Below, piece after piece: positions 1-64,000 of a DNA stretch of 64,000 bases (position 1 is the stretch's first letter; the number at the start of each line of letters is the position of its first letter). The notes under the pieces are model-generated. The model saw nothing but the letters and a program-made list of their open reading frames with translations, did not search any database and had not been told where the DNA came from. Location: the NCBI RefSeq assembly GCF_000014225.1, contig NC_008228.1, positions 3,968,001 through 4,032,000 on the forward strand, in the 5' to 3' direction. The translations under genes and the position numbers were made by a program. The DNA comes from Paraglaciecola sp. T6c (GTDB lineage Bacteria > Pseudomonadota > Gammaproteobacteria > Enterobacterales > Alteromonadaceae).

Positions 1-166
1 GTGAAACTGAGTATAACATCCAGTGAACAACAAAAATGTGTACCCCAAGAGCTGAAGCCAATTGTGTTATTTCGAACGACCTCAATCATGCATACTCCCG
101 TTGCCCGTTTCACAGATCCAAAACCCCTTGCGGTTTTAAGCTTCAACACTCTGCGTTCCAACGGGC

Positions 167-640
167 TTAATCGTCTAGGTGCTTCGCTCTTTGAACCTTG
201 ACGCTACGGGCGAACCGGAAAATGCAGAAATTCATCAAGGATAAAATCAGCGCGATTTCGTAGTTTTGATAGGCCACTGCCACACCTATCGCCCCAGTAT
301 TCCATATACCCGCTGCGGTTGCTGTGCCACTGGCGCCATTTTCTTGCTTAAAAATAGCGCCACCACCAATAAAGCCGATCCCCGTGACGATACCATACAT
401 CACTCTTGCTTCTGCCTCGCCGTCACCTTCAGCATAAGCATTCATAGCAATGAGCATAAACGCGCACGACGCTAGTGCCACTAAAGGAAAGGTACGCAGC
501 CCCGCGCCTTTTGAACCACTTTCTCGGTTCAAGGCAATGGGCAACGCAAACAGAAATGCCAGACCTAGCTGGAACAAGTGATACACCACCAACTGAAGAT
601 CGATTTCAAAATTAATAAGATGCTCAGGAATAATATCCAT
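167..640 (-). CDS. MgtC/SapB-family inner-membrane protein
   Basis: This 157-residue hydrophobic protein belongs to the MgtC/SapB family. The conserved N-terminal family core is visible: an arginine-rich loop (LNRESGSKGAGLRTFPLVAL) followed by the GIVTGIGFIGGGAIFK motif. About four membrane segments are predicted. The protein lacks the C-terminal ACT-like domain of long virulence-type MgtC proteins, so it is the short form. The frame is open 69 bases further upstream, but the ATG at 640 puts the start directly before the first amphipathic helix and fits family length. The physiological role of short MgtC proteins is not settled; magnesium transport should not be assumed. It appears to be monocistronic. 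Confidence 0.85.
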   Translation of the reverse strand: MDIIPEHLINFEIDLQLVVYHLFQLGLAFLFALPIALNRESGSKGAGLRTFPLVALASCAFMLIAMNAYAEGDGEAEARVMYGIVTGIGFIGGGAIFKQENGASGTATAAGIWNTGAIGVAVAYQNYEIALILSLMNFCIFRFARSVKVQRAKHLDD

Positions 641-926
641 TTTAAGGCCCTGCTTTGTATATAAATGCTTGTTGTTTAATGCTTTACATTGCAACGCCTT
701 GTATTTCAAAGAAGCGTATTACTGTGTAGTAAAGCGGTTGTAGTGGAGAGCAAAGCAAAAGCAGCGCCAGATAAATATTAATTAAAAATCATGAGCTTAT
801 GAAAAAAAGAAGGCGTCAATCAAGCGAATAGGTAGGAGGTTGTGTAAATTTTACCGTGACATTTAACCGTATTATTTAACCATGCGTGTTCCCATGACAA
901 GTGAATCAAGAAGGATGAGATAGAAA

Positions 927-1013
927 ATGAGAAAAACGAAGAAGCAGATGAAAGCGGTAGATAAGAAGCTGAAAAAAATAGCGTTTACAGTAGACGCGGA
1001 ACCACCATTGTAA
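927..1013 (+). CDS. Possible 28-residue basic small protein
   Basis: A short ATG-started frame encodes a lysine-rich peptide of 28 residues (beginning MRKTKKQMKAVDKKLKK, ending AEPPL). An AAGGA sequence lies about 12 bases upstream, a little far for a ribosome binding site. Its stop codon falls inside the left arm of the inverted repeat at 1005-1036. There is no family match that I know; it could easily be chance. It is listed because the spacer is otherwise empty and the frame ends precisely in a structured element. Confidence 0.2.
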   Translation: MRKTKKQMKAVDKKLKKIAFTVDAEPPL

Positions 1014-1036
1014 ACACAGCGCCGTGTTTACAATGG
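1005..1036. repeat. Perfect 13-bp inverted repeat, 6-base loop
   Basis: CCATTGTAAACAC at 1005-1017 is the exact reverse complement of GTGTTTACAATGG at 1024-1036, separated by AGCGCC. Neither flank has a T tract, so it is not a typical rho-independent terminator. It could be a protein-binding palindrome or an RNA hairpin. Confidence 0.85.
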
Positions 1037-1094
1037 CAAAACAAATCTACCATCCCACTTACCAATCCATAGCGTAAGGGAGTTACTATCGTTG

Positions 1095-2444
1095 TTATTT
1101 TTTAGGCGCTAGGGTCTCGAAGTGCAGTCCCTTGGCCGTGCGGTTTCCAAAGCCTTTCCAATAAGTATGTTCTGGTTTCGGCTCACCTTCTTCGTCAAGG
1201 GCGTAAACACCGCCGTTTGAATCGGGCACAATATCCAAATACGCTTCTTTAGACGTATCGTTTTTCAAGTATTTATCTAGCCATGCGGTCACAAAATGCT
1301 GTGCAATATTGTTCATGCGTGCATTATCCCAAACAGCATCGATATAATGCTCACTGATATTAAAACCTAATTCCTTATCAAACATATAGGACTCTTCTGG
1401 TGCCGGCATCACCGCACCCGCATTATGATTGGCATTATCATAGGTCAGAAGTGAGCGATTCACGTTGCTGGCCCCCTGCCAAATGGCACGAACGCCGTTC
1501 TCATAACCCGATACGTCGTCCTGAGAGCCTGCGATGAGCAACATAGGCACACTGATTTCTTTAAGGGTATCATTGCTAAACATGTGGTAATTCATACCCC
1601 ATGGCGCAAACGCTATAACGGTCTTTAAACGCTTGTCTGCCCCTGACTTAATGCCTGACTGATGACGTTTGAGCGTACCAAACGGCGGGCTTTGCTTGCT
1701 CGCTACCACTTGTTCAGTTACCCCAGCCCCGGCGTTAATCACCGCGCCGTAACCTCCCATTGAATACCCGATTAGACCGGTGTCAGAGGTATCAACCAAA
1801 CCGTACAAAAATGAATCTTTGTCTTTCGCCATGCCCTCTATTTGTGATAACACGAAAAGCTGATCCACCGGGCGATTAACTAAAGTCGAAGAAAACGCCG
1901 CTTTAGTGCGATAAGTTGAGTCGGTGTGATCGATAGACACCACTACATAACCCTTCGAAGCAATATTTTCAGCTAAGTGCGCGAGCAAAAAACGATTCCC
2001 CGGGTATCCATGTGAAATAAGCACCAACGGAAAAGCGCTGTCAGTCATTTCAGGCTTAGCATCTCGCACAGCCTTACCCTGTAAATCCACTTCGGTTTTA
2101 CCATCACGTATATAAGCCTTAAGAGTAGTATTGCCCGTACTGCCTTTTTGCGCTGGGTACCAAACTTCTAATGTAAGCGGCCGATCGTAACGGGGCAACG
2201 TTGCGGGCTCTGGTTTAGTGGGGTCGAGTTTTAGCATCTCAATCTGATTCGGGTTCGCCACTTCAAGCTGGCGTACGCCAATGCTGTGCTCACCATAAGC
2301 AGCAAGCTCAGGGGCATCAGGGCGCTGGGTATCAATTCTATTTTCGGCAAATGCAGTTACATTTACCCCTAACGCTAATACGACGACGGCACCTTTGAGC
2401 CATATATTTTTCGCCAAGTGACTAGTTACACCCTTAAAACCCAT
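1095..2444 (-). CDS. Secreted alpha/beta-hydrolase (PAF-acetylhydrolase/dienelactone-hydrolase-like)
   Basis: This 449-residue protein has an N-terminal hydrophobic signal segment (about residues 14-33, cleavage plausible after AFA) and an alpha/beta-hydrolase core. Visible elements are SHGYPGNR at about 144-151 (oxyanion region), the nucleophile elbow GYSMGG with Ser228, Asp309 or Asp310 in AGSQDD, and His340 in DNANHN. The order and spacing resemble bacterial platelet-activating-factor-acetylhydrolase-like esterases. The substrate cannot be told from the sequence. The gene stands alone on the minus strand, 103 bases downstream of a leftward thioesterase gene, so a shared transcript is possible but not shown. 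Confidence 0.8.
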   Translation of the reverse strand: MGFKGVTSHLAKNIWLKGAVVVLALGVNVTAFAENRIDTQRPDAPELAAYGEHSIGVRQLEVANPNQIEMLKLDPTKPEPATLPRYDRPLTLEVWYPAQKGSTGNTTLKAYIRDGKTEVDLQGKAVRDAKPEMTDSAFPLVLISHGYPGNRFLLAHLAENIASKGYVVVSIDHTDSTYRTKAAFSSTLVNRPVDQLFVLSQIEGMAKDKDSFLYGLVDTSDTGLIGYSMGGYGAVINAGAGVTEQVVASKQSPPFGTLKRHQSGIKSGADKRLKTVIAFAPWGMNYHMFSNDTLKEISVPMLLIAGSQDDVSGYENGVRAIWQGASNVNRSLLTYDNANHNAGAVMPAPEESYMFDKELGFNISEHYIDAVWDNARMNNIAQHFVTAWLDKYLKNDTSKEAYLDIVPDSNGGVYALDEEGEPKPEHTYWKGFGNRTAKGLHFETLAPKK

Positions 2445-2548
2445 TACCTACTCCAAAAAATAAAAAGGCGATTATGCCCACAAAAAATGACACTTTGCAG
2501 ACAATTAGCATGCTGCTGTGCAAAGCATCTACAAAAAGAAAAAACTGG

Positions 2549-2992
2549 CTAGGACGCCCTAGGTCGCATAATCATACAAGTCGCGGACGCATAAGCATAA
2601 ACTTTCCCCGATTCATCAATTAGCTTACCTTGTGATACGCCGAGTGAATTTGACATACTGATGACCCTGCCTTCTGCTTTTAACGGTGTGTCTTTAGGCA
2701 CGGCCTTGAGCATTTTCACATTCAAATCAATTGTCCCGTAACCGACGCCCACGTCCAACATACTATGCACGGCACATCCGGTAACCGAATCCATTACTGT
2801 CGCAGCGAAGCCGCCATGAACGCCACCTAATGGATTAATATGTCTATCATCGGCGGTAGCCTCAAAAATGGCCACGCCCTTTTCCACCGAAATAAATTTC
2901 ATTGGGATAGTGCTCGCCATATTGGGATGCGGCAAATCGCCCCTGGCAACGGCCTGCATCATTTCAAGACCCGTCATGTTTGCAATATTCAT
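2549..2992 (-). CDS. PaaI-family hotdog thioesterase
   Basis: A 147-residue single-domain hotdog-fold protein. The signature NPLGGVHGGFAATVMDS at about residues 53-69 matches the PaaI/YbgC-type acyl-CoA thioesterase active-site region (HGG before the central helix), followed by VGYGTIDLNVKMLKAVP, the conserved strand of the family. Members hydrolyse acyl- or aryl-CoA thioesters in the cytoplasm; the physiological substrate is unknown. Length is normal. The ATG at 2992 follows a weak purine-rich stretch. It sits between unrelated genes, so context does not narrow the role. Confidence 0.82.
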   Translation of the reverse strand: MNIANMTGLEMMQAVARGDLPHPNMASTIPMKFISVEKGVAIFEATADDRHINPLGGVHGGFAATVMDSVTGCAVHSMLDVGVGYGTIDLNVKMLKAVPKDTPLKAEGRVISMSNSLGVSQGKLIDESGKVYAYASATCMIMRPRAS

Positions 2993-3332
2993 CTTGATAC
3001 CCTTTTCAAATTAATACTTATGCTCGAATTAATAACCACATTAGCGGCTGGCGAAAATCAAGGCTCCATCATGCTTGAAAGCATCGACAGCTATAAACGA
3101 ACAACAATTTATGAAACGAGCAGGACAATTACCAATAAGTGTCGGTGATAAGGGGTTATATAGGGATTGAGATAAAAAGATTATAGAAAGCTATTTAAAG
3201 AAAACGGCGGTCGTATTTTAGCCATATCTACAAAGAGGCTGCTAAATTTAGGTTATAGCCGCCTCTTTGAAAGCATTTGATTACCGATGAAAATGAGCGA
3301 AATGCAATAACGCTCTAGTGATAAAACTAAAC
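2993..3332. other. Spacer between thioesterase and ECF operon
   Basis: This 340-base region holds the upstream region of the thioesterase gene and the 3-prime end of the leftward ECF operon. It contains a 9-bp inverted repeat (CAAAGAGGC at 3231-3239, GCCTCTTTG at 3261-3269) with a 21-base loop and no T tract. I see no convincing gene. Confidence 0.5.
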
Positions 3333-4256
3333 CTAAAATGCATACACTTGGCTATTGTTCAGCAGTGCCTCGTGATTGATTTTATCTTTTACACAAGCCT
3401 GAATGTCGCTGTGCTTGAAGACGTAGACTCGGTCTTGATTACTGTTACTGGTCGATGAAGCAAAATTGCTAAGTACAAAATTTACATGCTCTTTATCATC
3501 AAGGGCGTTAAGCCCAGCACCATAGCGGCATAGCACCTGGCCTAAATTCTGTTCAAAGTTGGCTAAAAAGCGCTTACGTTCTTGTTCGGCGGCCTCTTTT
3601 CGTTGTTGTAATTGCGCTTGGCGCTCAGTCTCGATTTTAGTTTTGTATCTTTCCACTTCTGTGCGTTTTGTTTGAAGCTTTTTGAGCTCAGCGTTTAACT
3701 CGCCTAACTGCTCTTCGATGCGAGCTTTACGTTCGCTGTTACTGTTGCTTTTTTCAAACTCAAGATCTCGGCTACGGCGTTCATATTCGCGCTGTTCCCG
3801 TGAGAACTCCCGCAGTTTTTCACCGAGAGACCGCAATTTACTGCTGGACTCCCGGGATAAATACTTAGCTCGCTCCATGGCGTCTTCTACTGCATCCTCT
3901 ATTTCATCTTCGTCCATGTGAATGTCGATATCGAGGTCTTGCATGTCAAAAACGTTAGGCGCAAGCGGCGCGACAGGCACTGACGGGTGACCATCAGTAA
4001 AGAACACTTGCCTGCTACCGTAGCGATTTAAATCCAGTTTAAATACCACCCCTTGATTTTGCAGATAGGTATAGCCGATATCTCGTATACTCAAACTTCC
4101 TCTTTGGTTATCTTGCTTGAGTGCGGTTTGCAAAATACTGCTCATTATTTCCAGCTCGCCGGTCAAATCCTGCTTATTCGTGTCAGCTAAAACGGGGGAT
4201 GACCACATGGCGACAAGCACTGTGCTGAGAGCGAAAATACGTTTAGACATGTTCAT
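3333..4256 (-). CDS. Periplasmic coiled-coil protein of the ECF sigma operon
   Basis: A 307-residue protein with a signal peptide (about residues 1-24, cleavage after VLA) whose middle part, roughly residues 110-230, is very rich in Glu, Arg, Lys and Gln with heptad-like spacing, predicting a long coiled coil. A globular N-terminal part (about 28-105) and a C-terminal part with two cysteines (about 243 and 290) flank it. I do not recognise the family. GAGG seven bases before the ATG at 4256 supports this start. It lies 10 bases downstream of the anti-sigma-like gene and is the third gene of the sigma operon, so a role in sensing or executing the envelope response is inferred. Confidence 0.7.
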   Translation of the reverse strand: MNMSKRIFALSTVLVAMWSSPVLADTNKQDLTGELEIMSSILQTALKQDNQRGSLSIRDIGYTYLQNQGVVFKLDLNRYGSRQVFFTDGHPSVPVAPLAPNVFDMQDLDIDIHMDEDEIEDAVEDAMERAKYLSRESSSKLRSLGEKLREFSREQREYERRSRDLEFEKSNSNSERKARIEEQLGELNAELKKLQTKRTEVERYKTKIETERQAQLQQRKEAAEQERKRFLANFEQNLGQVLCRYGAGLNALDDKEHVNFVLSNFASSTSNSNQDRVYVFKHSDIQACVKDKINHEALLNNSQVYAF

Positions 4257-4266
4257 AGGGCTACCT

Positions 4267-4917
4267 CTACTGTTGAATACTTTCTAATGCGACGCCAGTC
4301 GCATCATGATAAACGTCTTGTTGTAATTGATTGAGTTGGCGCGCATAAAAGAGTTGATCGTCGCTGCGCTGCTGATTAACAAACTTAATCAGTTCGGCAA
4401 AGTCTTCGCGGCGCTCCTTGCGACTTGAACTCAACAAATAGTTCGTCAGTTGGCTTGCGCTTTCTGACTGCTGTTGCTGCAACGTTTGTGCATACAAAGT
4501 AAATGCGTCTTGTTGATTTTGTTTAAACGCATCTAACTTGCTATCAACTAATTTCACTAATGCCTGTTCTGACTGTCCAGAACCGAAGCGAATACGCAGT
4601 TCCCCCTCAGAAGTGGTGACTTGCGTACCCGTTAACACCAGCACAATAGCCAGCGCTGACGTCACCAAAGATACACCGGATAACCAGGACCCACTGTTAT
4701 TGGCTTGCTGGGGCTCGAAGGTAGCGGCTTTATTCCACTGTGGAACCTCAGACGAGGAGTAATCATCAGCCCCTATTTTAACCATAGCGGCCGCATCTAC
4801 CTGCTCAGCAAATTGACTATCTTGGATACAGCGCTGTTCAAATTCGTCCCGTTGTTTTGGGGTCAGTTTGCCCTCTAGCCACAAGGCCAGAAGTTCGGCG
4901 TTGTCATAGTTCGACAT
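4267..4917 (-). CDS. Membrane anti-sigma-factor-like protein
   Basis: A 216-residue protein with a cytoplasmic N-terminus of about 77 residues, one transmembrane segment (about 78-97) and a Gln/Ser-rich extracytoplasmic C-terminal part predicted to be helical. This single-pass layout, and its start inside the end of the sigma gene (14-base overlap), match anti-sigma factors. The N-terminal helix pattern (LWLEGKLTPKQRDEFEQRC) resembles anti-sigma domains, but the HxxxCxxC zinc motif of ZAS proteins is absent; the only cysteine there is Cys30. Anti-sigma function is therefore inferred from topology and coupling. It probably holds the sigma factor at the membrane until an envelope signal arrives. 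Confidence 0.65.
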   Translation of the reverse strand: MSNYDNAELLALWLEGKLTPKQRDEFEQRCIQDSQFAEQVDAAAMVKIGADDYSSSEVPQWNKAATFEPQQANNSGSWLSGVSLVTSALAIVLVLTGTQVTTSEGELRIRFGSGQSEQALVKLVDSKLDAFKQNQQDAFTLYAQTLQQQQSESASQLTNYLLSSSRKERREDFAELIKFVNQQRSDDQLFYARQLNQLQQDVYHDATGVALESIQQ

Positions 4918-5455
4918 AATCCACCTCCATTAAGGTTTTCATTTTAGATAACGCGCTGTACAAACGAGACTTTGCCGTATTAACCGACATGCCCGTTTGT
5001 TCAGCGATTTCTTCAAAGGTAAAATGCCCAAAAAATTTCAGCTCTATCACTGATTTTTGTGCCAAAGGCAATTGCTGCATCGCACTGACCAATTGCGCAT
5101 TACGCTGTGTGTTCTCTATATATTGGTCAACGGGTGCGGTGTCGCAGGGTATGTCCGGTGCATCATCAAACCCTTGCATCGGGCGCTTACGGCGATAAAA
5201 CTCGATGCAACGATAGTGAGCAATTCTAAATAACCAGCCTTTAAAACTCCCATCGCCCCGGTAAGTGGCAAGATTGCGAAATACCGAAATAAACACATCT
5301 TGCAGCAGATCCAGCGCGTCAGCGTTATTCCCGGTCATGCGCAGCCCGTAATGATAAACAGGCTTTTCGTAGCGTTTGAGTAGACTAAACCAGGATTTTT
5401 TATGTCCTTTCAGTGCTTTCTCTATTAACTGTTCGTCACTCTTCTCAAACACCAA
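4904..5455 (-). CDS. ECF RNA polymerase sigma factor (sigma-24 type)
   Basis: A 183-residue ECF sigma factor with region 2 at about residues 22-90 (NADALDLLQDVFISVFRNL and SFKGWLFRIAHYRCIEFYRRKRP) and region 4 at about 125-175 (LPLAQKSVIELKFFGHFTFEEIAEQTGMSVNTAKSRL, here given as a motif span, a helix-turn-helix). Regions 1.1 and 3 are missing, as expected for the ECF group. It heads a three-gene operon with a membrane anti-sigma-like protein, overlapping it by 14 bases, and a periplasmic coiled-coil protein. A candidate ECF-type promoter lies 33 bases upstream, suggesting autoregulation. It is not the housekeeping rpoE locus, which would carry rseA-rseB-rseC. Confidence 0.9.
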   Translation of the reverse strand: MVFEKSDEQLIEKALKGHKKSWFSLLKRYEKPVYHYGLRMTGNNADALDLLQDVFISVFRNLATYRGDGSFKGWLFRIAHYRCIEFYRRKRPMQGFDDAPDIPCDTAPVDQYIENTQRNAQLVSAMQQLPLAQKSVIELKFFGHFTFEEIAEQTGMSVNTAKSRLYSALSKMKTLMEVDYVEL

Positions 5456-5487
5456 ATCGATTCCCTATTGTGTTGACTATAAATAAA

Positions 5488-5513
5488 GTCGAAAGGCCGG
5501 TTTAAAAAGTTTG
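5488..5513 (-). promoter_or_regulatory. Candidate ECF-type autoregulated promoter
   Basis: On the minus strand an AAC element (in CAAACTT) at 5509-5511 and CGAC at 5488-5491 are separated by 17 bases. This follows the AAC -35 / CGnC -10 pattern of many ECF sigma promoters, and it sits about 33 bases before the sigma gene start at 5455. It is pattern-based only. Confidence 0.4.
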
Positions 5514-5526
5514 AATAAAAGAAAAT

Positions 5527-6438
5527 TTATTTTTTCAAGGTGGGGATTGGTGTCAAAGGCGCTAGCAATTCAGCTAAATAGCGAAACAAGCGAACACGTG
5601 TGGTTGCATTGCGCCACACAAGGCCAATTTCACGATATGCACTGTCTTCTGCCGGTAGCGAGACCAATTTTGAAGTACTCAGAATATGATTCTGTATGGC
5701 TAATTCAGGCATAAAGGTAAAGCCCAGCTTACTGTTGGCAAGCTGCACTAGGGTGTACAAACTGCTGGCGGCAAGTGTATTGACTTGCTCTTTATGGCGT
5801 AAGTTGCACGCACTTACCGCGTGACCGGTCATACAATGCTCTTGCTGCAGCAAAAAGACACTTTTGGCTGGCAATGCAGAAACATCCATAGGCATTGGCA
5901 AAGTATCCACTAAATCAGAATGGGCAATCAGATGAAACGGATCATGGCCAATCACCAACTGTTTGCAGCCTGGGGTTTCCATGGGCAAGGCTAAAATCAG
6001 TAAGTCCAAAATACCTTCATTTAACTGGCTGAGTAAATTAGTGGTGGTGTCTTCCTGAAGCTGCAACGTGATACCAGGTAAGTTTTGTTGCACTGCACTG
6101 ATCAAACCCTCGAAAAAAAACGGCGCAATGGTAGGGATCACGCCTATTTTCAAATTACCAGATTGCCAATCCCCGGCCGTTTGGGCGAAATCTACCAGCT
6201 CATTGGCTTCATTTAACAACCGACGGCTGCGCTCAACTAGCTCCAATCCAAAAGGCGTAAAAACAAAGGTTTTGTGTTCACGCTCAAGTAATTGACAGCC
6301 AAACTGCTCTTCTAAATTCTGAATGGCAGTGCTTAATGTGGATTGGCTTACATGGCAATGATCAGCAGCTCGGTGAAAATGCTGCTCTTGGTGCAAGGTA
6401 ACAAGATAATGCAGGTGTTTAAGATTAGGCCACTTCAT
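5527..6438 (-). CDS. oxyR: OxyR, hydrogen-peroxide-sensing LysR regulator
   Basis: A 303-residue LysR-type regulator. The N-terminal helix-turn-helix (about residues 1-62, HFHRAADHCHVSQSTLSTAI) is followed by the substrate-binding-like regulatory domain. The redox pair is visible in EHCMTGHAVSAC: two cysteines nine residues apart, the same spacing as Cys199 and Cys208 of Escherichia coli OxyR. Oxidation to a disulfide activates peroxide-defence genes. It is preceded by 235 bases with no gene and is probably transcribed alone. The peroxiredoxin-glutaredoxin gene at 36589-37332 would be a natural target, but no binding site was identified. Confidence 0.88.
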   Translation of the reverse strand: MKWPNLKHLHYLVTLHQEQHFHRAADHCHVSQSTLSTAIQNLEEQFGCQLLEREHKTFVFTPFGLELVERSRRLLNEANELVDFAQTAGDWQSGNLKIGVIPTIAPFFFEGLISAVQQNLPGITLQLQEDTTTNLLSQLNEGILDLLILALPMETPGCKQLVIGHDPFHLIAHSDLVDTLPMPMDVSALPAKSVFLLQQEHCMTGHAVSACNLRHKEQVNTLAASSLYTLVQLANSKLGFTFMPELAIQNHILSTSKLVSLPAEDSAYREIGLVWRNATTRVRLFRYLAELLAPLTPIPTLKK

Positions 6439-6673
6439 GTGAGACTCATTAATAAAAACGATTGATAAGCCAAGTTTAAATCAAATATGCAGGGGTTTCT
6501 TGTTGATTTTGCATTCTTTTTTATTGCTCAAAGGTGAAAGTGAGGCGGTAAATGCTAAAGCCGCTCCTGACAACAGCATTGCCCGCGTTCGTTGACGTTA
6601 ATTCGACAAGTCGCAGGCATTTCGCGAGTGCAATCTAGCGTCACAGATGACAATAGGCGGTGTCCGTACCGGC

Positions 6674-8062
6674 TTAAAACCCTAGTTGTCCTCTTAAGCC
6701 AATAACATTCACAGAAAAGTCGTTTGGTGCCCCTTCTACAATATTAAGAGCATCTGTGTAGGAGAGATGAGCATAATTAAATAGGAAGCGTACTTCATTT
6801 ATGGGGGTCCAAATCAGCGATGCCATGTAGGCATCCTGTGCACCACCCACTATACCGGCATCAACCAAGTCGAGTCGGTCAAAGCGAACGTTAATCTGCC
6901 ACGCCCCTGTTCCACCATTGCTAACAGGGTCGTTTACCTTCACACCTTTAAACACGCCGCCTTTGTATTCGCGCGTGTCTTGGGTTAAGTAGTAGCCAGC
7001 TTCTATAGAGCCACCAAAAAAGGTCGGGTCAGCAAATTCTGAACGAGTTACTTGAGCCCAATGAGTTTCAGCTACGACATGAAGACGCCCAGTAATGACA
7101 GCCGCTTCAAGACCATAACTGAATTCATCCGTTGCGCCAGAAATGTCATCTGTATTAATAAAACGGGTATCAACACTGTGAACAAACGGACGCTGACGGT
7201 ATCGAATACTGTCAATTTCATTACCTAAGTCGCGCACATGTACTGAGCTACCCAAGTGAATAAAAGTATCGTCGACAACGGTAGTGTATCCAACTCGACC
7301 ATCTACGCTGAACGAATTATTACCATCGTTTAAATCATCAATGTTATCAGTAAACACGCCACCTTCGAGGAGAAAGTCGTTGAGCTTATAAGTAGCAGAA
7401 AGGCCCACTCGACGTTCAAAACCGAAGGCATCTGTGTAAGCTGCACGCTCTACAAAACTCGTATCATTACTGCTTGATAACTCTTCAAGCCCTTGAAAGG
7501 TATTGTGCTGACCGAGCGTAAGCTTTAAAGGACCATCTTCATAGGTAAAGTAGGCATCCGTTAGCTTTACGCCATCTAGATAATCAGCGATAAGTTTGTA
7601 ACCGAAGCCCCCTGGCATCGTACCCTGAATCCCAAATCGAAGACGCCTAGCTTCACTCGAAAAACCTTCTCCTGGTATATCAATACTTGAAGGCACAGAC
7701 GAAAGGGTATTGAAATCATAAAGCACGCGCCCCTTGGGTTTTACACTCCACCCGCCATCGCCTTTAATCTCAGGGGCACCTTTCCACTTAATAGAGACAG
7801 GTGCTGCATCTTCATTAGCAACCACGCTAGTATTCTGGTCTTGTTTTTGTTCTTTTTGCGCTAAGTCAACCTGCTTGGAGTCAACCTGCTCGGAGCCAAC
7901 AGAGTCCAGTTCGCTGCGCAATGAGCGCACTTCTTGCTCTAACTGATTGATGCGTTTAATGAGCGAGGCTAAATCTTCGTCACTAATAGTTTGTGCATCG
8001 GCACTAATGGGCAATAAGGCGACTAACGAAAAATAGGCAATTAGGGGAGATTTAATCTTCAT
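6674..8062 (-). CDS. Phosphate-selective porin (OprP/OprO-like)
   Basis: A 462-residue outer-membrane protein. A signal peptide (MKIKSPLIAYFSLVALLPISADA) is followed by a short coiled coil (about residues 30-60, INQLEQEVRSLRSELDS) and a 16-strand porin-type barrel typical of the OprP/OprO family; the C-terminus ends in Phe (RGQLGF), the usual outer-membrane insertion signal. The frame extends to a TTG at 8077, but ATG at 8062 with GGA ten bases upstream gives a clean signal peptide. It lies downstream of the pst operon in the same direction and has its own Pho-box array about 230 bases upstream, supporting phosphate or polyphosphate uptake across the outer membrane. Confidence 0.82.
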   Translation of the reverse strand: MKIKSPLIAYFSLVALLPISADAQTISDEDLASLIKRINQLEQEVRSLRSELDSVGSEQVDSKQVDLAQKEQKQDQNTSVVANEDAAPVSIKWKGAPEIKGDGGWSVKPKGRVLYDFNTLSSVPSSIDIPGEGFSSEARRLRFGIQGTMPGGFGYKLIADYLDGVKLTDAYFTYEDGPLKLTLGQHNTFQGLEELSSSNDTSFVERAAYTDAFGFERRVGLSATYKLNDFLLEGGVFTDNIDDLNDGNNSFSVDGRVGYTTVVDDTFIHLGSSVHVRDLGNEIDSIRYRQRPFVHSVDTRFINTDDISGATDEFSYGLEAAVITGRLHVVAETHWAQVTRSEFADPTFFGGSIEAGYYLTQDTREYKGGVFKGVKVNDPVSNGGTGAWQINVRFDRLDLVDAGIVGGAQDAYMASLIWTPINEVRFLFNYAHLSYTDALNIVEGAPNDFSVNVIGLRGQLGF

Positions 8063-8290
8063 ATAAACGAATTCCAATTATACAGCCGTAACCTTATGCA
8101 AAGGGCAATGGTATCTAGCAATCAAATTATTAATGACTTCTTGTCTGATTGTCCCTGATTGCAACCTGCCATTGGCTAACACTATGGGTATCGAGATTAC
8201 GACTTACTGTGCTTTATCAATGCCAAAAAACATACGATATTTGTTCGCATGTTCAGTATATGGCGCATTGTACTGAATTGCGCGCAATGT

Positions 8291-8327
8291 ATGACACTTT
8301 TGTGACGATTGAATGACAAAATGACAG
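8291..8327 (-). promoter_or_regulatory. Triple Pho box upstream of porin gene
   Basis: Read on the minus strand, TGTCAT, CGTCAC and TGTCAT units occur with an exact 11-bp period (plus-strand ATGACA at 8291, GTGACG at 8302, ATGACA at 8313), with one further TGTCAT at 8321. The period and sequence match the PhoB-binding consensus of CTGTCAT repeats separated by four AT-rich bases. It points toward the porin gene; a TACAAT lies about 18 bases downstream as a possible -10. Confidence 0.7.
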
Positions 8328-8412
8328 TTATGTGAATAATTTATGAAAAGTTGGCAGCGTGTGGAGAAAGCGACTCCAGCGAACGAAAGACAGAAATAAG
8401 GTAGAACCACTG

Positions 8413-8440
8413 AAAAACGCGTTTCAGGCGCGCGTTTCAG
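8413..8440 (-). terminator. Possible terminator of pst-phoU operon
   Basis: On the minus strand AACGCG and CGCGTT can pair around a nine-base loop, followed by a run of T residues. The stem is short but GC-rich and sits just after the phoU stop codon. Confidence is moderate. Confidence 0.4.
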
Positions 8441-8455
8441 CCACGATAAGAGGAA

Positions 8456-9157
8456 TTAAGACTTGTTTAGTCTCTTTTCTATTTCATGCACACTGGTGTG
8501 ACGCACGTCATACCCTTTGACCAGATATATAATGTGTTCAGCGATATTACGCGCATGATCGCCAATTCGCTCAATTGAGCGAAGCGCCCATAAAATATTC
8601 ATAACGCGACCAATCGAGCGTGGGTCTTCCATCATATAGGTGACAATTTCACGCATAGCGGATTTATATTCTCTGTCTACTTGGGTATCGGCCCGAGCGA
8701 CATCTAAGGCTTTGTCCGCATCAAAACGAGCAAACGCATCCAGCACTGAATTCACCATTTTTTGTACTAATGCGCCCATGTGACGAATTTCTTCGTAACC
8801 ACCTGGCGCTGCACCATCATCACTTAACGCAATGGCCATTTGAGCGATTTTTTGCGCTTCGTCTCCCATTCTTTCTAAATCACGGGTCATTTTGGTGACC
8901 GATAGCACCATGCGTAGATCTGACGCTGCGGGTTGGCGACACGCTAAGATCATGGTGCAATTCTCATCGAGTAGTACCTCACGGCGATCGACATCGTCTT
9001 CCACTTCCAGAACGTGTTCGGCTAGCGGCCTATTAACAGATTCTATGGCTTTAACTGAATCGATAATCTGTTGCTCAACTATGCCGCCCATTTCTAGGAC
9101 TTGGCTTTTCAGTGCTTCTAAATCAGAGTCAAAGCGCTGAGAAATATGGCGTTCCAT
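8456..9157 (-). CDS. phoU: PhoU, phosphate signalling protein
   Basis: A 233-residue all-helical PhoU made of two three-helix repeats, each with the characteristic acidic metal-binding signature (MTRDLERMGDEAQKIA at about 96-111 and RSIERIGDHARNIAEHI at about 193-209). PhoU links the Pst transporter to the PhoR kinase and represses the Pho regulon when phosphate is plentiful. It is the last gene of the pstSCAB-phoU operon, 15 bases after pstB, with a strong AAGGAG ribosome site. Length is normal for the family. Confidence 0.96.
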   Translation of the reverse strand: MERHISQRFDSDLEALKSQVLEMGGIVEQQIIDSVKAIESVNRPLAEHVLEVEDDVDRREVLLDENCTMILACRQPAASDLRMVLSVTKMTRDLERMGDEAQKIAQMAIALSDDGAAPGGYEEIRHMGALVQKMVNSVLDAFARFDADKALDVARADTQVDREYKSAMREIVTYMMEDPRSIGRVMNILWALRSIERIGDHARNIAEHIIYLVKGYDVRHTSVHEIEKRLNKS

Positions 9158-9172
9158 ATTATGCTCCTTAGG

Positions 9173-10045
9173 TTAACCGAATCGGCCGGTAATGTAGGCT
9201 TCGGTAAGCTCATGCTCTGGATTGGTAAATACGCGGCGTGTGTCGTTTACTTCGATAAGCCGCCCCATGTGGAAATAAGCCGTTCGACTCGACACCCTAG
9301 CGGCTTGTTGCATAGAGTGCGTGACTATGGCGATGGTAAAGTTTTGGCTTAATTCCGCCATCAGCTCTTCTATTCTAGCCGTTGCAATGGGGTCAAGCGC
9401 TGAACAGGGCTCGTCCATTAAAATAACTTCTGGGCTTACCGCTATTGTACGGGCAATACACAAACGTTGTTGTTGCCCGCCGGATAGGCCGGTGCCAGGA
9501 GAAAACAAGCGGTCTTTTACCTCATCCCACAGGCTAGCTTTACGCAAACTGTCTTCGACAATCTCATCTAACTGGGCACGTCGTGAAACCAATCCATGCA
9601 CTTTTGGCCCGTAAGCCACATTTTCGTATATCGATTTAGGAAACGGATTGGGCTTTTGAAACACAATACCGACTCTCGCACGCAGCGGTACAACATCTTG
9701 CTTTTTATGATAAATATCCTGTTCATCAAGCGTGACTTCACCATTAACACTGCAGTTTTCTATGGTGTCATTCATGCGATTAAGGCAGCGCAAAAAAGTG
9801 GATTTACCGCAACCTGATGGGCCAATCATCGCCATCACTTCATTGCGATTAATATCTAAACTCACGTCGTGGATGGCCTGCTTGTCATCGTAATACACAT
9901 TCAAATTACGCACCGACATTTTAGCCTTCGCTGAAAAAGGGTTACCGACGGTTTTTTGCCCCAGGCCATGCTGAGAAAAATCTAAGGCCTGGCCTGTCTC
10001 AGCCATAGGGTCAAACAAACGATTGTATCCTGACTTTGAATTCAC
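9173..10045 (-). CDS. pstB: PstB, phosphate ABC transporter ATPase
   Basis: A 290-residue ATPase with Walker [10 protein letters not shown] (residues 75-83), the ABC signature LSGGQQQR, Walker B VILMDEP and the H-loop THS. It powers high-affinity phosphate import with PstA and PstC. The protein carries an N-terminal extension of about 40 residues relative to the Escherichia coli enzyme; the start codon is GTG, with a TAGGA-like site before it. It lies 12 bases downstream of pstA and 15 bases upstream of phoU in the operon. Confidence 0.96.
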
Positions 10046-10057
10046 TACCTATTCCTA

Positions 10058-11383
10058 CTATTGATGACTGCGACCAAGACGATGGCGCAACCAAACCGCT
10101 AAGCCATTCATCGAAATTAAAAAAGCGAGTAACACCATGATTGCCGCTGAGGTACGCTCAACAAAGGCACGCTCTGGGCTATCTGACCAAAGAAAAATCT
10201 GTACGGGTAAAGCACTAGACGGATCCATTAAATCCGCGGGCACATCCACAATAAATGCCACCATGCCTATCATGAGTAATGGGGCCGTTTCACCTAATGC
10301 TTGGGCGAAACCAATAATAGCGCCGGTTAACACGCCGGGCATCGCAAGCGGTAAAACATGATGCAGCACAACCTGCATTTTCGATGCGCCAAGTCCATAG
10401 GCCGCATCTCTTATAGAAGAGGGTACCGCTTTAATCGCCGCGCGACTTGAAATAATAATGGTTGGCAAGGTCATCAAGGTCAATACCAATCCGCCCACCA
10501 ATGGAACTGAGCGCGGCATATCGAAAAACCCGATGAAAATGGCTAACCCCAACAGCCCAAAAATAATTGAGGGCACTGCGGCTAAGTTGTTTATATTCAC
10601 TTCAATGAAATCAGTGGCTCTATTTTTAGGCGCGTATTCCTCTAAGTACACCGCAGCGGCAATGCCTATGGGAAACGACAAGCCAATGGTGACCAGCAAC
10701 ATATATAAAGAGCCCATTAGTGCGCTGCGAATACCCGCTTGCTCTGGCTCTCGGGAGTCACCTGACGTAAAAAAAGTAGTATTGAACGTTTGCCTTACTT
10801 GCCCGTTTTCAATCCAGCGGTTTACCCAGCTTTGCTGCTGCTGACTCAAACGGCCAGTGTACCCCTTTCCGCCATGGGCAAGACTTTTGACGTAATTATC
10901 CACATCATCATCAACCGTTAGCCATATCCCCACGGATTGGTTAAATACGCTAGGTGAATCAGTCAAGATTTCCCTCAGGCTGTACACCGCCCCGGTACTG
11001 ATCAAACTCAGCAATTGGCGCTTATCCACAGCACTCAATGATGTGGGCGATATACGTGCATTGTCTGCAAATAGCGCGTCCTGAACAATATTATCGTAGT
11101 TAGCATTATTGAATTGCTCGATAGCACTGGGCTGTGATACCTGCAAACGCTGGGGGTTAAAATGAACCTGTAAATGAATCTGGGTCTTAAAAAAAGCACC
11201 ATGTCCTTTGCTGATAATATCGCTAAACAGAATGAGCAAACAGGCAAAGCCAAATAGGATGGCCCCGATGCCGTACACACGAAAACGCCATTCAGCGCGC
11301 TTACGTTTAGCAAGATTCCGGTTAACTAAGTCGATGGTGCTAGGTACCTTAGTAAAGGGCAATTTGTGACTGGCTTTACCCAT
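10058..11383 (-). CDS. pstA: PstA, phosphate ABC transporter permease, long form
   Basis: A 441-residue permease. The C-terminal 230 residues form the binding-protein-dependent permease domain, with the conserved cytoplasmic loop AAYGLGASKMQVVLHHVLP and the run GLLGLAIFIG. The N-terminal part has one membrane segment (about 37-57) followed by a periplasmic region of about 150 residues, making it about 145 residues longer than Escherichia coli PstA (296). Such extensions (DUF3333-like) occur in other marine and pseudomonad homologues. The gene starts two bases after the pstC stop codon, so the two permeases are probably translationally coupled. Confidence 0.93.
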   Translation of the reverse strand: MGKASHKLPFTKVPSTIDLVNRNLAKRKRAEWRFRVYGIGAILFGFACLLILFSDIISKGHGAFFKTQIHLQVHFNPQRLQVSQPSAIEQFNNANYDNIVQDALFADNARISPTSLSAVDKRQLLSLISTGAVYSLREILTDSPSVFNQSVGIWLTVDDDVDNYVKSLAHGGKGYTGRLSQQQQSWVNRWIENGQVRQTFNTTFFTSGDSREPEQAGIRSALMGSLYMLLVTIGLSFPIGIAAAVYLEEYAPKNRATDFIEVNINNLAAVPSIIFGLLGLAIFIGFFDMPRSVPLVGGLVLTLMTLPTIIISSRAAIKAVPSSIRDAAYGLGASKMQVVLHHVLPLAMPGVLTGAIIGFAQALGETAPLLMIGMVAFIVDVPADLMDPSSALPVQIFLWSDSPERAFVERTSAAIMVLLAFLISMNGLAVWLRHRLGRSHQ

Positions 11384-11385
11384 GA

Positions 11386-12780
11386 TTATTCGTACTCTTC
11401 ACGATATTGGCGCACCACGTACAAGGCCACATAGTTGAGGGCTAACGTCACGGTAAACAGCATTAAGCCCAAAGCAAATGCAGACAAGGTTTTAGGACTA
11501 TCAAATTCTTGATCGCCTACTAATAGCGTGACGATTTGCACGGTAATAGTAGTCACTGACTCAAGTGGATTTGCCGTAAGATGCGCGGCCAAACCAGCCG
11601 CCATTACGACTATCATGGTTTCACCAATCGCCCGTGATGCCGCCAATAACACCCCACTGACGATACCCGGTAACGCGGCGGGAATCACCACCCGCTTGAT
11701 GGTCTCAGACTGTGTTGCCCCTAATCCTAATGACCCATCACGTAGTGACTGAGGCACCGCTTTTAAAACATCATCGGATAAAGATGAGACAAATGGGATG
11801 ATCATCACGCCCATCACTAAGCCTGCAGCCAGCGCACTTTCAGAGGATACCTCCAAGCCGAGAAAGCCTCCGGATTGACGAATAAACGGTGCCACGGTCA
11901 GTGCCGCGAAAAAACCATACACAACCGAGGGTATACCCGCCAAAATTTCAAGCATAGGTTTGACGATGGCGCGCAATCTTGGGGTAGCGTATTCTGATAG
12001 ATAAATCGCTGACATCAACCCCACTGGTACGGCAATCAGCATGGCAATAAAGGAAATAAGCAGTGTTCCTACAAACAAGGGAACCGCCCCAAAAGCACCG
12101 GAGGCGCCTACTTGATCAACACGCAATGCCGTCTGAGGGCTCCAATGTGTGCCGAATATAAATTCAAAAAAGCCCACAGATTGGAAAAACCGCAAGGATT
12201 CAAATAATACCGACACCACAATACCGATAGTCGTCAAAATAGCGATGCTAGCGCACAGTAGGAGTGTCCATTTGAATATGCGCTCTACTTGTTGACGCGC
12301 CTTCACTTTGGGTTTTATTCGCGCCCAACATAACGAAAAAGCCAAAAACAAAGTAATCAACACCACGACCGATAGACTAAGCTGGCTAAGTTGCTGCCAT
12401 CGCAAGTAATCTTGCCCTGCTTGAATGAGGTAATCTGGCGTGCTGCTGCTCAGTAACGCATTGGGATACAAGGCTAGATTAATCACGGTATTGACCATCA
12501 AATCAATTTCGCTTGCGGGCAAGGCTTGCACCGATTCTGGTAACAAGTTCACAATAGCGGCGTGAACTGCGTAATCATCGAGGACAGTCCAAGCAAACAC
12601 GATCAACAAGCAAGGCAAGGCACACCAAAGCGCGCTAAGCATGCCGTAGTAATAAGGTAACGAGTGGAGCGCAGGCTTTTTGCCAGCTCGATAGGCGATA
12701 TCAGACGCACGATTACGCACTAAAATATAAGCGCCTGCAGCACATAGAAGGGTCAGAATGATGAGTGTCGGGGTTTTCAT
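11386..12780 (-). CDS. pstC: PstC, phosphate ABC transporter permease, long form
   Basis: A 464-residue permease. Its C-terminal permease domain carries the conserved loop SLGLGATQSETIKRVVIP and AIGETMIVVMAAG. Like its partner PstA it is long (Escherichia coli PstC is 319 residues): an N-terminal membrane segment, a second one around residues 40-65, and an extra periplasmic stretch precede the core. It pairs with PstA to form the transmembrane channel for phosphate. It follows pstS by 16 bases in the operon. Confidence 0.93.
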   Translation of the reverse strand: MKTPTLIILTLLCAAGAYILVRNRASDIAYRAGKKPALHSLPYYYGMLSALWCALPCLLIVFAWTVLDDYAVHAAIVNLLPESVQALPASEIDLMVNTVINLALYPNALLSSSTPDYLIQAGQDYLRWQQLSQLSLSVVVLITLFLAFSLCWARIKPKVKARQQVERIFKWTLLLCASIAILTTIGIVVSVLFESLRFFQSVGFFEFIFGTHWSPQTALRVDQVGASGAFGAVPLFVGTLLISFIAMLIAVPVGLMSAIYLSEYATPRLRAIVKPMLEILAGIPSVVYGFFAALTVAPFIRQSGGFLGLEVSSESALAAGLVMGVMIIPFVSSLSDDVLKAVPQSLRDGSLGLGATQSETIKRVVIPAALPGIVSGVLLAASRAIGETMIVVMAAGLAAHLTANPLESVTTITVQIVTLLVGDQEFDSPKTLSAFALGLMLFTVTLALNYVALYVVRQYREEYE

Positions 12781-12796
12781 AGCGCGTATATCTTAT

Positions 12797-13882
12797 CTAT
12801 TGATGCATAGTTGGGTGCAAGGCGTTGATTCGATATTCGATGGCTTGGCGTTCTGATTTGGTCAGTGGGATCATCCCCTTGCGCGGCAAATAGCCACTTT
12901 CGCCGGACGCATTATCACTGATAAATTCGCGTATAAACGCCTCTATTCCTGGGATCATGCCAATATGTGCTTTTTTAACATAAAAGTAGAGTGGCCTTGA
13001 AATAGGGTAATCACCATTGGCAATAGAGCTAAAGCTCGGAAGAAATCCATCGATTTTAGCGCTTTTAATGCGGTCTCTATTCTGATCAAGAAAGCTGAAG
13101 CCCAATAAACCCAGCGCATTTGGATTGGCATTTAATTTTTGCACAACCAGATTATCATTCTCCCCCGCATCAATGTAAGCGCCGTCTTCCCGTAACATCC
13201 GGCATAAGCGTCTTTGCTGGCTTTTTCGGATTCTGGCTTCTTTTGACGTTGCCTGTGCCTGGCTTTGTGGCTCACTCATCTGAGCTAACCAAGCAAAGGT
13301 ATGACAACCATAATCGAGTACCAATTCAGAAAAAGCGTCTCTTGTACCTGAAGTCGAGGGAGGACCAAACACTTCGATTTCGATGTTCGGCAATCTAGGG
13401 TTGATGTCTTGCCACGTTATGAACGGATTATCGATGGTGGTTGCACTACCATCTGGATTTGGCACGCTTTTAGCCAATGCTAGGTAGAGTTCGCGGCGTG
13501 TTAGCGGGATACTTTCAGCCAATTTACTTTGCGCAAGCACGATCCCATCAAAGCCGATCAAGATTTCAATCACCTCGTGAACACCGTTTCGCTGGCATAG
13601 GTCAATTTCTGATGGTTTGATCCGCCGGGATGAATTGGCAATATCAGGAAACTTCATTCCCACACCTTGGCAGAATAATTTCAACCCTCCACCAGAGCCA
13701 GTCGATTCAATTTTGGGTGTATGAAACGGTGAGGTTTTGCCGAAACGTTCAGCCACGACCGTGGAGAAGGCATACACAGTTGAAGAGCCGACAACATCGA
13801 TATAGTCGCGCATAGCGTTTGCTGGAGCGCTGATTAGCGTCCACACACATGCACAAATTATCGATAAAGTACTTGGTTTCAT
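12797..13882 (-). CDS. pstS: PstS, periplasmic phosphate-binding protein
   Basis: A 361-residue substrate-binding protein with a signal peptide (cleavage after PANA at about residue 23). Phosphate-binding family motifs are visible: VGSSTVYAFSTVVAERF near the N-terminus, ESTGSGGGLKLFCQGVG and FGPPSTSGTRDAF in the middle, which supply Ser, Gly and Arg ligands. It delivers periplasmic phosphate to PstCA. It is the first gene of the pst operon; a triple Pho box lies 42 bases before its start, leaving a very short leader. An insertion rich in Gln and Arg (about 220-245) is unusual. Confidence 0.93.
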   Translation of the reverse strand: MKPSTLSIICACVWTLISAPANAMRDYIDVVGSSTVYAFSTVVAERFGKTSPFHTPKIESTGSGGGLKLFCQGVGMKFPDIANSSRRIKPSEIDLCQRNGVHEVIEILIGFDGIVLAQSKLAESIPLTRRELYLALAKSVPNPDGSATTIDNPFITWQDINPRLPNIEIEVFGPPSTSGTRDAFSELVLDYGCHTFAWLAQMSEPQSQAQATSKEARIRKSQQRRLCRMLREDGAYIDAGENDNLVVQKLNANPNALGLLGFSFLDQNRDRIKSAKIDGFLPSFSSIANGDYPISRPLYFYVKKAHIGMIPGIEAFIREFISDNASGESGYLPRKGMIPLTKSERQAIEYRINALHPTMHQ

Positions 13883-13905
13883 TCAACTATTTTCATAAGA
13901 GACTC

Positions 13906-13952
13906 AAATTAGCTGCCCATAATATGACAGTTTTATAACGGTTATATTACAG
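13906..13952 (-). promoter_or_regulatory. Triple Pho box and -10 of pstS promoter
   Basis: On the minus strand three 7-base units, CTGTAAT, CCGTTAT and CTGTCAT, follow each other with an exact 11-bp period (plus-strand 13946, 13935, 13924), separated by AT-rich tetranucleotides. A TAATTT at 13906-13911 lies 12 bases downstream as the -10, as expected when PhoB replaces the -35 contact. The pstS start codon at 13882 is close by. Confidence 0.85.
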
Positions 13953-14010
13953 TCGCGCCAAAGGGCTAAATTTTCTTCGATACCAACGCCATTAGGTGAA
14001 TTTCACATAT

Positions 14011-14070
14011 AAAAAAACAGAACCTGTACCTAGCCCTAAGGCTGAGAGTACACGGGTTCTGTTTTTATTT
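14011..14070 (-). terminator. Rho-independent terminator after pit, possibly bidirectional
   Basis: AAAAACAGAACC pairs with GGGTTCTGTTTTT around a folded core that itself contains TGTAC/GTACA and AGCC/GGCT stems. A-runs and T-runs on both ends make it usable in both directions. It follows the stop codon of the Pit gene by about 30 bases. Confidence 0.8.
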
Positions 14071-14095
14071 GGCGGTTGCCCGCCAACATGTGTCC

Positions 14096-15364
14096 CTATG
14101 GAGCGAAAATACCTTTAAGGACAAAGAAGAACAGTATTGACAAGCCAGCGCCTGCGGGCAAGGTTACCACCCAAGACACCACTATGTTGCGTACTACACC
14201 TAAGTTAATCGCGGCGATACCACGCGCCATGCCGACACCTAATACGGCCCCCACTAAGGTTTGCGTGGTTGAAATAGGCAAGCCAGTACCAGACGCTATT
14301 ACCACGGTACATGCTGCAGCAAGTTCTGCCGCAAAACCACGACTAGGAGTAAGGTGAGTAATACCATTTCCTATGGTAGCGATAACTCGGTGACCAAAAA
14401 GCGCTAAACCTGCAACAATACCTAAGCCACCTAACGGTAAAATCCACCAGACCAACCCGGCTTTACTGGTTATTTCACCATCATTGTGAATGATACTAAC
14501 GACGGCAGCCAGCGGCCCAATCGCATTAGCTACATCGTTTGAACCATGGGCGAATGCCATGCAGCATGCCGTCACGACCATCAGAATAGCAAACACTTTT
14601 TCAACGTTAGCGAAATGGGTACGCTTGTCTGCTTTCTCATCGTATTTAATGCGATTTATCGCGTACTTACCAACAATCCCTACCAAGATAGCGATGGCGA
14701 TAGAGACGTAATATCCCTCGGCGGCTCCAATTTCAAAACCAATATGCTTCAAGCCTTTTTTGATCGTCACCAACGACATTACAAAGCCCGCTGCAGCCAT
14801 GTAAAAAGGCACATAACGTTTAGCGTTGTTAAATGGCTTATCAGTATCAAAAATGAGTTTTTGCGCACTTTGGAAAATAAGGAAAGCAATGAAACCCGAT
14901 ATGGCAGGGGTTATCACCCAACTCCCCACTATGCCACCGACTTTATTCCAAGCAACAGCATCAGCACTTACTCCTACAGCGGCGAAGCCCACTAGCGCGC
15001 CCACAATTGAATGTGTAGTCGACACCGGCCAGCCTAGATAAGAAGCAAAGCCCAACCAAATACCAGCCGCAAGTAACGCGGATATCATTCCGTATACTAA
15101 TAACTCGGGACTTTCAATAAAGTAAGACGAATCTAAAATACCTTTACGAATGGTGGACGTTACCTCACCGCCCGCCAAATAAGCCCCTGCAAACTCAAAT
15201 ACCATAGCAATCAAAATCGCTTGCTTGATAGTCAAAGCTTTAGAGCCAACAGATGTGCCCATGGCATTTGCTACATCATTTGCACCAATACCCCATGCCA
15301 TGAGGAAACCGACCAAAGCAGCTACAACAATGAGTGTGAAGCCGTATGTTTGTAAAATATCCAT
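14096..15364 (-). CDS. PiT-family inorganic phosphate transporter
   Basis: A 422-residue polytopic membrane protein of the PiT family. The duplicated signature is clear: GANDVANAMGTSVGSKALTI near residue 27 and HGSNDVANAIGPLAAVVSI in the second half, plus the twin WPVSTTHSIVGA and LPISTTQTLVGA motifs. It imports phosphate, probably as a metal-phosphate complex, with proton or sodium. It is co-transcribed with the DUF47 gene 12 bases upstream, a common pairing, and both come under the Pho box at 16125-16142; PhoB control of a Pit-type gene differs from the constitutive Escherichia coli pitA. Confidence 0.94.
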   Translation of the reverse strand: MDILQTYGFTLIVVAALVGFLMAWGIGANDVANAMGTSVGSKALTIKQAILIAMVFEFAGAYLAGGEVTSTIRKGILDSSYFIESPELLVYGMISALLAAGIWLGFASYLGWPVSTTHSIVGALVGFAAVGVSADAVAWNKVGGIVGSWVITPAISGFIAFLIFQSAQKLIFDTDKPFNNAKRYVPFYMAAAGFVMSLVTIKKGLKHIGFEIGAAEGYYVSIAIAILVGIVGKYAINRIKYDEKADKRTHFANVEKVFAILMVVTACCMAFAHGSNDVANAIGPLAAVVSIIHNDGEITSKAGLVWWILPLGGLGIVAGLALFGHRVIATIGNGITHLTPSRGFAAELAAACTVVIASGTGLPISTTQTLVGAVLGVGMARGIAAINLGVVRNIVVSWVVTLPAGAGLSILFFFVLKGIFAP

Positions 15365-15376
15365 TAATGCTTTCTC

Positions 15377-16054
15377 TTAATTGGCTAACATGAGTTCGAG
15401 TCTTGAACCAACTCGCTCTGAAATATCAGCCAACTCCCCAACCCATTCGATGATGCTGTATAAAAACATGACATCAATCGGGTTAAGCTGTGACTCTAAT
15501 TCCAATAACTCCCTACGTACAGCAACTTGCATGACGTCGGTATCATCTTCAATTTTATCTAGATCGACGATCATATCTTCCACTAGGCGGACTTCACGTC
15601 CACGAAACCCAGTTTCAAGTAAATCCTCTAGCTCGTTTATCACACGTTTTGCTTGTTTCGTTGCATCTAGGCAACGCTCCAAGTAAGCCATGAAGCTTTC
15701 ACGCATGATCACTGGAATATCCATGTGTCGACCTAACACACGACCAGAAATATCTTTCGCTTTATTGGCAATTTTGTCCTGCTGGGTTAACAACTCAAGA
15801 ACGTCTTGACGCTGAATAGGCATAAAAATACCGCGGGGCAAACTGATGCGAAGATCTCGCTTAAGCGTGTCAGCTTGCTTTTCTAAATTAGAAATTTCTT
15901 TCTGAAATAGTGCTGCTTTTTCCCAATCGCCGGCGAAAACAGAATTAAAAAATGGAAGCAGCCCTTGGCTACATTTGTTCACCACTTTAATGTGATCTTC
16001 AAGCGGCTTCAGGGGAGATTTTGCGAAAACCCCAAGAAATGTGTTTGTTGGCAT
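15377..16054 (-). CDS. DUF47 / PhoU-like regulator of Pit
   Basis: A 225-residue helical protein of the DUF47 (TIGR00153) family, distantly PhoU-like. Family signatures include the start NTFLGVFAKSPLKPLEDHI, the acidic VDLDKIEDDTDVMQVAVRRELLE and the C-terminal IEWVGELADISERVGSRLELML. These proteins occur next to pit genes and are thought to modulate transporter activity. The gene is first in a two-gene operon with pit and is preceded by a near-consensus double Pho box with a matching -10. Confidence 0.92.
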   Translation of the reverse strand: MPTNTFLGVFAKSPLKPLEDHIKVVNKCSQGLLPFFNSVFAGDWEKAALFQKEISNLEKQADTLKRDLRISLPRGIFMPIQRQDVLELLTQQDKIANKAKDISGRVLGRHMDIPVIMRESFMAYLERCLDATKQAKRVINELEDLLETGFRGREVRLVEDMIVDLDKIEDDTDVMQVAVRRELLELESQLNPIDVMFLYSIIEWVGELADISERVGSRLELMLAN

Positions 16055-16107
16055 ACGTTAAGTATCTCTATGGTTTAAATACTACAATTCGAATTTAATC
16101 GTCGCGC

Positions 16108-16142
16108 ATGATACCTGAAGAAAAATGACAGTAACATGACAG
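16108..16142 (-). promoter_or_regulatory. Near-consensus Pho box, DUF47-pit promoter
   Basis: On the minus strand CTGTCAT-GTTA-CTGTCAT is found at 16125-16142, two perfect half-sites with an 11-bp period. TATCAT at 16108-16113 follows 11 bases later as a -10. This is the best Pho box in the window and lies 71 bases from the DUF47 start codon. Confidence 0.9.
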
Positions 16143-16363
16143 TGACGTGCTTTTCGTATCAGTTTTACAACACATGGTAATAATAGCGCTCAATTGGCAT
16201 TTCAATAAACTGTCACATTTGCTCGGCAATCAGAGCTAAATTTGGAAGGTCTATATTATACTATCAATTGATTATTAAGGAAAAATTACACACATTCACC
16301 ATGATTCTACGCTATGCTAAATCTCAATACCTAGAGCATCACTTTAACGCGAGGTTCATTAAT

Positions 16364-16876
16364 ATGAAATCATTGATTTTTACACTTGTTGGTAAGGATA
16401 AGCGTGGCTTGGTCGACTCACTTGCTCAATCAGTGTTCAAATTGGGCGGAAATTGGCTTGGCAGTAACTTGTCGTACATGGCAGGTCACTTCGCTGGCTT
16501 TGTTGAAATTCAATTGCCTGAGGAGAAAAAAGCAGCATTAATAGAGCAATTCTCTACCCATCCGGATCTCTCTATCAATTTGGTCGAAGGGGATAACAAC
16601 CTTGCCGCCCACACTCAAACGGTTCAAATAGACATAATGGGCAATGACAAGCCTGGGATCGTGCAAGAGCTTACAACGATTTTGAATCGCTTCAACCTCA
16701 ACATTGTTAAATTTGACTCCACCTGCGACAGCGCTCCTAATTGGGGTGGTTTACTGTTTAAAGCTAACGCATTAGTTGCCATAGAAGAGGGTTTCGATTT
16801 GGATGAGTTGAGTGATGCATTAGAGTCCATCGCCGACGACTTGGTGGTTGATATCAGCTCAACACCAACAAAATAG
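16364..16876 (+). CDS. gcvR: GcvR-like ACT-domain protein
   Basis: A 170-residue protein with two ACT domains (about residues 4-75 and 88-165). It matches GcvR, the regulator that holds GcvA in its repressing state for the glycine cleavage genes. Visible signatures are VGKDKRGLVDSLAQSVF in the first domain and GNDKPGIVQELTTILNRF in the second, both typical ligand-binding ACT starts. The frame opens upstream at 16268, but ATG at 16364, preceded by GAGG, gives the family length. It lies divergently from the DUF47-pit operon, and no Pho box faces it. Which partner it regulates here is unknown. Confidence 0.82.
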   Translation: MKSLIFTLVGKDKRGLVDSLAQSVFKLGGNWLGSNLSYMAGHFAGFVEIQLPEEKKAALIEQFSTHPDLSINLVEGDNNLAAHTQTVQIDIMGNDKPGIVQELTTILNRFNLNIVKFDSTCDSAPNWGGLLFKANALVAIEEGFDLDELSDALESIADDLVVDISSTPTK

Positions 16877-16948
16877 ATTTACATCGGGCTTGGCTGTTTT
16901 GTAAAGCCTAAGTCTACGATGAGCAAGGCGTACAAGGCTGCGATATAG

Positions 16949-16985
16949 CTGTCATAAATTCGTCATACACAATTGACACTATATC
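16949..16985 (+). promoter_or_regulatory. Pho box and -10 of ppk-ppx promoter
   Basis: CTGTCAT at 16949 and TCGTCAT at 16960 are spaced exactly 11 bp with the AT-rich linker AAAT; a degenerate third unit (AATTGAC) follows at 16971. TATATC at 16980-16985 is a possible -10. The array lies 72 bases before the ppk start codon, suggesting PhoB induction of polyphosphate synthesis. Confidence 0.8.
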
Positions 16986-17020
16986 GCTCAAATTTTGTTT
17001 ATTTTGACAATTAAGACGTA

Positions 17021-19105
17021 ATGACTTCTCAACCCAATATCTACTTTTCTCGTGAAATCAGTTGGCTGGCGTTTAATCAACGCGTTCTTCAAGAAGCAGC
17101 AGATCGCAAAAATCCTATCGTTGAACGAATTCGATTTCTAGGTATTTACTCAAGTAATATGGACGAGTTCTATCGCGTTCGTGTCGCTGATGTTAAACGT
17201 AAAATCTATATTCACTTGGACGAAGGTGATAATGAAAAGGCTGAGCAAACTAAAATACTCATGGAGCAGATCCAAGAGAAAGTCTTAGGCATGACAGAAG
17301 ACTTTGAACGTGTGCGCGAAGACGTTGTGGCCCGACTCGCTCGCTATAATATTTTCTTACTTGAAAATGAAAAGTTGTCCGACTACCAAACTACTTGGCT
17401 AAAGAACTACTTCAAAAATAAGATATTACGTCACATTGCCCCCATTTTATTACATGGCAAAGTAAACCTTGTATCTCGCTTAAATGACTCAGCCACCTAT
17501 TTATATGTAGCGATTAATAATAGCGGCAAGAATACTCAGTACGCCACAATTGAAGTGCCCAGCAAGGCGCTGTCACGTTTTGTGGTGATCCCTCCTGAGA
17601 ATAGCCGTAAAAAGAAATACATCATATTGCTCGATGACATTATACGGCTCAATCTTGAAAGCATTTTTAAAGGTTTTGTTGATTTTGAATCAGGTGAAGC
17701 CTACTCCTTCAAAATGACTCGAGATTCTGAATACTCTATAAATGATGAAATTGAAGAAAGTTACGTTGAAAAAATGTCAGAAAGCATGAAACAACGTTTG
17801 ATTGCCGAGCCGGTGCGCGTGGTGTATGACGAGCAGATGCCCAGTGACATGGTACGTAACCTGAAGAAACGCTTAAAGATATCGTCTTACGATAGCCTCA
17901 TTGCTGGCGGTACTTACCGAAACTTTAAAGATTTTATTGGCTTTCCAAATGTCGGCCGTGACTACTTAGAAAATCCAAAACTACCGGCCATAACCTCGAG
18001 CGATTTCGCCCGCCACAACACGGTGTTTGATGCGATCAGCGAAAAAGATATTCTGCTTTACTATCCTTACCATCGCTTCTTGCATGTGACTGAGTTTGTA
18101 CGCCAAGCTGCATTTGATCCCAAGGTGAAACAGATAAAGCTCAATATCTATCGAGTAGCAAAGAACTCGCGCATCATAGACTCGCTTATTGATGCAGTCG
18201 ACAACGGAAAAAAAGTCACTGTGGTGGTTGAGTTAAGAGCGCGTTTTGACGAAGAAGCCAACATTGGCTGGTCAAAAACCATGACCGATGCGGGTATTAA
18301 AGTCGTATTTGGTATGCATGCGCTGAAAATTCACAGCAAACTGTGTTTGGTTAGCCGTGAAGAGAAAGGGGAATTAATTCATTATGCACATTTCGGTACA
18401 GGTAACTTCAACGAGAAAACCGCAAAAATCTATACCGATTTTAGTTTGTTTACCCGTAATCAAGAGCTTGCCCTGGAGGCAGAAAACGTTTTTAACTTTA
18501 TTCAGCAACCCTATCGACGCCAAAAGTTTCAACATTTACAGATCTCGCCAATTAACGCACGTACCAAAATACAACTGTTGATCAGGCAAGAAATACAAAA
18601 CGTCAAAGAAGGCTTAAGTGCAGGCATTACCCTTAAACTGAATAACTTGGATGACCAACTGCTTATCGACGACCTGTATAAAGCCAGTCAGGCAGGGGTA
18701 GAAGTACGTTTAATCATTCGCGGGATGTGCTCACTGGTTCCTGGCGTAAAAGGGTTGAGCGAAAATATATCGGTGATCAGCATCGTCGATCGATTCTTGG
18801 AGCATCCTCGGGTGATGGTATTTGAGAATGCCGGCGAGAAACGCGTGTTTATCTCATCCGCGGATTGGATGACCCGCAACATGGATTTTCGTATCGAAGT
18901 GGGTTGCCCCATATACGAACCCAAGCTCATCAAGCAAATTTTGGATATTCTCGAAATTCAATTTCAAGATACCCTTAAAGCCCGTATTATTGACCAACAC
19001 CAATCGAACAAATACGTACGTCGTGGTAATCGCAAAAAGCTGCGCTCTCAAATAGAGACCTATGAGTACATTAAACAGCAGGAAAAAAAGAACGATGCCC
19101 AATGA
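17021..19105 (+). CDS. ppk: Polyphosphate kinase 1
   Basis: A 694-residue PPK1 that polymerises the gamma-phosphate of ATP into polyphosphate. The N-terminal domain begins with FSREISWLAFNQRVLQEA, and the two PLD-like C-terminal domains carry the catalytic histidines: His438 in KIHSKLCLV (autophosphorylation site) and His457 in YAHFGTGNFNEKTAKIYTD. Length is normal (Escherichia coli 688). A Pho box precedes it. The ppx start overlaps its last 11 bases, so the two are coupled, as in many gammaproteobacteria. Confidence 0.97.
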   Translation: MTSQPNIYFSREISWLAFNQRVLQEAADRKNPIVERIRFLGIYSSNMDEFYRVRVADVKRKIYIHLDEGDNEKAEQTKILMEQIQEKVLGMTEDFERVREDVVARLARYNIFLLENEKLSDYQTTWLKNYFKNKILRHIAPILLHGKVNLVSRLNDSATYLYVAINNSGKNTQYATIEVPSKALSRFVVIPPENSRKKKYIILLDDIIRLNLESIFKGFVDFESGEAYSFKMTRDSEYSINDEIEESYVEKMSESMKQRLIAEPVRVVYDEQMPSDMVRNLKKRLKISSYDSLIAGGTYRNFKDFIGFPNVGRDYLENPKLPAITSSDFARHNTVFDAISEKDILLYYPYHRFLHVTEFVRQAAFDPKVKQIKLNIYRVAKNSRIIDSLIDAVDNGKKVTVVVELRARFDEEANIGWSKTMTDAGIKVVFGMHALKIHSKLCLVSREEKGELIHYAHFGTGNFNEKTAKIYTDFSLFTRNQELALEAENVFNFIQQPYRRQKFQHLQISPINARTKIQLLIRQEIQNVKEGLSAGITLKLNNLDDQLLIDDLYKASQAGVEVRLIIRGMCSLVPGVKGLSENISVISIVDRFLEHPRVMVFENAGEKRVFISSADWMTRNMDFRIEVGCPIYEPKLIKQILDILEIQFQDTLKARIIDQHQSNKYVRRGNRKKLRSQIETYEYIKQQEKKNDAQ

Positions 19106-20624
19106 CAATGCGCCATTTGATGGTGTAGAAGTAAGAGACACCAGCAAAATTGCCGCATTAGACATTGGCTCTAACAGCTTTCATTTAGTGGTCGCCCGCG
19201 TAGTCGCAGGATCAGTTCAGATCCTGCACAGAGTTAAACAAAAAGTGCGTTTAGCTCAAGGCTTAAGCAGTGATTATCACCTTGATGACGAGGCCCAACA
19301 ACGCGGCTTAGATGCCCTCAATGTCGTAGCAGAAAGCCTGCGAGACTTTCCACCAGAGAATGTGCGCATCGTCGCCACCTATACCTTACGCAAAGCCAGC
19401 AACGCCAAAACATTTATCCGCGCAGCACGTAATATTCTTCCCTACCCTATTGAAGTCATAGGAGGCGCCGAAGAGGCTCGCTTAATTTATTTGGGCGTCG
19501 CTCATACTAACCACGACAACGGTCAACGGTTAGTGGTCGATATCGGTGGCGGCTCAACTGAATTTATTATTGGCCAAGGGTTTGAGCCTAAAATGTTGCG
19601 CAGCTTACAAATGGGCTGTGTCAGTTACACTAAGAAGTTCTTCAAAAACAATGAGCTGAAAAACAAGTCTTTCGAGCGTGCTATTACCGCCGCTCAGCAA
19701 GAACTAGAAATGATCGACAAAGCTTACTTACGCGCGGGCTGGAAAAGCTGTATTGGCACCTCTGGCACCATCCGCAACATTATTCAGATCGCGCAAAATG
19801 ACAGTGTGAAATCCACCGAAGGTAAAGTTACCTTGTCACAACTTACCCGTTTAGTGAAAATCAGCTGTGATGCCGGCACGCTAGATAAACTTAACATCAG
19901 CCAAATGAGTGAAGATCGTAAGCCTGTTTTCGCGGCGGGTTTGGCAATCTTGATTGCCATCTTCAAGAGCTTGAATATAGACCATATGGTGTTCTCTTCA
20001 GCGGCATTGCGCGAAGGGGTCTTATATGAAATGGAAACCCAGTTGACCCACCCTGACGTACGCCAGCGTTCTGCTGAGAGTCTTGCGACGCGTTACGATG
20101 TAGATATTGAACAAGCTAGACGGGTTCACAGTGTCACTATGGACATTTACCAACAATGTAAAGACAGCTGGAATATTGCCACCAAAGAGCTCAAAAGCAT
20201 GTTAGGTTGGTCGGCACTGCTTCACGAAGTGGGCCTGCAAATCAACACTCACGGTACCCAGCGCCATTCTGCCTATATTTTGCAGCACATAGACCTACCT
20301 GGCTTTAATCAAGAGCAACAAATATTAATAGCCACATTAGTGCGTTACTACCGTAAAAAAATTCGCCCAAGCGAAATTGCAGATTTCACTCAACATCCAG
20401 CAGAGCAAGTGCACAAATTAATCGCCATTTTACGCTTAGCAGTGCTGCTAAACATTAAGCGTCAAGACGACATACTTCCCCCCATTAACGTAAAAGTGAA
20501 AGCAAACAGCATACGGCTAACATTCCCCGAAGGTTGGCTTGAGAATAAGCCTATTTTTAGTGCGGATCTGGCAACCGAAGAGCGCTATCTACACGCTGTA
20601 GACCTACAACTGCGCTACGAATAA
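19095..20624 (+). CDS. ppx: Exopolyphosphatase (Ppx/GppA family)
   Basis: A 509-residue member of the ASKHA-fold Ppx/GppA family, which removes terminal phosphates from polyphosphate or hydrolyses pppGpp. Motifs are AALDIGSNSFHLVVARVV near residue 20 (phosphate 1 loop), VVDIGGGSTEFIIGQG in the middle (phosphate 2 loop) and the C-terminal HD-like helical domain. The frame begins at 19062, but ATG at 19095 gives an 11-base overlap with ppk and normal length. Ppk and Ppx from one transcript would set polyphosphate turnover. The family cannot be split into Ppx and GppA by eye, but the location next to ppk supports Ppx. Confidence 0.92.
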   Translation: MPNDNAPFDGVEVRDTSKIAALDIGSNSFHLVVARVVAGSVQILHRVKQKVRLAQGLSSDYHLDDEAQQRGLDALNVVAESLRDFPPENVRIVATYTLRKASNAKTFIRAARNILPYPIEVIGGAEEARLIYLGVAHTNHDNGQRLVVDIGGGSTEFIIGQGFEPKMLRSLQMGCVSYTKKFFKNNELKNKSFERAITAAQQELEMIDKAYLRAGWKSCIGTSGTIRNIIQIAQNDSVKSTEGKVTLSQLTRLVKISCDAGTLDKLNISQMSEDRKPVFAAGLAILIAIFKSLNIDHMVFSSAALREGVLYEMETQLTHPDVRQRSAESLATRYDVDIEQARRVHSVTMDIYQQCKDSWNIATKELKSMLGWSALLHEVGLQINTHGTQRHSAYILQHIDLPGFNQEQQILIATLVRYYRKKIRPSEIADFTQHPAEQVHKLIAILRLAVLLNIKRQDDILPPINVKVKANSIRLTFPEGWLENKPIFSADLATEERYLHAVDLQLRYE

Positions 20625-20679
20625 CACCTGCTTGAATATCAGTGGTTTAGGTAAGATGCTGACCCATCAGGCATAACCT

Positions 20680-20760
20680 ATTGTATTAGTTAATAAAAAT
20701 ATCTTATAGTATTGCCTTCACATTGTGAGAGCAATGTGGAACTTCGCAGTTGAACTGCGT
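20680..20760 (+). promoter_or_regulatory. Promoter and two-hairpin leader of DUF4282 gene
   Basis: TTGTAT and TATAGT with an 18-base spacer form a reasonable sigma-70 promoter ending at about 20710. The predicted transcript begins near two hairpins: CACATTG/CAATGTG with a six-base loop (20719-20738) and CGCAGTT/AACTGCG with a one-base centre (20745-20759). They may stabilise or regulate the short mRNA. Confidence 0.45.
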
Positions 20761-20790
20761 TTCTAATATACATAACAAGGAAGCTATACA

Positions 20791-21051
20791 ATGAAAGATC
20801 TTTTTTTCTTCGACTCCATGCTCACCCCAAAAATCATCACCGTTGTTTACTGGTTGATGCTGCTTGCAGCTGTAGTATCAGGCGTAGGCACCATGTTTAA
20901 TTCTTACGGCGGTGGTTTTTTCGCTGGTGCTGGGATACTCATCGCGGGCGCAGTGGGTGCCCGAATCTGGTGCGAACTACTGATCGTGCTGTTTAAAATT
21001 CACGAAAACTTGAAAAAAATCGCAGATCGAAACGACACCAGCGAACTTTAA
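20791..21051 (+). CDS. DUF4282 small membrane protein
   Basis: An 86-residue protein with two transmembrane segments (about residues 13-35 and 42-66) and a charged C-terminal helix (IHENLKKIADRND). The short N-terminal FFDSMLTPKIITVVYWL and the central GGGFFAGAGILIAGAVGARIWCELLIV pattern (given as a span) correspond to the DUF4282 family. The function is not known. AAGGAAG nine bases upstream is a good ribosome site. The leader carries two hairpins. Confidence 0.8.
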   Translation: MKDLFFFDSMLTPKIITVVYWLMLLAAVVSGVGTMFNSYGGGFFAGAGILIAGAVGARIWCELLIVLFKIHENLKKIADRNDTSEL

Positions 21052-21113
21052 GTACCAACAAGGCAACACGCATTTCGCTGTTGCCGCTTTCCATATTCAG
21101 GATCTCCCAAAAC

Positions 21114-21707
21114 ATGCACGACCTTTCTGCTCAAATCTCTTTTATGCTCGAAATAGACAAACTTAAAGCGGTGTATCGCAAGACGGTTGTTGAAGCCGAC
21201 GATAATCGTCAAGAAAATAGCGCCGAGCACAGTTGGCACATTGCACTGTTAGCAAACGTTATGGTGGAATACGCGGACGAGCCCGTAGATATATTACGCG
21301 TGACTAAAATGCTGCTTATTCACGATATTGTTGAAATAGACGCTGGGGATTTATTTGCCTTTGCAGACGAGCAAGATCATCAAGCGCAAGAACAAAAAGA
21401 ACTGGAAGCTGCCAAACGTATCTTCGGCCTGTTACCCAAGCATATAGGGCAAAGCATGTTAGATATGTGGCTCGAATTTGAGCAAGCCCACACCGCAGAT
21501 GCAAGATTCGCCAAAGGCATGGACAGAGTCTTGCCTGTGTTGCAGAACATGAGTAATCAAGGTGGCAGTTGGAAGGTAAATCACGTTAAGAAAAGCCAAG
21601 TGCTTAAACGAAATACCTATTTGCAAGATATTGCGCCTAAGCTATGGGAGTATGTATTAAGCCAAGTGGATATAGCGGTGGAAAAACAGTGGTTACTGGA
21701 CGCTTAA
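21114..21707 (+). CDS. HD-domain nucleotidase/hydrolase (YfbR/HDDC2-like)
   Basis: A 197-residue HD-domain phosphohydrolase. Metal-binding residues are visible: the His in AEHSWHIALLANVM (about residue 39), the HD pair in LLIHDIVEIDAGD (about 72-73) and a later Asp in AKGMDRVLPVLQNM. This arrangement matches the YfbR/HDDC2 branch, whose members dephosphorylate nucleoside monophosphates. The frame begins with TTG at 21081, but ATG at 21114 has AGGA before it and fits the family. It converges with and overlaps by four bases the small gene on the other strand. Confidence 0.82.
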   Translation: MHDLSAQISFMLEIDKLKAVYRKTVVEADDNRQENSAEHSWHIALLANVMVEYADEPVDILRVTKMLLIHDIVEIDAGDLFAFADEQDHQAQEQKELEAAKRIFGLLPKHIGQSMLDMWLEFEQAHTADARFAKGMDRVLPVLQNMSNQGGSWKVNHVKKSQVLKRNTYLQDIAPKLWEYVLSQVDIAVEKQWLLDA

Positions 21708-22042
21708 CGCCCCAAATATTGATCAATCAACTCGGCTAGTTTGTCTTGAAAGTGCTCTTCAAACGTCTCTAACTCTTGCTCAAAAACCCGTAAATATTGG
21801 GTCGCTTTTTTGTGATCAAGACGCTTATTATTGGTTTTATATTCGGTTTCAGGCAAACTTTTGTCGTATCGAGGTATGATACGCCAGCGCACAAAGTCAC
21901 TATGCAATTTAGCCACTTGCTGCTTAGCAAACTGACAAAAACCCTCAATATGCTCAACCCCATCAGGCCCTAAACAACCAGGCTCTACCCTGAATGTAAC
22001 TGACAATTTTTTATATAATGGCAGAGGCAACGTTACTTGCAT
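21704..22042 (-). CDS. Conserved hypothetical protein, 112 residues
   Basis: A 112-residue soluble protein without signal peptide or membrane segment. It has two cysteines in EPGCLGPDGVEHIEGFC (about residues 22 and 35) and a charged helical C-terminal half (ATQYLRVFEQELETFEEHF). I do not recognise the family. Codon use resembles its neighbours and the frame is intact over its whole length. No good ribosome site precedes the ATG at 22042. It ends tail-to-tail with the HD-domain gene. Confidence 0.55.
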   Translation of the reverse strand: MQVTLPLPLYKKLSVTFRVEPGCLGPDGVEHIEGFCQFAKQQVAKLHSDFVRWRIIPRYDKSLPETEYKTNNKRLDHKKATQYLRVFEQELETFEEHFQDKLAELIDQYLGR

Positions 22043-22199
22043 ATAACGCGCACCATTTTCTGTAAGCGGTTGATAAACATAATTTTATCTTTAATTAACA
22101 AAACGAAGATAGGCTACCCATATAATAGCAAGTGTAGAGGGTAAATCTACTAGGCAAAGGTATAGACACTATTTTGCTATATAGAAACAATTCAAATAC

Positions 22200-22228
22200 A
22201 AAAAAACCAAGCACTAAGCTTGGTTTTC
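22200..22228 (-). terminator. Terminator of aldolase transcript
   Basis: On the minus strand CCAAGC and GCTTGG pair around TTAGT, extended by A-T pairs, followed by seven T residues. It lies about 22 bases after the aldolase stop codon. Confidence 0.85.
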
Positions 22229-22249
22229 ATGAACACATTCAGCACGTTA

Positions 22250-23149
22250 TCAGCTAACTGATGCTTGATAAATACCTTCAATAGCGTCATCTAGCGTCGC
22301 GTTAAACTCTTCGTCTGATTGCTTAGCACTCACGCCTTCTGTTAGTGCGCGCGAGAAGCTAGCAATAATGCCTTTATTCTCTGACAAACGACGGTTGGCT
22401 TCTTGACGATTGTAACCACCTGAGAGGGCTACCACTTTCAACACTTTAGGGTGCTCAACTAACTCACTGTAAAAATTAGTTTCTTCAGGTAGAGTCAGCT
22501 TGAGCATCACAGTTTGATCGGCATTCAAGCCATCAAGTTCGGCTAAGATAGCCGCTTTCAACAATGCTTCTGCTTGTGCTTTTTCTGGGCTGTTAATATC
22601 AACTTCTGGTTCGATTATCGGCATTAACCCGGCAGCTAAAATTTGCTTACCCACTTCAAACTGTTGAGCAACAATGGCATCAATACCTGCTTTGTTAGCC
22701 AGCTTGACCACTGAGCGCATTTTGGTGCCAAACACATCTTGTGCATTTGCTTTAGCCAACAAGTTGTCTAAATCAGCGATAGGCTTCATTAACTGAACGC
22801 CGTTCTCTTCATCCAGTAAGCCTTTATCTACTTTCAAAAACGGAACAACGTTCTTTTCCTGCCATAAAAAATGCGCAGATGATTTACCGTCAATTTCACG
22901 ATCTAATGTATTTTCAAATAATATAGCGCCCAGTACACGCTTACCATTAAAGGCAGGGCTCGTGACTATGCGAGTTCGCATCAAGTGAACTTGAGTGAAC
23001 ATCTCATCATCATTGCTATATTCAGTTTCTTCAACACCATATAAACGCAAAGCTTTAGGCGTACTGCCTCCACTTTGGTCAAGGGCCGCGATAAATCCAT
23101 TGTCGCTTTTTATTTTTTTTAGCATATCCAATTGTGCTTGTGATGCCAT
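22250..23149 (-). CDS. Fructose-bisphosphate aldolase, class I
   Basis: A 299-residue class I (Schiff-base) aldolase of the short bacterial type related to Staphylococcus Fda. It opens with [29 protein letters not shown] (family start, given as a span), and contains [16 protein letters not shown] and [18 protein letters not shown], where the Glu-Pro-Glu motif lines the active site. It cleaves fructose 1,6-bisphosphate. ATG at 23149 with AAGGAG is chosen over an upstream GTG. In Escherichia coli the gene after epd-pgk is a class II zinc aldolase, so here a non-homologous enzyme occupies the same place. Confidence 0.9.
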
Positions 23150-23306
23150 GAGCAACACTCCTTAATTGTGTTGTGAGCCGGGGGTAAACCGGCTAGTAGG
23201 TTACAAAGGTTAATGAAAGCTTTTGCTTTTCTTATTATTGAATTTCTTGCTCTTAAATTTCTTGTTCGCGCTCTTTGTTTACGCGCTGATCAAATTATCA
23301 AGTAAA

Positions 23307-24482
23307 TTACGCGCCGCGCGCTTCTAACATAGTCACAGCCGGTAGCGCTTTACCTTCTAAAAATTCTAAAAATGCGCCACCACCGGTAGAGATATACGAT
23401 ATCTTATCTTCGATACCATATTTGTCTACTGCTGCTAACGTATCACCACCGCCAGCAATAGAAAATGCATTACTTTGTGCAATTGCCATAGCAATGGCTT
23501 TTGTGCCCTCTCCAAATTGGTCAAATTCGAATACCCCTACAGGGCCATTCCAGACGATTGTTCCGGCGTTTTTGATCAACTCTGCCAGCTCAGTGGCAGT
23601 CTGTGGCCCGATATCAAAAATCATATCATCGTCTGCTACGTCACTAACGGCCTTGAGTGTTGCTTGTGCTTGCTCTGAGAACTCCTTGCCAGTGACAACA
23701 TCAACAGGCACAGGGATATTCCCACCTGCATCTTTTGCCGCCGCTAATAAACGATTCGCTTCAGGGATTAAATCAGCTTCATACAAGGATTTACCCACGT
23801 TGTTGCCAGTGGCGGCAATAAAGGTATTGGCGATGCCGCCACCCACAATAAGCTGGTCCACTTTATTAGATAAAGATTCAAGTACCGTTAACTTGGTTGA
23901 CACTTTAGAGCCGCCAACAATCGCCAGCATTGGACGCGCCGGATTGTGCAATGCTTTACCTAGTGCTTCTAGTTCACCCGCCAGTAGCGGGCCAGCGCAG
24001 GCAACAGGTGCGAATTTGCCCGCGCCATGAGTTGAGGCTTGTGCACGGTGCGCAGTGCCAAAAGCGTCCATTACGTATACATCACATAACGCGGCGTATT
24101 GCTTAGAAAGCGCTTCGTCGTCTTTCTTTTCGCCTACGTTGAAACGTACATTTTCAAGAACGACCAGTTCGCCGGCTTTCACATCAACACCGTTTAAATA
24201 ATCACTCGCTAGGCTTACTGAGCACTCTAGAACGTCATTAAGATAATCAACCACGGGCTGCAATGAGAATGCACTGTCGTACTCACCTTCTGTGGGGCGA
24301 CCTAAATGAGACATAACCATGACCTTGGCACCGGCTTCAAGTGCATGTTTAAGTGTGCCTAAAGACGCCTTAATACGCGCATCGGAAGTGACTTTTCCGC
24401 CCTTGACAGGTACGTTCAGATCCTGACGAATAAGTACGCGCTTTCCTGCTAAATCTAAATCAGTCATGTTAATTATTGACAT
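23307..24482 (-). CDS. pgk: Phosphoglycerate kinase
   Basis: A 391-residue enzyme of normal length that interconverts 1,3-bisphosphoglycerate and 3-phosphoglycerate with ATP. Motifs include [17 protein letters not shown] (N-terminal substrate loop), [25 protein letters not shown] and the nucleotide-binding [16 protein letters not shown] with the final [16 protein letters not shown]. It lies between epd (122 bases upstream) and the class I aldolase, so an epd-pgk-fba operon is likely. Confidence 0.97.
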
Positions 24483-24604
24483 ATTTTCCCCATTTGACGT
24501 GTTAAACGTGAATTGCTAATTAAAAAATGTAATCTGTAAACTCGTTGTGTACCGGGTTACGCGTGCTAGGTGCAAAAATGCCCTCTCAATTGCCGCGACC
24601 AACA

Positions 24605-25633
24605 TCATTTGCCCGTATTGCCCAGCGATAAGGTGTTCATGACGAGTACAATATCAATCATTCGGTTTGAAAACCCCCATTCGTTATCACACCACACCAG
24701 TAATTTAACCAGTTGTTTGTGGCTCACTCGCGTTTGTGTGCCATCCACGATGCAAGAATGTGCGTCGTGGTTGAAATCCACTGACACCAAAGGCTCTTCA
24801 GTAAAATCTAAAATACCATTCAAACGCCCATTTTTTACCGTTTTTAACGCTTGGTTCACGTCATCGATAGTCACTTTGGCATCAAGGGTTACGCTTAAAT
24901 CCATTGCAGAAACGTTAATAGTCGGCACGCGCACAGCGATGGCTTCGAATTTGCCTGCAAACTTAGGTAAAACCCGCTCTATTCCCCGGGCTAATTTGGT
25001 GTCCACTGGGATAATTGATTGGCTAGCGGCACGAGTTCGGCGTAAATCTGGGTGGTAAGCATCTATCACTTGTTGATCGTGCATGGATGAATGGATAGTC
25101 GTGATGGTGCCACTTGAAACTGAAAATGCTTCATCGAGTACTTGAATGACAGGGACGATGCAGTTGGTCGTACATGAACCCGCAGATACTATGCTATCGC
25201 TAGCTTTAAGAGACTCCTCGTTGATCCCCATAATAATCGTTGCATCAACATCTGGGCCACAGGGCTGAGAAAACAACACTTTTTTCGCCCCTTGAGCGAT
25301 ATGTTGTTCGCCGTGAACCCGCTCATTATTGACACCGGTACACTCAAGAACCACATCAATATCAAGTTGCGCCCAAGGCAGGTCGCGAATATTTTCTTGC
25401 TGCAATAAAGTGATATGGTCACCAGCAACCACAAGCTGTTGGTTGTCTAGCACTACAGGAAAACGGAAACGCCCATGCGCAGTATCATATTTTAATAGAT
25501 GTGCTACGCCCTCAGGCTCGGCGAGTTCATTGATCGCCACAATTTGTATTTGCTTGTTTTGCCCTGTTTCGTATAACGCACGTAATACGTTGCGACCAAC
25601 ACGACCAAAACCGTTAATTGCTACTCGTATCAT
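24605..25633 (-). CDS. epd: Erythrose-4-phosphate dehydrogenase
   Basis: A 342-residue GAPDH-family enzyme. The NAD-binding start [17 protein letters not shown] and the catalytic Cys in [15 protein letters not shown] are present. The stretches [20 protein letters not shown] and [19 protein letters not shown] match Epd closely, and the pairing with pgk and transketolase supports Epd over glycolytic GapA. Epd makes 4-phosphoerythronate for pyridoxal phosphate synthesis. Escherichia coli Epd has ASCTTNC where this has GSCTTNC, a mild change. Confidence 0.9.
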
Positions 25634-25716
25634 TTGGCTCTTACTGAAATTTAAAACACTATTTGCAACATGATTTAAAACGCAATTTAAAACGTAAAAA
25701 GTGCGTCACTAAAATA

Positions 25717-25742
25717 GCTAAGGCGCTCGAAAGCGCCTTAGA
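25717..25742 (-). terminator. Terminator-like hairpin after transketolase gene
   Basis: CTAAGGCGCT pairs perfectly with AGCGCCTTAG around a CGAA (minus strand TTCG) tetraloop, a very stable structure. The minus-strand tail CTATTTTAG is only partly U-rich. It lies about 35 bases past the tkt stop, separating tkt from epd. Confidence 0.75.
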
Positions 25743-25776
25743 TTATAGTTTTATTGTTTCAACTGGAAGCCATTTC

Positions 25777-27777
25777 CTAAGAATTCAATAAACCTTGTGC
25801 TTTCTCAGCCACGGCATCAGCTGTGATACCGAAGTGCTTGAGTAGTACGCCACCCGGTGCAGACTCACCAAAAGTAGACATTCCGACGACTGCACCATCA
25901 AGACCAACATACTTGCTCCAGTAATCGACGTGAGCAGCTTCAACGGCTACACGTGCAGTCACTGCGCGCGGTAATACAGATTCGCGATAAGCCGCATCTT
26001 GTTGGTCAAACACCGAGGTACTTGGCATAGACACAACGCGCACAGCAACGCCTTTGGCAGCTAATTGCTCAGCTGCATCCATGGCAACACCGACTTCAGA
26101 ACCGGTACCAATCAAAATGACTTGAGGCTCGCCATCGCTATCTTTGAGGATGTAACCCCCTTTAGCTACGTTAGCGAGTTGTTCAGCGTTACGCGTTTGA
26201 CCAGGCAAACCTTGACGGCTAAACACCAATGCACTAGGGCCATCTTTACGCTCTAGCGCAGATTTCCATGCAACGGCTGTTTCAGCACCGTCACAAGGGC
26301 GCCATGTGGCTAAATTAGGCGTTAAACGCAAGTTTGCTAATTGCTCGATAGGCTGGTGAGTTGGGCCATCTTCGCCCTGACCAATCGAGTCATGGGTATA
26401 AACAAAGATATTTGGAATCCCCATCAAAGAAGCCATACGCACTGCATTGCGTGCATATTCCATAAACATCAGGAAGGTGGCACCAAATGGACGGAAACCA
26501 CCGTGCAAACCAATACCATTCATGATGCCGCTCATACCGAATTCGCGCACACCGTAGTATAAATAGTTACCGCTGGCATCGTCAGCTGTGACGCCTTTAG
26601 ATTTTGACCAAAGCGTTAGATTTGAACCAGCCAAATCTGCCGAGCCACCTAAAATTTCAGGCATGATGCCAGCGAATGCTTCGATAGAGTTTTGTGACGA
26701 CTTACGACTCGCTACATTTTCAGCTTTCTCTTGAGATTGCTCAACGAATGCTTGGGCTTTTTCAGCGAAATCAGCAGGTAAATCACCGTTTAGACGACGT
26801 GTTAATTCAGCGGCTAATTCAGGATGGGCTTTCCCGTAAGCAGCAAATTTTTCATTCCATGCTTGCTCTAAATCAGAACCTGACGCTTTTGCATCCCAAC
26901 CTGCGTAGATGTCTGCCGGAATTTCAAATGCCCCATATGGCCATTTTAAGAATTCGCGGGTCGCAGTGATTTCATCTGCACCTAATGGTGAGCCGTGTGA
27001 ATCATGGCTACCTGATTTATTTGGAGAACCGAAACCGATAACGGTTTTACAGCATATCAACGTCGGTTGAGTGGTATTGGCTTTCGCCGTTTCAACTGCC
27101 GCTTTAATCGCTTGTGGGTCGTGGCCATCAACATCGGCAATAACATGCCAACCATAAGCTTCAAAACGTGCAGGGGTATTATCAGTGAACCAACCCTCTA
27201 CGTGACCATCGATAGAAATACCGTTGTCATCCCAAAATGCCACTAACTTGCCAAGACCTAATGTTCCAGCAAGTGAGCAGGCTTCATGAGAAATACCTTC
27301 CATCAAACAGCCATCACCTAGGAAGCAATAAGTGAAATGATCAACGATATCGAATTTTTCTTGGTTGAATTGCGCTGCCAACATTTTCTCAGCAATCGCC
27401 ATACCGACTGCATTACTGATGCCTTGACCTAGTGGGCCAGTGGTTGTTTCAACGCCTGGCGCGTAGCCATACTCTGGGTGGCCTGGTGTTTTAGAATGCA
27501 ATTGACGGAAGTTTTTCAACTCTTCAATGGGTAACTCATAACCGGTCAAATGCAACAATGAGTAAACTAACATCGAACCGTGGCCGTTAGACATAATAAA
27601 GCGATCGCGGTTAGCCCAGTTTGGATTCGCCGGATTGTGCTTTAAAAAATCGTTCCACAATACTTCGGCTATATCCGCCATGCCCATTGGGGCGCCTGGG
27701 TGTCCTGAATTAGCCTGTTGTACTGCATCCATACTAAGCGCACGTATTGCGTTAGCGAGTTGTTGACGTGAAGGCAT
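25777..27777 (-). CDS. tkt: Transketolase
   Basis: A 666-residue thiamine-diphosphate enzyme of the pentose phosphate pathway. It begins with [20 protein letters not shown], holds the ThDP motif [18 protein letters not shown], the pyrimidine-domain stretch [19 protein letters not shown] and the C-terminal domain beginning after [10 protein letters not shown]. It transfers two-carbon ketol units between sugar phosphates, and its product erythrose 4-phosphate is the substrate of Epd encoded next door. Length is normal. It is divergent from metK. Confidence 0.97.
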
Positions 27778-27956
27778 GTGGTCTCCTGATTATTAATGAC
27801 TGGTTGACGCTCGCTGTTAAAAACTCATCGAAAATGTAAAATAGCGACCGATATAGCGCTACATTCTGGCTTACGCCTCGCCTAACTGCAACGACAAAAC
27901 CTAACGAAACTCCATTTGCGGTTGACTTTTTTTACTGGAACGGTTCGTTTACGCCC

Positions 27957-27988
27957 AGCCGTTTGGACGTCTAGAAGTAAAGACTGGT
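27957..27988. promoter_or_regulatory. Candidate MetJ operator upstream of metK
   Basis: Four contiguous 8-base units, AGCCGTTT, GGACGTCT, AGAAGTAA and AGACTGGT, match the met-box consensus AGACGTCT at about 6, 7, 5 and 5 of 8 positions. MetJ binds tandem 8-bp boxes. The array lies 69-100 bases before the metK start, and TTGACT at 27922-27927 is a possible -35 just upstream. metJ itself is not in the window. Confidence 0.6.
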
Positions 27989-28056
27989 ATTTTTGATCTT
28001 AATCAGTAAAATGTCACTATATTCGTTAAACCATTTTCATTTGATAAGGATCCAAC

Positions 28057-29208
28057 ATGGCTAAGCATCTTTTTACCTCCGAGTCGGTTTCCGAAGGGCA
28101 CCCAGATAAAATCGCGGATCAAATCTCTGACGCGGTACTCGATGCAATTCTAAAGCAAGACCCGAAGGCTCGCGTAGCCTGTGAAACCTACGTAAAAACC
28201 GGCATGGTCATGGTGGGCGGTGAAGTCACCACCAATGCTTGGGTGGATATTGAAGAGCTAACACGCAATACCGTTCGTGAAATAGGCTACACCCATTCAG
28301 ATATGGGTTTTGACGCCGACTCATGTGCGGTATTGAACGCCATTGGTAAACAATCACCTGATATTAATCAAGGTGTTGACCGCACTCGCCCAGAAGATCA
28401 AGGCGCTGGCGACCAAGGACTTATGTTTGGTTACGCCAGTGATGAAACTGACGTACTGATGCCAGCTCCAGTCACTTACGCTCATCGTTTAGTGAAGCGC
28501 CAAGCTGAAATTCGTAAAAGCGGCCAATTGGATTGGCTACGCCCTGATGCAAAAAGCCAAGTTACTTTCGTGTACGAAGATAACGTCCCCGTGGGTATAG
28601 ATGCCGTTGTGCTATCAACCCAGCACTGTGATTCCGTGACCACTGAGCAATTACGTGAAGCGGTGATGGAAGAGATCATTAAGCCGGTTTTACCTGCTAA
28701 ATGGTTAACAGCGCAAACTAAATACTTTATTAACCCAACAGGCCGTTTTGTGATTGGCGGCCCAATGGGTGATTGTGGGCTAACAGGACGTAAAATTATC
28801 GTTGATACCTACGGCGGTATGGCACGTCACGGTGGCGGTGCGTTCTCTGGTAAAGATCCGTCAAAAGTTGACCGCAGTGCTGCATACGCGGGGCGCTACG
28901 TGGCCAAAAACATAGTGGCGGCTGGTTTAGCAAAGCGTTGTGAAATTCAAATTTCTTACGCCATCGGTGTTGCCGAGCCAACATCCATTAACGTTGAAAC
29001 CTTTGGAACAGGGCAAGTCTCTGATGAAGTGTTAACCACCTTGGTGCGCGAACACTTTGAACTTCGCCCATACGGCTTAATTAAAATGCTTGATTTGGAA
29101 CGTCCAATTTATCAAGCCACCGCCGCCTACGGTCACTTTGGCCGTGAAGAATTCCCCTGGGAGAAAACAGATAAAGCGGACGCTTTGCGCGCTGCTGCAA
29201 ATCTATAA
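28057..29208 (+). CDS. metK: S-adenosylmethionine synthetase
   Basis: A 383-residue enzyme making S-adenosylmethionine from ATP and methionine. Motifs are [20 protein letters not shown] (ATP and metal site), [12 protein letters not shown], and [20 protein letters not shown] (phosphate loop). Length matches the Escherichia coli enzyme (384). AAGGATCC precedes the ATG. It is transcribed rightward alone, ends in a strong terminator and has a candidate MetJ operator upstream, consistent with repression by its own product SAM. Confidence 0.97.
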
Positions 29209-29257
29209 CTGAAAAGATCAGGTGCTGACTAGCATCTTGAGGACTAATCCAGTGACA

Positions 29258-29296
29258 CAAAAAACGTATCAGCAAGTGCTTGATACGTTTTTTTTT
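29258..29296 (+). terminator. Terminator of metK
   Basis: AAAAACGTATCA pairs with TGATACGTTTTT around a short loop (GCAAGTGCT) and is followed by further T residues. It lies about 50 bases after the metK stop codon. Confidence 0.88.
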
Positions 29297-29396
29297 GGCT
29301 ATCGTCGACCCTAAACAGGGGACATCTATTAACCCTGTCGATATAACAAGGTAGTATCACCCTATTCCCTTTACATTACTTTACAGGAAGTACGCC

Positions 29397-30203
29397 ATGA
29401 CATTTTCACTTAGCAAAGTGTTCACCGCCGTCTGTGTATCCACGTTACTATTGACGAGCTGTGCTAAATCACCATTAGGGCGCAACCAACTTAAGCTTTA
29501 TTCCTCTGATCAGCTAGCTAACATGGGCCAGCAGACATTTGATGGCATGAAATCAGAGCAGAAAGTCTCTAATACCCAAGTCACCAATAAATTTGTGTCT
29601 TGCGTAGCGGATGCCATCACCAAGCATGTACCGAAATCAGTATTCTCTGGTGAATGGGAATTGGTGGTTTTCGATGACCCGCAAGTCAACGCATTCGCGC
29701 TTCCAGGGGGCAAGATTGGCGTGTACACAGGATTACTTGATGTCGCAGAAAATCAAGATCAGTTAGCTGCGGTAATTGGCCATGAAGTGGGACACGTTAT
29801 CGCTGACCATGGTAATGAGCGGATGTCGAGCAGTACCTTGATAGGTATTGGCATGGAAGCAACCAATCAATTATTGCAAGCCAATCAAATCGCCAATAAC
29901 AATATGATAATGGCCGCTATCGGTATGGGCGTGCAAGTAGGCGTACAACTGCCTTTTAGCCGCACACATGAAACCGAAGCGGACTTAATTGGCTTACAGT
30001 TAATGGCACAATCAGGCTTTGACCCAAAGCAATCGGTTAACCTATGGCAGAACATGGATAAAGCGAGTGGTGATAATCGTCAGGCAGAGATGCTGTCTAC
30101 CCACCCTGCCCCGCAAAGCAGAATCGAAAAGTTAGGTGAAAATATGGGACCGGCCCTTGCGTTATATCAGCAGGCTAAAGACCGTCCCCAATGTAAGACG
30201 TAA
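29397..30203 (+). CDS. M48-family metalloprotease lipoprotein (LoiP/YggG-like)
   Basis: A 268-residue protein with a lipoprotein signal (LLLTSC; acylated Cys at residue 22) and an M48 zinc-peptidase domain. The zinc site HEVGH lies at residues 129-133, and the third ligand is in ETEADLIGLQLM near residue 200. The C-terminal STHPAPQSRIEKL is a conserved family ending. It resembles Escherichia coli LoiP, a periplasmic-side outer-membrane protease. The residue after the Cys is Ala, compatible with outer-membrane sorting. It converges with mscS, and a bidirectional terminator sits between them. Confidence 0.88.
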   Translation: MTFSLSKVFTAVCVSTLLLTSCAKSPLGRNQLKLYSSDQLANMGQQTFDGMKSEQKVSNTQVTNKFVSCVADAITKHVPKSVFSGEWELVVFDDPQVNAFALPGGKIGVYTGLLDVAENQDQLAAVIGHEVGHVIADHGNERMSSSTLIGIGMEATNQLLQANQIANNNMIMAAIGMGVQVGVQLPFSRTHETEADLIGLQLMAQSGFDPKQSVNLWQNMDKASGDNRQAEMLSTHPAPQSRIEKLGENMGPALALYQQAKDRPQCKT

Positions 30204-30230
30204 TCAACTTAGTCATACAAATAACAGACA

Positions 30231-30260
30231 AAAAAAATGCCGCTTTAAAGCGGCATTTTT
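30231..30260. terminator. Bidirectional terminator between convergent genes
   Basis: A perfect palindromic stem, AATGCCGCTTT with AAAGCGGCATT, is flanked by seven A residues on one side and five T on the other. It serves the M48 gene on the plus strand and mscS on the minus strand. Confidence 0.92.
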
Positions 30261-30275
30261 GTAAGACTTTAGAAA

Positions 30276-31103
30276 TTATTCTGCGTCTTTGTGAAGGTGT
30301 ACATCCATTTGTGGGAATGGAATTGAAATACCTTCTTGGTCGAAACGTAATTTAACCGCTTCGGTAAAATCGAATTTAACACCCCAGAAATCAGCAGATT
30401 TCACCCAAGGACGTACCACAAAGTTAACGCTGCTATCAGCAAGTTCAGCGACAGCAATAGTCGGCGCTGGATCTTGAAGAATGCGTGGGTCAGCAGCTGC
30501 TAGCTCTTTCAATACTTCTTTAGCGCGCTTAAGGTCAGCGTCATAGCCGATACCAACAACCATATCTACACGGCGCGTTTCTTTTGCAGAGTAGTTAGTG
30601 ATGGTGCCACTGTATATTTGGCCGTTAGGTACGATAATTTCTTTGTTATCACCACTGGTCATGATGGTAGTGAAAATACTGATGCTCTTAACCACACCTG
30701 CAGCTCCACCCGCTTCAACAAAGTCACCCGCTTTAAATGGACGAAATACAAGTAACATTACGCCTGCAGCAAAGTTTTGTAGTGAACCTTGTAAAGATAA
30801 ACCAATGGCTAAACCAGCAGCACCTAAAATCGCGACAAGCGAGGTAGTATCAACACCTAGTTCGTTCAATGATGCGATGATAACGAACAACATCAGAATG
30901 GCGTTCAATATCGCTTTGATGAAATTTACTAACATATCGTCGTATTTAGAGCGCTTCATTACCTTGCCAAACAAGTTAACGATGATGCCAACAACTATTT
31001 TACCAACGATGTAGATCAAGATAGCCATTACGATATTAATTCCCCAAGGAATAACGTAAGTGTCCATCATTTGTGACATTTGTTCTGAGTCGAATTCAAA
31101 CAT
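30276..31103 (-). CDS. mscS: Small-conductance mechanosensitive channel MscS
   Basis: A 275-residue MscS with three N-terminal membrane segments; the pore-lining TM3 shows the Gly/Ala-rich stretch ILGAAGLAIGLSLQGSLQNFAAG, given as a span, and is followed by the beta domain (RPFKAGDFVEAGG) and the alpha-beta cage. It opens under membrane tension to release solutes during hypo-osmotic shock. Length is close to Escherichia coli MscS (286). The ATG at 31103 with GGAG seven bases upstream is preferred over the in-frame ATG 12 bases earlier. Confidence 0.95.
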   Translation of the reverse strand: MFEFDSEQMSQMMDTYVIPWGINIVMAILIYIVGKIVVGIIVNLFGKVMKRSKYDDMLVNFIKAILNAILMLFVIIASLNELGVDTTSLVAILGAAGLAIGLSLQGSLQNFAAGVMLLVFRPFKAGDFVEAGGAAGVVKSISIFTTIMTSGDNKEIIVPNGQIYSGTITNYSAKETRRVDMVVGIGYDADLKRAKEVLKELAAADPRILQDPAPTIAVAELADSSVNFVVRPWVKSADFWGVKFDFTEAVKLRFDQEGISIPFPQMDVHLHKDAE

Positions 31104-31418
31104 GTATTTCTCCATTTATTTCATTATTTTTCGATGGTTACTCCGAATCCTCTACCATCACGCCCAGCATATCTGTGCAGGTACTATTTAATATTACATA
31201 TTGATTAAATAATACAAAGCCAGTGCTTTTTTACGCTGGCTTAATATACCTGTAATTTTTAATAAATATATTGTTTTTGCTTACAACTTTCGGCTACTAC
31301 CCTTTAGTTGTAAGACATGAAGGCGAAAAGTTTATTCTTTGAACACACTTTGCTGTTGGTGGTATACTGGCCTCGTCGACTTAATCGATTTGGCATAATA
31401 TTTTTAAAGGAATTGAAA
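31104..31418. other. Divergent promoter region with inverted repeats
   Basis: This 315-base AT-rich gap lies between mscS and a small membrane-protein gene. It contains two perfect inverted repeats: a 7-bp stem at 31217-31242 (AAGCCAG/CTGGCTT) and a 9-bp stem at 31280-31314 (CTTACAACT/AGTTGTAAG, 17-base loop). No gene was recognised. Confidence 0.6.
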
Positions 31419-31577
31419 ATGTTGCTACTCGTAATACTCGCGACTACCGTAGCAGTTCTATTTGCTTATTCGTTATTTAAAGACACGGGTAAGAATACTA
31501 AATATGCACGCAAGGGGGCTAACGCCATAGCTCAGGCGTCATCAATAGATACTGGTAAGGTAGCAGAAGTAAACTAA
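31419..31577 (+). CDS. Small single-pass membrane protein, 52 residues
   Basis: A 52-residue protein with one transmembrane segment (about residues 2-19, LLLVILATTVAVLFAYSLF) and a basic C-terminal tail (KDTGKNTKYARKGANAI). AAAGGAA about eight bases before the ATG and a strong terminator directly after it make it a credible monocistronic gene. The frame extends upstream, but the extension has no signal-like quality and lacks a ribosome site. I do not recognise a family. Confidence 0.6.
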   Translation: MLLLVILATTVAVLFAYSLFKDTGKNTKYARKGANAIAQASSIDTGKVAEVN

Positions 31578-31581
31578 ATCT

Positions 31582-31616
31582 AATACTCGATAGGCCTGAA
31601 CCCCCTATCGAGTATT
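31582..31616 (+). terminator. Terminator-like hairpin after small protein gene
   Basis: AATACTCGATAGG pairs perfectly (13 bp) with CCTATCGAGTATT around a nine-base loop, followed by GTTCTATATG. The stem is strong, the T tract weak. It begins five bases after the stop codon at 31577. Confidence 0.7.
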
Positions 31617-31763
31617 GTTCTATATGTTAGACACGATTTAATGACCCCAAACTAACTTTACTTCACGTTTGTGTTCCCCTCTTCTAGTTCACGTTTCTAA
31701 TACACTTTCCTAATTCCAAGAGACCTTGATACCATAGCTGCAAACCGACTAATTGTTTGAACT

Positions 31764-32492
31764 ATGCGAATCTCCAGAATTTATCATCCTGATACCCTTC
31801 ATCCAGACCAAGAATTGTCATTAACCCCTGACGCCAGTAATCATGTCGCCAATGTATTGCGTTCCAAGGTCGGCCAGCCTGTCGTTCTGTTCAACGGTGA
31901 TGGCAATGAGTACAGCGGTGAATTTATCGATGTTTCCAAGCGTAAGGTGCGTGTACAAATCGACGCTAAGCTCAGCATGAGTCTTGAATCACCTTTAAGC
32001 ATTCACTTAGGCCAAGGCGTATCACGTGGCGACAGAATGGATTGGGTGCTGCAAAAATCTGTTGAGTTAGGTGTCACTGAAATAACACCGCTCATCACAG
32101 AGCGCTGCGGTGTGAAGCTCGATGAGCAACGTTGGCAGAAGAAACATGCACAGTGGCAAAAAATTATTATTGCGGCGTGTGAACAGTGCGGCCGTAACGT
32201 CTTGCCCGTTTTGCATATGCCGATGGATTTTCAAAGCTGGGTTAATCAATCTACGCAAGCATTGCGCTTAGCCCTACACCCAAGAGCCGAGAAAAGCTTT
32301 CGTCATACCAGCGTTGGCAAAGATGGCGTACGTTTGCTAATAGGTCCGGAAGGTGGGTTTTCCGATCAGGAGCTTTATCAGACCGAACAAGGCGGGTTTC
32401 AAACCGTTCAATTAGGCCCAAGGGTACTGCGTACTGAAACCGCCGCAATCACTGCTATCAGTGCCTTACAAGCAATTTACGGCGATCTATAA
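31764..32492 (+). CDS. rsmE: 16S rRNA m3U1498 methyltransferase RsmE
   Basis: A 242-residue SPOUT-class methyltransferase that methylates N3 of U1498 in 16S rRNA using SAM. The N-terminal PUA-like part starts MRISRIYHPD and contains HVANVLRSKVGQPVVLFNGDG; the C-terminal trefoil knot shows LLIGPEGGFSDQEL and LGPRVLRTETAAITAISALQ. Length is normal. The gene appears to be transcribed alone. Confidence 0.94.
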   Translation: MRISRIYHPDTLHPDQELSLTPDASNHVANVLRSKVGQPVVLFNGDGNEYSGEFIDVSKRKVRVQIDAKLSMSLESPLSIHLGQGVSRGDRMDWVLQKSVELGVTEITPLITERCGVKLDEQRWQKKHAQWQKIIIAACEQCGRNVLPVLHMPMDFQSWVNQSTQALRLALHPRAEKSFRHTSVGKDGVRLLIGPEGGFSDQELYQTEQGGFQTVQLGPRVLRTETAAITAISALQAIYGDL

Positions 32493-32672
32493 ACCTGATA
32501 ACTATATATACTTGGCCAACTTTTGTTGCTATTTTGAGCATCTCAGTTAGGCAAATATTGACTGAAGCTTGAGGCTAAGCAAAAGTTAACGTGACTGTTC
32601 ACCCATAATAAAGAGGCTTAAGCCGCCAACATTAAATTGAAGGTGTGCGATAAAAAGCCCAAACGTCGAGGT

Positions 32673-34079
32673 ATGACCCAGTGCATGACAGCACATTTTG
32701 CAGAGCGCACACGCTTGAGCATTGATAGCTTTAAGTCAGATGTACTAACAGCCTTGCTTGGTGAAACATCAAATGCTGTACATACCCTGGCGGCGTTATT
32801 GCAAGAAACCTTGAACAGCCAATATCTAGTTCTGTGGCGCACCGAGATGAACAACAGCGTGTCTGTGGCGTTGAACTTGGCCACACCTGATACGTTATTA
32901 AATGCCATATTAGCCCTAAATGGTACCCAAGCTAAAAGCTTGCCCCACAGCGTATTGTCCCACGTGCAGACAGAACTCATCGCTAATATAAGTGCAGATC
33001 CGAATTGGGCAGCCTTGCATCAGGATACACAGAAGCTATCAATCGATAATTGCATTGCCCTTCCAGTTGTCACCCATTCAAATGAACTCTTAGCTGTGGT
33101 GAGTGCATTTAATATTGCCAATACAACAGTGTCGAAAATGCAACAAGCGCGCATAGATATACTCTGCTCAGCGCTTTGCCAGCTTATGCACAATGAAGCC
33201 AATACACGCCAGCTACGCTCACTTAAAAAAACCCAAGCCATGCAAATCGCTCAGCAACAACAAGAGATAGATGAATCGAAGCTCGTGCTACAAAAAGCGC
33301 TGTATCAACGGGATCATGTTCAAGAGCAACTCGTCGAAATGGAGAGCGCGACTGCGTTGACCACTATGCTTTCAAGCCTCGCTCATGAAATGAACACCCC
33401 TTTAGGCGCTGCTTTGACGGCCGCATCGCATGTGGAAACGGGCAATGAGCGTTGTGAGCAGAAATTAGCAAACAATTTACTGAAAAAATCTGAGCTAAAG
33501 CAGTTTCATCAAGACTCTCGCACCGCACTCGGTATCATCAAGCGCAATGTACTGCGAGCTGACCAACTTATGGGGAGTTTTACCCAATTGGTGCAAGACC
33601 AGCACCAACGCAGTAAGCGTGAAATCAACTTTTGTCATTATTTGACTGAAGTATTGCTATCACTCAAGCCCAGATTAAAAACCACCCGCCACAGAGTATG
33701 TTTGGATATACCGAGTGATTTGTCTGTTGTTTGTCATGCCGGCGCAATTGGGCAAGTACTGACCCACCTCATTATCAACTCAGTGGAACATGCTTATACA
33801 GATAATCAGGCTGGAAAGATTACCATTCATGCGAGCAACACATATATCGAGGATCGGCCATGCTTGCATATTGTCTACATTGATGACGGTCAGGGCATGG
33901 AGCCAACGAGCGTTAGCAATTTATACAAGCCCTATTTCAGCCTTGTTGATAAAAATAGTGAAAACGGCCTTGGCATGCATATTTGCTATAACTTAGTCGT
34001 CAAGTTTTTAAAAGGGACAATCGATTGCCACACCAGTGTCAACGGCGGCGTGCGCTTTGAATTAACTATTCCTATATAA
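32673..34079 (+). CDS. Soluble GAF-domain sensor histidine kinase
   Basis: A 468-residue kinase without a membrane segment. An N-terminal GAF-like domain (about residues 20-175) is followed by a coiled coil (about 185-225, QQQQEIDESKLVLQKAL) and an HWE/HisKA-like dimerisation helix with the phospho-acceptor His238 in SSLAHEMNTPLGA. The C-terminal ATPase domain shows N-box IINSVEHAY, G1 DDGQGM and G2 NGLGMHI. It therefore senses a cytoplasmic signal. No response regulator gene is near, so it is an orphan. The start is uncertain: ATG 32673 is chosen, but GAGG is very close to it, and ATG 32685 or the TTG at 32637 are possible. Confidence 0.8.
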   Translation: MTQCMTAHFAERTRLSIDSFKSDVLTALLGETSNAVHTLAALLQETLNSQYLVLWRTEMNNSVSVALNLATPDTLLNAILALNGTQAKSLPHSVLSHVQTELIANISADPNWAALHQDTQKLSIDNCIALPVVTHSNELLAVVSAFNIANTTVSKMQQARIDILCSALCQLMHNEANTRQLRSLKKTQAMQIAQQQQEIDESKLVLQKALYQRDHVQEQLVEMESATALTTMLSSLAHEMNTPLGAALTAASHVETGNERCEQKLANNLLKKSELKQFHQDSRTALGIIKRNVLRADQLMGSFTQLVQDQHQRSKREINFCHYLTEVLLSLKPRLKTTRHRVCLDIPSDLSVVCHAGAIGQVLTHLIINSVEHAYTDNQAGKITIHASNTYIEDRPCLHIVYIDDGQGMEPTSVSNLYKPYFSLVDKNSENGLGMHICYNLVVKFLKGTIDCHTSVNGGVRFELTIPI

Positions 34080-34170
34080 CGCCAAAGTGACTCAGGGCTG
34101 TGCCAGTTCATGACTCTAGCTAAAAAACAGCCCAGCAACCTATCATTAGACTTGTACAGCTCACTCAGTC

Positions 34171-35259
34171 TTAGGCAAAAACCAACTTATTATGCTCCAT
34201 CGTCACCATGTCTTTCACTGTCATCTGCAGATAGTTATCGGCTTTTACACTCGCTAAAAAAACGTTAACGTTTTCTTTTTCCGAAGCGCTTAACTGCTGG
34301 TATGTGTTTAGCACTCTTTGTAACTTGTATTGATGAAAACTTGATATCGCACGGCTTTCCGACACTTGGTTAATTGAAAAACTATGTTGACCAATACTAC
34401 GCGGAATAAAATGCTCCTGGGGGTTAGCCTCTCGCCATTCACTGAGTGCTGAAACCGTGCTCTTAAGTACAGGCCACTGCTGTTCAAACATGTTCTGGAT
34501 CAGGGGCAGCAAGGTTTCAGGAATGTCATCATCCGGCAGAAACTCACCAAGCTCTGCTTCTGGTTTGTTCATTCGCTCTACCCATGCGGCCACATTCGGT
34601 GCAATTTTTCTCATTAATTTACCTGGGGCTGGGTCGCGATATAAGTGGGCGTATAATGGCCCCATCAACCCAAAATCTCCCACACATGGGCGAGAGCCGA
34701 GCAGGTATTTATGCGTGGCGAAATGCTCATTCAAATGATGCAACACTGTTTTTTCATACCACGCTTCGATACTGGGAATAGAATGAGGTGTAATTCCCAG
34801 AACCGGCACAAAACCACTGAACTTTTTAGCCAGTTTTTTACCGAAATACGCTCTAATGAAGCCAGGGGCTTTAGGAGCAACGACCCGCCCGAACTCTTGG
34901 TAAATAAAAGGAAAGTTGTCTTTATTCCAACGATAATGCATAGCTGGGATCACTAACCAATCATCTCCCCACAACGCGAACAACTCACTGACCAAGTGCT
35001 GTTTTGGTGCTGTAGGTGTAATAGAACGCTCGCTATGCTGCCCCTCTAGATGATCGATAATACGTGCGGTATCTTGTAAGTACTGCCCTTGCGGTGTTTT
35101 TACAACAGGAATATACGCCACTTTGGTCTGAGGGCGAATGATATTTTTATACACCTTGACGGTGGATAGCTCTTCGGTAAAAGGTAATTGCTTAAATTTA
35201 AGATACGCGCGAATTTTGCCCGTATACAATGAGACTTCTGAACCATATAAGGTGTACAT
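34171..35259 (-). CDS. Glutathione-S-transferase-like protein with long C-terminal extension
   Basis: A 362-residue protein whose first 80 residues form a GST thioredoxin-like domain (MYTLYGSEVSLYTGKIRAYL, then IPVVKTPQGQYLQDTARIIDHLE, with the cis-Pro and the glutathione-contacting Asp). A helical GST C-terminal domain follows (about 95-240), and some 120 further residues are unlike ordinary GSTs. The usual N-terminal Cys or Ser is replaced by Ser-Leu-Tyr at 10-12, so catalysis is uncertain. The substrate is unknown. It stands alone, tail-to-tail with the histidine kinase gene. Confidence 0.75.
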   Translation of the reverse strand: MYTLYGSEVSLYTGKIRAYLKFKQLPFTEELSTVKVYKNIIRPQTKVAYIPVVKTPQGQYLQDTARIIDHLEGQHSERSITPTAPKQHLVSELFALWGDDWLVIPAMHYRWNKDNFPFIYQEFGRVVAPKAPGFIRAYFGKKLAKKFSGFVPVLGITPHSIPSIEAWYEKTVLHHLNEHFATHKYLLGSRPCVGDFGLMGPLYAHLYRDPAPGKLMRKIAPNVAAWVERMNKPEAELGEFLPDDDIPETLLPLIQNMFEQQWPVLKSTVSALSEWREANPQEHFIPRSIGQHSFSINQVSESRAISSFHQYKLQRVLNTYQQLSASEKENVNVFLASVKADNYLQMTVKDMVTMEHNKLVFA

Positions 35260-35415
35260 AATAAGATATCCGCAAGTAAGACCTGTGCTTAGATTAATAC
35301 GCAGTGTGCTGGCGGATCATTTTGTTCATTGATATTGGGATATAAGCGCGCGAAAGCTATCAATTTATTTTGCTAGCGGCTTTCAGGCCTCATTATCCAT
35401 AAGGCCTCCACTGCG

Positions 35416-36453
35416 CTATTGTTTGCTTATGAACGCTTGAAGAGCTCCAAGCATTTTTTGGTGTTTCGGATTTGCTTTTGGCACACTGCACGGCAGAATT
35501 TCAGTCACTTGGCTTTCATCAAAGTCCATTTGCTGGATTTGCTCGTTATTTACCACCAAATCCGCGTGACAAACATCCAAATCATTCTCAATGGAAAATA
35601 AAATGCTCTCACCTTTATTGTATGCTATCAGGTCTTTCACGCCGGAGATGGGCGTGGTGTTATCCGCCTCGGAGTGCGCCGCAAAAAGAGCAATATCCAG
35701 CGGCTTTTGTTGTTCTAACAAGTCGCGAACTGAGAATATAACGTCCGTTAACTGAAACGCCGAATAACGCGCCACACTAGGGTATTTAAAAGGATTCGGC
35801 CCAACGCTTTGATAATCACCATCTAGCGTTTTGGCCAACCACTTTATGCCCCAAATATTGGCCATGGTCTCAACACTTGGATCTAGCGCTAACGCCCCAG
35901 AAAACAGCAGTAATCCTGTTGCTTCATTTGGGTTTTCCAGCACATATTGCGCAGCCAGCGCACCACCAGTAGAGAATCCGCCGATATATAAATCAGTGCC
36001 AAACTCCGGTGCTAAGCCAATCATATTTTGTACATTATCATGCCAACGCGCCGCCAATTCAGGATCTTGCATGTCTGCATCAGCCTCTTTTTTACCATGA
36101 CCAGGCAGTAGAGCAACCAACACGTTGTAGCCCTGATCGTATAGCGACTGGGCAATCGTCGTTAAGAAAAAAGGTGAATCACTGAGTCCGTGAAAAAGCA
36201 CAAACACCTTTTGGGTTTTGTCACCATGATGCAAAACAAACGGGGCGTTACCTTCATTTTTTAGCAGCGAAGAGCACACCTTATGACGATGCGATGGCTG
36301 ACTTGAACAAGATATTATCTGGCCTAGTTGGTTTTGATAAAGCTGATCAAACTTGGCTAAACCAGCGGTGACGGTTGCGTTAGCTTGCGATGCAGTTAGT
36401 AATATAAGAGTGAGAGTTAATAATGGTCTAAATACCAATCGCTTAAATGACAT
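35416..36453 (-). CDS. Secreted alpha/beta-hydrolase (lipase/esterase-like)
   Basis: A 345-residue protein with a signal peptide (cleavage after ANA, about residue 26) and an alpha/beta-hydrolase core. It has FVLFHGLSDSPFFL at about 86 (oxyanion region), LLPGHGK, nucleophile elbow GGFSTGG at about 163-169, an Asp in AHSEADNTTP and the His in DVCHADLV. The pattern resembles carboxylesterase / monoglyceride-lipase families. Four cysteines in the mature protein may form disulfides in the periplasm. Substrate unknown. Confidence 0.78.
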   Translation of the reverse strand: MSFKRLVFRPLLTLTLILLTASQANATVTAGLAKFDQLYQNQLGQIISCSSQPSHRHKVCSSLLKNEGNAPFVLHHGDKTQKVFVLFHGLSDSPFFLTTIAQSLYDQGYNVLVALLPGHGKKEADADMQDPELAARWHDNVQNMIGLAPEFGTDLYIGGFSTGGALAAQYVLENPNEATGLLLFSGALALDPSVETMANIWGIKWLAKTLDGDYQSVGPNPFKYPSVARYSAFQLTDVIFSVRDLLEQQKPLDIALFAAHSEADNTTPISGVKDLIAYNKGESILFSIENDLDVCHADLVVNNEQIQQMDFDESQVTEILPCSVPKANPKHQKMLGALQAFISKQ

Positions 36454-36542
36454 AAAATAGGTGTCTGTCTAATAAATTTTGACCTTATCATAGCTGGCAG
36501 TGCCATCGATTACCACGGGTGACATTTTTCTCGCCCATAAAA

Positions 36543-36565
36543 AAGGGCTAACATGGTTAGCCCTT
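36543..36565 (-). terminator. Terminator of peroxiredoxin-glutaredoxin gene
   Basis: On the minus strand AGGGCTAAC pairs with GTTAGCCCT around a three-base loop, followed by TTTTTATGGG. It lies about 25 bases after the stop codon at 36589. Confidence 0.85.
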
Positions 36566-36588
36566 ACAGTATTTATATTGCGATGAGT

Positions 36589-37332
36589 TTATTTATTAAA
36601 AAATTCTGCCAATTCATCGCTACCACCGATGTGCTGACCATTGATGAACACCTGCGGCCAAGTATCGTTACCTGAAATAGCTTTCATACCAGTGAACGTA
36701 ATTTCTTTGCCCATCACAAGTTCTTCAAACTCGTAACCTTTTTCTGTTAACAAAGCTTTTGCTTTGGTACAGAAAGGACAACCAGGTTTAGTGAAAATTG
36801 CTGCAGGAGCGGGTTTAGCCGCATTTGGAGCAATATACTCAAGCATGGTATCAGCATCAGATACTTCAAACGGGTCGCCTGGTAAATCCGGTTCGATGAA
36901 CATCTTGTCTACCACACCGTCTTTCACCAGCATAGAGTAACGCCAGCTGCGTTTGCCAAACCCAAGGTCTGCTTTATCAACAAGCAAGCCCATACCGTCA
37001 GTAAATTCACAGTTACCATCTGGTAATAGGCTGATGTTTTGCGCTTCTTGGTCTTGCGCCCATGCGTTCATCACGAATGTATCGTTTACAGAAACACATA
37101 CTATTTCATCTACACCGTTGGCTTTAAACACTTTCGCCAGTTCGTTGTAACGCGGTAAGTGAGTAGATGAACAAGTCGGCGTAAATGCACCAGGTAAAGA
37201 GAACACAACGACTGTTTTTCCTGAGAATATTTCATCTGTAGTACGTTTTTCCCATTCGTCGTTCACACGTACAGGGAAAGTCACATTAGGAACACGTTGG
37301 CCTGTTTTATCTGCAAAATTTGGATTAGACAT
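36589..37332 (-). CDS. Peroxiredoxin-glutaredoxin fusion (hybrid Prx5/Grx)
   Basis: A 247-residue fusion. Residues about 1-165 form a Prx5-type peroxiredoxin with peroxidatic Cys in [14 protein letters not shown]; residues about 175-247 form a glutaredoxin with active site CPFC in [16 protein letters not shown] and the glutathione-binding [17 protein letters not shown]. The fused glutaredoxin lets the enzyme use glutathione directly to reduce hydroperoxides, as known for the Haemophilus hybrid. It ends in a clear terminator. Related genes often sit next to oxyR; here oxyR is about 30 kb away. Confidence 0.94.
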
Positions 37333-37481
37333 AATATCTCCAGTTAGTTATTGAGTTAATCAATTTGATGTAGCTACTATAGCCCACCACCAAGAACATA
37401 AAAAACAATTAAAATCTATCAGCTAAATCTAATTAATCGATTAAAGAAAGAGGCTCTGACTAAATGCTCCTGCGTTGAAAC

Positions 37482-37712
37482 TCACGCTTTGAAAAAGTCG
37501 TCTCCTTGCTGACTCAGCATCGCCTCAATCTCTTCTATATCAGGTAATTGTGACGTTTCTGCGTCTTTTGACGGGCCGCAGGGTATCGCTTTTTGTTCGT
37601 CTGCCCATTCACCTAAATCAATTAGCTGACACTTCTTACTGCAAAAGGGTCGAAATGGACTACTTTCATGCCACTCGACCGATGTCTTACATGACGGACA
37701 ATTCACCTTCAT
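37482..37712 (-). CDS. yacG: YacG, zinc-binding DNA gyrase inhibitor
   Basis: A 76-residue protein with a zinc site formed by four cysteines in the sequence [12 protein letters not shown] and [17 protein letters not shown]. YacG binds GyrB and inhibits gyrase. The frame begins at 37730, but ATG at 37712 with GAGGAG seven bases upstream gives the family start MKVNCPSC. It follows zapD in the usual coaE-zapD-yacG order. The acidic tail after residue 50 is typical. Confidence 0.93.
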
Positions 37713-37748
37713 GACCGGCTCCTCTCTCAAATCGTAAATCGTTGCTGG

Positions 37749-38501
37749 TCAACAACAGGCCAACTTGCACGTTACGTGTTCGTCCACTGTTGTTGAGCCC
37801 TGCATATTCGGTGTGAACAACATAAACCGGATCGCATAGCGATATTTATTGCCGCTTAACATGGGGTAGTAACCTTGATCAGTTGCACTGATAACCCGGA
37901 TAAGCTCATTTTTATCATCCGCAATGCCTTGGTAAAAACCTTTCGCCGCTTCTATTGGTACAAATCGGCCTCGTTCGCGCAAAAATGCCAGAATGACTTG
38001 TAAGCCGCGATCGATTAGATCGATGTCAGACATCCATCCTTTGATATCTCCTTGAATTCGCTCAAAAGGCTGTTGCAGCCAATAATGTAGGCTTGGCAAA
38101 TCGAAACTGCAGGTGCCTCCAGGTATGGAAAAACGTTGGCGTATCGCTGCAAGAAAGCGGTCTTCTTTTAAATCTGAACCGAATTTTTTGGCACTTTTAA
38201 GCTCTTCACGCAAACGCAATATCTGCTGCAAAGCAGACTGTAAAGCGTCGTTATCAATGTTGGGGTGCTGTGACCATAGAACAAGGTTTTTTTCTTGTAC
38301 TTCAATATCTTTTAGCACGTCTGTGCGAAGATCCAAACGCTCAAGTAAATCTAACAAAGTGAATAATGAAGATAGAAACTGAATATATTGCCAACTCTTG
38401 GTGGCTTCTTTCACTTGATTTAATTGTTGAAAAAGTTGCTCTAGGCGCAGATAAGTTCTGACCTTTTCATTGAGCGGAAATTCGTAAATGGCTTGGGGCA
38501 T
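37749..38501 (-). CDS. zapD: ZapD, cell-division Z-ring stabiliser
   Basis: A 250-residue mostly helical protein of the ZapD (YacF) family, which cross-links FtsZ filaments at midcell. The start MPQAIYEFPLNEKVRTYLRL corresponds to the family N-terminus; the frame is open 37 codons further upstream, but that extension is not part of the family, and GAGAG precedes the ATG at 38501. GGTCSFDLPSLHYWLQQPFERI in the middle (as a span) is typical. It lies between coaE and yacG. Confidence 0.93.
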   Translation of the reverse strand: MPQAIYEFPLNEKVRTYLRLEQLFQQLNQVKEATKSWQYIQFLSSLFTLLDLLERLDLRTDVLKDIEVQEKNLVLWSQHPNIDNDALQSALQQILRLREELKSAKKFGSDLKEDRFLAAIRQRFSIPGGTCSFDLPSLHYWLQQPFERIQGDIKGWMSDIDLIDRGLQVILAFLRERGRFVPIEAAKGFYQGIADDKNELIRVISATDQGYYPMLSGNKYRYAIRFMLFTPNMQGSTTVDEHVTCKLACC

Positions 38502-38631
38502 TACTCTCTCAAAGTTATGTGAATGTAGGTATGAAAAAAAGCGTAAACAGTTGGACAGCAAAAAGTCCAATTTGTTTATCATTCGATTTAATGCATCGAC
38601 ACAGCTATACAACGTCGATAATCAGCTTAAA

Positions 38632-39246
38632 TCAAGACTGGTCGATAGCGCCAGCGTACTTAAGGTAGCTATGATGAAGATTAGCAACCTGTTTTACCAG
38701 CGCGATTTCGTTGCCACTATTATCTATCACGTCATCAGCAACCTCAAGCCGTTGTTGCCTAGTCGCCTGAGACGCCATAATCGACTTGATCAACGTCTCA
38801 TCTGCTTTATCCCGCGCCATGCTTCGCTGCAATTGCATTTCCTCGGGCACATCGACGATCAGAACCCTATCGACAGTTTTGTAACTACCGTTTTCAACCA
38901 GTAGCGGGACGCTTAACATACAGTAGGCTGACGTCGCTTCGATTGTTTGACGCAAGGTTTCTTGTCTTATTAGGGGGTGTAGTAACGCATTGAGCCACGC
39001 TTTAGCCTGCTCATCACTGAAAATTATCTCCCGTAGTGCGCGCCGATTAAGGCATTGCCCTTGATCTAAAATCCCTGTACCAAATTTAGTAATAATGGCG
39101 CGCAAACCTTCGGTTCCCGGGGCTACCACATCTCTGGCAATCACATCCGCATCAATAATATCAACGTCTAACTTGGCGAACTCGTTGGTAACAGTCGTTT
39201 TACCGCTGCCAATTCCCCCGCTGATCCCAACAACATAGTTACTCAT
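38632..39246 (-). CDS. coaE: Dephospho-CoA kinase
   Basis: A 204-residue P-loop kinase that catalyses the last step of coenzyme A synthesis. Walker A GISGGIGSGKTTV lies at residues 7-19, followed by DADVIARDVVAPG (substrate lid region) and LLVENGSYKTVDRVLIVDVPEE. ATG at 39246 gives the family start MSNYVVGISG, and the longer upstream frame would overlap pilD. It is followed by zapD 130 bases later and preceded by pilD, the standard gammaproteobacterial order. Confidence 0.95.
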   Translation of the reverse strand: MSNYVVGISGGIGSGKTTVTNEFAKLDVDIIDADVIARDVVAPGTEGLRAIITKFGTGILDQGQCLNRRALREIIFSDEQAKAWLNALLHPLIRQETLRQTIEATSAYCMLSVPLLVENGSYKTVDRVLIVDVPEEMQLQRSMARDKADETLIKSIMASQATRQQRLEVADDVIDNSGNEIALVKQVANLHHSYLKYAGAIDQS

Positions 39247-39280
39247 AGCGCTTTCTCGTATCTTTTTATCATGATGTTGC

Positions 39281-40183
39281 TCATCGTATGCCAACCCACT
39301 GCCAGTAATAGTCAGAAATCCAATCTCCGTATAACAAGGTTAGCCAACCAGCAATGGCCAAATACGGTCCAAAGGGAATCGCTTGACCTTTGTCCTTGCC
39401 CTGAATTGTCAATATGCTAATTCCAATAACAGCGCCAACCAATGAAGACATGAGGATAACGATAGGCAAATACTGCCATCCCAACCAAGCACCAAGCGCA
39501 GCCAGTAGTTTGAAGTCTCCATACCCCATGCCTTCCTTACCTGTGAGTAACTTGAATGCCCAATACACAGACCAAAGACTTAAATAGCCTGTGGTCGCCC
39601 CTATGATCGAATCTGTGGGTGTTACGTCAGGGTTAATAATACTGAACAGTAATCCCATCCACAGTAACGGTAGCGTGAGCTGGTCAGGCAACAACATGGT
39701 ATCAATATCGATAAAAATCAGCGCAACCAAAACCCAAGTCAGCACCACGGCTGCAAGCGCTGACCAAGAATAACCAAAATGCCAGGCTATCCACACGGAG
39801 CAAAATGCAGTGCCTAGCTCAACAAGAGGGTAACGAACTGAAATAGCGTTTTGACATTGGCTGCATTTCCCTCTAAGCAACAACCAGCTTAGCACCGGGA
39901 TATTTTCCCACGCCCGAATTTTATGCTGGCAGTTTGGACAGGTCGAATCAGGTTTCACAAGGTTAAAATTTGCAGGCTCAGTAGGTGCCTTGCTAGGCGT
40001 ATTTTCGAGCGCTGTGTCAGTATCAAAGTGCGCGTGAAAATCCGCTTTCCAGCTGCGCTCCATCATAATGGGTAAGCGATAAATAACCACATTCAAGAAG
40101 CTACCTATCATCAAGCTAATGATAAAAACGAAACCGAGGAAAAAAATGAGAGAGTCAGCCATCAGCTGAAAAATTGCATCCAT
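39281..40183 (-). CDS. pilD: PilD, type IV prepilin peptidase and N-methyltransferase
   Basis: A 300-residue membrane enzyme that removes prepilin leaders and methylates the new N-terminus. The N-terminal GSFLNVVIYRLPIMMERSW, the cytoplasmic zinc site CPNC...CSQC and the two catalytic aspartates in IFIDIDTMLLPDQLTLP and MGYGDFKLLAALGAWLGW are all present. Membrane segments number about seven or eight. It follows pilC by about 106 bases and would process PilA encoded just upstream. Confidence 0.95.
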   Translation of the reverse strand: MDAIFQLMADSLIFFLGFVFIISLMIGSFLNVVIYRLPIMMERSWKADFHAHFDTDTALENTPSKAPTEPANFNLVKPDSTCPNCQHKIRAWENIPVLSWLLLRGKCSQCQNAISVRYPLVELGTAFCSVWIAWHFGYSWSALAAVVLTWVLVALIFIDIDTMLLPDQLTLPLLWMGLLFSIINPDVTPTDSIIGATTGYLSLWSVYWAFKLLTGKEGMGYGDFKLLAALGAWLGWQYLPIVILMSSLVGAVIGISILTIQGKDKGQAIPFGPYLAIAGWLTLLYGDWISDYYWQWVGIR

Positions 40184-40289
40184 TGTACAGAGCTTTTAAA
40201 GGCGATTAATGGTCGCTAGCTTGCCAGAAAAGGCAAGGCGAAACTAGGCCTCAGGATAGATTGTACGGCTGTTGCAGCCTTTTTACTCC

Positions 40290-41495
40290 TTAAACAACAT
40301 TACCCATTTCGAATATCGGTAAATACATGGCAACAATCAAACCACCAATCACCACCCCAAGCACGGCCATTATCATAGGCTCTAGTAAGCTGGTTAGACC
40401 ATCCACCATATCGTCGACTTCTGCTTCGTATATCGTCGCGATTTTACTCAGCATATCATCTACTGCGCCGGCCTCTTCACCAATAGCAACCATTTGTGTC
40501 ACCATATCAGGAAATACAGCCGTGGCGCGCATGGCCGTGTTCATTTGCGTACCGCCAGCGACTTCTTTTTTAACGAATAAAATAGCATCCCGAAACACCG
40601 CATTACCCGACGCTCCTGCGGCAGAATCAAGGGCACCGATTAACGGAACGCCCGCAGCAAAAGTCGTGGCTAAGGTGCGACTAAAGCGCGCCACCGCGGC
40701 TTTTTTTAATATTTCTCCAATCACAGGGATTTTAAGCATTTTGCCATCTAGACTGTCTCGTAATCGTTTTGATTTTTTATAAGTCTTACTGAATACAATA
40801 CTCGCTACCACTAAGCCCGCCCCCACGAACAGACCGTAGTCTTGCAAAAAGCGGGAAATAGCCAACACAAACTGAGTAAATGCCGGCAACTCAGCACCAA
40901 AGCTACTGAAAATTTCTTCAAATTGCGGTACCACGAATATGAGCAATATGGTGGTGACAATAAAGGCCACTACAATAACGGCCACCGGATAAAACATGGC
41001 TTTTTTAATTTTTGATTTTAACGCTTCAGCCTTTTCTTTGTACGTGGCGATCCTGTCGTAAATGGTTTCAAGGGCACCCGATTGCTCTCCGGTCGACACT
41101 AAATCGCAATACAAATCATCAAATTGCTCTGGATGTTTGCGCAGCGCACTTGAAAAAGGATTACCCGCTTTTACTTCGCCGCCTATTTCCCCCAGCATTT
41201 TGCGCATATTCGGGTTGTTATGCCCACCCGCTATCATATCTATGGTTTGAATTAAGGTGACCCCAGCGCTTAACATCGTCGCGATTTGCCGAGAGATAAT
41301 ACTGATGTCCACGGGTTTGATTTTCTGAGCACCGAAGAAAGGCTTTGAGAGCTTTTTGACTTTCTTAGCCGATACGCCTTGGCGACGTAACAGGTTTTTT
41401 GCTTCTAATACCGATAACGCACTGATCTCCCCTTTCACAGTTTGACCTTTACGGTTGGCTCCGCTCCATACAAAGGTAGTGGTGGCTTTTGGCAT
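40290..41495 (-). CDS. pilC: PilC, type IV pilus inner-membrane platform protein
   Basis: A 401-residue polytopic protein of the GspF/PilC family, with two repeats of the T2SSF domain (about residues 65-190 and 270-395) and three membrane segments. Visible stretches are IISRQIATMLSAGVTLIQTI and the C-terminal GLTSLLEPMIMAVLGVVIGG, given as spans. It forms the platform on which the assembly and retraction ATPases act. It lies 64 bases after pilA; the assembly ATPase gene pilB, which usually separates them, is absent. Confidence 0.95.
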   Translation of the reverse strand: MPKATTTFVWSGANRKGQTVKGEISALSVLEAKNLLRRQGVSAKKVKKLSKPFFGAQKIKPVDISIISRQIATMLSAGVTLIQTIDMIAGGHNNPNMRKMLGEIGGEVKAGNPFSSALRKHPEQFDDLYCDLVSTGEQSGALETIYDRIATYKEKAEALKSKIKKAMFYPVAVIVVAFIVTTILLIFVVPQFEEIFSSFGAELPAFTQFVLAISRFLQDYGLFVGAGLVVASIVFSKTYKKSKRLRDSLDGKMLKIPVIGEILKKAAVARFSRTLATTFAAGVPLIGALDSAAGASGNAVFRDAILFVKKEVAGGTQMNTAMRATAVFPDMVTQMVAIGEEAGAVDDMLSKIATIYEAEVDDMVDGLTSLLEPMIMAVLGVVIGGLIVAMYLPIFEMGNVV

Positions 41496-41513
41496 AGGGC
41501 GCTCTCTTAAATG

Positions 41514-41537
41514 AAAAAGCCCAGCAAGAGGCTGGGC
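41514..41537 (-). terminator. Terminator between pilA and pilC
   Basis: On the minus strand GCCCAGC pairs with GCTGGGC around CTCTT, followed by TTTTTCATTT. It lies 20 bases after the pilA stop and just upstream of pilC, so pilin mRNA can be made in excess over pilC-pilD. Confidence 0.88.
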
Positions 41538-41559
41538 AGAAATTCGTTTTGTTAGCTAA

Positions 41560-42006
41560 TTAACATAAGTTAGCAGCAATACAACCACCTGAAGTAGCCC
41601 AGTTGACCGAGCCATCAGCAACAGTGCCGGTTAACACATAAGTTTCAGCGGCGGTAACACCAGACTGCACATCAGCGTTAGGAGTGACAGTTACGACGTA
41701 TCCAGCTGCTTCTGTTCCTGAGATCACCACGGTGTTCACTAGATCACCTGACGCCCAGCCAGCTTGATCGGCAAGATCATCACAGTTTGCCGGAATACCG
41801 GTTTGCACACAGATTTCAACAGCCGTTTTCGCTGGGCCAGCGGCTGACACCACTTCACTGAAGCCGGCTTTTGCCGTGTAAGTTTGATAGGCAGGTAGAG
41901 CTATCATGGCTAAGATGCCGATGATGGCCACCACGATCATTAATTCGATTAAGGTAAAACCGCTTTGTTTTTTTGTCGCGACTGTATTGATGTCAGTTGT
42001 GTTCAT
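41560..42006 (-). CDS. pilA: PilA, type IV major pilin precursor
   Basis: A 148-residue prepilin. The peptidase site is [27 protein letters not shown], with mature Phe1 and Glu5, followed by the hydrophobic N-terminal helix. The leader is 16 residues, longer than typical IVa leaders of 5 to 8. The C-terminal domain carries two cysteine pairs ([14 protein letters not shown] and GGCIAANLC), the latter likely closing the D-loop. ATG at 42006 has AGGAG seven bases upstream, and a sigma-70-like promoter is seen at 42095-42122. It may serve adhesion, twitching or DNA uptake. Confidence 0.93.
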
Positions 42007-42094
42007 GGAGCTCTCCTGCACTTGCTCGGTGCATGTTTTGTAAGTTGGGCCCTAGTCACGATTTTGTAACAAGGCGTGTTGTTAATTCCAGTTC

Positions 42095-42122
42095 AGTATA
42101 GAACGCCCCGACCAACTGACAA
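42095..42122 (-). promoter_or_regulatory. Sigma-70-like promoter of pilA
   Basis: On the minus strand TTGTCA (42117-42122) and TATACT (42095-42100) are 16 bases apart, giving a leader of about 80 bases. I found no TGGCAC-N5-TTGC element, so a sigma-54 promoter like that of pseudomonad pilA is not supported. Confidence 0.55.
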
Positions 42123-42210
42123 GTATGCAGGGCTATACCTAGGTTTATGAAATTAGTAACTTAACTCATTACCAACCAGATCCTATTGAAAAATAAGGCG
42201 GTATCAAAAA

Positions 42211-43053
42211 TTAACCGACTACGCGCAATGATAAATCAATGGCTTGCACATGTTTGGTGAGTGCACCACTTGAAATGTAATCCACTCCCACTTGTGCAAG
42301 TTCAGTAATACGCTCTTTGGTGATATTACCGGACACTTCCAATTTACTCGCACCTTGGGTCAATGCGACGGCTTGACGCGTGTCCTGTAATGAGAAATTA
42401 TCCAGCATAATAATATCCGCTTTCGCATCTAATGCCTGTTTGAGTTCTTCTAAGTTTTCTACTTCCACCTCAACAGGAATATCAGGGTGCATTTCACGCG
42501 CTTTTCCTATCGCATTAGCGATAGAGCCACAGGCCAAAATGTGGTTCTCTTTAATCAAATATGCATCAAACAAACCGATACGATGGTTTTTGCCACCGCC
42601 ACAGGTCACGGCATATTTTTGCGCTAGGCGCATGCCTGGAAGGGTTTTGCGGGTATCCAGCAGCTTAGTGTTACTGTCCCCTAAAGCTTGTACATAATCA
42701 GCTACAACGGTGGCAGTACCAGACAATGTTTGTAAGAAGTTTAACGCTGTTCGCTCACCGGTCAAAATCACCCGGGCGTTACCGCTAATCTGACACAATA
42801 CGGTATCTGCTTTAACGTGCTGCGCATCCTCTACATGCCAATTGATGTCGATATTGTCGTCCAACTGCATGAATGTCGCATTCACCCATTCCTTACCCGC
42901 AAGCACACAATCTTCACGGGTGATAATGTTCACCACGATTTGCTGGGGTTCAGGGATGAGGTTGGCAGTAATGTCGCCCATGGTGCAGTCTGGGCCGCCT
43001 AAATCTTCGAGTAATGCGGCTTTAACGGCCTCTTGAATTGCGTGTTGTAACAT
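42211..43053 (-). CDS. nadC: Quinolinate phosphoribosyltransferase
   Basis: A 280-residue enzyme of the de novo NAD pathway converting quinolinate and PRPP to nicotinate mononucleotide. Motifs include GPDCTMGDITA near the N-terminus, LLDTRKTLPGMRLAQKYAV and GGGKNHRIGLFDAYLIKENH in the middle and IMLDNFSLQDTRQAV and VDYISSGALTKHV near the C-terminus, together forming the active site. Length is normal. It lies between pilA and ampD, as in many gammaproteobacteria. Confidence 0.95.
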   Translation of the reverse strand: MLQHAIQEAVKAALLEDLGGPDCTMGDITANLIPEPQQIVVNIITREDCVLAGKEWVNATFMQLDDNIDINWHVEDAQHVKADTVLCQISGNARVILTGERTALNFLQTLSGTATVVADYVQALGDSNTKLLDTRKTLPGMRLAQKYAVTCGGGKNHRIGLFDAYLIKENHILACGSIANAIGKAREMHPDIPVEVEVENLEELKQALDAKADIIMLDNFSLQDTRQAVALTQGASKLEVSGNITKERITELAQVGVDYISSGALTKHVQAIDLSLRVVG

Positions 43054-43100
43054 GTTGACTCTTTATTTATGAATAGGAAAATTTAACGATGAGCAAAGCG

Positions 43101-43637
43101 TTAATCGCTTCGCAGTATTAGCTGGTCGCCTCTTTGCGCGAATTCTACTTGTTTCAAGGCGCTCATCCCAAGCAATATCTCATTGCCCATCATACCGGGA
43201 TTCAAATGCGCCGTGACATTGCGTAAAACAATACCGCCAATTTGCAGTTCATCAATACTGGTTTGTGAGACGCGTAAACGCCCATTGGCTGTTTGCACCC
43301 AAGCTTGACGACCGGGCGTTAGCCCAAGCGACGGACCGAGCGCGCTGGGGATTGACACATTAGTCGCGCCGGTGTCCAACATAAATACAACCGGCTGAGC
43401 ATTGATTAAACCACTAGTGACGTAATGCCCGTATCGATTTTGCTGCAGTTGTACCTCGATACGCTCACCTCGGGTTTGGCTTTGTGGCGTCGTATTAGGA
43501 TTAAGTTGCTGAGCAAGTTGTTTATGAAACAATAAGGTCAAAAGGCCCAACCCTGCGGCCCAAGCCAATATCAGCATCCATTTACCCATTGGGCTTTGGT
43601 CAGTCTGTGCGGCCTGCAATGGCCCATCTTTTGGCAT
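43101..43637 (-). CDS. Membrane-anchored retropepsin-like aspartic protease
   Basis: A 178-residue protein with one N-terminal membrane segment (about residues 20-40) and a periplasmic domain resembling clan AA retropepsins (TIGR02281-like). The catalytic motif is seen in VVFMLDTGATNVSIPSALG, and later LLGMSALKQVEF supplies the family's flap/C-terminal motif. Such single-domain proteases probably act as dimers. The function in bacteria is little known. It lies 47 bases upstream of nadC on the same strand. Confidence 0.8.
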   Translation of the reverse strand: MPKDGPLQAAQTDQSPMGKWMLILAWAAGLGLLTLLFHKQLAQQLNPNTTPQSQTRGERIEVQLQQNRYGHYVTSGLINAQPVVFMLDTGATNVSIPSALGPSLGLTPGRQAWVQTANGRLRVSQTSIDELQIGGIVLRNVTAHLNPGMMGNEILLGMSALKQVEFAQRGDQLILRSD

Positions 43638-43704
43638 ATTCGATTCGACTTTTATCTTGTGACGTTAAATAATACCAACCTCACTGAGATTTAACAGGGT
43701 TGCT

Positions 43705-44289
43705 GTGTTGTCCTCATTATCACCATCTGATATTTTCACTCGATTAACCATCAATCAGCATAGCGTTGTGCAAGCGCGGCACATCACAACGACTCACAAA
43801 GATGAACGCCCAGACCCACAAGATATTTCCGTTTTGGTTATCCATAATATATCGCTGCCGCCAAATCAGTTCGATAATAGCTACATTGAAGACTTTTTTG
43901 TCGGCAAGCTCGACCCAGCTGCACACCCTTTCTTTGAAGAGATCCACCAAATGCGTGTGTCAGCCCATTGCGTGATTAAGCGTAACGGTGAAGTCATTCA
44001 GTTTGTGCCCTTTGATGAACGAGCTTGGCACGCTGGGGTGTCCAGTTTTCAAGGACGTGAGCGTTGTAACGACTATTCCATCGGCATTGAGCTTGAGGGA
44101 ACTGATGACAGCGACTATACGACAAAGCAGTATGACGCATTAGAGCAACTCGCCAAGGCTATCATGCTGGCTTACCCAAAAATCACACTTGGGCGAATAG
44201 TAGGGCATAATGATATTGCCCCTGGCCGAAAAACGGACCCAGGAAGGTCATTTAACTGGCAACGCCTAAGACAAGGTTTGTGTCTTTAA
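43705..44289 (+). CDS. ampD: AmpD, 1,6-anhydro-muropeptide amidase
   Basis: A 194-residue cytoplasmic amidase that cuts the peptide from 1,6-anhydro-muropeptides in cell-wall recycling. The zinc ligands are His47 in LVIHNISLPP, His168 in VGHNDIAPGRKTDPG and Asp178 in the same motif; the family loop YSIGIELEGTDDSDYT is also present. The start is GTG at 43705 with AGGG just upstream; no ATG is available. It is followed by ampE, as in enterobacteria. Confidence 0.94.
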   Translation: MLSSLSPSDIFTRLTINQHSVVQARHITTTHKDERPDPQDISVLVIHNISLPPNQFDNSYIEDFFVGKLDPAAHPFFEEIHQMRVSAHCVIKRNGEVIQFVPFDERAWHAGVSSFQGRERCNDYSIGIELEGTDDSDYTTKQYDALEQLAKAIMLAYPKITLGRIVGHNDIAPGRKTDPGRSFNWQRLRQGLCL

Positions 44290-44298
44290 CAAAATATA

Positions 44299-44334
44299 AA
44301 AATAATGATAAAAATAATGATAATAATAATAAAA
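44299..44334. repeat. AT-rich short tandem repeat between ampD and ampE
   Basis: Two copies of AATAATGATAA with a 12-base period (44301 and 44313) are followed by AAT triplets, just before the GAGG ribosome site of ampE. Such tracts can slip during replication. Confidence 0.8.
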
Positions 44335-44348
44335 GTGAGGAATAAGAC

Positions 44349-45161
44349 ATGACCTTGATCAGTTTATTACTAGTGCTTTTTGTGGAGCGCGTGACGACTA
44401 AATCCAGATACTGGCAGGCCGACTTTTATAGCACTAAATACTTAGCTGCGTGGCAAAAGCGCGATGGGTTATCGAGTGACACTTCATTGCTATTTTTACT
44501 CGTAGCGATTGTCATTCCCCCTGTGATTATTTTTTGTTTTTTGAGCTTTGCCGTTGGTCAGATTATCGCGTTTATCATCAGCACGACCATACTCATGGTG
44601 TGCATGGGCTGCCCTAGCGTTCGTGCAACCTACAAATGCTATTTACAGGCCGCTAATCGCGGTGACATGGAAGCGTGTAGCTTATACGAAGACCAAATCT
44701 GTGACCGCGAACAGATCTCGGCCACATTCGGGCAAAATTTAGTCTGGCAAAATTATCGACACTATGCCGCAGTCATTTTATTCTTTGTACTGCTTGGTGC
44801 ACCAGGCGCTGTTTTTTACGTATTGGCGCGGGCGGTTCAATCTCAAATGGCCTTTGAGAATAAAACCGCCAATCAACTCATGCATGTTCTTGATTGGTTG
44901 CCTGTACGCATTACCTCTTTAGGCTTTTTGTTGGTTGGGCATTTCTCTCGTGCGCTGCCTATTTGGCTGGGACACTTTCTCACGCCGAGCATTTCCGCTA
45001 AGAAATTACTGGTGGATGTGTCAAGAGCGGCAGAAGATATCGAGCCAAATGAACGCAATTGCACTGAAGAGCCTTGTACTCTCGTCAAGCTAGCAAAACG
45101 AAATATTCTATTCTTAATGGCCGTTATCGCTGGATTAACCCTTGGTGGTTGGCTTAGTTGA
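44349..45161 (+). CDS. ampE: AmpE, membrane protein of the ampDE operon
   Basis: A 270-residue inner-membrane protein with about four membrane segments. The N-terminal MTLISLLLVLFVERVTTKS and the central stretch ENLVWQNYRHYAAVILFF-like region (here QNLVWQNYRHYAAVILFF) resemble AmpE/CobD-like proteins. Escherichia coli AmpE is 284 residues. Its biochemical role is unclear; genetically it is tied to ampD and beta-lactamase induction. GAGG precedes the ATG. It is 59 bases after ampD. Confidence 0.88.
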   Translation: MTLISLLLVLFVERVTTKSRYWQADFYSTKYLAAWQKRDGLSSDTSLLFLLVAIVIPPVIIFCFLSFAVGQIIAFIISTTILMVCMGCPSVRATYKCYLQAANRGDMEACSLYEDQICDREQISATFGQNLVWQNYRHYAAVILFFVLLGAPGAVFYVLARAVQSQMAFENKTANQLMHVLDWLPVRITSLGFLLVGHFSRALPIWLGHFLTPSISAKKLLVDVSRAAEDIEPNERNCTEEPCTLVKLAKRNILFLMAVIAGLTLGGWLS

Positions 45162-45261
45162 CACATCAGACCAGCCGGGGTGAATCCCCTTAATCTCCCG
45201 CAATTTGGGTTATCTGTTCACTTTTTTTTACTTTATTCAGCTCCTTTTAAGCAAATAGACA

Positions 45262-45316
45262 TTTACCCAATGGCGATACTGCTCTAAGCTATTGGGTCAA
45301 TTGGTCTTACCAATTG
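45262..45316 (+). promoter_or_regulatory. pdhR promoter with perfect PdhR operator
   Basis: TTTACC (about 45262-45267) and TAAGCT (about 45285-45290) form a plausible promoter with a 17-base spacer. Immediately downstream CAATTGGTCTTACCAATTG at 45298-45316 is a perfect palindrome matching the PdhR consensus ATTGGTnnnACCAAT. Binding there would block transcription of pdhR and the following pyruvate dehydrogenase genes until pyruvate releases PdhR. Confidence 0.85.
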
Positions 45317-45378
45317 TCCAATTTGCATGTTTTACGTCCCGAGCGTGCGATTTTAAAAGACAGGAGTGGTTACACGAC

Positions 45379-46134
45379 ATGCAGCATGTTCGTACAAAAA
45401 AATTGTCCGATGAAATAATGGAGCGAATTGAATCCATGTTAATTGACGGCACTTTTCTTTCTGGACAAAAAATGCCGTCTGAACGTGAGCTGGCATTAAA
45501 GTTTGCGGTGTCTCGTCCTTCCGTTCGTGAAGCAATACAAAAATTGGAAGCCAAAGGACTAGTTGAACGCAAGCAAGGCGGCGGAACATTTGTAAAACGT
45601 CGGATGAACACGTTGCTCACCGACCCGTTAATGGCCTTGTTAACCACGCGGCCTGAAACGCAATTTGATTTATTAGAATTTCGTCACGCGCTCGAAGGAA
45701 TGGCAGCTTATTACGCTGCGTTACGGGGACAACAGAGTGATTACGACGCCTTGCAAAATGCACTGTTAAACTTACCCAGTGCAACGCAGCAAAGTGATCA
45801 CAATAAAGAAGCCGAAGCATTGGTTGAATTTTATCTAACAATGGCTATTGCAGCCCATAACGTGGTGTTATTACATGTTATGCGCAGCTTCGAAGCCCTT
45901 TTAAAAGATAATATTTATCGAAATTTAGTTTTTTTATCTGCCTACCCTGACGCTCAGCTGATGATTAATTCTCAACGTAAAAATATTGTACAAGCCATTA
46001 TTAACCGTGACCCTGAATTGGCTCGCGAGGCAAGTAACGAACACCTTGGATACATAGAAAAAACCTTGTTAGATATTAATCGTCAAGACATGCGTATACA
46101 AAGAGCGTTGCGAAGAATAGAAGTAAAAGAGTAG
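45379..46134 (+). CDS. pdhR: PdhR, pyruvate-responsive GntR/FadR-type repressor
   Basis: A 251-residue regulator with a GntR winged helix-turn-helix (about residues 10-75, with KMPSERELALKFAVSRPSVR and LVERKQGGGTFV) and a FadR-type helical ligand-binding domain. It represses the pdh operon in the absence of pyruvate. The frame opens at 45292, inside the operator, so ATG at 45379 is the realistic start; AGGAG lies 12 bases upstream. It is directly followed by aceE. Confidence 0.93.
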   Translation: MQHVRTKKLSDEIMERIESMLIDGTFLSGQKMPSERELALKFAVSRPSVREAIQKLEAKGLVERKQGGGTFVKRRMNTLLTDPLMALLTTRPETQFDLLEFRHALEGMAAYYAALRGQQSDYDALQNALLNLPSATQQSDHNKEAEALVEFYLTMAIAAHNVVLLHVMRSFEALLKDNIYRNLVFLSAYPDAQLMINSQRKNIVQAIINRDPELAREASNEHLGYIEKTLLDINRQDMRIQRALRRIEVKE

Positions 46135-46240
46135 TCGTTTTAAGTAAACAATGAATCGCTTTTATGACCGGTATGCACTACATAAGTGCTACTGAAATAA
46201 AAGTAAATTTGATAAACAACTTTAAATATAGGAGAGCACC

Positions 46241-48913
46241 ATGGCTGATATGATGCATCCGGATGTGGATCCACAAGAAACGCAAGAATGGTTAGATGCC
46301 TTAGACGCAGTATTAGAAGAAGAAGGCATTGACCGTGCGCATTATTTGCTAGAAAGCTTAGTAGAAAAAGCCCGTCGCAATGGTGCGTATTTGCCTTATG
46401 ATGCGACCACAGCATATATCAATACGATCCCTGCAGGCCAAGAGCCTACCATGCCAGGTGACCAAACCATTGAAGCCAACATCCGCAGAGCCATTCGCTG
46501 GAACGCGATGATGATGGTGCTTCGCGGCTCTAAGAAAGACTTAGAGCTAGGCGGCCATATTTCAAGTTTTGCCTCTTCTGCCATGTTGTACGATGTAGGC
46601 TTTAACCACTTTTTCCGCGCACCTAACGAGAAAGATGGCGGTGATTACTTGTTCGTACAAGGTCACGTGTCACCTGGAATATACTCACGTGCATTTATTG
46701 AAGGGCGTCTAAGCGAAGACCAACTTGACGGCTTCCGTCAGGAAGTAGACGGCAAAGGTGTTTCATCTTATCCGCACCCTAAATTAATGCCTGATTTCTG
46801 GCAGTTCCCAACTGTATCTATGGGCTTAGGCCCGATGCAGGCGATTTACTTGGCGCGCTTCTTAAAATACCTGACCAGCCGAGGCCTGAAAGACTGTTCA
46901 GATCAACGCGTATGGTGCTTTATGGGTGACGGTGAAGTCGATGAGCCAGAAAGCTTGGGGGCTATTGGTCTTGCATCACGCGAAGGCCTAGATAACCTAA
47001 CATTTGTCATTAACTGTAACCTACAGCGCCTAGATGGCCCGGTACGTGGTAATGGTAAGATTATCCAGGAACTAGAAGGCACGTTCCGCGGCGCAGGCTG
47101 GGAAGTATTGAAAGTTATTTGGGGTCGTTACTGGGATCCACTATTGGCCCGCGACTCATCAGGCAAATTGCTTGATGTGATGAACGAAACGGTTGATGGT
47201 GAATACCAAAACTACAAAGCGAAAGGCGGTGCTTACACACGTGAGAACTTCTTTGGCAAATACCCTGAGCTAAAAGAAATGGTGTCAAATATGTCAGACG
47301 ATGACATTTGGCGCTTGAACCGTGGCGGTCACGATCCGGTTAAAGTCTACGCTGCGTACAAGCGCGCAACTGAAACCAAAGGTCGTCCACAGGTTATCCT
47401 AGCCAAAACCGTCAAAGGTTACGGCATGGGCTCAGCAGGTGAAGGTAAAAATATCGCTCACAACGTGAAGAAAATGGACGTGGATTCGGTACGTGAATAC
47501 CGTGACCGTTTTAATATTCCTGTTGCAGACGAAGATATTGCAAACTTGCCGTATTTCAAATTTGCTGAAGACAGCGAGGAAATGAAATACATGCGTGCCC
47601 GCCGTGAGTCGCTACATGGTTATATGCCAGTACGTCTTGCAAAAAGCACTGAAGACTTACCTGCTCCTCCTCTTAAAGCGTTTGAAGCGATTACTAAAGG
47701 ATCGGGTGATCGTGAAATCTCGACCACTATGGCCTTCGTTCGTGTACTCACCGTTATGTTGAAAGACAAAAAAGTCGGTTCTCGCGTCGTGCCCATCATT
47801 CCTGATGAAGCTCGTACGTTTGGTATGGAAGGCTTATTCCGTCAAGTTGGTATCTATTCCAATGGCGGTCAAAAGTACGTCCCTCAAGATAAAGATCAAG
47901 TGGCTTACTATCGTGAAGACGAAAAGGGCCAAGTACTGCAAGAAGGTATTAACGAGCTAGGCGCAATGGCCTCGTTTGTTGCGGCTGGTACGTCATATTC
48001 GACCAACGATTTGCCTATGATCCCTGTTTATATTTACTACTCAATGTTCGGTTTCCAACGTGTTGGTGACATGGCGTGGGCAGCGGGTGACAGTCAAACA
48101 CGCGGTTTCTTAGTCGGCGGTACAGCGGGTAGAACAACCCTCAACGGCGAAGGTTTACAGCACCAAGATGGTCACAGCCACATTCAAGCTGGCTTAATTC
48201 CTAACTGTGTGTCTTATGACCCAACCTATGGTTACGAAATTGCCGTTATCGTTCAAGACGGTATGCGCCGGATGTTTGAAGAGCAAGAGAACGTGTTCTA
48301 TTACCTGACCGTAATGAATGAAAACTACGTTCAACCAGCTATGCCTGACAACGTTAGCGAAGGTATCGTCAAAGGTATTTATAAACTTGAGCATCAAGGT
48401 AACGCCAGCAACAAGACCAAGGTGAAACTGCTTGGCTCTGGCACCATCTTAGAGCAAGTGCGTGAAGCCGCTAAGATTTTGCATGACAAGTACTCTGTTG
48501 CATCAGAAGTCTACAGCGTGACCTCATTCAATGAGTTGGGTCGTGACGGCTTGGATTGCGAGCACTTTAACTTGTTGAATCCTGAAAAAGAGCAACGCGT
48601 TCCTTACATCACGACAGTGTTAAACGACGGTTTTGATGGCCCTACTATCGCAGCAACGGATTACATCAAAACTTATGTAGACCAAGTACGTGCGTTTGTT
48701 CCAGGTCAATACAAAGTGCTAGGCACAGACGGTTTCGGCCGCTCAGATAGCCGCGCTAACTTGCGTCATCATTTTGAAGTAGATGCTAAATTCGTGGTCA
48801 TTGCTGCCCTTCGTGAATTAGTTACAGCGGGTAACATCGATAAGAAAGTATTGGTAGATGCGATTGCAGAATATGGCATTGACCAAAATAAAATTAACCC
48901 GCTTTACGCATAA
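46241..48913 (+). CDS. aceE: Pyruvate dehydrogenase E1 component
   Basis: An 890-residue homodimeric-type E1 that decarboxylates pyruvate using thiamine diphosphate. The ThDP motif GDGEVDEPESLGAIGLASRE is present with the ensuing NCNLQRLDGPVRGN, as is the active-site loop GGTAGRTTLNGEGLQHQDGH. Length is standard (Escherichia coli 887). AGGAGAGCACC gives a strong ribosome site before ATG. It is followed by aceF 20 bases downstream. Confidence 0.98.
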   Translation: MADMMHPDVDPQETQEWLDALDAVLEEEGIDRAHYLLESLVEKARRNGAYLPYDATTAYINTIPAGQEPTMPGDQTIEANIRRAIRWNAMMMVLRGSKKDLELGGHISSFASSAMLYDVGFNHFFRAPNEKDGGDYLFVQGHVSPGIYSRAFIEGRLSEDQLDGFRQEVDGKGVSSYPHPKLMPDFWQFPTVSMGLGPMQAIYLARFLKYLTSRGLKDCSDQRVWCFMGDGEVDEPESLGAIGLASREGLDNLTFVINCNLQRLDGPVRGNGKIIQELEGTFRGAGWEVLKVIWGRYWDPLLARDSSGKLLDVMNETVDGEYQNYKAKGGAYTRENFFGKYPELKEMVSNMSDDDIWRLNRGGHDPVKVYAAYKRATETKGRPQVILAKTVKGYGMGSAGEGKNIAHNVKKMDVDSVREYRDRFNIPVADEDIANLPYFKFAEDSEEMKYMRARRESLHGYMPVRLAKSTEDLPAPPLKAFEAITKGSGDREISTTMAFVRVLTVMLKDKKVGSRVVPIIPDEARTFGMEGLFRQVGIYSNGGQKYVPQDKDQVAYYREDEKGQVLQEGINELGAMASFVAAGTSYSTNDLPMIPVYIYYSMFGFQRVGDMAWAAGDSQTRGFLVGGTAGRTTLNGEGLQHQDGHSHIQAGLIPNCVSYDPTYGYEIAVIVQDGMRRMFEEQENVFYYLTVMNENYVQPAMPDNVSEGIVKGIYKLEHQGNASNKTKVKLLGSGTILEQVREAAKILHDKYSVASEVYSVTSFNELGRDGLDCEHFNLLNPEKEQRVPYITTVLNDGFDGPTIAATDYIKTYVDQVRAFVPGQYKVLGTDGFGRSDSRANLRHHFEVDAKFVVIAALRELVTAGNIDKKVLVDAIAEYGIDQNKINPLYA

Positions 48914-48933
48914 CCATTGAGGATTAAATCAAA

Positions 48934-50928
48934 ATGTCAGATATAAAAGATGTATTGGTACCCGATGTGGGTGGCGACGAAGTAGAAGTCATTGAAGTAC
49001 TTGTTGCTGTTGGCGACGACGTTGACGCAGAAGCATCCCTTATCACGGTAGAAAGCGATAAAGCGAGCATGGATATCCCTGCCCCTTTCGCTGGTAAAAT
49101 CAGTGATATTTCGGTCAAGGTCGGTGACAAAATCAGCCAAGACCAACTGATCATGAAAATGTCCAGTGGTGACAGCGCACCCGCAGCTCAAGAGTCTCAA
49201 GAGCAAGCCCCTGAGCCTGCTAAGACTGAAGCTGCCAGCCCTGCGAAAGAAGAAGCACCAGCGGCTTCTTCAGCAGCACAAGTGATTGAAGTGACCGTAC
49301 CCGACATCGGTGGTGACACCGATGTTGAGGTCATTGAAATCCTTGTCGCCGCCGGCGATAGCATCGAAGAAGAAACAGGCCTTGTCACCCTTGAAACAGA
49401 CAAAGCCACTATGGACGTTCCTTCACCTAAAGCAGGTGTTGTTAAAGAAGTGAAACTCAGTACTGGTGATAAAGTATCTGAAGGCTCACTAGTGATTTTG
49501 CTTGAAGTCGCAGGCAGTGCGCAAGCTGACTCTGCACCTCAAGCACAAGCAGCGCCGGCTCAAAAGCAAACTCAAGCCGAAAGTGCCCCTGCAGCACAAG
49601 AAGAACAAACCTCTGGCGAACCTGAAACGATTGAAGTGACTGTACCGGATATCGGTGGCGACACTGATGTCGATGTCATTGAAGTCTTAGTTGCCGTTGG
49701 TGATGAAATCGAAGAAGAAACCGGTTTAATCACACTTGAAACAGACAAAGCGACCATGGACGTCCCCGCACCTAAAGCGGGTGTGGTTAAAGAGCTTAAA
49801 ATCAACGTTGGTGATAAGGTTTCAGAAGGTTCAGTCGTGCTTCTGCTTGAAGTCGCTGGTAGCGCTGTGAAAGCAGCGCCTAAGGCTGCACCTAAAGCAC
49901 CTGAGCCACAAGCATTACAAACATCAGCGCCTGCGCAACAAGCCCCTAAATCAGCCCCTGTGCCTCATCATCCTTCAGCGGGTGAGCGCGGTAAAGCAGG
50001 GAAAGTACATGCCTCACCTTCGGTACGTCGTGTAGCTCGTGAATTTGGTGTTGATTTAACCCAAGTCAAAGGCACTGGCCCTAAAAACCGTGTGTTAAAA
50101 GAAGATGTTCAATCTTACGTTAAGTATGAATTGTCTCGTCCTAAGATGACCTCAGGTTCTTCGGTTAATGCTGGCGGTGGCGGTTTACAAGTGCTTGCGC
50201 CACCTAAAGTTGATTTCAGCAAATTCGGCGAAATAGAAGAAATTCCATTGACTCGTATCCAGAAGATTTCTGGACCGAACTTGCATCGCAACTGGGTCAC
50301 TATCCCACACGTCACTCAGTTTGAAGAAGCTGATATCACAGACTTAGAAGCATTCCGTAAGCAGCAAAATGTGGTTGCTGAGAAGAAAAAGCTTGGCTTT
50401 AAAATAACGCCATTGGTCTTCATGATGAAAGCCGTAGCGGATGCCCTTCAAGCGTACCCCGTGTTTAATTCTTCTTTGTCTGAATCAGGTGAAAGCTTGA
50501 TCCAGAAGAAGTATTTCCACGTGGGTATTGCGGTAGAAACACCAAACGGTTTAGTTGTACCTGTGGTACGTGATGTTGATAAGAAAGGCATTTACGAGCT
50601 ATCGAAAGAATTGATGGATATAAGCATCAAGGCGCGAGACGGCAAACTGAAGGCGGCTGACATGCAAGGTAGTTGTTTTACCATTTCCAGCCTAGGCGGA
50701 ATTGGCGGAACCGCGTTTACCCCTATTGTAAATGCGCCAGATGTCGCCATATTAGGTGTGTCTAAAAGTGAAATGAAGCCGAAATGGAACGGTAAAGACT
50801 TCGAACCAAGGCTAATGTTGCCTTTATCTTTGTCTTACGATCACCGAGTCATTGATGGCGCAGTTGCCGCACGCTTCGCTGTACACTTGGGCAAAGTCCT
50901 AGGTGACTTGCGCGAAATGTTACTGTAA
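48934..50928 (+). CDS. aceF: Dihydrolipoamide acetyltransferase (E2), three lipoyl domains
   Basis: A 664-residue E2 core protein. Three lipoyl domains carry the lipoylated Lys43 (ESDKASMD), Lys157 (ETDKATMD) and Lys272 (ETDKATMD), joined by Ala/Pro/Gln-rich flexible linkers. A peripheral-subunit-binding domain follows (about 365-400, [16 protein letters not shown]), then the catalytic acyltransferase domain with [12 protein letters not shown] near residue 636. Domains two and three are close copies; the first is more divergent. The number of lipoyl domains matches Escherichia coli. A terminator follows. Confidence 0.97.
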
Positions 50929-50938
50929 CGAACAGCTA

Positions 50939-50974
50939 GGCGATAATGTACAAAAAGTTATCGCCTTTTCTTTG
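50939..50974 (+). terminator. Terminator between aceF and lpdA
   Basis: GGCGATAA pairs with TTATCGCC around an 11-base loop, followed by TTTTCTTT. It begins 10 bases past the aceF stop and can separate aceEF from lpdA expression. Confidence 0.85.
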
Positions 50975-51000
50975 CTAACCAGACATCGGCTAGGTAGAAT
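50972..51000 (+). promoter_or_regulatory. Sigma-70 promoter of lpdA
   Basis: TTGCTA (50972-50977) and TAGAAT (50995-51000) are separated by 17 bases, just after the aceF terminator and 40 bases before the lpdA start. An independent promoter fits an E3 shared with other 2-oxoacid dehydrogenases. Confidence 0.6.
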
Positions 51001-51040
51001 TTCCTAGAGTCTGGAAGAAAATCAATAGATTGAGGTCAAA

Positions 51041-52465
51041 ATGAGTGAAATTAAAACTCAGTTGGTAGTGCTTGGTGCGGGCCCTGGTGGTTATTCCGCG
51101 GCTTTCCGTGCTGCTGACTTAGGAATCGAAACAGTAATTGTTGACGTAAACAGCAAGCTAGGTGGTGTGTGCTTAAACGTAGGGTGTATCCCTTCAAAAG
51201 CTCTGCTTCATGTAGCAAAGGTAATCGAAGAAGCTAAAGCGTTATCGGCTCATGGTGTCGATTTTGGCGCGCCAAAATTTGATTTAGACAAAATTCGTGA
51301 CTGGAAAGACAGTGTAGTTGACAAGCTCACTGGTGGTCTCGCTGGCATGTCTAAAATGCGTAAAGTGAAACACGTGCAAGGTTACGGCAAATTCACAGGC
51401 AGTAACACCCTTGAAGTGAAAGGCGACGACGGCACAACCACAATTTCTTTTGACAACGCTATTATTGCCGCCGGCTCTGAGCCTGTTAGCTTGCCTTTTA
51501 TCCCTCAAGATGACCCTCGGGTAATCGACTCAACTGGCGCCCTAGAGATGAAAGACATCCCTGGTAAAATGCTAGTTCTAGGCGGTGGTATCATCGGTCT
51601 TGAAATGGGTACGGTATACAGTGCGTTAGGTTCACAAATTGACGTGGTTGAGTTCTTGGATCAATTGGTGCCAGCAGCTGACAAGGACATCGTTAAAATT
51701 TACCAAAAAACCGTTAAAGACAAATTCAACATCATGCTTGAAACCAAAGTGACTGCGGTTGAAGCGAAAGATGACGGTTTGTACGTGACGTTTGAAGGCA
51801 AACAAGCACCGGCAGAACCGGTTAAATACGACAAAGTATTGGTTGCAGTGGGTCGTCGTCCTAACGGTAAGTTAGTTGACGCTGACAAAGCTGGTGTAAC
51901 CGTTGATGAGCGCGGGTTTATCAATGTTGATAAGCAAATGCGCACCAACGTTAGCAGCATTTTTGCTATCGGTGACCTAGTAGGTCAACCTATGCTTGCT
52001 CACAAAGCCGTACATGAAGGCCATGTAGCGGCTGAAGTTATTTCTGGTATGAAGCATTACTTTGACCCGAAATGCATTCCTTCTGTTGCCTACACTGAGC
52101 CAGAAATGGCTTGGGTGGGGTTAACTGAAAAAGAAGCAAAAGAGCAAGGTATAAGCTTTGAAACAGCTAACTTCCCTTGGGCAGCTTCCGGTCGAGCAAT
52201 CGCTTCTGCTGCTACCAACGGTATGACTAAGCTTATTTTCGATAAAGACACTCACCGCATCATCGGTGGTGCCATTGTGGGTACCAACGCAGGCGAAATG
52301 CTTGGCGAAATTGGTCTTGCGATCGAAATGGGTGCTGATGCTGAAGACATCGCATTGACTATCCATGCTCACCCTACCTTGAATGAGTCTATAGGTCTGG
52401 CTGCTGAAATGTACGAAGGTAGCATTACAGATTTGCCTAACCCGAAAGCGAAAAAGAAAAAGTAA
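51041..52465 (+). CDS. lpdA: Dihydrolipoamide dehydrogenase (E3)
   Basis: A 474-residue FAD flavoenzyme that reoxidises dihydrolipoamide. The FAD-binding start VVLGAGPGGYSAAFRAADLG, the redox disulfide in GGVCLNVGCIPSKALL, the NAD-binding LVLGGGIIGLEMGTVYSALG, and the C-terminal HAHPTLNESIGLAAEM with the catalytic His are all present. It serves the pyruvate dehydrogenase encoded upstream and probably the 2-oxoglutarate dehydrogenase and glycine cleavage systems. Own promoter and terminators flank it. Confidence 0.98.
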   Translation: MSEIKTQLVVLGAGPGGYSAAFRAADLGIETVIVDVNSKLGGVCLNVGCIPSKALLHVAKVIEEAKALSAHGVDFGAPKFDLDKIRDWKDSVVDKLTGGLAGMSKMRKVKHVQGYGKFTGSNTLEVKGDDGTTTISFDNAIIAAGSEPVSLPFIPQDDPRVIDSTGALEMKDIPGKMLVLGGGIIGLEMGTVYSALGSQIDVVEFLDQLVPAADKDIVKIYQKTVKDKFNIMLETKVTAVEAKDDGLYVTFEGKQAPAEPVKYDKVLVAVGRRPNGKLVDADKAGVTVDERGFINVDKQMRTNVSSIFAIGDLVGQPMLAHKAVHEGHVAAEVISGMKHYFDPKCIPSVAYTEPEMAWVGLTEKEAKEQGISFETANFPWAASGRAIASAATNGMTKLIFDKDTHRIIGGAIVGTNAGEMLGEIGLAIEMGADAEDIALTIHAHPTLNESIGLAAEMYEGSITDLPNPKAKKKK

Positions 52466-52493
52466 TATTTTTTAACCGCTTGCACGTTAGATT

Positions 52494-52519
52494 TTAAAAG
52501 GGCCTCAGGGCCCTTTTTT
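52494..52519 (+). terminator. Terminator of lpdA
   Basis: AAAAGGGCC pairs with GGGCCCTTTT around a short TCA loop, followed by T residues. It lies about 30 bases after the lpdA stop codon. Confidence 0.88.
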
Positions 52520-52749
52520 ATTGCTCCCAATATGCTCTAGCTCTTATTTCCAACAGCGATGACTCGATGAATAACCTTTATAACGTGAAATACGCTGGAA
52601 TTATCTGAAATTCAGCTAAATGCAATGTGTTACAAATTATCACACTTATTATGCGATTCTTAGAGCTAAGGATTTTGCACTTAACGGTTGTTGACATTAG
52701 ACTGCTCGCTGCCTAAACGACAGAATAAAAGTGAGTGCACTGCCCGTTC

Positions 52750-52765
52750 TCGTGACGTATCACGA
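52750..52765. promoter_or_regulatory. Palindrome TCGTGA-N4-TCACGA upstream of M13 gene
   Basis: A perfect 6-bp inverted repeat with a CGTA centre lies about 43 bases before the M13 peptidase start, close to a CATAAT -10-like sequence. It may be an operator; the regulator is unknown. Confidence 0.35.
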
Positions 52766-52807
52766 ACTTTAGGCATAATGGTGTAACATCACTTCACAAG
52801 GAAAAAT

Positions 52808-54889
52808 ATGAAAAAGCTATCTTTAGTAGCAATGAGTGTATGCATTGCATTGGGTTTGAGCGCTTGTAGTCCTAGCCCTGAAAAAGAGTCAGAAACAAAA
52901 CAAGAAATCACAAAAGTCGCTGAGAAAAAGGCTCCTGAATTATCAGGTATCGACTTAACGGCAATTGATAAAACCGTTCGTCCTCAAGACGACTTGTTTC
53001 GTTACGTAAATGGTACATGGCTTGAAACCACAGAGATTCCAGGAGATAAGTCTCGTTATGGTGTATTCAACGTGTTATATGATGATACCCAAGATCATCT
53101 TAAAACCATCATCCAAGAAGCTGCTGACAGCAACGCCAAGAAAGGCACCAATACGCAAAAATTAGGCGACATGTATAACAGTTACATGAACGTTGAATTA
53201 GCCAACTCCTTAGGCCTTTCACCACTTAAAGCTGAGCTTGATAGTATTAACGATATCAGAGATATGAAGCAAATATCGGCTAAATTTGGTGAGCTTTACA
53301 CTAAAGGTATTGGCGGGATCTTCAACTTCTATGTGTCACCTGATGCCAAGAAACCTGAAGTTGTTGGTATGTACTTAGTGCAAGGCGGCTTGACCTTGCC
53401 TGATCGTGACTATTACAGTAAAGACGAAGAAAAATTCGTTAACTTCCGTAATGCAACGCAAACATACATGGCAGCTCTACTAGAAAAAGCTGGCGTAAGT
53501 GATCCTGAGCAAGCCGCTTCAGAGTTAATGGATTTAGAAAAAGACATAGCCTCCAAGCACATCTCGCGCGTAGAAAGCCGTGATGCAGAAAAAAACTACA
53601 ACAAACGCAGCGCGCAAGAAGTAACCAGCTTAATGGGCGGTAGCTTTGACTGGCAGGCTTATGCTGCTGCTAGCGGTATCAGCAGTGTGGATGAAATTAT
53701 CGTGCGCAACATGCCTTACTTTGAAGCCGTAGGCGAGATATACGCAAACCATGACGTGCAAGTTTGGAAGAACTATCTCACTTACAATTTGCTCGATGCT
53801 TACGCCTCTCGTTTAGATGAAGAACTGGTTAACCTACATTTCGATTTCCACTCAAAGACGTTGAACGGTATTCCTGAGCAGCAACCTCGCTGGAAACGTG
53901 CAGTTGCCGCAACCAGTGGCGTATTAGGTGAAGTACTCGGCCAGCAATACGTTGAACGTCACTTTACCCCAGAAGCAAAAGCAAAAATGGATGAGTTAGT
54001 TAAAAACTTGACCAAAGCGTACGGTGAAAGCATCGATCAACTCGATTGGATGACGCCTGAAACGAAAAAGGCTGCCCGTGAAAAGCTTGCTAAGTTTACC
54101 CCAAAAATCGGCTACCCTGATAAGTGGTTGAACTACGATGATCTAACCATTGCCGCAGACGACTTAGTCGGCAACTATCTGCGTTATTTCGAATTCGATC
54201 ACGCAGTAGATGTAGCTAAAATTGGCAAACCCGTCGATAAAGCAGATTGGGGCATGACACCGCAGACAATCAATGCTTACTACAGCCCGGTACGCAACGA
54301 AATCGTGTTCCCTGCAGGCATATTGCAATCACCGTTTTTTGATATGACCGCTGATGATGCTGTTAATTACGGCGCTATAGGAGCGGTAATTGGCCATGAA
54401 ATTGGCCATGGTTTTGACGACCAAGGCTCAAAGTACGATGGCGAAGGTAACTTGCGTAGCTGGTGGAGTGATGAAGATCGCGCCGCATTCGATGTGCTTG
54501 GTAAAAAGCTTGTGGCCCAATTTGACGCTTACGAACCCATCCCAGGTCAGCACGTAAACGGTGAGTTGACTTTAGGTGAAAACATTGGCGATTTAGCCGG
54601 TGTGACTATCGGCTACAAAGCCTATCACATGTCACTTGGTGATAAAGAAGGCAAGGTCATTGACGGCCTAACCGGTGACCAGCGCTTCTTTATGGGATAT
54701 GCCCAAGTATGGCGTAGCAAAATGCGTGAAGATGCTTTACGTGCTCGCTTGCTTAGTGACCCACACTCACCTGGCGAATACCGTGTAAACGGCATAGTAG
54801 GTAACGTTGATGCTTTCTATGAGGCCTTTGACGTTAAAGAAGGTGATAACATGTATCTGAAGCCTGAAGACCGCGTTAAAATCTGGTAA
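52808..54889 (+). CDS. M13-family zinc metallopeptidase, lipoprotein (PepO-like)
   Basis: A 693-residue neprilysin-type (M13) peptidase with a lipoprotein signal (GLSACS; acylated Cys20). The N-terminal M13 domain runs from about residue 55 (TVRPQDDLFRYVNGTWLETT), and the catalytic domain bears HEIGH at residues 530-534, with ligand Glu591 in GENIGDLAGV. The tail ends with the family ending KPEDRVKIW. It cleaves short oligopeptides in the periplasm or at the envelope. AAGGA precedes the ATG. It is monocistronic, followed by a terminator. Confidence 0.93.
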   Translation: MKKLSLVAMSVCIALGLSACSPSPEKESETKQEITKVAEKKAPELSGIDLTAIDKTVRPQDDLFRYVNGTWLETTEIPGDKSRYGVFNVLYDDTQDHLKTIIQEAADSNAKKGTNTQKLGDMYNSYMNVELANSLGLSPLKAELDSINDIRDMKQISAKFGELYTKGIGGIFNFYVSPDAKKPEVVGMYLVQGGLTLPDRDYYSKDEEKFVNFRNATQTYMAALLEKAGVSDPEQAASELMDLEKDIASKHISRVESRDAEKNYNKRSAQEVTSLMGGSFDWQAYAAASGISSVDEIIVRNMPYFEAVGEIYANHDVQVWKNYLTYNLLDAYASRLDEELVNLHFDFHSKTLNGIPEQQPRWKRAVAATSGVLGEVLGQQYVERHFTPEAKAKMDELVKNLTKAYGESIDQLDWMTPETKKAAREKLAKFTPKIGYPDKWLNYDDLTIAADDLVGNYLRYFEFDHAVDVAKIGKPVDKADWGMTPQTINAYYSPVRNEIVFPAGILQSPFFDMTADDAVNYGAIGAVIGHEIGHGFDDQGSKYDGEGNLRSWWSDEDRAAFDVLGKKLVAQFDAYEPIPGQHVNGELTLGENIGDLAGVTIGYKAYHMSLGDKEGKVIDGLTGDQRFFMGYAQVWRSKMREDALRARLLSDPHSPGEYRVNGIVGNVDAFYEAFDVKEGDNMYLKPEDRVKIW

Positions 54890-54923
54890 TCAATGGTCGG
54901 TCTTTGATCGCCTAGCTATGATT

Positions 54924-54960
54924 AAAAGCCAATTGAGGTGCTCCTTGATTGGCTTTTTTA
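54924..54960 (+). terminator. Terminator of M13 peptidase gene
   Basis: AAAAGCCAAT and ATTGGCTTTTTT pair around a 14-base loop, with the T tract continuing. It lies about 35 bases after the stop codon. Confidence 0.8.
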
Positions 54961-54972
54961 TTCCTTTGAGCT

Positions 54973-55293
54973 ATGAGCTTTAGCGGTACCAATTTCCCCC
55001 AGCCCGACGTAAACTTTAACTATTCCTTTTATCGAGGCCTAGCGGTGCAACAACTCGAAATATTCCACATTGAAAGTCCTTGTATTGGCGTTTGCCAAGC
55101 AGGCCCGCGTGGATATTGCTTAGGCTGTTATCGCTCTAGAGAAGAACGGTTGCACTGGATCAACTTAGACGATCAAGTAAAAAGTAAGATTGTGAAGGCT
55201 TGTGCTCTGCGTAAAAAACGTGCTTTTGCGCGAAAGCGCAGCCAAGACGCGCCTCCCCCACACCCGCCTATTCAGGGCGACTTACTAGACTAA
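54973..55293 (+). CDS. DUF1289 cysteine-rich small protein
   Basis: A 106-residue protein with the DUF1289 motif: four cysteines in SPCIGVCQAGPRGYCLGCYR (about residues 36-55). This resembles a small metal- or cluster-binding site; the family has no established function. The start is uncertain: ATG at 54973 or GTG at 55045, the latter with GAGG seven bases upstream and closer to the usual family length. The tail is rich in Arg/Lys and Pro. It ends with a four-base overlap against the hydrolase on the opposite strand. Confidence 0.8.
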   Translation: MSFSGTNFPQPDVNFNYSFYRGLAVQQLEIFHIESPCIGVCQAGPRGYCLGCYRSREERLHWINLDDQVKSKIVKACALRKKRAFARKRSQDAPPPHPPIQGDLLD

Positions 55294-56231
55294 ACCGCGG
55301 CTTTTAGTCGCTCACTGACCTTTCTTAAATCTGCACTGTGTGCGATGTTTGCTATATCGCTGACGATAGACTGCCACAATTCAATGGGCAACGTATGCCC
55401 CATTCCAGCATAAATTTTCAATATCGCGTTATCAATTGCGCTCGCGGTTGCTTGGCCGTTATTCACTGGAAGCAAGGGGTCACCCTCACCGTGAATAACC
55501 AATGTTGGTAAAGATAAGCGATTCAGGTCGCTGGTGCGATCCTTAGCCGTTAAAATAGCAGCAAACTGGCGTAGTACTCCATCTGTGCTAACCCCTATTT
55601 CATATGCTCGCCGCACTAGATTTTGCGTTCGAGGTAAGTCGAAGGTATAAAAATGACCATGCAGTAATCGCCAAAATTCAACACCACTTTCGATGCATTT
55701 TTCACGCTCTTTAGGCATCGGTTTCAACAGCTTAAGTAATACCATTTTGTCAGGCTTATACAGGTTTTTATCACCGGTACTAGACATAATAGATGTCAAG
55801 CTCAGGACGTTTTGCGGATGATGTATGGCCAATAGCTGAGCTATCATTCCTCCCATTGATGCGCCCACTATATGGGCTTTAGTGATCCCTAATTGCGCCA
55901 TCAAACTGACCACATCATCTGCCATATCTTTTAATGAATATGGGGTAGAAACCGTTGCGTCAAACAATCCACTTGCCGCCAACTGCAATAAATTCGGAGG
56001 CAAGCTATCAGCCAGTACTGTGCTCTCTCCCACATCTCGATTATCGAAGCGGATCACCCAGAAGCCTTGTTCGGCGAGCATGTTACAGAACCCATCTTCC
56101 CAGAAAATGCGCTGGGCCCCTAGCCCCATAATCAGCATGATTGAGGGGTTTTCGCACTTACCAAAAGCATCAAAAGCAAGGCGAACAGCGCCGGCGTGAT
56201 TTCTCAATTCTACAGGTAGAGCATGGGGCAT
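55290..56231 (-). CDS. Alpha/beta-hydrolase
   Basis: A 313-residue cytoplasmic alpha/beta-hydrolase. Features are IMLIMGLGAQRIFW (oxyanion loop), RFDNRDVGEST, the elbow VGASMGGMIAQLLA with the nucleophile Ser, the Asp in HGEGDPLLPVNNG and His in YAGMGHTLPIE. The pattern matches epoxide-hydrolase / aclacinomycin-methylesterase-like proteins, whose substrates are diverse. ATG at 56231 is preferred to a GTG 24 bases upstream because AGG lies nine bases before it. It faces the HDOD gene divergently. Confidence 0.82.
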   Translation of the reverse strand: MPHALPVELRNHAGAVRLAFDAFGKCENPSIMLIMGLGAQRIFWEDGFCNMLAEQGFWVIRFDNRDVGESTVLADSLPPNLLQLAASGLFDATVSTPYSLKDMADDVVSLMAQLGITKAHIVGASMGGMIAQLLAIHHPQNVLSLTSIMSSTGDKNLYKPDKMVLLKLLKPMPKEREKCIESGVEFWRLLHGHFYTFDLPRTQNLVRRAYEIGVSTDGVLRQFAAILTAKDRTSDLNRLSLPTLVIHGEGDPLLPVNNGQATASAIDNAILKIYAGMGHTLPIELWQSIVSDIANIAHSADLRKVSERLKAAV

Positions 56232-56356
56232 AAATAAGGACCTAAATGAAGACACTCCGTTTTGGCCTGTAAAAGCGCCTTTAGTTCAATGTCAATATTG
56301 CAACAATGAGGGCTATACTGAGCGACTAATAATAATAAAAATCAAAGAGCCAGCTT

Positions 56357-57187
56357 ATGTTCACTGCTGATGAATACGCAAACCGTGCCACTGAGTCATT
56401 CGCTTTACCTAAAATTTGTATACAAATTCGCACGCTGCTGGACAGCAACAATGCCAGCACGGACGATATCGCCAGACTTGTCTCTACCGACCCAGCCCTT
56501 AGCTCCAAACTTCTGAAGCTGGCCAACAGTGCCTTGTTTCGTTTTGAATCTCAGGTGGATAACATTAATAAAGCCGTTAATGTGGTGGGCGGTGAAGCGC
56601 TGTATAACTTAGTGATGGCCGAGACGGCTGGCTCTGCGTTTGAACATTTCAGCAACGACGTCATTGATTTAAAGCGTTTCTGGTTACAGAGTATCTACGC
56701 TGCATTGGTGGCTAAACATTTAGCAAAGATGACGCAAACCCGCACCAGTGCTCGGTATTTTGTTATCGGCTTATTGCACAATATTGGTGAACTCATCGTG
56801 GCTGTACAAACCCCTGAATTGGCAATTGCCTGTAACGATTACGACCAACATGTACCACCTTGGAAACGCCAAAAGTCAGTACTGGGATTCTATTATACGG
56901 ATTGTACTCATGCGTTGTTAAAACAATGGGGACTCCCTGCGCATTTGTACCAAGTGTTGCCAGATGCCAACAATGAAACGGCCGCAAACTCGAGCCATGA
57001 AGCAAGCCTAATGTTTATAGTTTGCCGCGTGGCTGTTGCTATGGTTTATCCTGATAAGTTTAGTGCTTCAAGTGTGATTCACCCGATGATTTTGCGCAAA
57101 GCGGGTTTAGAAGAACAAGACATAACGGACGGTATAAAATTCGCACACATGGAAGCACAAACGATGATTGAACTTCTTAGCCCCTAA
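56357..57187 (+). CDS. HDOD-domain signalling protein
   Basis: A 276-residue protein with an HDOD domain (about residues 15-215), a catalytically altered relative of HD phosphohydrolases. It begins RATESFALPKICIQIRTLLD and has DDIARLVSTDPALSSKLLKLANS, the family core (span). A possible metal site is reduced: HNIGEL stands where HD-GYP proteins carry HDIGK. HDOD proteins often act in signalling tied to c-di-GMP or two-component pathways. It is close to, but not obviously cotranscribed with, the DUF481 genes downstream. Confidence 0.85.
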   Translation: MFTADEYANRATESFALPKICIQIRTLLDSNNASTDDIARLVSTDPALSSKLLKLANSALFRFESQVDNINKAVNVVGGEALYNLVMAETAGSAFEHFSNDVIDLKRFWLQSIYAALVAKHLAKMTQTRTSARYFVIGLLHNIGELIVAVQTPELAIACNDYDQHVPPWKRQKSVLGFYYTDCTHALLKQWGLPAHLYQVLPDANNETAANSSHEASLMFIVCRVAVAMVYPDKFSASSVIHPMILRKAGLEEQDITDGIKFAHMEAQTMIELLSP

Positions 57188-57290
57188 TGTTCTAGTAGTA
57201 GCCTAAAGTAGAAGGCTTCAGCCATGTTTATGGATGCATTTACTATCCCGTTTAGCTATACTGCACGGCATTGTCTTTTAGCTACCTATC

Positions 57291-58097
57291 ATGTTTCGAA
57301 GAATAATGCTTAGATACCTCATCTTGCTGGCACTATGTTTCCCCTGCCATGCTCAAATAAACATTATGCGCTCACTCTACATGTCCGACAGCGGTGGAAA
57401 CCTTCCAGCCTCTGGAAGCAACATCACGGCCACCGGTGAATTAGGTTTACTGTATAACAAGGGCAATACCAACTCTTCCAGTGTCAATGCTAAATTTAAT
57501 ATCAGTCACGAACTCGAGAAATGGAGCTATCAAGCGATTGCCAACACTCGGTATAAGACCTCAAAGGAAGCAGATGATGGGGGGGATGAATATGATGTCA
57601 CTACGGCTCAGAAGAACTTTATCTCCACCCAAATAGACTTTAAGCTCGCCTCGCCGGATGAACGGATCTTTATTTACGCCGAATATGAAAATGATCGGTT
57701 CGATATTTATGACTACCAAACTTTAGTCGCCAGCGGTTGGAGCGAACGCCTTTGGCGTGACGAGTTTAGCGAGTTCAAATACAGTGTAGGACCGGGTTAT
57801 GCTATCGCTGAAGCCAAAAACGACGAAGAAAATGATGACTTACAAGGCGTCATTCTACGTACTGCTTTGGAATACACCTTAGAAATATCTAAATCAGCGC
57901 AGTTTCGCCAGTTTATCAGCACAGAAACCGATCCCGAATACACCAAAACAAAATCAGAAACGTCACTTTCCACTAAAATATTTGGTTCATTAGCCATGAA
58001 GCTGTCCTTCATTATGGAACACAACAGCAACGCCGAAGTGAGCCAAGAGAGCCTAGATACGGAAACCGCTGTTACGCTTGTTTATCAATTTTTCTGA
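57291..58097 (+). CDS. DUF481 outer-membrane beta-barrel protein (copy 1)
   Basis: A 268-residue protein with a signal peptide (cleavage after CHA, about residue 21) and a DUF481 beta-barrel of alternating strands, ending VTLVYQFF with terminal Phe. It shows the family stretch ATGELGLLYNKGNTNSSSV near residue 44 and SVGPGYAIAEAK in the middle. The function of DUF481 (YdiY) proteins is unknown. It is paralogous to the next gene, and some positions are closely shared, for example KFEYSVGPGY versus FKYSVGPGY. Confidence 0.85.
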   Translation: MFRRIMLRYLILLALCFPCHAQINIMRSLYMSDSGGNLPASGSNITATGELGLLYNKGNTNSSSVNAKFNISHELEKWSYQAIANTRYKTSKEADDGGDEYDVTTAQKNFISTQIDFKLASPDERIFIYAEYENDRFDIYDYQTLVASGWSERLWRDEFSEFKYSVGPGYAIAEAKNDEENDDLQGVILRTALEYTLEISKSAQFRQFISTETDPEYTKTKSETSLSTKIFGSLAMKLSFIMEHNSNAEVSQESLDTETAVTLVYQFF

Positions 58098-58146
58098 TGC
58101 GCCATCGCCCTAACAAATTTACTTTTCAACTTAAGGATATTTTTAA

Positions 58147-58884
58147 ATGAAAAAAACGCTTATCGCCACTGGATTACTCCTTGCGGGAAATGCCTTCGCC
58201 CAAGAAGAAGTTAAACCATTTTCTATGGATGGCGAGCTGGGCTTTATCGCTACCTCAGGTAACACAGAAACCACGTCTTTGAATGCTAAGTTGTCTGCTC
58301 ATCAAGAGTTAGAGCAATGGAGTAATGATTTCTTATTCGAGGGTTTATATAAGAAAGATGATGTCACCCTTGATGATGATACTAGTGAAAGCCAAACTAC
58401 AGCGCAGAAATTCTTTATCTCTGGTCAAGGTAACTACAAGTTAGCCAACCCTGATCACCGTTTATTCGCGTTCGGTTCATACGAAGATGACCGTTTCAGC
58501 AGCTTTAATTATCAATCAACCGTTGCCGCGGGTTGGAGCCAAAAGTTGTGGGACAACGAAACCACCAAGTTTGAATACAGTGTGGGTCCTGGTTACTCTT
58601 TTGCTGAAACCTCTGAAGGCGAAGACGCTGATAGCTTTATCGTCCGTGGGGCATTGGGCTTCAATTGGAAAATTTCTGATACCGCAACGTTCAAACAAAC
58701 AATGAGTACGGAAGTCGGTGAAGATAACACTAAGTCTAAGTCCATAAGCTCTATCTCAGCCAAAATAAACAGTTCATTATCAATGAAACTAACCTTAACG
58801 TTCGATCACAACTCGAGTGTGTCTGAAGGAATAGAAAAGCTAGATACGCAAACAGCAGCAACCATCGTTTACACTTTCTTCTAA
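58147..58884 (+). CDS. DUF481 outer-membrane beta-barrel protein (copy 2)
   Basis: A 245-residue protein with a cleaner signal peptide (MKKTLIATGLLLAGNAFA) and the same DUF481 barrel (DGELGFIATSGNTETTSLNA, then KFEYSVGPGYSFAE, terminal AATIVYTFF). It follows copy 1 by 49 bases, so tandem duplication with later divergence is likely, and both probably come from one transcript. AAGGATATTTTTAAATG precedes the start. A bidirectional terminator follows. Confidence 0.86.
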   Translation: MKKTLIATGLLLAGNAFAQEEVKPFSMDGELGFIATSGNTETTSLNAKLSAHQELEQWSNDFLFEGLYKKDDVTLDDDTSESQTTAQKFFISGQGNYKLANPDHRLFAFGSYEDDRFSSFNYQSTVAAGWSQKLWDNETTKFEYSVGPGYSFAETSEGEDADSFIVRGALGFNWKISDTATFKQTMSTEVGEDNTKSKSISSISAKINSSLSMKLTLTFDHNSSVSEGIEKLDTQTAATIVYTFF

Positions 58885-58902
58885 ACAACGGTCAAGCTTA
58901 AA

Positions 58903-58932
58903 AAGAAACGGCAACCATGGGTTGCCGTTTTT
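58903..58932. terminator. Bidirectional terminator between convergent genes
   Basis: AAACGGCAACC pairs with GGTTGCCGTTT around ATG and carries A and T tracts on the two sides. It serves the DUF481 pair and the convergent cupredoxin/GGDEF-EAL/porin operon. Confidence 0.9.
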
Positions 58933-58946
58933 GTATCTATATACTG

Positions 58947-60179
58947 CTAGCGCCATCTGTACTGCGCCACGGCAAGGGTTTGTTGCTGATTTTGTCTTTG
59001 TTGTTCGCCGAGCGTCGAACGAATATCAGCGCGATTACGATTAAAATGTTGCTCTAGCCCCACTTGCCAATTTTTATCAATAGTATAGCGCCATGCCAAG
59101 GTCATAGCCTGCCCGTCGCTGTTGTTTGGATCATCTGGGAATATGTCATCTTCCCTCACCTCAAAGTCATCGTAGCGAGCGCTGAATCGATGTGAGCCGA
59201 CTTTATGGCTGTACATCACATAGTATGCATCGAAATTAATGTATACGAACCGCTGCCCCATGTGGCTGCTGCCTGTTAACCATTGGGCAATGAATCGTCC
59301 ATTTGGCGTGACGTCATGTGAGAACGCTAACGAATGAAACTTAGTACGCCAAGCGTATAAACGCTGAGAATTCACGACGTTTGGATTGGCTTGATTGTCG
59401 TAGAAATAATAACGGACTTTGCTTCTGTGATAGTAATTCAGGTGTGCACCTAGGTAATACCCCACTCTGCTATCAAGCTCATGAAATGGCTCCACATAAG
59501 ACGGATGAAAAATTCCGTTAGGATCCACAACCGTAGGGTAATTAGCGAAAACAACTCTATCATTGTGCAAACTTTGTCTATCGTGCATTGCAAAGCCTCG
59601 CCAGCTAAGCACGGTCCCCAAGGTATCGTTGCCTTTAAATGCCCCTGCTGTTACTTCCCAAGTCAATGGACTGCGACGACTGCGCCCGGAACTAAATAAC
59701 GATCCCTCGATACCCGCAACCCTGAGTTCTTCACCAATCCAACTGTTGATAGCAGATTGCGTATAGGCATAGGGCGATAACCATCCTAAATCAACATTCT
59801 CAAGAGACAAACGCGGGTAAAAAAAACCTGCTCGCCCTTTAAACCGGACCTGGCGATGAGACAAAGGCTTATAGTGTATGGTGGCTTGTGAGATACCCAA
59901 GCGCTGTTCACCTAACTGATACAGGTTAGCACTGACGTCATAGGAAAAACTCGATGATAACCGATCCGTTATTCTCAATACACCTTGCTGTAAATGCACT
60001 GCATTATCTTCATACGCAAGAATACCGGTCCCTTTTTCAAGCCATGGCGCCTGCTCATCACCGTGCACAATATTCGCCTGAATGAGGCCGCTGAGTTGCT
60101 GGGCACTTACAGGGATTTGCCAACCGACTATTCCATAAAAGCCGAGTAACATCACAGACACAAAACGCGATAACCTCAT
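58947..60179 (-). CDS. Predicted outer-membrane beta-barrel protein, unknown family
   Basis: A 410-residue protein with a signal peptide (cleavage after VSA, about residue 26) and alternating aromatic and polar residues throughout, predicting a beta barrel; it ends YRWR, so it lacks the usual terminal Phe. The N-terminal half (SGLIQANIVHGDEQAPWL) recalls porin-like outer-membrane proteins. The ATG at 60179 overlaps the stop of the GGDEF-EAL gene in an ATGA arrangement, showing translational coupling. I do not recognise the family. It is the last gene of a three-gene operon. Confidence 0.65.
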   Translation of the reverse strand: MRLSRFVSVMLLGFYGIVGWQIPVSAQQLSGLIQANIVHGDEQAPWLEKGTGILAYEDNAVHLQQGVLRITDRLSSSFSYDVSANLYQLGEQRLGISQATIHYKPLSHRQVRFKGRAGFFYPRLSLENVDLGWLSPYAYTQSAINSWIGEELRVAGIEGSLFSSGRSRRSPLTWEVTAGAFKGNDTLGTVLSWRGFAMHDRQSLHNDRVVFANYPTVVDPNGIFHPSYVEPFHELDSRVGYYLGAHLNYYHRSKVRYYFYDNQANPNVVNSQRLYAWRTKFHSLAFSHDVTPNGRFIAQWLTGSSHMGQRFVYINFDAYYVMYSHKVGSHRFSARYDDFEVREDDIFPDDPNNSDGQAMTLAWRYTIDKNWQVGLEQHFNRNRADIRSTLGEQQRQNQQQTLAVAQYRWR

Positions 60180-62533
60180 TGTGAGCACGAAGCCAATCCC
60201 TGCTCGGTAAACATTTCATACCAAGAGATTAATTCATCAGCGCGCAATGCCTTAGTCATATAGTAGCCTTGCGCCTTGGTGCAACCGACTTCTCTTAAAA
60301 ATTCTAACGTTTCAAGGTCTTCAACTCCCTCAGCTACGGTTGTAAGCCCTAAATTTTGCGCTAAGCTGACTAGCGTTTTCACCATCACTCTGTCTTCTTG
60401 GTTTGTGGCTAGCGCAAGTACAAATGCCTTATCAATTTTGAGTTCATCTACCGGCATTTTTTTCAATTGAGCCATCGAAGAATACCCCGTACCAAAGTCA
60501 TCGATAGACAAGGTAACCCCCATATCTCGGAGCAGGTTTAATGCCTTAAGGGCATTTTCTGGATCGCCCATAACCGCGCTTTCAGTCACCTCCATTGTCA
60601 ATGCACTGGGGGGTAAATCAAACTCATTGAGCAAAGATTCAATGCTCGCTGGTAACGATAAATCAACTAAATCGATCGCTGAAATATTCACTGCCACGGA
60701 AAAACATATGTTCTTATCACGCCATCGTTTGACTTGCTCACACGCTGTTCTTAATGCCCATTGGGTAACGTGGCGAATAGCGCCTGTTTGCTCGGCTAGT
60801 GGAATAAAATCATCAGGGGGAACGAAACCATGTTCAGGGTGAAACCAGCGTATTAGGCATTCCAGCGTCTCTATTTTGTCGCTCGCGATGGTTAACTTCG
60901 GTTGGTAATGCAGCTCTAATTGTCCCTCGCCTAACGCGCCTTTAAGCTGTGACATCAGGCTCAACCGAACCACTGAGTGCTTGTTAAGTGCATCATTATA
61001 AAGGGCGAATGGATTATGCTGATCTTTACAACTGTACATAGCAATATCAGCACATTGCATAAGCCCTTGCAGCGACGAAGCGTGTTGTGGATAAAGGGCA
61101 ATTCCCATTGAGCAGTCCACATCTAGTACTAGATTTTCTATCTTAAAAGGCTGCTCGAACACGCTCAGGAGATTTTGAGCCACATCTTGCGGGCGTGTAT
61201 TGGCCTCTTGAAGGCCGACCCAAGCATATTCATCTCCCCCTAATCGCGCACAGAAACCCTTGTTTTGCGTATGACTATGTAAACGCTTGGCGATGGCAAT
61301 AAGCAGTTCGTCGCCTAAATCATGACCTAGGGTATCGTTTATCTCTTTGAATCGGTCTACATCTATCATCAACACGATCAACTCGCATTCTGGTGCTTGC
61401 CTGATCATGTCGCTGATATGGTTAGAAAACTGGATGCGGTTTGGGATATGAGTTAGCTCGTCAAAATATGCCAGTTGGTGAATTTGCGCTTCACGATCTT
61501 GGATACCTAGTTGCATATCACTAAAGGCGCTGGAAAGCGTTTCTACTTCTCGAGTGTTTGCACTAGGAAAACTATCAACATTCTCACCGGCACGCATTCT
61601 GCGCGCTGCATCTATCAATTGCTTCAATGGCTTGGTAATTTCGCGTGATAGCAGTGTCGCACCTAACAAACCCAGCGCGGCAGCGGCCAACAAAATGAAG
61701 ATTAATTGACCAATTAAACTTTCATTAGAAAGAAACGCATCATCTTCGTCCATCGACAATACAATAAAAGCCGATTCCCCTTGCCAAGTGCCAAGCTCAA
61801 AAGCACTGTAAATGATGCTGGTAGAATTTAATGGTAGCCTGTGAAGCCCTCGCGTTTTAGCGATTTCACCTTGCTTTTGGCCCGCGACGAAATGCGCTTC
61901 AGGGGTCGCTCCCAACAGCACACTGGCATTGCCACCGAACAGTGATATTTGCATATCGGTTAAATCCACCAGATGTGGTGTGAACAATTTCTTTGCATCA
62001 ATCCCCATCACGACCCAAGCATTGATATGGCCTGACGTTTCGACAAAGCGCACAGGTGTTGAGCGCATAAGGTAGTTACGCCCTTGGTAAGTAAACCAAT
62101 GTAACGCTGCTTTGGAGAAAGCAGGAACGACTTGCTTGCTATTTTCAAACGGCGAATGCGCTTCAATAAGTGGTGTGAAGTCCTTACTCAAAACCCAGTA
62201 GATATCTGCTCCTAAACGGCTCTGGTAGTTTGACATAGCGGAGCTTAATGAGCGTTGATCATTTTTAGCTGTTGCTATGAGTTGCTTCATGCTGAAATCT
62301 TTGGCGAGTGTGGCCATTCCGTTATCTAGCGCACTGGCTCGTCCCTCCACATTGTCCTGAACGACCGCAGCAGAAGTTTGAATATGATTCATTAGTTGAG
62401 CACTAGCGTGTTTGAACGTGGCTTGCTGAACGAAATAAATGGTTACCACGACGATAATACTGAGCAAGAGCAAAAATATGAAAGACATCCGCATTTGCAA
62501 AGATGGTTTAATCAATACGCTTTTGTTACTCAT
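60176..62533 (-). CDS. Membrane GGDEF-EAL protein with periplasmic sensor domain
   Basis: A 785-residue protein with an N-terminal membrane helix (about 15-37), a periplasmic Cache-like sensor of roughly 230 residues, a second helix (about 270-295), a HAMP region, a GGDEF domain with GGDEY at 432-436 and an EAL domain. In the EAL part the first motif reads ECLIRW (558 onward) instead of EALxRW, but the Glu remains, and DDFGTGYSS and the later AEGVED motif are intact. So phosphodiesterase activity is likely; cyclase activity is possible but uncertain. Starting at ATG 62533, it overlaps the cupredoxin gene by eight bases. It is coupled to the beta-barrel gene. Confidence 0.88.
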   Translation of the reverse strand: MSNKSVLIKPSLQMRMSFIFLLLLSIIVVVTIYFVQQATFKHASAQLMNHIQTSAAVVQDNVEGRASALDNGMATLAKDFSMKQLIATAKNDQRSLSSAMSNYQSRLGADIYWVLSKDFTPLIEAHSPFENSKQVVPAFSKAALHWFTYQGRNYLMRSTPVRFVETSGHINAWVVMGIDAKKLFTPHLVDLTDMQISLFGGNASVLLGATPEAHFVAGQKQGEIAKTRGLHRLPLNSTSIIYSAFELGTWQGESAFIVLSMDEDDAFLSNESLIGQLIFILLAAAALGLLGATLLSREITKPLKQLIDAARRMRAGENVDSFPSANTREVETLSSAFSDMQLGIQDREAQIHQLAYFDELTHIPNRIQFSNHISDMIRQAPECELIVLMIDVDRFKEINDTLGHDLGDELLIAIAKRLHSHTQNKGFCARLGGDEYAWVGLQEANTRPQDVAQNLLSVFEQPFKIENLVLDVDCSMGIALYPQHASSLQGLMQCADIAMYSCKDQHNPFALYNDALNKHSVVRLSLMSQLKGALGEGQLELHYQPKLTIASDKIETLECLIRWFHPEHGFVPPDDFIPLAEQTGAIRHVTQWALRTACEQVKRWRDKNICFSVAVNISAIDLVDLSLPASIESLLNEFDLPPSALTMEVTESAVMGDPENALKALNLLRDMGVTLSIDDFGTGYSSMAQLKKMPVDELKIDKAFVLALATNQEDRVMVKTLVSLAQNLGLTTVAEGVEDLETLEFLREVGCTKAQGYYMTKALRADELISWYEMFTEQGLASCSQ

Positions 62534-63167
62534 ATTCACCGAATTCATCTGCCGCATCTTCAAAAGCATTTACATCAGGTAACAGAGCAGAAGGCACACT
62601 CATGCTCACGTGAGTATCACCTTGTATTGATAACATCATTTGAAATGACTCTGGGCTATCGCTAATACGTGGATGCCATGCTTTAAGAGTATATTCACCG
62701 TCAGGCACGCTGATTGTCACCTCGCCTGCGTAGTCCGATTTTTTAAAATACGGTGTATCCACTACATAGATGTAACCCAGCATCCAGTCATGCACGTTAC
62801 ACCCCATTTCCACCACTCCAAGGTTGTCGAACAATAACGGATCCGCCCGTAATCCCTTGTATAGCTCTAACTCAAACACCTTGGCGCTAGAGAACGAGTA
62901 TACGTGATGCTGAATCGAGTCAGAATTAGGAAAACTCACTTGAGTGTTACGCTGAACAGCAAGAATATGCGGGTAAAACTGGGTGTCGACTTGATCCATG
63001 ATCGCCATGTTTTCAACAGGCTCGAAAGATTCCGTTTTCGGTATAAGATAAACCACAGCATTCGCTAATGGGTTTTGCTGGTTATCCAAAAGGGAAACCG
63101 CAATGTTGCCAGCAAAACTGACTGAATTTGCCATGATTAGCAATAGAAAGAGAATGAACCTGGTCAC
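62526..63167 (-). CDS. Periplasmic cupredoxin-like protein (methylamine-utilization-like)
   Basis: A 213-residue protein with a signal peptide (cleavage after SFA, about residue 19). The mature part begins with a beta-sandwich-like segment and contains QVSFPNSDSIQHHVYSFS (His87/His88) and MGCNVHDWMLGYIYV (Cys123, His126, Met129). A His followed by Cys-x2-His-x2-Met is the ligand pattern of a type 1 copper site. Homologues are often annotated as methylamine-utilization proteins without evidence. GTG start with GAGG five bases upstream. First gene of the operon with the GGDEF-EAL and beta-barrel genes. Confidence 0.7.
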   Translation of the reverse strand: MTRFILFLLLIMANSVSFAGNIAVSLLDNQQNPLANAVVYLIPKTESFEPVENMAIMDQVDTQFYPHILAVQRNTQVSFPNSDSIQHHVYSFSSAKVFELELYKGLRADPLLFDNLGVVEMGCNVHDWMLGYIYVVDTPYFKKSDYAGEVTISVPDGEYTLKAWHPRISDSPESFQMMLSIQGDTHVSMSVPSALLPDVNAFEDAADEFGEYE

Positions 63168-63293
63168 AGCCGCCTCAATTTTTTGAATAATACTAACTTA
63201 TTTTTTGTTGATGTATTATATAAAGACGCTTTTTTACGACATTTAATGGGGCAAAGACAACGAAATCACGTCGTCTTTGTCATAGTTTCTTAC

Positions 63294-64000
63294 TTAGTCA
63301 TTTTCGGATAGGCTAGCCAGCACACGCTTAGCTTCATCTGATTGCGGGGGGTGTCCGTTTTCGATGATTTCTTCAAGTAGCTCCGTAGCTGATTCTGTCT
63401 CACCTATTTCGATATAGGCATGCGCCAAATCAAGCTTAGCGCCAAAGCCGTCGTCACTGTCCACGTCAATATGATCAACGTCGCCTTGTGCCCCTGAAAA
63501 CTCCCCCATCACAGACTCTAAATCTAGCGCTTTTTCCGGTGAGGGATCCGCCGTGATACTGTCATTAAGCAAGTCGTCAACGTCCAGAAAATCGCGCTCT
63601 TGTTCATGGGGATCGCTTTCTTCCAGTAAGGTTGCGATGTCCACCGCGTCGTCAATATCCTGTCCGGCTTGATTGGTATTGCTGGGTGACGGCGTGTTTT
63701 CGGTCGTTGCAGAAATGGCGTCGCCCAAATCTTCATCTAAACTTTGCAACATGTCATCGAATGAGCCGGATTCTAGGTTCTCGATGGCCCCTTTGTCGTC
63801 TTCATCTACTTCGTTTAACCAGTCCCCTAGTTCAGGGAATTCATCTAACTCTTCACTGTCTTTATCAAAGGACGGTGCTAATGATTCGTTATCAGATAAC
63901 GCTGCGCTATTGCTAGAGTTATCGTCTAGAACAAAATTATCTAGCGCACGCTCTAACTCATCATCATCAAAATCACCTATGGCATCTATGTCGTCTAAAT
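63294..64000 (-). CDS. fimV: FimV-like protein, C-terminal part (cut by window end)
   Basis: The reading frame stays open from the stop at 63294 to the window edge, giving at least 235 residues; the rest lies beyond 64000. The visible part is an extremely acidic Asp/Glu-rich linker with repeats such as LDDIDAIGDFDDDE, followed by a C-terminal domain GAKLDLAHAYIEIGETESA and LLEEIIENG, the FimV_Cterm type helical/TPR unit. FimV acts at the cell pole in type IV pilus and twitching systems. Internal in-frame ATG codons are not starts. It lies upstream of the cupredoxin operon on the same strand, and is probably unrelated to it. Confidence 0.85.
   Translation of the reverse strand, partial: LDDIDAIGDFDDDELERALDNFVLDDNSSNSAALSDNESLAPSFDKDSEELDEFPELGDWLNEVDEDDKGAIENLESGSFDDMLQSLDEDLGDAISATTENTPSPSNTNQAGQDIDDAVDIATLLEESDPHEQERDFLDVDDLLNDSITADPSPEKALDLESVMGEFSGAQGDVDHIDVDSDDGFGAKLDLAHAYIEIGETESATELLEEIIENGHPPQSDEAKRVLASLSEND

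Follow-up and report, generated by a model that had tools for sequence, protein, structure and literature searches.

The conserved unit at this locus of Paraglaciecola sp. T6c is a cupredoxin together with one subfamily of periplasmic Cache sensor. In the window, by which we mean the whole 64,000-nucleotide stretch of DNA that was analysed, the two are encoded in one operon with an outer-membrane porin, and a previous reading of the sequence alone (the sequence-only reading) had taken the three genes together as a module. The set of three does not hold as a conserved unit: the receptor is missing from half of the loci of the genus and family, the porin is exchangeable, and the output is not always c-di-GMP. 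The gene for the cupredoxin (cup) was found in 36/60 relatives, in 71/398 genomes drawn from the phylum and in at least 595 relatives in a scan of species genomes. To our knowledge it is poorly understood how bacteria convert the copper or redox state of the periplasm into a second-messenger signal, and the pair of cup and receptor with its exchangeable outputs is a candidate that could be tested directly in many Proteobacteria amenable to culture.

The operon in the window and its proteins

All three open reading frames lie on the minus strand where they had been placed from sequence, and the DNA contains both of the overlaps claimed. The first gene, cup (62526..63167), has a GTG start and encodes a secreted protein of 213 amino acids with a signal peptide recognized by eye. 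The second (60176..62533) encodes the receptor, a membrane protein of HAMP-GGDEF-EAL type with 785 amino acids when counted from the ATG at 62533; its longest reading frame starts at 62569. The third (58947..60179) encodes the porin. The stop codon of cup and the ATG of the receptor at 62533 share eight bases (ATGAGTAA), and the receptor stop overlaps the ATG of the porin at 60179 as ATGA. The sequence GAGG lies 5′ of the cup GTG, and GGTGA lies 5′ of the receptor ATG at 62533.

A terminator-like hairpin with an 11-pair stem and a T-rich tail is found 3′ of the operon on the same strand (58906..58930), though shuffled DNA gives about as many, and a scan for sigma-70 promoters and terminators gave site numbers no higher than in shuffles. 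In the 145 upstream stretches none of the FNR/DNR, CRP, CueR-like, NsrR, cop box or Fur consensus motifs stood clearly above shuffled DNA. In the same scan a control motif was above shuffled DNA in the group of loci with the porin family of the window (the OMP group), at 16/39 against 8.0; set beside these nulls, it indicates that the scan has little power.

A fimV/hubP-like polar landmark gene (TIGR03504), represented in the window by its C-terminal part (63294-63998), is found 126 bases 5′ of cup. At the same place L037 (viewed by eye), L038 and L041 also have a long gene, of 1178-1365 amino acids. Shewanella HubP is reported, in the available text of PMC9061725, to activate a GGDEF-EAL phosphodiesterase. 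A link between FimV/HubP and the cup operon was set aside, since the upstream neighbors differ in other genera. On the other side of the operon are two tandem DUF481 genes convergent with it (57291-58884), and a protein that by eye resembles an HDOD-domain protein (56357-57187).

The protein encoded by cup has no match above cut-off in Pfam or NCBIfam. Its AlphaFold (AF2) model, made with 36 aligned sequences, has a mean pLDDT of 88.8, and Foldseek matched it to amicyanin, pseudoazurin, the purple cupredoxin of Nitrosopumilus and plastocyanin with a probability of 1.00 each, over about 90 to 130 columns of the 213-residue model. At the level of sequence, a comparison with solved structures up to E = 1 returned only the blue-copper protein 5fc9 (E = 0.005) and copper nitrite reductase (E = 0.08). 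The proposed copper ligands are His87 (codon at 62907..62909, minus strand, as for the others), Cys123 (62799..62801), His126 (62790..62792) and Met129 (62781..62783), the last three forming a CX2HX2M loop. All four are kept in 146/146 rows of the alignment (145 loci plus the window, two loci being represented twice). Of the loci behind this count, the 80 named ones came from searches with patterns that contain part of the His-Cys-His-Met motif, and the 60 phylum ones from a profile of the whole alignment. The type-1-copper-like pattern that had been read from the sequence is therefore present and invariant, and the modeled site does lie in a cupredoxin fold. By its fold and ligand set we classify the protein as a type-1 copper cupredoxin, which would be expected to bind copper.

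The spacing of the short CX2HX2M loop and the ligand set are those of amicyanin (MauC), and the fold is shared with both amicyanin and pseudoazurin. Relatives of cup carry the annotation 'methylamine utilization protein', a label that may have its source in the amicyanin-like spacing; the module gives a possible origin for this widespread, probably misleading name. Unlike amicyanin and pseudoazurin, the cup model has additional strands on both sides of the cupredoxin core (19-43 and 149-190), and methylamine genes do not adjoin cup in the annotated loci examined. The flanking strands might form a second unit, a sandwich of Ig- or transthyretin-like type that would carry the cupredoxin as an insertion, a reading suggested by a sub-threshold CarboxypepD_reg match at 143-167.

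In the receptor the stretch used for our sensor profile, comprising the periplasmic Cache-type domain and its membrane flanks, lies at 61670..62452 (residues 40-300 of the longest reading frame; alignment A4). It is followed, likewise on the minus strand, by HAMP (61499..61654; PF00672, 25.6 bits with a cut-off of 25), GGDEF (61016..61471; PF00990, 6e-38) and EAL (60251..60949; PF00563, 2e-69) domains, all three above the Pfam cut-offs. The window receptor has no Cache domain according to Pfam, which gives none above cut-off for L037, L147 and L055 and makes no Cache call for L204 and L206. It does place dCache_3 above cut-off in L068, L083, L073, L061, L105, L111, L162, L202, L157 and L079, and CHASE4 in L234, L235 and L232.

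The nine positions that we take to be catalytic in EAL domains are intact in the window, in agreement with the sequence-only reading, and in 99/100 receptor rows, the hundredth being cut at a contig end. The GGDEF motif of the window is GGDEY, and GG[DE]E[FY] is kept in just 27/100 rows. From this difference in conservation the receptor is predicted to be a c-di-GMP phosphodiesterase, and selection seems to act on c-di-GMP breakdown.

Pairing of the cupredoxin with one sensor subfamily

A GGDEF/EAL gene lies directly 3′ of cup in 99/145 loci, and in 96 of those 99 the two overlap or are at most 30 bases apart, measured on the longest reading frames. The conservation of this adjacency excludes a chance arrangement.

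The pairing extends to whole genomes. Among 60 relatives, our own genome included, cup and the sensor subfamily are present in the same 36 and both are absent from the other 24. In the phylum draw (n = 398) both were found in 51 genomes, a strong cup without the sensor in 4, the sensor without cup in 4 and neither in 339, with a Fisher p of about 1e-54 that overstates the certainty because genomes are not independent draws. Here a strong cup has E = 1e-30 or better, which applies to 61/83 places; the 22 weak or partial places (E = 1.7e-18 or worse) were left out. Counting every cup place with E = 0.001 or better gives 51 genomes with both, 20 with cup only, 4 with the sensor only and 323 with neither (p about 7e-43). 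The exceptions in the first count are G076, G079, G269 and G285 (73% complete), which have a strong cup without the sensor, and G071, G174, G196 and G406, which have the sensor without cup.

The sensor lies within 5 kb of cup at 43/58 places in the relatives and 51/65 in the phylum draw, an adjacency that is partly by construction since the profile comes from alignment A4, made from receptors near cup. As a control we used the broad Pfam family dCache_3, which occurs in 6/24 of the relatives that lack cup, whereas the subfamily occurs in 0/24; dCache_3 is itself commoner with cup (32/36), so the control separates the subfamily from the broad family less cleanly. The cup-receptor pairing was seen in alpha-, beta- and gammaproteobacteria and in metagenome-assembled genomes (MAGs) named Desulfuromonadaceae and Rokubacteriota. 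The neighborhood is thus conserved across Proteobacteria, far beyond close strains.

It could still be argued that a common EAL protein has been co-transcribed by accident with an unrelated copper protein and a porin. GGDEF-EAL genes are generally numerous in such genomes, and the receptor gene is dispensable within the genus. Against that stand the recurrence of the same pairing in so many groups, the co-occurrence over whole genomes and the exchange of output domains behind a constant sensor. We consider an association of ordinary neighbors very improbable, and on the strength of the genome-wide co-occurrence we have rejected accidental co-transcription of cup and receptor.

The exchange of outputs is seen when the sensor-region profile is applied to the 145 stretches of up to 16 kb around cup. 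It finds 118 proteins, all within 1.2 kb of cup: 108 are of GGDEF/EAL or EAL type, nine have other outputs and one is truncated. At L061, L105, L111, L157 and L162 the gene following cup keeps dCache_3 and HAMP and ends in a class III adenylate/guanylate cyclase, and at L202 it ends in a Ser/Thr kinase. Hybrid histidine kinases that match the sensor profile lie within 1.2 kb of cup at L079 (on the opposite strand), L204 and L206 (with one reading frame between), the cups of L204 and L206 being distant members. A tree was made of 138 sensor regions, without the truncated receptor of L033: 120 belong to receptors of c-di-GMP type, 12 to histidine kinases, five to cyclases and one to a Ser/Thr kinase. 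At least six changes of output are needed on this tree. The output of the receptor therefore varies, being mostly an EAL phosphodiesterase and otherwise a class III cyclase, histidine kinase or Ser/Thr kinase. In the pair at L202:5029-9058 the cup reading frame that adjoins the Ser/Thr-kinase receptor is long, at 448 amino acids.

Since cup and sensor are the common denominator of these loci, the simplest reading is that cup delivers a signal to the sensor. We suggest that the protein acts as a detachable subunit that provides the input to a membrane receptor of Cache type, comparable to YfiR, a proposal to which we give about equal weight for and against.

Outer-membrane partners, globins and receptor absence

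The third gene had been predicted to encode an outer-membrane beta barrel, and modeling bears this out. The AF2 model (pLDDT 88.2) is a 16-strand barrel of porin type, matched by Foldseek to chitoporin (VhChiP), OmpT, OprP/OprO and DcaP with a sequence identity of only 7-13%, and the protein has no Pfam or NCBIfam domain above cut-off.

We mapped the surroundings of cup in 140 loci, made up of the best 80 of at least 596 pattern matches and 60 from the phylum draw (including a second cup in our own genome). These are 138 distinct loci, as L072 = L159 and L106 = L165; five plasmid loci (L032-L036) are outside this tally and inside the 145. Within 5.2 kb, 71 loci encode a DUF3034 protein, 39 a member of the porin family of the window and 13 a protein of a third family, about 290 amino acids long; 17 have none of these, and two of the families were found together in 0/140. 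Counting only distinct loci alters only the DUF3034 number, to 69. In the phylum draw taken alone (n = 60) the corresponding counts are 32, 13, 3 and 12. PF11231 is present in the two DUF3034 copies scanned. Weak OMP_b-brl and SlipAM matches suggest that the DUF3034 proteins and the third family are outer-membrane barrels as well.

The DUF3034 loci have a further gene. A globin is encoded within 5.2 kb in 71/71 of them and in 0/69 of the others, and the one copy scanned contains Bac_globin. The module thus gives a common context to DUF3034 and to exported truncated globins. The globins keep the proximal His in 74/74 and the CD1 Phe in 73/74, and 47/74 have a lipoprotein-type motif. The presumed distal B10 position is Leu, Ile or Val in 71/74. 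A pair of cysteines is also kept in them (L068:11801-12220 and 73 other loci), in 74/74 and 73/74 respectively, and we know of no such pair in the usual family.

The globin raises the question of whether the system senses NO or O2, which in the periplasm would react with cup and, in the sister layout, with the globin, and in response to which the receptor would lower c-di-GMP. The constancy of the globin at DUF3034 loci, its proximal His, CD1 Phe and lipoprotein-type motif all agree with this, as does a distant cup relative in S. meliloti that lies near cbb3 oxidase and SCO genes. Yet the layout of the window and all 39 OMP loci have no globin within 5.2 kb, no NO-regulator motif stood out upstream, and the residue at the presumed B10 position is not the Tyr of NO-dioxygenating globins. 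We therefore consider a sensor of NO or O2 improbable.

In the OMP group the receptor is frequently absent. Of 20 loci sampled in the genus and family, 19 have cup together with OMP and 10 have the receptor; in nine of the 19 the receptor gene lies between the other two, and L226 has cup and receptor only. No GGDEF/EAL gene is found within 5.2 kb in 22/39 loci of the OMP group, from which cup may work with the porin alone. Receptor presence on the cup tree of this group (27/58 rows, or 25/54 when four loci present under two identifiers are counted once) needs at least 12 changes. The tree was made without L207 (G001), where cup is broken by an in-frame stop; the adjoining porin is retained there. 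At L217 the gap between cup and OMP contains a clear trace of a receptor gene (E = 1.6e-5) and a second, weak one (E = 0.014), which points to loss of the receptor there; no such trace was seen in the gap of L220.

Unlinked proteins of about 870-910 amino acids with the same sensor occur in nine of the sampled genomes, and 9/9 are hybrid histidine kinases by Pfam. They are found in 6/8 genomes without the linked receptor and 3/10 with it, a difference that is not significant (p = 0.15; p = 0.07 with 3/11 when our own genome is counted). The first comparison leaves out our own genome, G001 with its broken cup, G005, which lacks such a locus, and the incomplete G011. Since neither value is significant, we have not retained compensation of a missing receptor by unlinked histidine kinases.

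These data bear on a further possibility, that the functional unit consists of cup and the outer-membrane barrel, with cup as a periplasmic carrier of copper or electrons that is supplied through the porin, and that the receptor only reports on this unit and is optional. The genus and family sample, where the barrel accompanies cup almost always and the receptor in half of the loci, is what would be expected, as are the many changes of receptor presence on the cup tree and the receptor remnants at L217. The added globin with its invariant proximal His would also fit redox chemistry. But the sensor stays constant across three alternative outer-membrane families. Moreover, 11 of the 17/140 loci having cup with none of the three barrels do have a GGDEF/EAL gene, and strong cups without any sensor are few (0/36 and 4/55 genomes). 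On this evidence we think a cupredoxin-barrel unit unlikely, if less so than a sensor of NO or O2.

We favor the reading in which cup signals to the sensor. Taking the evidence further, cup with its dedicated Cache subfamily could be a portable copper or redox head, joined to at least four outputs and three barrels, and in one branch to an exported globin with which the cupredoxin would exchange electrons. Such an undescribed class of receptor is a tentative proposal, held with less confidence than the role of cup as an input subunit.

Possible mechanism, related systems and a second locus

In the mechanism that we propose the protein would be exported and hold one copper ion in an amicyanin-like site, as its modeled fold and conserved ligands suggest. 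Its copper loading or redox state would then set its docking on the Cache domain of the receptor, a contact consistent with the co-occurrence and adjacency of the two. The signal would pass through HAMP to the EAL domain, and the intact catalytic residues point to c-di-GMP degradation as the result, with control in either direction. The barrel may act on cup from the opposite side: it could sequester the protein, in the manner of YfiB with YfiR, or let in a ligand or reductant that sets the state of cup. Copper, redox state or a ligand may be what the module senses.

The nearest comparison is with YfiBNR, in which a periplasmic YfiR, an inner-membrane diguanylate cyclase YfiN and an outer-membrane YfiB act together; according to the available text of PMC3375315 the core of YfiR and the YfiN PAS domain recurs in combination with GGDEF-EAL, Hpt and histidine kinase outputs, whereas YfiB is optional. 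The likeness lies in a single operon for a periplasmic protein, a HAMP-bearing c-di-GMP receptor and an outer-membrane protein, with a core that is reused and an outer-membrane member that is optional. The two differ in their input (a cupredoxin by fold, with no Pfam or NCBIfam match above cut-off, in place of YfiR), in their output (an EAL phosphodiesterase in place of a diguanylate cyclase) and in the outer membrane (a porin-type barrel in place of the Pal-like lipoprotein YfiB). The module was not assigned to YfiBNR itself, as neither the features of YfiR nor the Pal/OmpA-like features of YfiB were found. We read it as a receptor of the YfiR-YfiN kind, controlled by a periplasmic protein and having a copper protein as its input; the module itself is real, widespread and apparently undescribed.

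In NspS-MbaA and ScrABC a membrane GGDEF-EAL receptor is likewise under a separate periplasmic protein. There the controllers are solute-binding proteins and there is no outer-membrane barrel, so the copper protein and the barrel set the cup module apart from these systems.

Copper has been connected with receptors of this type in another way. In vitro, copper binds 1:1 to a CHASE4 domain found in a GGDEF-EAL protein, and PA14_37690 and IsmP (PA2072) resemble the window receptor in having a periplasmic Cache-clan domain on a GGDEF-EAL protein, with copper or iron bound (available text of PMC13277305). In these proteins the metal is on the receptor itself and that text mentions no separate cupredoxin; the words 'operon', 'neighbor' and 'methylamine' have 0 occurrences in a word search of its main text. 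The copper binding of CHASE4 suggests an alternative to redox-dependent docking, in which cup would hand over copper to the sensor.

The statement in the sequence-only reading that no named system has this makeup agrees with our search of the open-access literature (subscription literature being outside it), which returned no description of a system of cup, receptor and barrel and nothing that combines a cupredoxin with 'EAL domain'. The pair 'methylamine utilization protein' and 'EAL domain' gave only a Leptospira transcription study, going by its available text, and a word search of the available text of a review of c-di-GMP stimuli (PMC8846402) found neither 'copper' nor 'cupredoxin'.

Our own genome has both of the main layouts, the OMP layout in the window and a DUF3034-globin layout at L147 (G000:C1:292500-308500), where the genes for cup, receptor, DUF3034 protein and globin abut or overlap (L147:4095-8465). 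The GGDEF motif of the L147 receptor is AGGEL by eye. A separate dCache_3 protein of 830 amino acids is encoded away from cup (G000:C1:70392-70709), and matches of similar length occur in various relatives.
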